IMG/VR virus record: IMGVR_UViG_3300044797_000008
Coordinates: 1 to 27,659 of that record
DNA from: a virus
DNA: 27,659 nt
Direction: 5' to 3' (one strand)
A model generated the notes under the pieces. It was not told where the DNA came from, did not search any database, and was given only the letters and a program-made list of their open reading frames with translations. Shown one piece after another: positions 1-27,659 of this stretch. Position numbers and translations under genes: made by a program. Numbering within the stretch: position 1 is the first letter of the stretch; each line of letters opens with the position of its first letter.

Positions 1-55
1 GGCGTAGTTTGTAGCCCTGTCCTCAGTAAAGGTGAGCGTCAGGAGGAGGGCTGCT

Positions 56-139
56 ATGTCGGCGGTAAGGCGTTGCTGCGGAGTGGAAAGAATGCTCCCA
101 TTCGTAAGCACGAATGAAACGCTGTGGAGCCGACAATAA
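56..139 (+). CDS. Possible 27-aa small ORF with strong ribosome site
   Basis: ATG at 56 is preceded by AGGAGGAGG at 41-49, one of the strongest ribosome sites in the window, with 6-9 nt spacing. The ORF ends at TAA 137-139 and would encode 27 residues beginning MSAVRRCCGVERM. There is no hydrophobic segment and no known motif. It may be a real small early protein, a leader peptide, or a chance ORF behind the ribosome site of something else. The AGGAGG is the only argument for it. Confidence 0.25.
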   Translation: MSAVRRCCGVERMLPFVSTNETLWSRQ

Positions 140-242
140 ACACAAGGGCATCATTTAGCGAATGATGTTTGGCTATTGGGTCGAAAGACTTTCTGCCTTC
201 CACGGAACCAGCAAGTATGCTCATACGGCTTTATACCGCATG

Positions 243-278
243 GAGACACTTCTACCAAGGGTAAGGTAGAAGTGTCTC
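243..278 (+). terminator. Long perfect hairpin, terminator-like
   Basis: GAGACACTTCTACC (243-256) is followed by an 8-nt loop and its exact reverse complement at 265-278, a 14-bp perfect stem. A G-T pair at 242/279 could extend it. No T-tract follows, so it does not fit a classical intrinsic terminator. It could be a Rho-assisted or attenuating structure, an RNase III site, or a protein-binding dyad. It lies 108 bp upstream of the first solid gene. Confidence 0.5.
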
Positions 279-323
279 TCCGACATTACCCGCATTAAGG
301 ATTTCTGTAGATACAACATTATT

Positions 324-361
324 GAGCCGCCGACACGAACGCCAGTGAGTCCGGCGGGCTC
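324..361 (+). repeat. Hairpin immediately upstream of first gene
   Basis: GAGCCGCCG (324-332) pairs with CGGC, a bulged G, then GGCTC (352-361): nine base pairs with one bulge around a 19-nt loop. It lies 9 nt before the AAGGAG ribosome site (371-376) of the gene at 386. This is the same hairpin-then-ribosome-site arrangement seen at 5607 and 16989. It is possibly a 5' mRNA stabiliser or processing site. Confidence 0.4.
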
Positions 362-385
362 ATAAGAGTTAAGGAGTGAAACATT

Positions 386-757
386 ATGGAGCAAGAGACT
401 GTAGAACTGTGGACACCATCAATGCCAACCGTGTCTAAGACAAAAAAGTCTGTCCAGCGCATCGGAGACAGGCTCGAAAGAACATCTGCCAACCGCACGG
501 AGAAGCGTAAGAACCAAGCCATCGAGGTGCTCAAAGCATTCATAGCCAGCGACAGTGGATTCACCGATCAGGAACTTGTGGCGGGCGTGATTGGCGGGGC
601 AGACGGCCCAAGACGGAGGCGCTATCTTCGCTCAGCCTGGGGATTATCCTTCAACGTTCGCATAGATGCCACTGGCTTGAAACGCTATTCACTCGCCAGC
701 AAAGAACACGCAAGAGAAACGCTGAAGGCTGGAGGGAAGATAGACGACCCTCTATAA
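386..757 (+). CDS. Small basic protein, possible winged helix-turn-helix
   Basis: This 123-aa protein starts at ATG 386 behind AAGGAG (371-376, 9-nt spacing). The first half is polar and basic (KTKKSVQRIGDRLER, NRTEKRKNQ). Residues about 45-105 read like a winged helix: a helix (AIEVLKAFIA), then GFTDQELVAGV, then an arginine-rich recognition stretch (GPRRRRYLRSAWG), then a beta-wing ending in LKRYSLA. That pattern resembles small phage wHTH proteins, but the match is by eye only. It is followed 8 nt later by another small gene with its own AAGGGG site, so the two are probably co-transcribed. Its place at the head of the operon would suit a regulator or early protein. No specific function is recognised. 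Confidence 0.7.
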   Translation: MEQETVELWTPSMPTVSKTKKSVQRIGDRLERTSANRTEKRKNQAIEVLKAFIASDSGFTDQELVAGVIGGADGPRRRRYLRSAWGLSFNVRIDATGLKRYSLASKEHARETLKAGGKIDDPL

Positions 758-765
758 AGGGGATT

Positions 766-993
766 ATGAACCGTGCCGAAAGACTCAACGCCTGTAAAAC
801 GCTCGCCGAAGTGAGGGCGTGGATGAAAGAGGCGGACGAAATAGCGGCTGCGATTCCCAATCAGCGTCCGTGGTTGAGTGATCTCCAGATCGTAGCAACA
901 AGGCAATACCTTAAGAAACTATTTGGCAACAAAGAACCTTCAAAAGAGTTGCACGGGATGTCGACCATAAAACCTGTCGCAACGCAGGGGTAA
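766..993 (+). CDS. Small helical hypothetical protein
   Basis: This 75-aa protein starts at ATG 766, 8 nt after the previous stop, with AAGGGG upstream. The first 50 residues look helical and charged (RAERLNACKTLAEVRAWMKEADEIAAAI, then LSDLQIVATRQYLKKLFG). The C-terminal 20 residues look unstructured. It has no membrane segment, cysteine cluster or known motif. The codon pattern and tight spacing support a real gene in the same transcript as 386-757. The family was not recognised. Confidence 0.65.
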   Translation: MNRAERLNACKTLAEVRAWMKEADEIAAAIPNQRPWLSDLQIVATRQYLKKLFGNKEPSKELHGMSTIKPVATQG

Positions 994-996
994 TCA

Positions 997-1134
997 GTGC
1001 CGTGCGAAAAGTTCTCCGCTGATTATGTATCGTTGCAAGCGCCTTCAGCAAGCGACTTCCAACAATGTGCTGTCACGCCCGTGGATTCGGGCACTCGACA
1101 GGCGGACTGGTGGGCACCTCGGTGTTGTCTTTGA
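997..1134 (+). CDS. Possible 45-aa small protein, GTG start
   Basis: GTG at 997 comes 3 nt after the preceding stop, with AGGGG at 986-990 and a 6-nt spacer. The ORF stops at TGA 1132-1134 and encodes 45 residues (begins MPCEKFSADY, ends DWWAPRCCL) with four cysteines. The tight spacing and good ribosome site argue for a real, translationally coupled small gene. No family is recognised. A competing ATG ORF at 1025-1168 in another frame has no ribosome site. About 50 nt separate this ORF from the sigma-like gene. Confidence 0.45.
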   Translation: MPCEKFSADYVSLQAPSASDFQQCAVTPVDSGTRQADWWAPRCCL

Positions 1135-1186
1135 GCCAGCACTGGGAAGAAGCCAGCCGCCCGTTTGAGAAATGTAAAAAGGAATA

Positions 1187-1603
1187 ATGAGTTGTAAAAA
1201 CACCTCACAAAAATACTGGAATCAAATCCTCGCCAAAGAAGGTCTCTCCGTTTGGAAGGGCACAGACCATCATCTGGTGTATCTCAACAGACCTCCCGAC
1301 CACGACCAGCACAACTGTGGAAGCCGTTCTGGAGGTTCTGGTCCCGACGATGACAACAAACGTCCGATCCGCAGATACATGAAACTGGGTGGAGCGGGTG
1401 ACTCCCAAACCAGCATGTTTCTGGAACTCGCTCTGACCGCTCTATCGAAGCGTGACCAGACATTCCTCAAGCACTATCAAACAGAAACAGTCCACGAAAT
1501 AGCCCTCGCTTACAACATCGCCCACGCCGCCGTTTACAACCGCATGTCCCGCCTTCGCAAGAAACTGCAAAGCATAGCCCTCAAGTTGAAGCAATACCGA
1601 TAG
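1187..1603 (+). CDS. Sigma-region-4-like HTH protein, candidate late regulator
   Basis: This 138-aa protein starts at ATG 1187 behind AAAAAGGAAT. Residues about 76-138 have the layout of sigma70 region 4: a leading helix (FLELALTALSKRD), a tyrosine-containing turn, an HTH (VHEIALAYNIAHAAVYNRMSRLRKKL) and a basic tail. The first 75 residues are polar, glycine- and aspartate-rich, with no sigma region 2, so this is not a complete sigma factor. Phage ArpU/RinA-type late regulators are of similar size (about 130-140 aa), have a sigma-4-like HTH and sit just upstream of small terminase genes, as this does. Its stop codon lies inside the CGATAGA box of the candidate promoter at 1598. I infer that it activates late genes, possibly through that motif. 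Other DNA-binding roles remain possible. Confidence 0.7.
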   Translation: MSCKNTSQKYWNQILAKEGLSVWKGTDHHLVYLNRPPDHDQHNCGSRSGGSGPDDDNKRPIRRYMKLGGAGDSQTSMFLELALTALSKRDQTFLKHYQTETVHEIALAYNIAHAAVYNRMSRLRKKLQSIALKLKQYR

Positions 1604-1627
1604 AAAAGCCCGTTTTCGCCAGATAGT
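1598..1627 (+). promoter_or_regulatory. Candidate phage promoter C (CGATAGA-N17-GATAGT)
   Basis: CGATAGA at 1598-1604, a 17-nt spacer, then GATAGT at 1622-1627. Two other intergenic sites (6048, 15293) have the same boxes at the same distance, which matches normal -35/-10 geometry, although neither box resembles the sigma70 consensus. The upstream box overlaps the stop codon of the sigma-like gene. The site lies 122 nt before the ParB-like gene and could serve 1750-4242. It is the least conserved of the three (G instead of A in the second box). Confidence 0.5.
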
Positions 1628-1749
1628 AGGAACCATAATTCTAACTTTGGCCAAGCCGTCGGTGGTTTGGCTTGCTTCCATCCTGGGAGCCAGAGGCGAG
1701 AACGGCATTTCCGCTCTCGCCTCTTTTCAAGTCGAATGGAATGAATCGA

Positions 1750-2307
1750 ATGAAACTTAGTGAACTTGTTCAAGACCCTGCCAACGCTAACGCTGGAACC
1801 TTGCGTGGCAAAACTGCTGTAGAGGTCTCCCTCGCTTCCTGTGGAGCGGGTCGCAGTATCGTGACCGACAAGAACGGCGTAATACTGGCGGGAAATAAAA
1901 CAGCGGCAGCGGCTCAACTTGCTGGCTTGAATCAGGAAGTAATCCTCGTAGACAGCGACGGCTCACAACTTGTGGTGGTTCGCCGCACTGACCTCGACGC
2001 CTCAGATACGAAAGCCAAGACTCTGGCGGTCGCTGACAACCGCACCGCTGAAATAGGTTTGGAATGGAACCCCGCAGTGCTCAAAGACCTAAGCACAGTC
2101 TTGAACCTCCAGCCTTATTTCAGCACTGGCGAATTGAAAGAAATCATAGAACCGAATGCGGAAGAAGCAGAAGGCGACAAAGAATTGACCATGAGCAACG
2201 ACCTCACATTTAAGGTCATCGTGGAATGCGCCAGTGAGCAGGAACAGTTTGAACTGCTGACCAAGTTTGAAAAGGACGGCCTCAAATGTGCGGCTTTGAC
2301 TTCGTAG
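1750..2307 (+). CDS. ParB-like (ParB/sulfiredoxin fold) domain protein
   Basis: I place the start at ATG 1750 (MKLSELVQDPANAN), 9 nt after GGA. An ATG at 1741 is in frame but too close to that site. The 185-aa product has the phage ParB-like layout: an N-terminal strand-helix, the core motif GAGRSIVTDKNGVILAGN at about residues 34-51 followed by helix KTAAAAQLAGL, a strand region (EVILVDSDG), and the DNRTAEIGLEW segment common in these proteins. The last 35 residues (FKVIVECASEQEQFELLTKFEKDG) match the short C-terminal tail often seen in phage ParB-like proteins. Such proteins occur beside methylases, nucleases and terminases and may bind or cut DNA. The 3' end overlaps the ABC-GNAT gene by 22 nt, so the two are probably coupled. 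Nuclease activity is not shown by the sequence. Confidence 0.8.
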   Translation: MKLSELVQDPANANAGTLRGKTAVEVSLASCGAGRSIVTDKNGVILAGNKTAAAAQLAGLNQEVILVDSDGSQLVVVRRTDLDASDTKAKTLAVADNRTAEIGLEWNPAVLKDLSTVLNLQPYFSTGELKEIIEPNAEEAEGDKELTMSNDLTFKVIVECASEQEQFELLTKFEKDGLKCAALTS

Positions 2308-3386
2308 TTTCCAGCAAGATCGTAAACAGCCCGAGAGTAAAGCAGTTGGCCTCCATCTTCGATGTCCCGCTGGCTGACAAGTCGGAAATTCACTTCCACG
2401 GCGATTTGCCAATCGAGGGCTTCGATTGGAACGTTGGCTTGATAGTCGGACCCTCTGGCTGCGGCAAGAGTTCCATTCTGTCCCGAGTATTCAGCATTCC
2501 AGAGCCGTTCACCTGGGAAGCGCCGTCCGTAATAGACGATTTTCCTCCCGACTTGTCCATTCAAGCAGTATCGGAAACCTGCCAGAGCGTTGGCTTCAAT
2601 ACCATCCCAGCCTGGATGCGGCCTTACTCGGTTCTCTCCAACGGTGAGAAGTTCCGAGTGGAAATGGCACGCCGACTGCTTTCCCCGACCAGTCCAATCG
2701 TAATGGACGAATTTACCAGCGTGGTAGATCGCCAAGTGGCTCAGATTGGCTGTCACGCCGTCCAGAAATACGTTCGCAGAAATAATCTGAAGTTCGTTGC
2801 CGCCTCTTGTCACTTTGACATTCTCGACTGGCTGCAACCTGACTGGATCTTCGAGCCCAGCACAATGACATTTTCCCGGAGGTCACTTCGGCAACGACCA
2901 CCCATTGACGTTGAAATTCATCGGGTCGGATACGAATACTGGAAGGTATTCGCTCCATTTCACTATCTAACCGCCGACCTCAACAAGTCGGCAAAATGCT
3001 TCGTCCTGTTTGTGAATGAGCAACCGACTTCCTTTGCTGGCATGTTGCATTTTCCCCACGCAAGCGTTCGGGACATAAAACGATGTTCTCGACTGGTGAC
3101 CCTTCCAGATTGGCAGGGTCTTGGCTTGGCAATGACCCTAATAGAGAAATTGGGGGCGGCTTACAAGGCTTGTGGCTATCGTTTGAGAACCTACCCGGCT
3201 CACCCCTCCCTGATCCGCAGTTTCAACAAGTCTCTTCAATGGGGACTGATGAAAAAGCCCGGAGAATACTCGCCCAGGGCAGGAAATACTTCCGAGGTGG
3301 AAGGCTTCGGCGGCAGACCGTGTGCCGTCTTTCAATACAAAGGTTTACCGATGGATGAAGCCATCGCCAAAAGGCTAATCGCATGA
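2286..3386 (+). CDS. ABC-type ATPase fused to GNAT acetyltransferase (COG2401-like)
   Basis: This 366-aa two-domain protein starts at ATG 2286, with AAGGAC 8 nt upstream, inside the end of the ParB-like gene. The N-terminal half is a compact ABC ATPase: Walker A GPSGCGKSS (55-63), a signature-like LSNGE (117-121), Walker B SPIVMDE (136-142) and an H-loop histidine at 176. There are no membrane segments, so it is not a transporter. The C-terminal half (about 205-366) looks like a GNAT fold, with the acetyl-CoA motif PDWQGLGLA at 274-282 and a downstream helix-strand (YKACGYRLRTY, HPSLIRSFNKS). COG2401 describes exactly this fusion, with no assigned function. Mu Mom shows that GNAT-like enzymes can modify phage DNA. 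The link to DNA modification here is inference from context (ParB-like gene upstream, packaging genes downstream). Confidence 0.85.
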   Translation: MCGFDFVVSSKIVNSPRVKQLASIFDVPLADKSEIHFHGDLPIEGFDWNVGLIVGPSGCGKSSILSRVFSIPEPFTWEAPSVIDDFPPDLSIQAVSETCQSVGFNTIPAWMRPYSVLSNGEKFRVEMARRLLSPTSPIVMDEFTSVVDRQVAQIGCHAVQKYVRRNNLKFVAASCHFDILDWLQPDWIFEPSTMTFSRRSLRQRPPIDVEIHRVGYEYWKVFAPFHYLTADLNKSAKCFVLFVNEQPTSFAGMLHFPHASVRDIKRCSRLVTLPDWQGLGLAMTLIEKLGAAYKACGYRLRTYPAHPSLIRSFNKSLQWGLMKKPGEYSPRAGNTSEVEGFGGRPCAVFQYKGLPMDEAIAKRLIA

Positions 3387-3511
3387 CCGAAGAAGATTTG
3401 ATAGAGGCTCGGAAACGAGCACAAGAATACCGCAAGATGGCGGAAGAGGAATGCCCAGACGGTGGTTTTCTATTCGCCGACCTTGGCAAACCACCGAAGG
3501 AAAACCAATGA
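3383..3511 (+). CDS. 42-aa acidic small protein
   Basis: ATG 3383 overlaps the ABC-GNAT stop by 4 nt (ATGA), and its own stop at 3509-3511 overlaps the next start at 3508 in the same way. The 42 residues are charged and helical at the start (TEEDLIEARKRAQEYRKMAEEE) and end with a GGFLFADLGKPPK segment. The double ATGA coupling strongly suggests that it is translated as part of the ABC-GNAT to small terminase transcript. No family is recognised. It may be a small accessory protein to one of its neighbours. Confidence 0.6.
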   Translation: MTEEDLIEARKRAQEYRKMAEEECPDGGFLFADLGKPPKENQ

Positions 3512-3840
3512 CTGCCTTAGCCTGTCCTGACCACTTGGGAGAACTCGCCCGCCTCGAATGGGTTCGGATGTCTGCCGACCTCGGCGAAAAACTAACGACA
3601 GTGGATGCACCTGCCCTGGCTGCGTATTGCGTGGCCTACGGTCGCTGGAAAGAAGCCGAACTCAACATCCAGAAGTATGGAACGGTTATCAGAACGGGGA
3701 AAGGGGAAGATGCCAAACCAACGATCAGTCCGTACATAGCGGTCGCTGAAAAGTCCCTGGAGATAATGAAGCAATGGCTTGTGGAACTCGAATGCACTCC
3801 CAAGGCTCGCTCCTCCCACAAATCAGAAGGCTGGGTATAA
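3508..3840 (+). CDS. terS: Terminase small subunit, P27 family (first copy)
   Basis: I chose ATG 3508 (MTALACPDHLGELARLEWVRM) because it overlaps the preceding stop as ATGA. An in-frame ATG at 3451 would lie inside the 42-aa gene. The 110-aa product fits the P27 (Terminase_4) small subunit: CPDHLGELARLEWVRM, then DAPALAAYCVAYGRWKEAELNIQKYG, then SPYIAVAEKSLEIMKQWLVELECTPKAR near the C-terminus. The family recognises packaging-initiation DNA and delivers it to the large subunit. The upstream basic segment typical of the family is absent, so it is short. It is followed directly by HNH, a known P27-phage pairing. A second, different P27-type protein lies at 5638, so its role relative to that copy is unclear. 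Confidence 0.85.
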   Translation: MTALACPDHLGELARLEWVRMSADLGEKLTTVDAPALAAYCVAYGRWKEAELNIQKYGTVIRTGKGEDAKPTISPYIAVAEKSLEIMKQWLVELECTPKARSSHKSEGWV

Positions 3841-4242
3841 ATGCCAGTGTCGCCTGTGTCCCTGTGCCGTGATTGTAGCAAGCGGGCATTGCAAGGCACT
3901 TCGTATTGCGCCGACCACCAGACCAACAACAATGCGGCGGCGTATAAGAAACTATCAAGTCGATACAGTGCAGCCGACCCTATTAGGAACCTTTACCAGT
4001 GCAAACGATGGATCAAAGGCACAAGAGCGGCGGTGCTCAGGAGAGACCCGCTCTGCCGTATGTGCGGTCATGAAGCCTCGACAGTATGCGACCACCATCC
4101 ACTGACAGCAAGAGAAGTGGTGGCTCAGTTCGGCATCGCCGCCTTCTACGACGTGAACCGTTGCCAAGGTTTGTGTGCTTCCTGCCATTCATCGAAGACG
4201 GCACTGGAAGACAGCACCTTCGCTCACCATTCGTCCTCCTGA
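3841..4242 (+). CDS. HNH endonuclease
   Basis: This 133-aa protein starts at ATG 3841, immediately after the small terminase stop. Two zinc-knuckle-like pairs frame the HNH motif: CRMC at 72-75, DHH at 84-86, a central asparagine at 106 and CASCHSSKT at 112-120. An extra N-terminal cysteine set (CRDC at 9-12, C23) may bind a further metal. HNH proteins beside terminases of HK97-type phages nick or cut DNA at cos sites and are needed for packaging in several systems. Here the position directly after a P27 small subunit fits that role. The large terminase is unusually distant (7879). Confidence 0.88.
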   Translation: MPVSPVSLCRDCSKRALQGTSYCADHQTNNNAAAYKKLSSRYSAADPIRNLYQCKRWIKGTRAAVLRRDPLCRMCGHEASTVCDHHPLTAREVVAQFGIAAFYDVNRCQGLCASCHSSKTALEDSTFAHHSSS

Positions 4243-4662
4243 CAATAACAGGCACCCCTCCACGAAAGAACTAAGCAGCGCCTTGACCAACCTCCTGTAT
4301 TCCCGAATTGGCTGGAGAGGCTAATTAGACGGACACAATTCTCCGTTTCGATACGGGTTCAGGCCACGGGAAGTGTGAAGTAGTTTATCAAGGGTCGTTC
4401 TGATGCCTGGTCACCGATGTCGTTTTGTTAGAAATCAGAACAAGACCACTCTTGCTGGCGTGCCGGACCGGTGTAATCTCACCCCAGCGCAAATCCTCTT
4501 GACCCGCAAACACAAAAGGGATATAAAAGGGGCCTCTTCTTTAGGGCCGAACCTCAAGGGCCGAATCCCAGGATCAACAGCAGGATCACGTACTGTCACG
4601 TGAGCGGAAGCATTATCCGCTCTGGTTTAAGAGCCTGCCTATTCTGACTAACGGAGGCACCA
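4243..4662 (+). promoter_or_regulatory. Intergenic control region of the PKD gene
   Basis: This 420-nt stretch has no convincing gene. The 66-codon ORF at 4403-4603 lacks a ribosome site and has no protein-like pattern. It holds a good sigma70-type promoter (4499-4527), a direct repeat of AGGGCCGAA at 4543-4551 and 4557-4565, and two small inverted repeats in the probable leader RNA: TCACGT/ACGTGA at 4586-4603 and GAGCGGA/TCCGCTC at 4602-4622. A weak hairpin ACGGA/TCCGT lies around 4330-4347. The leader of roughly 130 nt ends with GGAGG before ATG 4663. Confidence 0.6.
4499..4527 (+). promoter_or_regulatory. Sigma70-type promoter for PKD gene
   Basis: TTGACC (4499-4504), a 17-nt spacer and TATAAA (4522-4527). 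Each box differs from the bacterial housekeeping consensus at one position and the spacing is ideal. It lies about 135 nt upstream of the PKD gene, giving that gene an expression route independent of the phage late genes, as is typical of moron genes in prophages. Confidence 0.7.
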
Positions 4663-5298
4663 ATGAAAAAGCACAAAAGAGGATTGGTCGTAGCTAGAGT
4701 TGCCATTTGTGTTGCCAGTGCTGCGATGCTTCTTGCCCAGCCGGGCAACCCGCCAAAATACCCGCCCTGTCCATCAAATGGGAGCTGCAATCAGAGTCTC
4801 GGGAATGATACGCACAATCCGAACACAGCAAACGGTTGTACTGGATGGTGTAGCAACACACCTTTGAAATTTACTCCTGACCCCATTTGGGCTTGTGCAG
4901 GCCAAGCGGTATCCGGCATTAATGTCAGGGTCGATGGGGCGATGGATACCAAAGGCAATGCGGTCGCAAATGGTGGAGGCGCTGTAAATTGGGGTGATGG
5001 AACATCGGAGGACTCCATTTCCATGAATGCGGGTCCCATTCCATTTAATCAGAACTTCACGCACACCTTTTCTGCCGCAGGCACCTACTATCCGTCAGCA
5101 ACGGTTGCACAGCAGTTTGCTTACACAGGCAATGGCTCATGTGGCTATCGATGCCGCTCACAACAAGCAGTGATGGCTATTGTCTACTTGGCCGACTCCC
5201 CGGAATGTGCGACTGGGGTCTTCCAAGCAACTTCAAACTCTGAAAAGCGGAGGGTAAAGGAACTCAAGAAATTCAAGGCTCTGCTAGCTAAACAATGA
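4663..5298 (+). CDS. Secreted PKD-domain protein, probable moron
   Basis: This 211-aa protein starts at ATG 4663 after GGAGG. Residues 1-25 form a signal peptide: basic KKHKRG, a hydrophobic stretch (VAICVASAAMLLA) and probable cleavage near AQP. There is no lipobox. A cysteine-rich segment follows (C36, C42, C59, C63, C78). Then comes a PKD-like immunoglobulin fold with VNWGDGTSE (108-116) and THTFSAAGTYYPSATV (133-148), and a second cysteine group (C160, C164, C182). The C-terminus is basic. The eight cysteines of the mature part suggest disulfides outside the cytoplasm. PKD domains mediate protein or glycan contacts on the cell surface. With its own promoter and long flanks between two small terminases, it looks like a lysogenic-conversion or surface-exclusion gene, but the function is unknown. 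Confidence 0.75.
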   Translation: MKKHKRGLVVARVAICVASAAMLLAQPGNPPKYPPCPSNGSCNQSLGNDTHNPNTANGCTGWCSNTPLKFTPDPIWACAGQAVSGINVRVDGAMDTKGNAVANGGGAVNWGDGTSEDSISMNAGPIPFNQNFTHTFSAAGTYYPSATVAQQFAYTGNGSCGYRCRSQQAVMAIVYLADSPECATGVFQATSNSEKRRVKELKKFKALLAKQ

Positions 5299-5334
5299 GG
5301 AGCAACGGCCCTAGCGAGCCTTTCACCGGGTTGG

Positions 5335-5388
5335 TGTTCTGCGGTTTTCACGTCAACCTCTAGCGGGTTGGCGCACGCTGGCAGAACA
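5335..5388 (+). repeat. Nested inverted repeat downstream of PKD gene
   Basis: TGTTCTGC (5335-5342) is matched by GCAGAACA (5381-5388). Inside them, CAACC and GGTTG form a second stem around TCTAGCG. The pair would fold into an elongated stem with internal loops 37 nt after the PKD stop. No T-tract follows. It could be a terminator-like or processed RNA structure. Confidence 0.35.
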
Positions 5389-5606
5389 TTGCCTCGTGTT
5401 TCGCATTCGTGGGCCAGGGCCCTGAAGAGGCTGACTGAGCGAATGGGTACAAGCGTTAATAACGCCATCCGTGCCCCGCTATTCTGGCAAAACACTCGCC
5501 GTATCCGTGCCCCGTCCGATCTCCTAAGCGCTTTAGATCAAAGAGAGCGTGCGATCGTTTTGCACGGAAAAGCCATAATCGAACCGAATTGAAAACGTGA
5601 ATTGTG

Positions 5607-5626
5607 CACAACTGTGCACAGTTGTG
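5607..5626 (+). promoter_or_regulatory. Perfect 20-bp palindrome before second small terminase
   Basis: The half-site CACAACTGTG is followed directly by its exact reverse complement CACAGTTGTG. As DNA it is a strong operator-like dyad. As RNA it forms an 8-bp stem with a TGCA loop. AAAGGA follows almost immediately and ATG is at 5638, so it would sit at the ribosome site of the second small terminase. It may be a repressor site, an mRNA processing hairpin or a translational control element. Confidence 0.55.
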
Positions 5627-5637
5627 AAAGGACCCTG

Positions 5638-6042
5638 ATGTCAAGACCTCGCATAGCCACAGCCATCCTCGACACCCGAGGAAGTTTTCTTCAGCACCCG
5701 AGCCGTATAAGACCTTACGAACCTGATACCGACCAGCCGTTGGGTGACCCGCCCGCTCGACTGTCACCAGAAGTCCAAGCCATCTGGCGTGAAGTATCCG
5801 CCGAACTTCTTCCAGGCGTCGGCAAGGTATCTGACCGCACTATGTTTGAAGTGCTCTGCCTTCTCATCTTCAAGCTGCGGAACGGAACCCAGAAGATTAT
5901 GGAACTAAACGCAATGGTCAGCCTGTGTGGTCGCTTCGGTATGTCGCCGTCTGACCGTTCCAAGATTGCCGTTGACGCTCCTCCATCCACTGCGTTGACC
6001 CGTTTTATTAACTCCCAACTCCCAAAGAGTTCCGCTAACTAA
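5638..6042 (+). CDS. terS: Terminase small subunit-like protein (second copy)
   Basis: I chose ATG 5638 (MSRPRIATAILDTRGSF) because AAAGGA precedes it and the sequence begins like family members. An in-frame ATG at 5602 lies in the palindrome. The 134-aa product follows the P27-like small subunit pattern: ILDTRGSFLQHPSRI, an acidic-proline linker (PYEPDTDQPLGDPP), RLSPEVQAIWREVSAELLPGVGKVSDRTMFEVL, and near the end MVSLCGRFGMSPSDRSKI. It is clearly different from the copy at 3508 and better preserves the N-terminal part. It is followed by promoter A and the capsid gene rather than by the large terminase. Whether both copies act, or one is adapted to a different role, cannot be told from sequence. 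Confidence 0.8.
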   Translation: MSRPRIATAILDTRGSFLQHPSRIRPYEPDTDQPLGDPPARLSPEVQAIWREVSAELLPGVGKVSDRTMFEVLCLLIFKLRNGTQKIMELNAMVSLCGRFGMSPSDRSKIAVDAPPSTALTRFINSQLPKSSAN

Positions 6043-6047
6043 GAAAA

Positions 6048-6077
6048 CGATAGATTTCCCTCCCTGCGCTAAATAGT
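6048..6077 (+). promoter_or_regulatory. Candidate phage promoter A (CGATAGA-N17-AATAGT)
   Basis: CGATAGA (6048-6054), 17 nt, AATAGT (6072-6077). The second box is embedded in TAAATAGTGAGC, shared with the site at 15293. The spacer ends of both also share CTCC and GCG. The site begins 5 nt after the small terminase stop and lies about 90 nt before the major capsid ATG, a natural position for a strong late promoter. Confidence 0.6.
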
Positions 6078-6165
6078 GAGCCTTCTCCTCTGAGCTAGGC
6101 GCCTGACCATTCGTAGTCCTCTGATTACCCAATGGCACGCACAGCAACACCTACAAGGGATTTCT

Positions 6166-7353
6166 ATGGACGCAACAATCCACAATAGTCGCAAGGCGGA
6201 ACTTCTGACCGCTCTAGAGGGAATGCTCAACAAGGCACAAGATGAAAAGCGTGGACTAAACGCCACCGAGGAAGACAGCTATAAGACGATGGACGCCGAA
6301 GTCAAGATGATTGACCTCAGCCTTACTCGTATGGCTGCTATTGAAAAGGGTAAGACCCAACTATCTTTGCCTACCTCAGACATCTTCGTTCCGACGGAAG
6401 CAAAGAACAAGAACAAACTTAAGCTATCGGCAGAATACAGAGACGCATTCTGGAAGGCAATCCAGACCCGCAACTTTACTAACGCCGCACTTGGCGAAGG
6501 TGGAACTGCCGCAGATGGTAGCTTCCTTGTGCCATCACAGTTCGACCCGGAGATTGTTGCGCTGGCACCGCTCGAAGCGTCTGCCCGTAAACTGTCTCTC
6601 GTTATTCCTACCGAGATGGACATTAAGTTCCCCGTTCAGACAGTTCGTACCGTAGCCGCTGCGAAGGCGGAAACAAACAACTCCGCTACCAACGCATTCG
6701 CTACGAACGTTCCACAGTTCAGCAATGTAACCCTGACGGCTTACATGTCAGGCGACAGTGTTGCCGTGTCCTGGGAACTTCTTCAGGACGTGGGCGCACT
6801 AGCAGCATTCGTTACCGCCGACCTCGACCGAGCCATTTACAACTACGAGGAAAGTATGTTCATCAACGGCACTGGTGTGGGACAGCCTCAAGGCTATCTC
6901 AACGGTGCTCAGGCTGCGAACACGGAAGCCCTAAGCATTGACGGCATCCTTGATCTAATCGCTGCCCTGAAAGAAGCCTATTACGCCAATGCCAGCTTCC
7001 TGGCAAACCGTCAGACGCTAATCAATCTGTACAAAACACAAATCGCCTCCAGTCAGTTCCAGAATTTCGTTACATGGGACGACACAGGCGCATACCGTCT
7101 GCTTGGTTTCCCAGTAGCCTTCTCCTCACAGATGCCGACCTTCGCCGCAAGTCCTTCCACCAGCGGAGCGGTACTGTTCGGAGACTTCCGAGCAGGATGG
7201 GTTATCGGTGATCGTGGTGGTTCTGCCATTCGTGCGAAGGTGCTTGACCAAGTTGCCGCTCTAAACGGTCAGACCATCATCCTCGGATACCGCAGAACAG
7301 ACCAGCGTTGCCTACTCGCCGAGGCCGTACAGGTAATGACCGTCACTGGCTAA
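6166..7353 (+). CDS. HK97-fold major capsid protein
   Basis: This 395-aa protein starts at ATG 6166 after AAGGG. Residues 1-62 are a charged, helical delta-like scaffold region (RKAELLTALEGMLNKAQDEKRG, EEDSYKTMDAEVKMIDLSL). A linker follows, and then the capsid body: EYRDAFWKAI (90-99), the family hallmark GGTAADGSFLVPSQF (112-126), a long beta-rich P/A domain with FINGTGVGQPQGYLNGAQ, NRQTLINLYKT, and the C-terminal FGDFRAGWVIGDRGG and TIILGYRRTDQRCLLAEAVQVMTV. The delta region is probably removed by the ClpP-like protease encoded at 11198. The gene is oddly placed upstream of large terminase, portal and protease, whereas the usual HK97 order puts it after the protease. It follows candidate promoter A directly. 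Confidence 0.95.
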   Translation: MDATIHNSRKAELLTALEGMLNKAQDEKRGLNATEEDSYKTMDAEVKMIDLSLTRMAAIEKGKTQLSLPTSDIFVPTEAKNKNKLKLSAEYRDAFWKAIQTRNFTNAALGEGGTAADGSFLVPSQFDPEIVALAPLEASARKLSLVIPTEMDIKFPVQTVRTVAAAKAETNNSATNAFATNVPQFSNVTLTAYMSGDSVAVSWELLQDVGALAAFVTADLDRAIYNYEESMFINGTGVGQPQGYLNGAQAANTEALSIDGILDLIAALKEAYYANASFLANRQTLINLYKTQIASSQFQNFVTWDDTGAYRLLGFPVAFSSQMPTFAASPSTSGAVLFGDFRAGWVIGDRGGSAIRAKVLDQVAALNGQTIILGYRRTDQRCLLAEAVQVMTVTG

Positions 7354-7420
7354 AACAGTTATGCGCCTGTCGTTCGCAAGAGCCGTGGGCGCACCAATTA
7401 AATCTTAGGAGAACTCACCC

Positions 7421-7570
7421 ATGTCAAATCTAAACGAGCACGACTTTCCATTTCCACACACGGAGAAAAAGATACCTGACGAGAAGCACCCAGCGCCAGT
7501 ATTCGACCCTCCAGAAACAAACCCGAAGCCGAAGGCTCCTGAAAGGAAGCCCGACCACTACGGCGTGTAA
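7421..7570 (+). CDS. 49-aa proline-rich small protein after capsid gene
   Basis: ATG 7421 follows TAGGAGA with good spacing. The 49 residues are hydrophilic and rich in Pro, Lys, Glu and His (begins MSNLNEHDFPFPHTEKK, ends ERKPDHYGV), so the protein is probably unstructured. It lies between the capsid stop and a hairpin at 7596-7628, so it should be expressed at capsid level. It could be a capsid-associated, scaffold or decoration peptide, but there is no family evidence. Confidence 0.6.
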   Translation: MSNLNEHDFPFPHTEKKIPDEKHPAPVFDPPETNPKPKAPERKPDHYGV

Positions 7571-7595
7571 CGACTTCATACAGTAGCTACTCCAC

Positions 7596-7628
7596 TAGGG
7601 GACGGACGGCGCAAACCGTCCTCCCCTA
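7596..7628 (+). terminator. Strong hairpin closing the capsid segment
   Basis: TAGGGGA, a bulged C, then GGACGG (7596-7609) pair with CCGTCC and TCCCCTA (7616-7628) around a 6-nt loop: 13 base pairs with one bulge, mostly G-C. Only a weak T-rich stretch follows (TCTCTGTTTA), so it may be a partial terminator or attenuator. Its place between the capsid segment and the large terminase segment would lower packaging-gene expression relative to capsid. Confidence 0.6.
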
Positions 7629-7645
7629 TCTCTGTTTAGGAACAA

Positions 7646-7888
7646 ATGATTATCACCGTCTCAATCATTATTCAGTACGAACCAAACGAGTCCGAAACTC
7701 TCGCCCAAAACATTCGATGCTCACTCGGCGAGGAGTTCATAAACGAGGCTCGCCGAATAGCCCCTAAGGCAGTGATAGAGGCAGTCACCAGCGTGGCTCC
7801 TGACGGTACTTATTCGTATCTGGAGAACCAAGACACCAGACCAACGAACAACACAAGACAGAAAGTGTACGGAACACCTTGTCGATAG
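7646..7888 (+). CDS. 80-aa hypothetical protein before large terminase
   Basis: ATG 7646 lies 5 nt after AGGA. The protein opens with a beta-like hydrophobic stretch (IITVSIIIQY), then has a helical middle (AQNIRCSLGEEFINEARRIAPKAVIEAVTSV) and a polar tail. It is not a clear membrane or signal segment. Its end overlaps the TTG start of the large terminase by 10 nt, so the two are probably coupled. No family is recognised. Confidence 0.55.
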   Translation: MIITVSIIIQYEPNESETLAQNIRCSLGEEFINEARRIAPKAVIEAVTSVAPDGTYSYLENQDTRPTNNTRQKVYGTPCR

Positions 7889-9606
7889 CGGAACAATTCA
7901 TTTCGGACGTGTTAAGCGGGAAGCAAGTCGCTGGTCCTTACATCGTGAAGGCTTGCCAGCGTCATGTATCCGACTTGGAGACTGCTGCCTCACGAGGTTT
8001 ATATTTTGACGCCGACGCTGGCGTGAGAGTTGCGGAGTTCATAGAAACGTTTTGCACACCGCCCAATCAGACCGATCCAATGATCTTGATGCCGTGGGAG
8101 CACGCCCTTTCATACATCTCCCACGGTTGGAAGAGAGATGACGGCACACGCAGGTTCCGCCGTATCTATCTTGAAGTGGCAAAGAAGAATGGCAAGACCG
8201 CATTCGCTGCTGCCCTTGCCCTTTACCACCTCGTTGCCGACGGAGAACTATCCGCCCGAGTGTTTATCAGTGCCACTACCAGAAAGCAATCCGCCATCTG
8301 TTTCAAGGAAGCCGTGGCGATGCGGGAGCGTAATCCCGATCTGAAGGCTGCCATTCAACAGTCAGGCATCGAACCTGTTCTGGCTCTCTACATTCCTGGC
8401 ACAGGATCTCGACTGAGCATGATGTCCAGAGACGCCGCATCCGAGGACGGTGCCCTTGTCAGTTGCGCCGTAATGGATGAACTCCACCGCTGGACGGCTG
8501 GCTCCAATCTTTACTCCGTGCTTCGATACGGCGGCAGAACACGGCCGCAGCCAATGATTATCGAGACCACCACCGCTGGCTCCAGTGCTGGCGGAACCTC
8601 TCTCTGCTGGGCAGAGCGTAGTTACGGAACAAAAGTACTGGACGGGCATCTCCAGGACGATGAGTTCGCCCCTTTCATTTTCAGCATGGCGGATAAAGAC
8701 GATTGGAAAGACCCAGCCAACTGGATCAAGTCCAATCCCTCCCTCGGCCACTTGTTCCCTCTGGAGACAATCCAGAAAGAAATAGCCGAAGCAATGGGCA
8801 AGCCCACCAGCATGGGAGAGGCAAAGCGTTTCGCTTTGAACATGTGGAGTAGCGACGCCGAAAACCCAGCCATCGAACTGTCGAAGTGGGACGCCTGCTG
8901 CCGTGAGGACATCGCCAACCATCCAGACCCGAAGCGACTCAGAGCCGAAACGATAGCAGAGTTGAGAGGCAGACCATGCTTCGGTGCTCTCGACTTGGCA
9001 CCCAAGTTGGATACCTCGGCACTGGTGCTGCTATTCCCGCCGCTAAAGACAACTGAAAGATGGCGGACACTCGAATACTTCTGGTGCCCGAAGGACAACA
9101 TAGAAGGCAGGGTCAAGCGTGACCACGTTCCTTACGACCGCTGGGCAGACGATGGCTTTATCACCACCACGGACGGCAACCTGACCGATGTTCGGTTCAT
9201 AGCGGAACAAATCACCGAGATTAACAAACTGTTCGACCTGAAGGAACTCGCCTACGACAGCGCATGGAGTTCGGAGTTAATCAGAATGCTTGGTGAGAGT
9301 GGCTTCCCTATGCAGAAGTTCGTTGCCTTCCCTCAGACGCCAGTAAAGATGAACGGCCCTTGCTTGGAGTTCATGCGTAAAACATTGCGGAAGGAATTTG
9401 CCCACGACTGTAATCCGATTATGCGGTGGCAAGTCTCCAATCTTCGATGGAACACACAGAAGGGCACGAACTTTATAAAGCCAGATCGTGATAGCAAAAG
9501 GGAAAAGATAGACGGGTGTGCCTCTCTAATCATGGCACTCGGGCGTGCTCTCGACCCAGAAAATGTAATCAAGCCTCGACCATCGTTCTTCTGTGTCAGT
9601 GCTTAA
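7879..9606 (+). CDS. terL: Terminase large subunit (Terminase_1 family)
   Basis: This 575-aa protein starts with TTG at 7879 (MSIAEQFISDVLSGK). Its length and N-terminus suit the family, and no better start exists. ATPase part: Walker A-like EVAKKNGKT (99-107), Walker B SCAVMDE (195-201) and the coupling motif ETTTAG (229-234). Nuclease part: acidic residues in GALDLAPKLD (D372), LAYDSAW (D460) and KIDGCASLIMA (D545), the usual RNase H-like triad positions. It pumps DNA into the prohead and cuts the concatemer. It is normally next to the small subunit, but here it is separated from both copies by the capsid gene. The TTG start and overlap with the 80-aa gene may keep its expression low. Confidence 0.95.
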   Translation: MSIAEQFISDVLSGKQVAGPYIVKACQRHVSDLETAASRGLYFDADAGVRVAEFIETFCTPPNQTDPMILMPWEHALSYISHGWKRDDGTRRFRRIYLEVAKKNGKTAFAAALALYHLVADGELSARVFISATTRKQSAICFKEAVAMRERNPDLKAAIQQSGIEPVLALYIPGTGSRLSMMSRDAASEDGALVSCAVMDELHRWTAGSNLYSVLRYGGRTRPQPMIIETTTAGSSAGGTSLCWAERSYGTKVLDGHLQDDEFAPFIFSMADKDDWKDPANWIKSNPSLGHLFPLETIQKEIAEAMGKPTSMGEAKRFALNMWSSDAENPAIELSKWDACCREDIANHPDPKRLRAETIAELRGRPCFGALDLAPKLDTSALVLLFPPLKTTERWRTLEYFWCPKDNIEGRVKRDHVPYDRWADDGFITTTDGNLTDVRFIAEQITEINKLFDLKELAYDSAWSSELIRMLGESGFPMQKFVAFPQTPVKMNGPCLEFMRKTLRKEFAHDCNPIMRWQVSNLRWNTQKGTNFIKPDRDSKREKIDGCASLIMALGRALDPENVIKPRPSFFCVSA

Positions 9607-9614
9607 AGGAAATA

Positions 9615-11198
9615 ATGTCACGACTAACAATACTTGATTTGTCAGAAGCGAAGGCCGCTATCAAGATGGACAGCACACTGGCAAATCCGTCGGCTGATTT
9701 CGTGCAGGCGTTGCTTGGGTTTCCAACCGCTGCTGGCAAGCCAGTCACTAAGGACACCGCTATTCGTGTGGCTTCATTTCTTGCGGGTGTAAAAGTTCTG
9801 GCGTCCGACATCGCAAAGATGCCGCTTCTCCTTCGCTCTCGAACTGTGGACGGCGAAGGGCGTGTGAGAACACAGCCAGCAATCGCCAATCCGCTTTATA
9901 CGCTATTGAAGGACTGCCCGAACCAGTGGCAGACCTCGTATCAAATGCGCTGGTTTCTGGCCTCGCAGCTAATCATGGCATCGAATTGTTTCTGCCAGAT
10001 TATCCGTGACCAGACAGGGAAGATTATCGCTCTCAATCCTCTGGATGCGTGGAACATGACGCAGAAGTGGGACTTGAGCGGCTCCAAGCCGAGAGCGTTC
10101 TGGGTGTATTCCGACCTGTTCGGCAACATGCGGGAGTTTCAGCAGTCGGAACTATGGCACACAACCTCAACCAATCTTCAAGGCAACGGCATGAACGGTG
10201 CCGCTATTGTTGCTCTGGCGAAGGAAGCTCTTAGTCTTTTGCTGGCTCAGGAAGAGGTTGCTGGAAGAAACTTCGCTAACGGTCTGAGCATGGGCGGGTT
10301 CCTGACCTTACCACCAGACACGCAGGTGACCGAACCAGAAGCACAGAACATTGTTGACACGCTGAAAAAGAATTTCTCTGGTTCACAGAACGCTGCCAAG
10401 TTCTCACTTCTCCCAGGCGGTGTCAAGTTCGAGAAAATGGCTTTCAACGCACAAGAAAGCCAGTTCCTTGAAAGTCGCAAGTGGGATGCCGAGGAAGTCA
10501 CTCGCCTTCTTGGTGGTGCTCCGCTGCTAGTCAAGTTGGGAATGGGTCAACAGAGTTCCACCTACGCCAGTTCCAGTGCTTTCCTTGAGGATTATTTCCA
10601 GACTTCGCTGATGCCTCATTGCGTAGCACTAGAGCAGAGCATTACCCGTGACCTCATTCTGCCGAAAGACAGAGCGACAGTCTACGCCAAGCACGACAGC
10701 AATCCAATTCTCCGTGGTTCGCTTCGTGAGCGTGCCGAAACCTACGAAATACAAATCAGGTCTGGTCAGATGTCGCCCAACGAGGTGCGAGTTCTCGAAG
10801 ATCAAGACACCGTGGAAGGTCTGGATTGGTATTGTCTGCCAGCGAACACGGCAGTATTCAACGATGGCGAAATCTACATACCCGGCCAGGATGTTCTGAG
10901 TGATGACGGAAAGTCTATTGACCCAAAGAATACACCTACCGCACCAGACGCCGACCCAAACTCCACTTCGGACGCCACACCTAAGACAACTGCTCGGCTC
11001 CTGACAATCGCAAACTCCCTCGCAGAGCGAGTGGAAAGAAAAGAAGCAAAGGGAACGATAGACGCCAAGTTTATCAGTGAAGTTCTGGCGTGTTCTCTGA
11101 CCGACGCCGAAGCATACATCCAGGGTCGCAAAGACAAATCCATTTCAGATTCCGACGCCCACGCCGTGCTCGTAACACTGGCAACAAAGGAAAACTAA
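9615..11198 (+). CDS. Portal protein, HK97 type
   Basis: I place the start at ATG 9615, behind AAGGAAAT and 9 nt after the terminase stop. The longer open frame reaches back into the terminase gene and is not needed. The 527-aa product has the HK97 portal layout: an N-terminal region with SFLAGVKVLASDIAKMPLLL, a conserved DCPNQWQTSYQMRWFLASQLIMASNCFCQIIRD segment, LNPLDAWNMTQKWD, an FANGLSMGGFLTLP segment, and MAFNAQESQFLESRKWDAEEVTRLLGGAPLLV, a strong family signature. The C-terminal 100 residues are polar with a linker (TPTAPDADPNSTSDATPK). The protein forms the dodecameric ring at the capsid vertex through which DNA passes. It overlaps the protease start by one base (TAATG). Confidence 0.93.
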   Translation: MSRLTILDLSEAKAAIKMDSTLANPSADFVQALLGFPTAAGKPVTKDTAIRVASFLAGVKVLASDIAKMPLLLRSRTVDGEGRVRTQPAIANPLYTLLKDCPNQWQTSYQMRWFLASQLIMASNCFCQIIRDQTGKIIALNPLDAWNMTQKWDLSGSKPRAFWVYSDLFGNMREFQQSELWHTTSTNLQGNGMNGAAIVALAKEALSLLLAQEEVAGRNFANGLSMGGFLTLPPDTQVTEPEAQNIVDTLKKNFSGSQNAAKFSLLPGGVKFEKMAFNAQESQFLESRKWDAEEVTRLLGGAPLLVKLGMGQQSSTYASSSAFLEDYFQTSLMPHCVALEQSITRDLILPKDRATVYAKHDSNPILRGSLRERAETYEIQIRSGQMSPNEVRVLEDQDTVEGLDWYCLPANTAVFNDGEIYIPGQDVLSDDGKSIDPKNTPTAPDADPNSTSDATPKTTARLLTIANSLAERVERKEAKGTIDAKFISEVLACSLTDAEAYIQGRKDKSISDSDAHAVLVTLATKEN

Positions 11199-11938
11199 TG
11201 AACAAAGAATTTTCACTTCGCACGATGACCGCACCTCTCGCTTTCACGGCAAAGGCTTCGTCAAGAGGAACCGCCGACACGGTTCTCACTCTCGAACTTT
11301 ACGATGTCATCGGTGCCGACCTGTTCTCCGAGGGTATCACTGGGAAGCTGGTGTCCGAGGCTATCACTGAGGCTGGCGACTTCAGTTCCATAGCGTTGCG
11401 GCTCAATAGTCCTGGCGGTGATTTATTCGAGGGCGTGACTATTTACAACCTCATAAAGTCGCAAGGCAAGCCCGTAAACGTCATTGTGGACGGTCTGGCT
11501 GCCTCTGCTGCCTCTCTCATTGCGATGGCAGGAGACACCTGCACAATGAGCGACGGTTCCTGCATGATGGTTCACAATGCCGCTGGTCTGGCGATGGGAT
11601 ACGCTGCCGACCTTCGCAAAATGGCAGACGTTCTGGATACGGTCACTGGTTCTGCTGCGGACATTTATGTAGCCCGCACGGGCGTAGACAAAACCAAAGT
11701 GCTGGCGCTGATGGCAGCGGAAACGTGGATGACACCAGCCGAAGCCGTCGCTGCTCACTTCGCAACCGCAGTCTCCGAAGATAAAGCCATTTCCAATTCA
11801 TTCAACCTGTCGGTATTCGAGCACACTCCTGCGGCTCTGAAAGCCAAGCCGGAGGAAGTGAAAGAACCAGAACAGCCGAATACGGAATACCTAATCGACA
11901 TTCTCCGAAAGAAACTCGAACTGGCAAAGAGGAAATAA
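11198..11938 (+). CDS. ClpP-like prohead maturation protease
   Basis: This 246-aa protein starts at ATG 11198, sharing its A with the portal stop, with AAGGA upstream. It shows ClpP/S14 features: LRLNSPGGDLFEG (67-79, oxyanion region), the nucleophile serine in GLAASAAS (S103), the histidine in MMVHNAAG (H126), and DIYVARTGV (155-163), which probably holds the acidic third residue. The C-terminus has a charged helix (EYLIDILRKKLELAKRK). In HK97-like phages this enzyme removes the capsid delta region. Here it lies downstream of the capsid gene, separated by terminase and portal. Confidence 0.9.
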   Translation: MNKEFSLRTMTAPLAFTAKASSRGTADTVLTLELYDVIGADLFSEGITGKLVSEAITEAGDFSSIALRLNSPGGDLFEGVTIYNLIKSQGKPVNVIVDGLAASAASLIAMAGDTCTMSDGSCMMVHNAAGLAMGYAADLRKMADVLDTVTGSAADIYVARTGVDKTKVLALMAAETWMTPAEAVAAHFATAVSEDKAISNSFNLSVFEHTPAALKAKPEEVKEPEQPNTEYLIDILRKKLELAKRK

Positions 11939-11942
11939 TCGA

Positions 11943-12659
11943 ATGTATCAAGAAATTGTGACACCTCGACAAGTTGCCGTCCTGACGCCAGCACAAGTGG
12001 CGGCGTTCGGTCGCTTTGATTGTCCCGAGCAATACATGGCAGGGACATCGCCGCTGGCGGTGAATCCTTATTACACGCTTGTCGAAACATTCATTGACGC
12101 CGCTACCGATGAAGTGGAAACACTTGCGGCAACCGCCTGCGTCACGGAGCAGGTTTACGAAACCTACGACTTTTTCCCAGGACAACAAGACCCTCGGTCT
12201 TTACTAAACTTTCAACTCGGTTACACCTACGACTGGGCTCCTTGGTGGTGGTATGGTTTCCAATCCAGCGACAGCATCGAACTGGTTCGCCGTCCTGTAA
12301 TCGTTCCCGGCACTTCTCCAGTCACAGACCAAGTTGTAATCACATACTTCGATACCAACGGCGTTTTACAGACGATGGACCCGACCACCTACACGGTTGC
12401 CTGTGACAAGATTTGCCTCAACGTTGGAAGTTGGTGGCCGCTGACCGACCGTCGGCAAGATTGTATCCAAGTTGAATACTGGGCAGGATACGGCGACACC
12501 GCTGCCACCGTTCCCAGCCGTCTGCAACTGGCGGTGATGTTTCTCGCCGCTCACTACTGGGACAACCGAAACATCGTCACGATAGAGCCGACCTCGGAAA
12601 CCTACATGACCTTGATGTCACTGCTAGCTCCGTATCGGTCAATGAGGATACCTCGCTAA
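11943..12659 (+). CDS. Head-tail connector protein (gp6-like)
   Basis: This 238-aa protein starts at ATG 11943 after GAGGAAAT. It has the features of phage connector proteins: a helical N-terminus that starts with VDP-like residues (NPYYTLVETFIDAATDEVETLAATACVTEQVYETYDFFP), a beta core with RPVIVPGTSPVTDQVVITYFD and IQVEYWAGYGD, and a C-terminal helix region (LQLAVMFLAAHYWDNRNIV...LLAPYR) typical of these proteins. It lies between the protease and the adaptor gene, the standard slot for a ring protein below the portal. It shares TAATG with the next gene. The family assignment is good but the exact subtype is uncertain. Confidence 0.75.
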   Translation: MYQEIVTPRQVAVLTPAQVAAFGRFDCPEQYMAGTSPLAVNPYYTLVETFIDAATDEVETLAATACVTEQVYETYDFFPGQQDPRSLLNFQLGYTYDWAPWWWYGFQSSDSIELVRRPVIVPGTSPVTDQVVITYFDTNGVLQTMDPTTYTVACDKICLNVGSWWPLTDRRQDCIQVEYWAGYGDTAATVPSRLQLAVMFLAAHYWDNRNIVTIEPTSETYMTLMSLLAPYRSMRIPR

Positions 12660-13021
12660 TGCTTCCAAAGAGAATTTCAACTGGCATCCGTTACAAATCC
12701 GCCTCGGAGTTGAACTGCGTAATCACTTTTATGCAGTCAACACCCGCTGCCACTGACGGCACTCCCGGCGCTCTCGCACCAGTGTGGACGACCCATGCCA
12801 ACATCGCCTCATGGAGAGGCAAGGAAGAAGATTTGAAGCAGGTCAGAGACGCCTCATCAACTTTTAAGATCACGATGCGCTACTCGCCGATCTTTATCCC
12901 AACTGCGGACATGATTATTCAGTATCACGACCAGACCTACAACATCGAAACGATAAGCGACATTGACGGGCAGCGCATTCAACTTGAACTGTGGTGCTGG
13001 ATTGAGAATACAGGAACATAA
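12659..13021 (+). CDS. Head-tail adaptor (Phage_H_T_join-like)
   Basis: This 120-aa protein starts at ATG 12659 in a TAATG overlap. Its signature is typical of SPP1 gp16/HK97 adaptor proteins: an initial strand after a GIRY motif (LNCVITFMQST), VWTTHANIASWRGKEE, then KITMRYSPIFIPTADMIIQYHDQTYNIETISDIDG and a final strand (LELWCWIEN). It closes or extends the connector and joins it to the tail. The next gene follows without a gap (TAA then ATG). Confidence 0.82.
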   Translation: MLPKRISTGIRYKSASELNCVITFMQSTPAATDGTPGALAPVWTTHANIASWRGKEEDLKQVRDASSTFKITMRYSPIFIPTADMIIQYHDQTYNIETISDIDGQRIQLELWCWIENTGT

Positions 13022-13501
13022 ATGGCAATCGAGCAAGGCATTTTACAACTGTTAACGGGCGACGAACAAACCTCGGCACTGGTCGGTGCGAGGGTCTTTT
13101 GGATACTTGCGCCCAAGGGAGCGGTGCTTCCATACGTAATTCTAAGCCGTGTGACGACCAGCGACGATTACGACACCCTCGGAGCAACTGGCTTCCGGCA
13201 CGGATTATTTCAGGCCGATTGCTATGCCACAGACTTTTATACCTCCCGTGCTATCGCTCAAGCCGTTCGTATGCTGCTGGAAAGTTATTACGGAAATCTG
13301 CCCGATACCGACGCCACTCCTGTATCGGGAGTTGTAAGCGAAAAAGACTTTGATTTGACTTACGAGGCTGGCGGAAAAGGCTTTGTCTTTCGTGCTGTGC
13401 TGGAGTTTCGCTTTCATTTCTACGATACCGCCCTGCCAGTCACCGCACCAGCAGGTGGAGAAGGCACTCTGGACGGTGGTTTGTTCTCCGACGATTTCTA
13501 A
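13022..13501 (+). CDS. Tail completion protein (DUF3168-like)
   Basis: This 159-aa protein starts at ATG 13022, immediately after the adaptor stop, with AGGAA upstream. The pattern fits DUF3168: an N-terminal helix (EQGILQLLTGDEQTSALVGARVF), then a strand APKGAVLPYVILSRV with the common P-Y-V pattern, FQADCYATDFYTSRAIAQAVRMLL, and a C-terminal strand (FVFRAVLEFRFHFYD). Members cap the tail or bridge it to the connector. In the usual order a gp10-like gene precedes it. Here that gene is displaced to 15464 by the collagen-like gene. Confidence 0.8.
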   Translation: MAIEQGILQLLTGDEQTSALVGARVFWILAPKGAVLPYVILSRVTTSDDYDTLGATGFRHGLFQADCYATDFYTSRAIAQAVRMLLESYYGNLPDTDATPVSGVVSEKDFDLTYEAGGKGFVFRAVLEFRFHFYDTALPVTAPAGGEGTLDGGLFSDDF

Positions 13502-13513
13502 AGGGACAACGTT

Positions 13514-15289
13514 ATGCCTGCTGCTTATCACATACTTTTACGCCGTGGTCTATTCGCCAATCTCCCAGCCTCGGGAGAACTCGGTGAGCCGTTCTATTGC
13601 ACGGACACTGGGCAGTTGTTCATAGGTCAAGGCGCAAACGTGCCGTTAATTGATTTGTCGATGAGTGGACCCGAAGGACCGACAGGTGCAGCGGGAATTG
13701 CTGGCTCGACAGGGCCGAGCGGAGCCACGGGTCCAACAGGTTTCACAGGACCGACTGGTGCTCAAGGAATACAGGGAGCGACAGGTGCGACTGGACCGCA
13801 AGGAATACAAGGTACTACTGGTTTCACGGGACCGATAGGACTTCAGGGAAATACGGGTATGCAAGGGGCAACAGGATCGACTGGCTCAACTGGACCGATT
13901 GGTTTAACAGGGGCAACAGGATCGACAGGGCCGACGGGTCCTACAGGTCCGACAGGTGCGGCTGGCTCAAATGGAATAGCGGGTGCCACAGGTCCAACTG
14001 GCTCCACAGGACTAACGGGAGCAGTAGGAGCAACAGGGTCACAAGGTGCGACTGGAGCTACTGGCTATACAGGTGCCACAGGTCCAGGTGTCTGGAACAC
14101 TATCCAGAACGCCACTGGAAACCTGACTCTTGCCAACGCCGGATTCACGTCTACGTTCGACCAAACCACTACCGCAGCGTGGTTGTGGGCAAACACCACT
14201 GCCGCCACTATGGGTGTTGGTAATAATAGCCCCACTCATCAACTGTCTGGAACCTACTTTGGGGCGGCGGCGGGCTCATTAGCTGCCTCTGCGACTGACA
14301 CTTGGTCTATTCAGGGTGTGCTTGCTACCCCCGTGCAACTGAGCGGCAGCGCCGCCATCACCTTCATTTCTGAGACTGCTGGCAATGTCGTGACGCTCAC
14401 ATTGGTCGGCTCGACATTCGTTGCGGGAACTCTTCTGGAGATTTCAGGTATGCCTACCATAGGGGCTTGGCTCAATGGTTATGTCGTATCTCTGATCACA
14501 GGCACAGCCGTCACTTGCACATTCACTGATCCTACCGCACACGGAGTGCAATCAAGCACAGCGTTGACAGGAACACCTGTGCTCACTCAGGTCAGCAGCC
14601 TATCCACTCTTGCTTTCACACATAGTGGTTCAGGTGTGAATGCAAGCCTGTCCAATCCATCCGGCGGTCTGGTTCTTGGCACGCCAAGTTCTATTACAGG
14701 TGTGTTGCAGTTGTGCAGCAGCGCCAGCGTCAATCCCATAATAATCACTCCATCAGGGAACGTTCTGACTTTTCTCTCTGCCGGCGGGGCAGTCACTCTG
14801 ACTTGTGCCTCTGGTCTCAACCTTAGTGGTAGCACAGGCACTTTGGGTCTGAGCAGCACGCCGACGATACAGAGCTCAGGCACCAACGGGCTTCAACTAT
14901 TCATGGGTGCAAACACTGCTGGCATCATCGACCTTGGCACGAATGTGGCTGCGACTTCCAGCCTTAACCAAGGCGCTACTATTGCACTAAGGGCAAACAT
15001 CTGGAATGGTGCGAATGCGTTGGATCGCTGGACGATAGCCAACGTGGTCGGCACGGGAACCAACCCAACCAGCACATTGACCTTTGCCCATCCTACTGGA
15101 ACAACTGGCGTAACCGCCGTCAGTTTCACTGGAACCAGCATTCTGATACCAACAGCCAGCCCTACATCAGCAGCGTCGGCTGGCTCCACAGGTCAACTCT
15201 GCTATGACGGCACCAATCTATACATCTGTACCGCTGGTGGCATCGCTACTGCGGCTACCTGGAAGAAAGTGGCTCTCACAGCCGACTAA
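13514..15289 (+). CDS. Collagen-like fibre protein with Mtd-like N-terminus
   Basis: This 591-aa protein starts at ATG 13514 with AAGGGA upstream. Residues 1-50 ([33 protein letters not shown]) resemble the small N-terminal module of phage tropism and fibre proteins. Residues 52-189 are 46 uninterrupted Gly-X-Y triplets. By my count 29 have Thr at Y ([12 protein letters not shown] types), so the protein should form a trimeric collagen-type rod. The C-terminal 400 residues are Ser, Thr and Gly-rich beta repeats, ending with [18 protein letters not shown], a common phage fibre ending. Its place among neck genes, not with the tail fibres, suggests a neck, collar or head fibre for surface attachment. 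A nearby glycosyltransferase could decorate its threonines (inference). Confidence 0.85.
13667..14080 (+). repeat. Collagen-coding Gly-X-Y tandem repeat
   Basis: This is a low-complexity coding stretch of 46 nine-base units, variations on GGA-CCG-ACA. Units are degenerate, so there is no perfect long repeat, but slippage or recombination could change the rod length. It is a coding repeat and not a CRISPR array: there are no conserved repeats with unique spacers. Confidence 0.85.
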
Positions 15290-15292
15290 GAA

Positions 15293-15322
15293 CGATAGAA
15301 AACGGCTCCAGCGATAAATAGT
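15293..15322 (+). promoter_or_regulatory. Candidate phage promoter B (CGATAGA-N17-AATAGT)
   Basis: CGATAGA (15293-15299), 17 nt, AATAGT (15317-15322), again within TAAATAGTGAGC as at 6048. It begins 3 nt after the collagen-like gene stop and lies in a 174-nt gap before the gp10-like gene (ATG 15464). It would drive 15464 onward, including the tail tube gene. Nothing else was recognised in the gap except a 27-codon ORF at 15414 without support. Confidence 0.6.
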
Positions 15323-15463
15323 GAGCAAGTGAATACGGGCAAGTGAACACAACGGCACTGCAAACTGCGGCGCTTAAAGACGAACACGAAACAAACCGCT
15401 TCATTTAGGCCGTATGCCTATCCCTCGTCTTGACCTTCCTTCCTGTATCGTCCCCAAAACATT

Positions 15464-15850
15464 ATGCCTATTCAAGTTGAAGGCGTTGCCGAACTGACTG
15501 CCGTGCTTCAGGACGAGTCCGTCCGAACTGCCAAGCGTTATCTGATGCGGGTGGCTCAACCTGCCGCCGATGTCGTAATCGAAGCCATGCAAGAGACGGC
15601 TCCTGAAATGACGACCGCTCTTGAGGCTGGCATCGGTTCCCAGAGCAAGTTCTCCGACACAGGCTTAACCGTTTTGATCGGTCCAGCGTGGGCAACATTC
15701 TGGGGAGCCTTTCAAGAGTTCGGTTCCGCTCACCTCCCAGCACTTCACTGGATGACCCGAGCGTGGGAGAGCAGTCAAGCCAAATGCCTCGATGTGTTTC
15801 AAACCGAAGCCGTTGGGCTCCTGATGGATCTTGAAAACAAAGGCAAGTAA
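15464..15850 (+). CDS. HK97 gp10-like head-tail/tail completion protein
   Basis: This 128-aa protein starts at ATG 15464. It fits the HK97-gp10_like family: a leading VEGVAELTAVLQDE segment, a helix (RTAKRYLMRVAQPAADVVIEAMQETAP), a strand pair (LTVLIGPAW), AFQEFGSAHLPALHWMTRAWESSQAKCLDVF and a C-terminal helix. The EFG-hydrophobic-proline pattern is the family hallmark. It takes part in joining the head and tail. No clear ribosome site precedes ATG 15464 (CCCCAAAACATT), which is unusual here. It should belong before the DUF3168-like gene but is displaced. The next gene follows without a gap. Confidence 0.85.
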   Translation: MPIQVEGVAELTAVLQDESVRTAKRYLMRVAQPAADVVIEAMQETAPEMTTALEAGIGSQSKFSDTGLTVLIGPAWATFWGAFQEFGSAHLPALHWMTRAWESSQAKCLDVFQTEAVGLLMDLENKGK

Positions 15851-16588
15851 ATGAGAGCACCCATTCTGCCATCGGTCAGCATAATCATGCCAGTGGGCTA
15901 CAGCGACAGATTCTTTCGTCTGGCTCTGCATTGTTTCTTGAACCAGACCTATCGAGGCCCGGTGGAAATAGTCGTCCTCGACAATAGCGACCAGTCGATT
16001 GAGCATCTGCTGCCAGACGATAAACGTATCAAGTACCACCTCTGCCAGAGAATGCCTGTAGGAGCATTGCGGAACCTCGGCACGACTCTTGCCACTGGTG
16101 ACATCTGCATTACGGGCGACGAGGACGACTGGAGTTCTCCCGACCGTGTGTCTGCCCAAGTCGCAAGACTTCAGGAGACGGGCAAAGCCGTCACTGGCTG
16201 GCACAACATCTTTTACCACGACGCCGAAACAGACGAGTGTCTAAAGTATCGCTTCGAGCGTGCGGGGATTCCACACATTCCCTATGCCTGCGGAACCTCT
16301 CAGGTGTATTTGAGAACGTGGTGGGAGAAACATCCTTTCCCATCCACGGGCGTCGAAGATTACGCCTTTCAGAAGGCGGCACAAGATGCCAAGCAACTCG
16401 ATAGCACCGATGCGGAAGGTCTGTGTGTGGCTCGTGCTCATCGTGATAGCAAGTGTCCCATCGGTCAGTATCGAGGTAGCAGACAATTCCAACTCGTCCC
16501 ACCCAGTTCTTTACCACCCAAGTTCTTCGCCGACTTAAAAGGCGAACAAGAAGGAGCAATAAATCTATGTCCAGCACACCAATTGTAG
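15851..16588 (+). CDS. Family 2-type glycosyltransferase
   Basis: This 245-aa protein starts at ATG 15851, directly after the gp10-like stop, with AAAGGC upstream. It is GT-A fold, GT2-like: VSIIMPVGYSDRFFRLALHCFLNQTY (9-34), VEIVVLDNSDQS (38-49) for nucleotide-sugar binding, PVGALRNLGTTLATGD, and the metal-binding TGDEDDWSSPDR (88-99, with D90-x-D92). Later come YACGTSQVYLRTWWEKHPFP and VEDYAFQKAA, the usual acceptor-side acidic ED. There is no membrane segment, so it is cytoplasmic. A sugar transferase among virion genes most likely modifies a virion protein. The Thr-rich collagen rod two genes upstream is an attractive substrate, and the tail tube another. The 3' end overlaps the tail tube gene by 22 nt. 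Confidence 0.85.
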   Translation: MRAPILPSVSIIMPVGYSDRFFRLALHCFLNQTYRGPVEIVVLDNSDQSIEHLLPDDKRIKYHLCQRMPVGALRNLGTTLATGDICITGDEDDWSSPDRVSAQVARLQETGKAVTGWHNIFYHDAETDECLKYRFERAGIPHIPYACGTSQVYLRTWWEKHPFPSTGVEDYAFQKAAQDAKQLDSTDAEGLCVARAHRDSKCPIGQYRGSRQFQLVPPSSLPPKFFADLKGEQEGAINLCPAHQL

Positions 16589-16989
16589 GTCTTGGAACCA
16601 CCGTCGAATTCTCCACCGTAGGCAGTCCAACAACCTACACCGTCCTAAACGGCGTTAATGACGTAAAGTTCAGCGGCGATAAAGTCACCACTGATAAGAC
16701 CACCAGTATGCTATCTCCCGGTGGTGTGGATACTCGTATCGCAGCCACGCAAGACCCAGGAACTTGTGACATCAAATGCTATTACCTTCCCGGCGACGAC
16801 ACACAGGTTGACCTCGAAGCCATTCGTGCCGCTGGTCAAGCAGTGAACTTTAAGGTTCTTTATCCAATGTCTCTGGGTAGCAAGTCGTTCTCAGGCATCG
16901 TGGAGACGGCAACCATTTCACTGCCGCTCGACAAGACTGCAACGATTGATTACAAGGTGCAACTGTCTGGCCCGTGGACAATCGTCTAA
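16567..16989 (+). CDS. Major tail tube protein
   Basis: This 140-aa protein starts at ATG 16567, with AAGGAG at 16551-16556. It lies inside the end of the glycosyltransferase gene. The sequence is nearly all beta-strand with a Gly and Thr-rich start (IVGLGTTVEFSTVGSPTTYT), then VNDVKFSGDKVTTDKTTS, PGTCDIKCYYLPGDDTQVDLEAI, and a final strand pair (DKTATIDYKVQLSG), as in lambda gpV-like and HK97 tail tube proteins. Its place right before the frameshifting chaperone pair and tape measure gene confirms the role: hexameric rings stacking into the tube. A hairpin begins at its stop codon. Confidence 0.85.
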   Translation: MSSTPIVGLGTTVEFSTVGSPTTYTVLNGVNDVKFSGDKVTTDKTTSMLSPGGVDTRIAATQDPGTCDIKCYYLPGDDTQVDLEAIRAAGQAVNFKVLYPMSLGSKSFSGIVETATISLPLDKTATIDYKVQLSGPWTIV

Positions 16990-17010
16990 TGTTTCACAGG
17001 TGTGAAACAT
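16989..17010 (+). terminator. Perfect hairpin after tail tube gene
   Basis: ATGTTTCAC (16989-16997), a 4-nt loop AGGT, then the exact complement GTGAAACAT (17002-17010). The stem starts at the last base of the tail tube stop. It is followed by TCTGAAAGG, the ribosome site of the chaperone gene. There is no T-tract. It probably limits or times read-through and translation of the chaperone relative to the tube, or protects the 3' end of tube mRNA. It could also be an operator. Confidence 0.55.
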
Positions 17011-17024
17011 TCTGAAAGGTAGTT

Positions 17025-17444
17025 ATGAGTAAACCCGTGACCGAGGTTCAATCGGCTGTGACACGAGAGTTTCACCTGAATGTCGAAACCGAAGATGCTG
17101 CTGGCAATCCCGTCACCAGAACATGGCGGCTGGTTCTCGACTATCGAGCCATTGCTATTGTCCAACGGGAAATCAACCGAGACTTAAAGAGAATGGACGG
17201 CTGGAAGGACTTGTCCAGTTCGGAAGTTCCCGTTATCGTCCACGCTTGTCTCCGCCGCTACCATCCAGAAGTGACGTTAGATGAAGTGCTGGACAATCTA
17301 AACACCGCTGCACAAATACCGCTGGAGAACGCCCTTTTTGAGTTGGCATTCCCAGGTGCTATGGAAGCGTGGGCTAAACAGAAAGCACAAGAGAAAAGCA
17401 CAGGTGCAACTGCCAGCCCAAACGCCGAGATGGCGACCGCTTAG
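17025..17444 (+). CDS. Tail assembly chaperone, short form (lambda gpG-like)
   Basis: This 139-aa protein starts at ATG 17025 after GAAAGG. It has the mixed alpha/beta N-terminus of tail chaperones (EFHLNVETEDAAGNPVTRTWRLVLDYRAIAIVQREIN), then a helical middle (SSEVPVIVHACLRRYHPEVTLDEVLDNLN) and a polar end (KAQEKSTGATASPNAEMA). Length and position between tail tube and tape measure match lambda gpG (140 aa). The protein coats the tape measure during tail assembly and is not in the virion. A CCCAAAC slip site near the 3' end yields a longer form. Confidence 0.82.
   Translation: MSKPVTEVQSAVTREFHLNVETEDAAGNPVTRTWRLVLDYRAIAIVQREINRDLKRMDGWKDLSSSEVPVIVHACLRRYHPEVTLDEVLDNLNTAAQIPLENALFELAFPGAMEAWAKQKAQEKSTGATASPNAEMATA
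17417..17423 (+). other. Programmed -1 ribosomal frameshift site CCCAAAC
   Basis: In the zero frame it reads C CCA AAC, a classic X-XXY-YYZ heptamer: both tRNAs can re-pair after a one-base backward slip. It lies 7 codons before the TAG (17442-17444) of the short chaperone. The -1 frame is open from here (CGC at 17423) to 17866. This is the lambda G/GT arrangement. The join of 17025..17423 and 17423..17866 gives a 280-aa product, very close to lambda gpGT (279 aa). Confidence 0.8.
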
Positions 17445-17866
17445 AAGAACCGCCCCAGAATTGGCTCGACTTGTGGAGCATCGCCAGATTTGACCTCGGT
17501 CTGAGGTGGAAAGAGTTTGAAGAACTCACTCCTGAAATGTTCACGGCATTATGTAAGCGCCGTAACATCCGCTTCAAATACGAACGGTATGCCAACGCCC
17601 TCACCGCTTCGGCTGTCTACAACTGCAACCGAGCAAGTGCCGACGCCCCAATTCTCACCGCCTTCGACTTCGTAAAAGAAGATAACCCCGAGCGGGAACA
17701 CACGGAAGAAATAAAGCGGCTTATCAAGCAGGTGGTTGTCTTTATGCCGCCCTCTACAACCAGAGAGAAGTTTCTGGAAGTGAAAGACCGCACAATCGCA
17801 AGCCTCACGGCACAAGGCAGAGCAGATGCAGCAGAACTCTGGCACGAGTGCTGGCCAACTCTGTAA
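17423..17866 (+). CDS. Frameshift extension of tail chaperone (gpGT-like T domain)
   Basis: This is the -1 frame continuation of the chaperone gene, 147 codons plus stop. After the slip it reads RRDGDRLEEPPQNWLDLWSIARFDLGLRWKEFEELTPEMFTALCKRRN, the typical T-domain opening found in lambda- and HK97-type phages, then helices through ASLTAQGRADAAELWHECW. A TTG at 17471 could start independent translation but has no ribosome site, so production by frameshift is more likely. The T domain links the chaperone-coated tape measure to tail tube subunits. It ends 8 nt before the tape measure ATG. Confidence 0.8.
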   Translation, partial: RRDGDRLEEPPQNWLDLWSIARFDLGLRWKEFEELTPEMFTALCKRRNIRFKYERYANALTASAVYNCNRASADAPILTAFDFVKEDNPEREHTEEIKRLIKQVVVFMPPSTTREKFLEVKDRTIASLTAQGRADAAELWHECWPTL

Positions 17867-17874
17867 AGGACATT

Positions 17875-19962
17875 ATGGGAACGGTAATCGGAACGCTGAC
17901 GGTCAACCTCGAAGCCAACACCGCCACATTTAGCGGTGACTTGGGGAAAGCCTCGGGTGACCTGAAGGTATTTGCAGATGACGCTGGTGCGGCTGGCACT
18001 AAGGTCGATTACAGCATGATGGAAGCCCGACACGGCGTAATGATGTTGGGCGAAGAACTCGGCATCCATCTCCCTCGTGGCGTTACGACCTTCATTGCCA
18101 GCCTTGGTCCTGTCGGTGCTGCAATGGAAATGGCATTCCCTTTCCTCGCCATTATTCTCGGTGCCACAATTCTTATCGAGCATTTCACCAAACTGCATGA
18201 TGCTGCCTTGAAAGCAGCTGAAGCAGGCACGCACGCATTCGAGGAAGTTGGTCAGTCTCTCGAAGATGCCACAGCCAAGAGCCGTGAACTCAAGATAAAG
18301 ATTGCCGAGTTAACAGGCAGTTCTGTTACCGCCTTGGAAACCAAGTTGCACTCCGTTAGAGATTTATTGGCAAGCATGAAGTTGGCTCCTGGCTTGAAAG
18401 CCGAGTTTGCAGACTTCGCAAAGAGTATTGAAATGCCAACGAACTGGAACCCACTCAACTGGTTCGGTTTCAGTGTCGCTGCCAGCAAGGAAGTAAAAGC
18501 GGAGACACAGAGTGCCGCTCTCGCTATTGCCAACGCCACCACTCTTGAGGAGAAGCAAGCGAACGCCGCCCGAGAACTCAGCAAGGCTCACCTGGAGTTG
18601 GCAGACATTCAGAAGATGGGAAACGAAAAAGCGATTGAGGAACAACTTCGCCTTATCGAATTACTGGACGACACCAACAAGCAACTACTCCTCGAAGTGT
18701 CCAATAAGAATGATAGCAACAAAGTCGATGCCATCGTAAAAGAGCAAGCGGCAGTCCTTCATCTTGCCAGAGACCACGGCGAGTTGGCTGCGGCTCGCAA
18801 GAAGGCAGCAGAAGAAGCCACACGTCAGGATGAAATCATTGCCAGAAGTCAGGAAGAAATCACTCGCACGCTGGAAGATTTAGTAGCAAAGCAACTGGAA
18901 CTAAACGCCAAGGTCGTCGCTTCTTACGAAAGAGTTAAGGAAGCAAGCCTCAAGGCAAACTCCGCTGGTGATAAATCCGCAATAGAAGCACAAGCAGAAG
19001 CGGGCATTATTTCCCGTCAGTCTGCGGCGAATGCGATGCACGCTATCGACCAGCAAGAACTGACTTCGTACACTCAACATCTTGCCAGTGAACTTGCCGC
19101 TTTACAGGCTCATCTTCAAAAGACACAAGCAGCAGCCAAGGCAGCACAAGGCGGCAGCCAGTCGGATGAAATGACCAAGCAGGCTGGTCTGGCACAGATC
19201 GCCTACAACGACGCCGTAGCCAAGGGCGTAATCGAGCAGCAGAAGTTGGCGAACGCCGTCAATCAAAGCCAAGCAGCCGCTCAGAAACTCCAAGCCAACT
19301 GGTCAACGTATTTTACCCAGATGAAAACGGAGACCGGTGAACTCTCGGTCACCATCAACACCACTCTTCAGAGCAGCATGACCAAGTTTACTGACGGCTT
19401 CGCCAGTGCCATCTCCAAGAGCATTGTCGAAGGCAAGTCTCTTGGTGCGGCGATGAAAGATGTAGGCAAGCAAATCTTAGAGGGAATGATTAGCACCCTG
19501 GTCAAGTGGGTAGAGCAGTGGATTATTTCTCACACGATCATGGCAGCTGTCAGTTCGACCACAGGAGCCACAACTGTGGCGACAGGAAAGTTATTGGCCG
19601 CTCAACTGGCTGGCGCTAATGCCGTGGCATCGTTCTCTCTTGCTCCGTGGCCTGTTGACATGGGCGCCCCTGCATTCGGCGCAAGCATGATGGCTGCGGC
19701 CGCATCATTCGAGGGCGGTGGAGAAATCGGTGGCTCTGGTGCCGTTCCGATCATGGCGCACGCTGGCGAAACGGTTGTGACGAAGGCACTCACCGACCAA
19801 GTAAAAGCAGCAGAGAGCGGCGCTGGAAGTGGTGATACTCACTTTCATTATGCGCCCCAGGTTCATGCCATAGACGGCGACGGCGTAGAGAAGATGCTAA
19901 ATCAGCACGCTGGAAAGTTTGCCAAGGCAATGTCGTCTCACCTCAGAAGGATGAACCACTAA
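17875..19962 (+). CDS. Tail tape measure protein
   Basis: I chose ATG 17875 (MGTVIGTLTVNLEANTATF), with AAAGGA 6 nt upstream. The in-frame GTG at 17848 lies inside the chaperone end. The 695-aa product begins with the repeated-strand pattern of tape measures (LTVNLEANTATFSGDLGKASGDLKVFADD), has a hydrophobic segment (GAAMEMAFPFLAIILGATILI), long coiled-coil and Ala/Gln/Lys-rich helices (about 150-500), a second hydrophobic region (WVEQWIISHTIMAAVSS), and the typical C-terminal GGGEIGGSGAVPIMAHAGETVV. By the lambda scale (about 0.15 nm per residue) it predicts a tail near 100 nm. It overlaps the next start by one base. Confidence 0.92.
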   Translation: MGTVIGTLTVNLEANTATFSGDLGKASGDLKVFADDAGAAGTKVDYSMMEARHGVMMLGEELGIHLPRGVTTFIASLGPVGAAMEMAFPFLAIILGATILIEHFTKLHDAALKAAEAGTHAFEEVGQSLEDATAKSRELKIKIAELTGSSVTALETKLHSVRDLLASMKLAPGLKAEFADFAKSIEMPTNWNPLNWFGFSVAASKEVKAETQSAALAIANATTLEEKQANAARELSKAHLELADIQKMGNEKAIEEQLRLIELLDDTNKQLLLEVSNKNDSNKVDAIVKEQAAVLHLARDHGELAAARKKAAEEATRQDEIIARSQEEITRTLEDLVAKQLELNAKVVASYERVKEASLKANSAGDKSAIEAQAEAGIISRQSAANAMHAIDQQELTSYTQHLASELAALQAHLQKTQAAAKAAQGGSQSDEMTKQAGLAQIAYNDAVAKGVIEQQKLANAVNQSQAAAQKLQANWSTYFTQMKTETGELSVTINTTLQSSMTKFTDGFASAISKSIVEGKSLGAAMKDVGKQILEGMISTLVKWVEQWIISHTIMAAVSSTTGATTVATGKLLAAQLAGANAVASFSLAPWPVDMGAPAFGASMMAAAASFEGGGEIGGSGAVPIMAHAGETVVTKALTDQVKAAESGAGSGDTHFHYAPQVHAIDGDGVEKMLNQHAGKFAKAMSSHLRRMNH

Positions 19963-20624
19963 TGTCATACCCAATCATGGCAGTAATGCCGATGTCGATG
20001 GCGAAGGGCTTGAAGAAGTCGCCGCAATACAACACCGTGGTTCAACGCCCAGCGGCGGGCAGAGGCGTTAGTTCCACCAGTCTCATGCCCTACCCGTGCT
20101 GGACATTCGAGTGGAGCCTGGACAGCATTCAAGGAAACGAAGCGCTGGCGTCCTCCGTTCTGACTTCGTTTCTCGGAACATTCATGGTCTGCAATGGGCA
20201 GGGCGGTTTCTTTCTGTTCACAGACCCGCAGGACAATACCGTCTCACTCGCCAATAGCGCCATGTTGAATGTGACGGCGAATGCCGCCAGTCCGATGGGG
20301 CTCAAAGGCGACGGCGTTAGCACCCAGTTTCAACTGGCTCGCACCATCGGCGGTATCGGATACGACATCATCCAGAACGTAAACGGTATTCCAAACATTC
20401 ACATAAACGGAACGCCGACAGCGGCCTACACGATGTCCATTACGGGCGTGGTCACCTTCACGTCTGCCCCTGCTAATAATGCCGTTCTCACTTGGCAAGG
20501 ATCTTTCTATTTTCTCTGCCGCTTTATCGAGGACAGCGTAAACGCCAGCCGAACATTCACCACCAGCAGCGGCACCGATACCTGGGATGTCAACGGCGTT
20601 CGCTTTGCCTCGGAATTAGTTTAA
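19962..20624 (+). CDS. Distal tail / minor tail protein (DUF2460-like)
   Basis: This 220-aa protein starts at ATG 19962 (TAATG overlap with the tape measure gene). It matches the DUF2460 family: an N-terminal beta domain with WTFEWSLDSI and LTSFLGTFMVCNGQGGFFLFTDPQDN, a middle with GLKGDGVSTQFQLARTIGG and VNGIPNIHINGTPTAAYTMSITGVVTFTSAP, and a C-terminal FLCRFIEDSVNASRTF. The same gene is part of the gene transfer agent tail tip of alphaproteobacteria, where it is the distal tail ring at the bottom of the tube. It is followed by the DUF2163-like and NlpC/P60 genes in the same order as there. Confidence 0.82.
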   Translation: MSYPIMAVMPMSMAKGLKKSPQYNTVVQRPAAGRGVSSTSLMPYPCWTFEWSLDSIQGNEALASSVLTSFLGTFMVCNGQGGFFLFTDPQDNTVSLANSAMLNVTANAASPMGLKGDGVSTQFQLARTIGGIGYDIIQNVNGIPNIHINGTPTAAYTMSITGVVTFTSAPANNAVLTWQGSFYFLCRFIEDSVNASRTFTTSSGTDTWDVNGVRFASELV

Positions 20625-20626
20625 CG

Positions 20627-21574
20627 ATGAAACGTTTGATGCCATCCAGCCTCGTGTCTTTCTTGCAGAACACTTCATACCGAAATGTCCTGAAGTCCGA
20701 CCTGTTCCAAATTGTCCTGCCGACCGCTCAAGTCTTGAATGTCTGTGAGGGACAGTTTCACATAAACGTCCCGAGCGGAACTCCCGGATGGACTGGCACC
20801 ACGACAAACTTTTCAGCCAACGCCTCGGGCAGATGGAGCCGTGGAGCGATAACCTCCGAGGCGTCTTTTGATTTAGAAGCCAATACGATGTCGCTTATCT
20901 GTGTCGCTCAACCCACTACCACGTACCCAGGTTTGAACGTTAGCATTCTCAACGCCGCTCGAAATGGATTGTTCGATGCTGCCACGGTCACGGTCTATAC
21001 CGCATACATGCCGCTGGGACAATACGGCAATGTTTCGGCGGGCATAGAAACGAAATTCAGCGGAACGATTACGCAAATAAAAGACATCAATCGCACGAAG
21101 GTGGAATTTGAGTGTGCCGACCCTCTTTATCTGTTGAACATGAAAGTTCCCACTCGGCTCTTTCAACCAGACTGCCCGTGGTCATTCGGAGATGGCAACT
21201 GTAATCCTCCAGGTGGAGCGGCGGCTTACACGCAAGACTTTACCGCCGCAACTAATAGCACCGTGTGGGTTCTTTACCCTGCTACGGCTCTGCCTCAAGC
21301 AGCGGGGTATTTCACGCAAGGCGTATGCACTTGCACATCTGGGAACAATAGCGGGTTGAGCCAGACGGTAAAGGTACACGGCTCTGGAACGCTAACGATG
21401 ATGAACCCGTGGCTGCTGCCCGTCATGGTCGGCGATACCTTCGCTGTAATCAAGGGATGCGATAGAACGCTAACGACTTGTCACGCAACCAAGACGGCGG
21501 CAGGAGTAGCAGCGGACAACTCAGCGAACTTCGGAGGAACTCCTTTTGTTCCGACCAGCGACAAGGCGGTTTAA
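20627..21574 (+). CDS. Tail tip protein (DUF2163 / BR0599-like)
   Basis: I place the start at ATG 20627, 2 nt after the preceding stop. The open frame extends back into the upstream gene but has no good start there. The 315-aa product has the DUF2163 N-terminal part (SLVSFLQNTSYRNVLKSDLFQIVLPT, then LNVCEGQFHINVPSGTPGWTGTTTNFSANASGRWSRG) and the BR0599 C-terminal zinc-like motif with CPWSFGDGNCN, GCDRTLTTCHATKTAA and NFGGTPFVP. In gene transfer agents this protein forms the hub ring with the peptidase. It is followed 2 nt later by the NlpC/P60 gene. Confidence 0.85.
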   Translation: MKRLMPSSLVSFLQNTSYRNVLKSDLFQIVLPTAQVLNVCEGQFHINVPSGTPGWTGTTTNFSANASGRWSRGAITSEASFDLEANTMSLICVAQPTTTYPGLNVSILNAARNGLFDAATVTVYTAYMPLGQYGNVSAGIETKFSGTITQIKDINRTKVEFECADPLYLLNMKVPTRLFQPDCPWSFGDGNCNPPGGAAAYTQDFTAATNSTVWVLYPATALPQAAGYFTQGVCTCTSGNNSGLSQTVKVHGSGTLTMMNPWLLPVMVGDTFAVIKGCDRTLTTCHATKTAAGVAADNSANFGGTPFVPTSDKAV

Positions 21575-21576
21575 TA

Positions 21577-22173
21577 ATGCCTCTGACTATCGAGCAACGC
21601 AACGAGATTGTGGCAGAGGCAAAGACTTGGCTCGGAACTCCCTATCGTGGCTGGTCTTGTCTCAAGGGCTGCGGTGTCGATTGTGGACAACTAATTTACG
21701 GAGTGTTCCGCAATACGGGGCACGTTCCCGTTATCAATAACCTGCCTAAAGATTATTCCTTGCAGGTCGCCCAGCATCGAGCCAGTACCGAATACGTGGA
21801 CTTGATTGCGGTTTACTTCCGAGAGATACCAGAAGCGAAAGTCCTTCCTGGCGATGTTGTTTGCTACAAACTCGGCTTGGCATTCGCACACGCTGGCGTT
21901 GTGGTGACTTGGCCAGAACACATCATTCACGCCTTCGACCACGGCGGTGTAAGCGGAGCCCACGGCATCAACATGCCGAAGTTTCGGAGACGGTCAAAGA
22001 AGTTCTATACCTTGCGTGAGGCGTTCTGCAATTCCGACAAGTCTGAGAATGTGAATGATGCACAGTGTGCACACTTCGAGAAGCCAGCACCGACGCAAGT
22101 AAAAGATGGCTGGGTTTCTGGCTTCTTGAAAAGCATAAGAGGCATTCTCAGTTCCAATGAGAAAGAATTGTAA
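21577..22173 (+). CDS. NlpC/P60 cell-wall peptidase of the tail tip
   Basis: I chose ATG 21577 (MPLTIEQRNEIVAEAKTWLG), 2 nt after the upstream stop. The 198-aa product has the NlpC/P60 catalytic pattern: TWLGTPYRGWSCLKGCGVDCGQLI with the nucleophile cysteine C36, then VLPGDVVCYKLGLAFAHAGVVV with histidine H105, and a third polar residue in HIIHAF (H118). Members cut peptide stems of peptidoglycan, and in phage tails they open the cell wall during DNA entry. The C-terminal 60 residues form a polar linker. The gene shares TAATG with the hub gene, as in gene transfer agent operons. Confidence 0.9.
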   Translation: MPLTIEQRNEIVAEAKTWLGTPYRGWSCLKGCGVDCGQLIYGVFRNTGHVPVINNLPKDYSLQVAQHRASTEYVDLIAVYFREIPEAKVLPGDVVCYKLGLAFAHAGVVVTWPEHIIHAFDHGGVSGAHGINMPKFRRRSKKFYTLREAFCNSDKSENVNDAQCAHFEKPAPTQVKDGWVSGFLKSIRGILSSNEKEL

Positions 22174-25100
22174 TGAGTATTTTCGGCTCCAGTAAACCCA
22201 GCAAGCGGGTTAACAACATTCGAGTAACGCAATCCACGCAGGGCTATCCGATCACTGCGGCGATGGGACAGGTGCGGCTGGGACAGTCTCTCATGTGGAT
22301 GGGCGGGTTTATTGAGCAGGAAGAAAGTGGCGGTAAGGGTGGCGGCAAGAGCGGTAGTTTTTACCTTTACTACGCCGATGTAATCGCCGCATTGTGTAAC
22401 GGTCCCATCACTGGAATAGGCAGCGTGTGGTCTGGTCAGACATGGCTCAATTCTCAAGGCACTAACGAAACGATCACTGTCACCGACAACTACTCACCGG
22501 AGAATGCCGCACTCCTGGTGGTCGATAACAGCGTGGGACTGGTCAACACCTACAGCCAGACCTACACGGATTATGGTCAGCCAGTCTCCACTGTCTTGAA
22601 CGGTAGCGATCTTGCTCCGATGAAACTGGTTCCCTACGGCACAGCCCTGACCACGGGCGAGTATTCCATTTCCTTCGCCAGCATCGGCACTTTCAATCTG
22701 ACATCTTCGTTAGGAGCGGGTGGCGGTAGCACGAACGTTTATAACGGCACGTTCACAAGTCCCACGGGTGCTTCGGGTGCTCTCATCGGCTACAGATTCA
22801 CGGTCGGTGGCTTTACGAACTCAGGCAACAACGGAACGTATTTGTGTACGGCTTCGAGCACGACCCAGTTAACTCTCGCCAACCCCAATGGTGTGGCGGA
22901 GACGCACGCTGCGACTGCCGAGGATGTCGGCAATACGTATCACTTCGCAGCAGCGGACGCTGGCAAGTCGGCACAGGTGACGTATCAACTCAACTATTCT
23001 CTAATCGAGCAACAGGACATCACACTGGTTCCTGCCAGCGGCCCTCCTGGCTATCCCGCTTGCACGGTCGTTCTCAGCCAGCAATACACGCCGACGAACG
23101 TCTTGAACGTCCAGTATTACGGCGAGGACAGTTTACAGAATGGCGTGTCGCTCACACCCGTTACCGGAGCGCCGACCGTCACGGGAACATACAAGGCTAC
23201 GCTGGCGGCAAATAATTACCTCGGGTCGAATACTGGATACTCGACTTTCGTCCAGTTCGCTCCTGGCGACATCGCACAGGAAGTGCTAATCACTTGGTCG
23301 TTTACCAACCAGAGTTCTATCGGGCAGAGTGCTCCCGAGCTAATCAACTTTGAAATGTTCGGCGGTGGACAAGCACAAGCACCGTGGTCTTTCCTCTCGA
23401 CTGGCGGAACTTGGTCGCTCTCTCCGAACTCGGGAACGATGCAAGGCTTTGCGGGGCAGTCCCTCGGGTATACGGGCATTGCCTACGTTGCTTACGGCCC
23501 GATGTTTCTCGGCGATAGCGGAGAGATTGCAGACAATACTTTCGAGGTGCTCACTCCCGACGCTTACGGCGGTGGGATCGTAGACGCCAATCCCGTCCAG
23601 TGCATTCTCCAAGTTCTGACCAACACGATGTGGGGCTTGGGTTCGGGTCAAGTTCCTTTCCCTGTGCTGGCGATCGACAACGGGGCAAACGGCACCTGGG
23701 GTGGGCCTGTAGGAACTCCTGGCACCAGAGCGACAGGCAGCACCGCCTTTAACTGGTTCGCTGCTAACGGCTTTTTCATTTCTCCGAAGATGGACAACCA
23801 AGAGAGTGCCGCCTCTCAGATGTCCAAGTGGCTCGAAGCGGGAATGTGTGCGGCTTTCTTCAGCGAAGGGTTATTAAAACTGGTTCCCTATGGCTCGACC
23901 AGTGCGGCAGGGAACGGCTGCACTTGGGTCGGTCCTTCTTCGTGGGTGGTCGCTCTGGACGATAGTTGCTTCATTGCGAACGAAGGCGAAGATCCAGTAA
24001 AGATCACCCGGACTGCTTGGCAGGACGCCTACAACCAAGTTCAAGTCTCCTGGGAAAACCGCTTCAATCAATACGCCGACGAGATTACGCAAGAGTTCGA
24101 CCAAGCGGCAATCAACCGTTACGGCTTGAGGCAAGAGGACCCGCAGAACTACGACTTTATACATCTGCTCTCATCGGCAACATTCGCTGCCAACATGAGA
24201 GTGAAACGGATGACCAGCATACGCAACAAGTATGCCTTTACGCTGCCGTTCTCCTACAGTTATGTGGAGCCGATGGACATTGTGACAATCACCACATCGT
24301 CCATCTGGGCGGCGGGTCTAAACAACATCAATTTAGGCATCAACGATTTGCCTCTGCGTGTAACGAAAGTAGTGGACGACGCAACGACTGGCCTCAGTAT
24401 TGAGTGTGAAGATTATCAAGCACTGGCTCAGGAGCCAGTTCTGTTTAACAAAGGCATCTCCACTGGCTCGGTAGCGGTGAACCAGTTCGCTGTCCCTGGC
24501 AATACGGTTGCCGTGCTGTTCGAGGCAACCTCTCGGCTCACGAATTACCAGGGCAATCAAATCTGGGTTGGAGCGACAGGCTCCACAAACCAGTGGGGCG
24601 GTTGTAATGTCTGGGTCAGTCAGGACGCCGAAAAGTATCTCAACATCGGAACAATAAATCAGCAGGCACGCATCGGGACATTAGCGGCAGCATTCCCAGC
24701 AGGTAGCGACCCGGATACCACCGATGAATTGATTGTAACTCTTGAGGAGAACTCCCCAGCCTTGGACGCTGGCACGACAGTCGATGCCGATTACAGAAAT
24801 ACCATGTGCTTTGTGGACGGCGAGATTATTTCCTATTCCACTTGCGAAGTCACTGGAGACGACCAGTACACCATGAACGCTATCACCTCTCCAGTAACGG
24901 GCTACATCAGACGTGGTCAGATGGGTTCACAGATTACCGCCCACGACATGGGAGCGGCATTCATGCGGCTCGACCAAGCCATTTTCAAATACACCTATGA
25001 CCCGCAGTGGGCAGGACAGACTTTGTTGTTCAAGTTTCAATCTGTAAATAACTTCAACGCTAATCCTCAAGACCTCTCGACACTGACGCCACTCGGATTT

Positions 25101-25217
25101 ACGGTTCCAGGATTGGGACCCGGCTCAATCGACAGTGCCACGGGATTGGTAATCACCCCAAACACTTTCAACATCGGAGCAGGTCCGATGTCATTCCTAC
25201 CGAACGCAACAACATAA
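22173..25217 (+). CDS. Tail hub / host-attachment protein (Phage-tail_3-like)
   Basis: This 1014-aa protein starts at ATG 22173 (TAATG). Its N-terminus (IFGSSKPSKRVNNIRVTQSTQGYPITAAMGQVRLGQSLMW) is typical of the large tail-tip protein that follows NlpC/P60. The SGSFYLYYADVIAALCNGPITGIGSVW segment, the later YRNTMCFVDGEIISYSTC, and FMRLDQAIFKYTYDPQWAGQTLLFKFQSVN belong to the same family. An inserted Ig-like module lies at about residues 185-250 (GALIGYRFTVGGFTNSGNNGTYLCTASSTTQLTLAN). The protein forms the tail hub and central spike base that meets the cell surface. It is the last gene before the fibre genes. Confidence 0.88.
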   Translation: MSIFGSSKPSKRVNNIRVTQSTQGYPITAAMGQVRLGQSLMWMGGFIEQEESGGKGGGKSGSFYLYYADVIAALCNGPITGIGSVWSGQTWLNSQGTNETITVTDNYSPENAALLVVDNSVGLVNTYSQTYTDYGQPVSTVLNGSDLAPMKLVPYGTALTTGEYSISFASIGTFNLTSSLGAGGGSTNVYNGTFTSPTGASGALIGYRFTVGGFTNSGNNGTYLCTASSTTQLTLANPNGVAETHAATAEDVGNTYHFAAADAGKSAQVTYQLNYSLIEQQDITLVPASGPPGYPACTVVLSQQYTPTNVLNVQYYGEDSLQNGVSLTPVTGAPTVTGTYKATLAANNYLGSNTGYSTFVQFAPGDIAQEVLITWSFTNQSSIGQSAPELINFEMFGGGQAQAPWSFLSTGGTWSLSPNSGTMQGFAGQSLGYTGIAYVAYGPMFLGDSGEIADNTFEVLTPDAYGGGIVDANPVQCILQVLTNTMWGLGSGQVPFPVLAIDNGANGTWGGPVGTPGTRATGSTAFNWFAANGFFISPKMDNQESAASQMSKWLEAGMCAAFFSEGLLKLVPYGSTSAAGNGCTWVGPSSWVVALDDSCFIANEGEDPVKITRTAWQDAYNQVQVSWENRFNQYADEITQEFDQAAINRYGLRQEDPQNYDFIHLLSSATFAANMRVKRMTSIRNKYAFTLPFSYSYVEPMDIVTITTSSIWAAGLNNINLGINDLPLRVTKVVDDATTGLSIECEDYQALAQEPVLFNKGISTGSVAVNQFAVPGNTVAVLFEATSRLTNYQGNQIWVGATGSTNQWGGCNVWVSQDAEKYLNIGTINQQARIGTLAAAFPAGSDPDTTDELIVTLEENSPALDAGTTVDADYRNTMCFVDGEIISYSTCEVTGDDQYTMNAITSPVTGYIRRGQMGSQITAHDMGAAFMRLDQAIFKYTYDPQWAGQTLLFKFQSVNNFNANPQDLSTLTPLGFTVPGLGPGSIDSATGLVITPNTFNIGAGPMSFLPNATT

Positions 25218-25227
25218 AGGAGCACTC

Positions 25228-25644
25228 ATGGCATCAACAGCAGGCGTAACGTATACAGCAAAGCAGGGCTTTCTAAACGGCACCTACCAGTCAACGGATG
25301 TCTACAAGATTGCCTTGTACACTTCCGCTGCCACTCTCGCACCGTCAACCACGACCGTCTACACTTCGTCCGGCGAAGTGGTAGGCACTGGCTACACGGC
25401 TGGCGGAGCCACGCTCTCAGGCATCACCGTCAACATAAGCAGCGGCACCGCTTATCTGACATGGGCGAACCCATCATGGACAACCTCCACGCTAACGGGT
25501 GTAGTGACGGCTTTGATTTACGACAGCACAGCAGCCAATGCCGCTATCGCTATTCTGACCTTCGCTTCCACCAGCACCACGGCTGGAACATTCACGGTCG
25601 TATTGCCAGCGGCAGGAGCCAGCTCTACCGTCACCATTAGCTAA
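25228..25644 (+). CDS. Small tail-tip / fibre-associated structural protein
   Basis: This 138-aa protein starts at ATG 25228 with AAAGGAGC upstream. It is Thr, Ser, Ala and Gly-rich beta structure. Its pattern (AKQGFLNGTYQSTDVYKIALYTSAATL, then TTVYTSSGEVVGTGYTAGGATLSG) is common in small proteins next to tail fibres of siphoviruses. The exact role is unknown. Its place between hub and PA14-domain protein suggests a distal structural part. Confidence 0.7.
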   Translation: MASTAGVTYTAKQGFLNGTYQSTDVYKIALYTSAATLAPSTTTVYTSSGEVVGTGYTAGGATLSGITVNISSGTAYLTWANPSWTTSTLTGVVTALIYDSTAANAAIAILTFASTSTTAGTFTVVLPAAGASSTVTIS

Positions 25645-25662
25645 ACGAAGAAGGCAGAATAA

Positions 25663-27105
25663 ATGTCAATCGCATTAGTCCAGAGCACAACCTCGGCTCA
25701 TTTCGCCGCCGCTACAGGTGCGGGTAATTTACTGCTCTGCGTGGTCTATGCTGCAATTAATCCCACAGTAACGGGAACCCTGACCTTTAGTCTCCCCACG
25801 ACTACCGGGTCTGCGTGGACACTTGCCGACGATGCTCAATACACATTCGAGCAAACTACTAGCGATTATTTAATTGCTGGAGCAGCTGTCTACTTTATTG
25901 AGAACGCTGCCTCGATGGCGGACACTACGACCACCAGCGTTAGCGTGACGAGTGGTGCTGGTGCGGTCACGGTGTCGTTTAGTCTTTATGAGTTCTCTGG
26001 TGTGGCAAAGACTTCCGCCCTCGATGACACGGCGCAAAATGATAATGTTTCGGGAACAGTCAGCGCCATAAATGCTGGGTCACTCACTACGACGGCAACC
26101 GACCTTATCTTTGCTACCTGCACTTATGTTAGTGCCACACACGGCACGGGGTTTACTGCTGGCGTTACCGTTCACGACCAATACATCCTCAACAAAGTCA
26201 GTGGCACAGTAGCAACTGCCTTCGCATCATCAGAAGGCGTGTGGGCTGCGGTCGCTGCATCCTTCAAGACTGGCTTTATTTCTGCCTCGGCTTCCCCGAG
26301 CGGAGTGCATGCCACCTCTGCCGTCGGCACCGCTACCACTTTCACGATTGCATACGCTTTGCCAACTGGTGCGAGCCTCGCTTCTGCGGTTGGCATTGCT
26401 ACGACGATGGCAGACGGATACATTTCCGTTGTCGGTGTCACGATGGTTTCCGCCGTCGGCGTAGAGAACACATTGGGAAGTGCCGAAGCGTTTCCTTCCA
26501 GCCTCAGCATGTCGATTGCGGTTGGCACAGCACTACCAGGAGGAGCACCAGCAAGCGTTAGTCCTCTGGGCGTTTCCATGCTTATTGCGGTGGGGGCAAT
26601 CGCCGCTGGCGTCCCAATCAATTATGGAAATGTCGTAGCAGGTTCGTCTGGTCTGCCAAGCGGCATCAACTCCACATACTTCTATGCTCGCTGGACTGGC
26701 TGGCTTACGTTGAACGGCAACTTCGGAGGTGGAGGACCCCACGGTGGTGGAGGTGGCAGTAGCGGTGGAGACATACCAGGAATTTACACTCTCGGATTAA
26801 ACATTGCCGACGGTGGAGACTTTTATCTGGGTTCTCGATTCATCGTGAATGCTCTCGGAGCCACTCAGACGGCAAACTCTACGTCCACCTATACGCAAAG
26901 TCTATCGGTGGAACTGGCAGCGAACATTCCCTATCCAATCGTAATCGAGTGGCAGCACGGAGCGGGAGCCAACTACGAATGCCAACTGCTATGGACGCCG
27001 CCGAACACCACAACGCCCGTAGTCATTCCTACGGCGAACATCTCGCTAACAGGGAAGTGGTGGAACGGAACTTCTTCTGGTTGGTTCCCGACAACTTGGT
27101 ATTAA
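25663..27105 (+). CDS. Probable receptor-binding fibre with C-terminal PA14-like domain
   Basis: This 480-aa protein starts at ATG 25663 with GAAGAAGGC upstream. Residues 1-205 are a beta domain common in phage and surface proteins (GNLLLCVVYAAINP, VYFIENAAS, VTVSFSLYEFSGVAKTSALD). Residues 212-311 hold five copies of a 22-residue repeat with core P-x-G-x4-S-A-V-G. Residues about 335-470 look like a PA14 carbohydrate-binding domain: YFYARWTGWLTL, GIYTLGLNIADGGDFYLGSRFIVN, LAANIPYPIVIEWQHGAGANYECQLLWTPPN and VVIPTANI. An unusual glycine-histidine insertion (GGGGPHGGGGG) interrupts its early part. The gene ends the tail operon, so it is a likely receptor-binding protein. Confidence 0.78.
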   Translation: MSIALVQSTTSAHFAAATGAGNLLLCVVYAAINPTVTGTLTFSLPTTTGSAWTLADDAQYTFEQTTSDYLIAGAAVYFIENAASMADTTTTSVSVTSGAGAVTVSFSLYEFSGVAKTSALDDTAQNDNVSGTVSAINAGSLTTTATDLIFATCTYVSATHGTGFTAGVTVHDQYILNKVSGTVATAFASSEGVWAAVAASFKTGFISASASPSGVHATSAVGTATTFTIAYALPTGASLASAVGIATTMADGYISVVGVTMVSAVGVENTLGSAEAFPSSLSMSIAVGTALPGGAPASVSPLGVSMLIAVGAIAAGVPINYGNVVAGSSGLPSGINSTYFYARWTGWLTLNGNFGGGGPHGGGGGSSGGDIPGIYTLGLNIADGGDFYLGSRFIVNALGATQTANSTSTYTQSLSVELAANIPYPIVIEWQHGAGANYECQLLWTPPNTTTPVVIPTANISLTGKWWNGTSSGWFPTTWY

Positions 27106-27110
27106 AGACA

Positions 27111-27131
27111 GAACGTTCCGAAGGGTCGTTC
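27111..27131. terminator. Short hairpin between convergent genes
   Basis: GAACG...CGTTC flanks a CC-GAA-GG core, with one mismatch and one wobble pair. It lies in the 24-nt gap between the fibre gene (+) and the unknown gene (-) and overlaps the latter's stop. It could serve as a weak bidirectional terminator. There is no T-tract. Confidence 0.3.
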
Positions 27132-27659
27132 AACGAGGGTGCCTCAAATCTCTCGCAGTGACTACGACAGCTACAGGTATGCCTGTTTTGACCAGAGGGG
27201 TTATGGTTACCTTAAATACCTGAGGGCACAATTCTTCAAAACTGTAGATTTCCAGAACAGTAGGTTGAAATTTCAGCAACGAAGGCATTTGAACGAATGC
27301 GACAGCATGATCGCCGTACGAGAGAAAGTTAACCTGTGCGGCTCCACTATCAGGAAAAACTGGGATACCCAAGCGAGTCGGTGGCGAAGTGAAGTCCCAT
27401 CGGACAGTCAATGGCGCTTCATAATCGGCGTCACAGAAGAATACGATGTAGTTTCCCGAGCGTGTCCCCGCCGGAGCGCTGCTTGGTGGTTTCATACCGA
27501 GGTTGTATAGCCAACACTCGGCGGGTTTGTTACTGAGTTCCGAAACACGAAGCCGAAGGGCATTGTTGTCAGTGGTGACTGCGTGGTGGTCTTGATAGAT
27601 AACGACGACCACAAAAACGCTCCAAGCGACAAAAACCACTCCCGCCGTTCCAATGGCCC
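27130..27659 (-). CDS. Membrane-anchored unknown protein, start outside window
   Basis: The - strand frame is open from the window edge to a TGA at 27132-27130. A GTG at 27639 would give 169 residues, but it lacks ribosome-site spacing and the frame continues upstream with hydrophobic codons (AIGTAGVVFVAWSVFVVVVIY), so the true start is probably beyond the window. The N-terminal part is a single membrane segment. The rest (about 145 residues) is a mixed beta-rich, probably extracytoplasmic domain with two or three cysteines (ECWLYNLGMKPP, NYIVFFCDADYEAPLTVRWDF). It is the only convincing - strand gene. It may be a host gene beyond a prophage edge, or a phage accessory gene. No family is recognised. 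Confidence 0.6.
   Translation of the reverse strand, partial: AIGTAGVVFVAWSVFVVVVIYQDHHAVTTDNNALRLRVSELSNKPAECWLYNLGMKPPSSAPAGTRSGNYIVFFCDADYEAPLTVRWDFTSPPTRLGIPVFPDSGAAQVNFLSYGDHAVAFVQMPSLLKFQPTVLEIYSFEELCPQVFKVTITPLVKTGIPVAVVVTARDLRHPR

Follow-up and report, generated by a model that had tools for sequence, protein, structure and literature searches.

What does an ABC ATPase fused to a GNAT acetyltransferase do in a phage, and what does the ParB-like protein encoded by the overlapping gene contribute? The question is raised by a 27,659-base viral record of IMG/VR, taken whole and hereafter called the window, in which the two genes are followed by genes for a small terminase (PF05119, 1.9e-18) and an HNH protein (phrog_144, 2e-14). 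A sequence-only reading of this DNA had proposed a coupled system that marks, senses or licenses DNA for packaging, or protects it from host restriction. Our analysis indicates a real, conserved cassette that is probably DNA-modifying: the pair probably attaches a small chemical group to phage DNA, hiding it from bacterial defences. The features of the pair are as follows.

1750..2307, plus strand: ParB-like protein, ATG at 1750, stop at 2307, 185 aa; head (about residues 1-140) variable, tail (residues 152-185) conserved
2203..2304, plus strand: conserved C-terminal tail of the ParB-like partner, 34 residues, YRVIVECxDExxQxELLxxFExEGLKCxxLIS
2286..2307, plus strand: overlap of the ParB-like and ABC-GNAT ORFs, 22 nt, the commonest spacing in the family
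2286..3386, plus strand: ABC ATPase-GNAT fusion (ABC-GNAT), ATG at 2286, stop at 3386, 366 aa; phrog_11143, E 1.9e-98; model pLDDT 87.6
2448..2471, plus strand: Walker A, residues 55-62, GPSGCGKS; G55, S57, G58, G60 and K61 invariant in 40 relatives
2634..2648, plus strand: ABC signature LSNGE, residues 117-121; L117, S118 and G120 invariant in 40 relatives
2697..2711, plus strand: Walker B with the catalytic glutamate, residues 138-142; D141 and E142 invariant in 40 relatives
2811..2813, plus strand: H-loop His176, invariant in 40 relatives
2904..3347, plus strand: GNAT domain, residues 207-354; structure matches 1y9k and RimI 5isv
2961..2966, plus strand: His226-Tyr227, candidate active-site pair, invariant in 40 relatives
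3090..3128, plus strand: GNAT motif A, residues 269-281 (RLVTLPDWQGLGL); R269, V271, P274, D275, Q277 and G278 invariant in 40 relatives

The 22-nt overlap and the intact motifs had been recognised by the sequence-only reading, and both were borne out by the ORF positions and by the invariance of the key residues. The phrog_11143 profile spans residues 8-322 of ABC-GNAT and covers both domains; in Pfam, ABC_tran scored above its cut-off and Acetyltransf_7 below it (E 3e-4). In the AlphaFold model, an ABC nucleotide-binding domain is followed by a GNAT fold. The ABC half matched 1l2t (MJ0796; Z 14.8, rmsd 2.8, 177 aligned), and the GNAT half matched 1y9k (Z 14.5, rmsd 2.6, 127 aligned) and RimI 5isv (Z 13.8, rmsd 3.8, 134 aligned). 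The protein thus belongs to the ABC superfamily, by its Walker A, LSxG, Walker B DE, H-loop and fold, and also to the GNAT superfamily. No linked membrane permease, as an ABC transporter would have, was found among the window neighbours, which are the ParB-like, terminase, HNH and virion genes. The GNAT acyl-CoA loop QGLGL is present, with its first two residues fixed in the relatives. Judged from conservation, the active site should be sought first at His226-Tyr227 and in motif A; the Mom family likewise has an invariant HY after the first helix.

The partner protein matched phrog_620 (E 3.8e-16) and did not reach the Pfam ParB_N cut-off. The best structural neighbours of its head were all ParB, Noc, KorB or sulfiredoxin proteins, which places the head in the ParB/Srx group, though with modest structural resemblance (top match 7bnr, Z only 7.1, rmsd 3.4, 74 aligned). 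A further match of the head (E 1e-12) was to the N-terminal part of the DNA methyltransferase family phrog_498. Among relatives, mean pairwise identity was 46% in the last 34 residues and 31% in the head, and the heads span quite different ParB types, one of them (L038) with a possible helix-turn-helix.

The pair recurs widely. Relatives were detectable in 72 named phage records and at 239 places in bacterial genome contigs. A search with the ABC-GNAT protein gave 52 viral relatives. Sequence upstream of the gene is available for 49, and a ParB-like gene lies within about 320 nt in 45 of these 49 loci, within 3 kb in 2 more and in neither range in 2; the conservation in other phages that a neighbourhood survey was to establish is thereby confirmed. 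When every locus with 400 nt or more of upstream sequence is counted, 105/130 have a ParB-like neighbour, a count that includes near-duplicates and the window itself twice. The 22-nt overlap is exact in 35 loci, ranging from Pseudoalteromonas and Streptococcus phages through Planctomycetes and Endozoicomonas, and the next commonest spacing is -4 nt (17 loci). Because phages of unrelated hosts share both the pair and the overlap, the arrangement is not a product of chance. DNA similarity between the window and a close relative (L006) is confined to 1749-3487 (74%), whereas their TerL protein fragments are 31-39% alike, which indicates that the two genes travel as a cassette. Divided forms were also observed. 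E. coli phage PhiR41_1 (L059, 3656-6553) and Rhizobium phage RHEph10 (L060, 2990-7101) carry the parts as separate genes: one for the ABC protein, two for ParB-like proteins and one for a stand-alone GNAT (phrog_886, wrongly named an ABC transporter subunit). In phages of Firmicutes, the ABC and GNAT matches are separate pieces, annotated as two genes; in L004 (6001-7070) they lie in overlapping frames.

A second, Mu-like branch of ABC-GNAT (tree support 99; 34-44% identical to the window's branch) shows which part of the partner is constant. The ParB head is nearly always missing there, and a small tail-only ORF ends 4 nt inside ABC-GNAT. These small proteins form phrog_28816, to which the ParB tails are homologous (hhalign prob 97.7, E 1.7e-12), so that a tail-bearing neighbour accompanies ABC-GNAT in nearly all relatives. 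As the tail is kept in both branches and the head is lost in one, the constant companion of ABC-GNAT is the tail rather than the ParB head; we infer that the tail is a docking module for ABC-GNAT, to which the head would add targeting.

The gene before the tail in this branch is usually Com (PF10122), and 9/9 tested ORFs passed the Pfam cut-off. Com is the zinc-ribbon "control of modification" protein of Mu, which switches on translation of Mom. It lies directly upstream in 8/10 genomes chosen for the second branch, one Com each, against a background of 3/369 genomes sampled from one class (Fisher p 7e-13). The same Com/tail/ABC-GNAT arrangement follows the tail-fibre genes of Komp_PAO1_1, a free phage that encodes Mu Gam and a protein for DNA transposition. 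We also collected Com loci without regard to ABC-GNAT, drawing on one class and two families of bacteria; the seed genomes were set aside, as were a few Com matches that were weak or broken. In these 31 independent loci, the gene after Com was a DNA methyltransferase in 26 (15 D12, 7 C5 and 4 N6/N4, three unrelated kinds), tail plus ABC-GNAT in 3 and neither in 2; in Mu itself it is Mom. The post-Com position is therefore mainly a place for DNA-modifying enzymes; as one of its occupants, ABC-GNAT fills a DNA-modification slot. This evidence comes from the sister branch without the ParB head and not from the window's own branch, in which no Com was found upstream.

A direct exchange with Mom was observed in two Porphyromonas phages, 008a and 014a, whose 3.1-kb upstream flanks are 86% identical and whose right ends match. 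In the slot between, one carries Mom (PF25680, 6e-56) and the other tail, ABC-GNAT and a formyltransferase. The ParB-like side leads to the same place. Such genes overlap or adjoin Mom genes (Appa and phiEf11, with near-adjacency in Martha): the overlap is seen in Microbacterium phages, and the side-by-side placement in Enterococcus phiEf11. In Aphanizomenon phage CL131, the overlap is with the gene for a C5 methyltransferase. Both halves of the pair thus point independently to DNA modification, and of the proposals made by the sequence-only reading, modification with protection from restriction is the one that genomic context supports well. The closest named ParB relative, considered as a possible methylase fusion, proved to be a 182-aa ParB-like ORF (named "DNA methylase") with a separate C5 methyltransferase gene after it, which it overlaps. 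A kinship between the GNAT domain and Mom, also suggested earlier, found no support at the sequence level: hhalign gave a probability of 1.6%, and a Pfam scan with E up to 1 found no PF25680 match in ABC-GNAT. The Mom structure 8bv8 was not among the structure matches listed for the whole model, where ABC domains took the places. Mom of Mu and ABC-GNAT share the GNAT superfamily, the genomic slot in related phages and, in some cases, a ParB-like neighbour; unlike ABC-GNAT, Mom has neither an ABC domain nor a tail.

In some 23 distinct loci, the gene after ABC-GNAT, at a spacing of -12 to about +100 nt, encodes a formyltransferase (PF00551, PurN-like, phrog_9240). This gene overlaps or abuts ABC-GNAT through most of the Com/tail-only branch (L142, 9077-9694; L222, 7110-7583; L120, L123, L139 and others) and did not turn up in the branch of the window. 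PurN acts by formylating a glycyl amine, so a two-step, acyl-then-formyl mark is conceivable in the Mu-like branch.

We consider it likely that the pair is a phage DNA-modification cassette, in which an ABC-GNAT enzyme and a ParB-like targeting partner acylate bases against restriction. In this scheme, the variable ParB/Srx head would bind DNA, and probably a nucleotide too, while the conserved tail would dock on ABC-GNAT, the enzyme, whose ATP-driven ABC dimer would engage DNA. Head and dimer together would hold the DNA, with ATP driving closing or base exposure, and the GNAT domain would move an acyl group from acyl-CoA onto the base, probably onto an exocyclic amine. The resulting mark would guard phage DNA against host restriction, just as Mom protects Mu. 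A more elaborate version, which we put forward tentatively as a possibility, is a multi-part, ATP-driven acylation system with ABC-GNAT as engine and writer, the tail as obligate adaptor, exchangeable ParB heads for targeting and, in the Mu-like branch, tailoring by the formyltransferase, giving a hypermodified base that may be, for example, acylated and then N-formylated.

Other activities were weighed against this scheme. A ParB head beside an ABC ATPase recalls ParB-SMC, and the pair stands just before the small terminase gene in the window and its close relatives (the comparison, made with a narrow terminase profile, covers close relatives only). The two proteins might accordingly load onto phage DNA and aid terminase, as an SMC-like device for handling DNA or licensing its packaging, with the GNAT domain as regulator. 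We regard this as very unlikely, since the Mu-like branch lacks the ParB head and carries ABC-GNAT at the far genome end, away from the packaging genes, the pair moves like a cassette, and the ABC-GNAT model contains no long coiled coil; the proposed sensing or licensing of DNA for packaging is unsupported on the same grounds of position and mobility. The surroundings in the window have features of their own. The last 4 nt of ABC-GNAT are shared with a 42-aa ORF at 3383-3511 (MTEEDLIEARKRAQEYRKMAEEECPDGGFLFADLGKPPKENQ), which has no family match and precedes the small terminase gene. The order of the head genes over 3508-11938 is unusual. Small terminase, HNH and a PKD-like secreted protein (4663-5298) are followed by another ORF of small-terminase type (5602-6042). 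The gene for the major capsid protein (6166-7353) comes next, ahead of those for large terminase (7879), portal (9516) and protease (11090), and downstream of the protease there is none for a capsid. In the relative L007, small and large terminase genes come directly after ABC-GNAT, and a capsid-like match lies further on.

A different substrate could also be imagined. TmcA/NAT10 is an RNA cytidine acetyltransferase in which a helicase-type ATPase is coupled to a GNAT domain acting on a nucleobase. The window's protein is alike in principle, the ATPase-plus-GNAT architecture being common to both in concept, and NAT10 appeared among the insignificant profile matches (E 0.47), so the target might be RNA or a nucleotide (tRNA or a free nucleotide) instead of DNA. 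We find this quite unlikely: TmcA/NAT10 differs in its helicase-type ATPase and RNA substrate and has no significant sequence match to ABC-GNAT, and the Com slot is otherwise occupied by DNA-modifying enzymes. It is likewise unlikely that the cassette serves host takeover, with the GNAT domain acetylating a host protein, the ABC domain as a regulatory switch and the ParB-like protein as a targeting adaptor. The nearest solved folds of the GNAT domain are indeed protein or small-molecule acetyltransferases (RimI, IAA-acetyltransferase-like and glyphosate acetyltransferase), and the phage acetyltransferase Rac, which acts on RNA polymerase, provides a precedent (PMC7824862). Acetylation of a host protein, however, would leave unexplained both the replacement of Mom and methyltransferases behind Com and the ParB partner type common to Mom and methyltransferase genes.

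Modification of phage DNA by this enzyme type has already been predicted. A jumbo-phage survey (PMC7824862) reports that, according to a prediction by Iyer et al. 2013, a GNAT coupled to an ABC ATPase modifies a DNA base with an acyl group in an uncharacterised way, and it names Tenacibaculum phage pT24. A direct relative of ABC-GNAT is encoded by pT24 (35% identity over 84%), and the predicted family (phrog_11143), as the survey describes it, has the same fusion as the window. The base-acylating role is thus already published as a prediction, and the central idea is not new. The earlier statement that such fusions have no assigned function thus holds only in part: phrog_11143 is labelled "unknown function", but a role in DNA modification has been predicted in print. 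The window's member differs from that of pT24, which has no ParB-like gene next door, in having a ParB-like partner with a conserved tail, and we regard the cassette as a ParB-tail variant of the predicted kind; Iyer et al. 2013 may already have mentioned ParB. Phage ParB-like proteins encoded beside, or fused to, DNA methyltransferases (phrog_498, phrog_620) resemble the window's ParB head, whereas in the window the partner enzyme is ABC-GNAT and the ParB-like protein ends in a dedicated tail. A literature search covering a minority of subscription journals found no paper on the tail, the Com slot, the Mom swap or the formyltransferase, none on COG2401 or naming a link between Com and ABC-GNAT, and no experimental test of any family member.

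Members of this family are currently annotated as "ABC siderophore transporter" or "hypothetical", and a 42-aa tail-only protein of a Porphyromonas phage (L222, 5855-5983) as "acr candidate", although its context suggests a DNA-modification partner instead. If the DNA-marking role is true, the family would give phages a shield against restriction that is under-recognised and probably new in its chemistry, to which the Com/Mom swap, as two closely related phages differing in the slot, offers a clean experimental entry.
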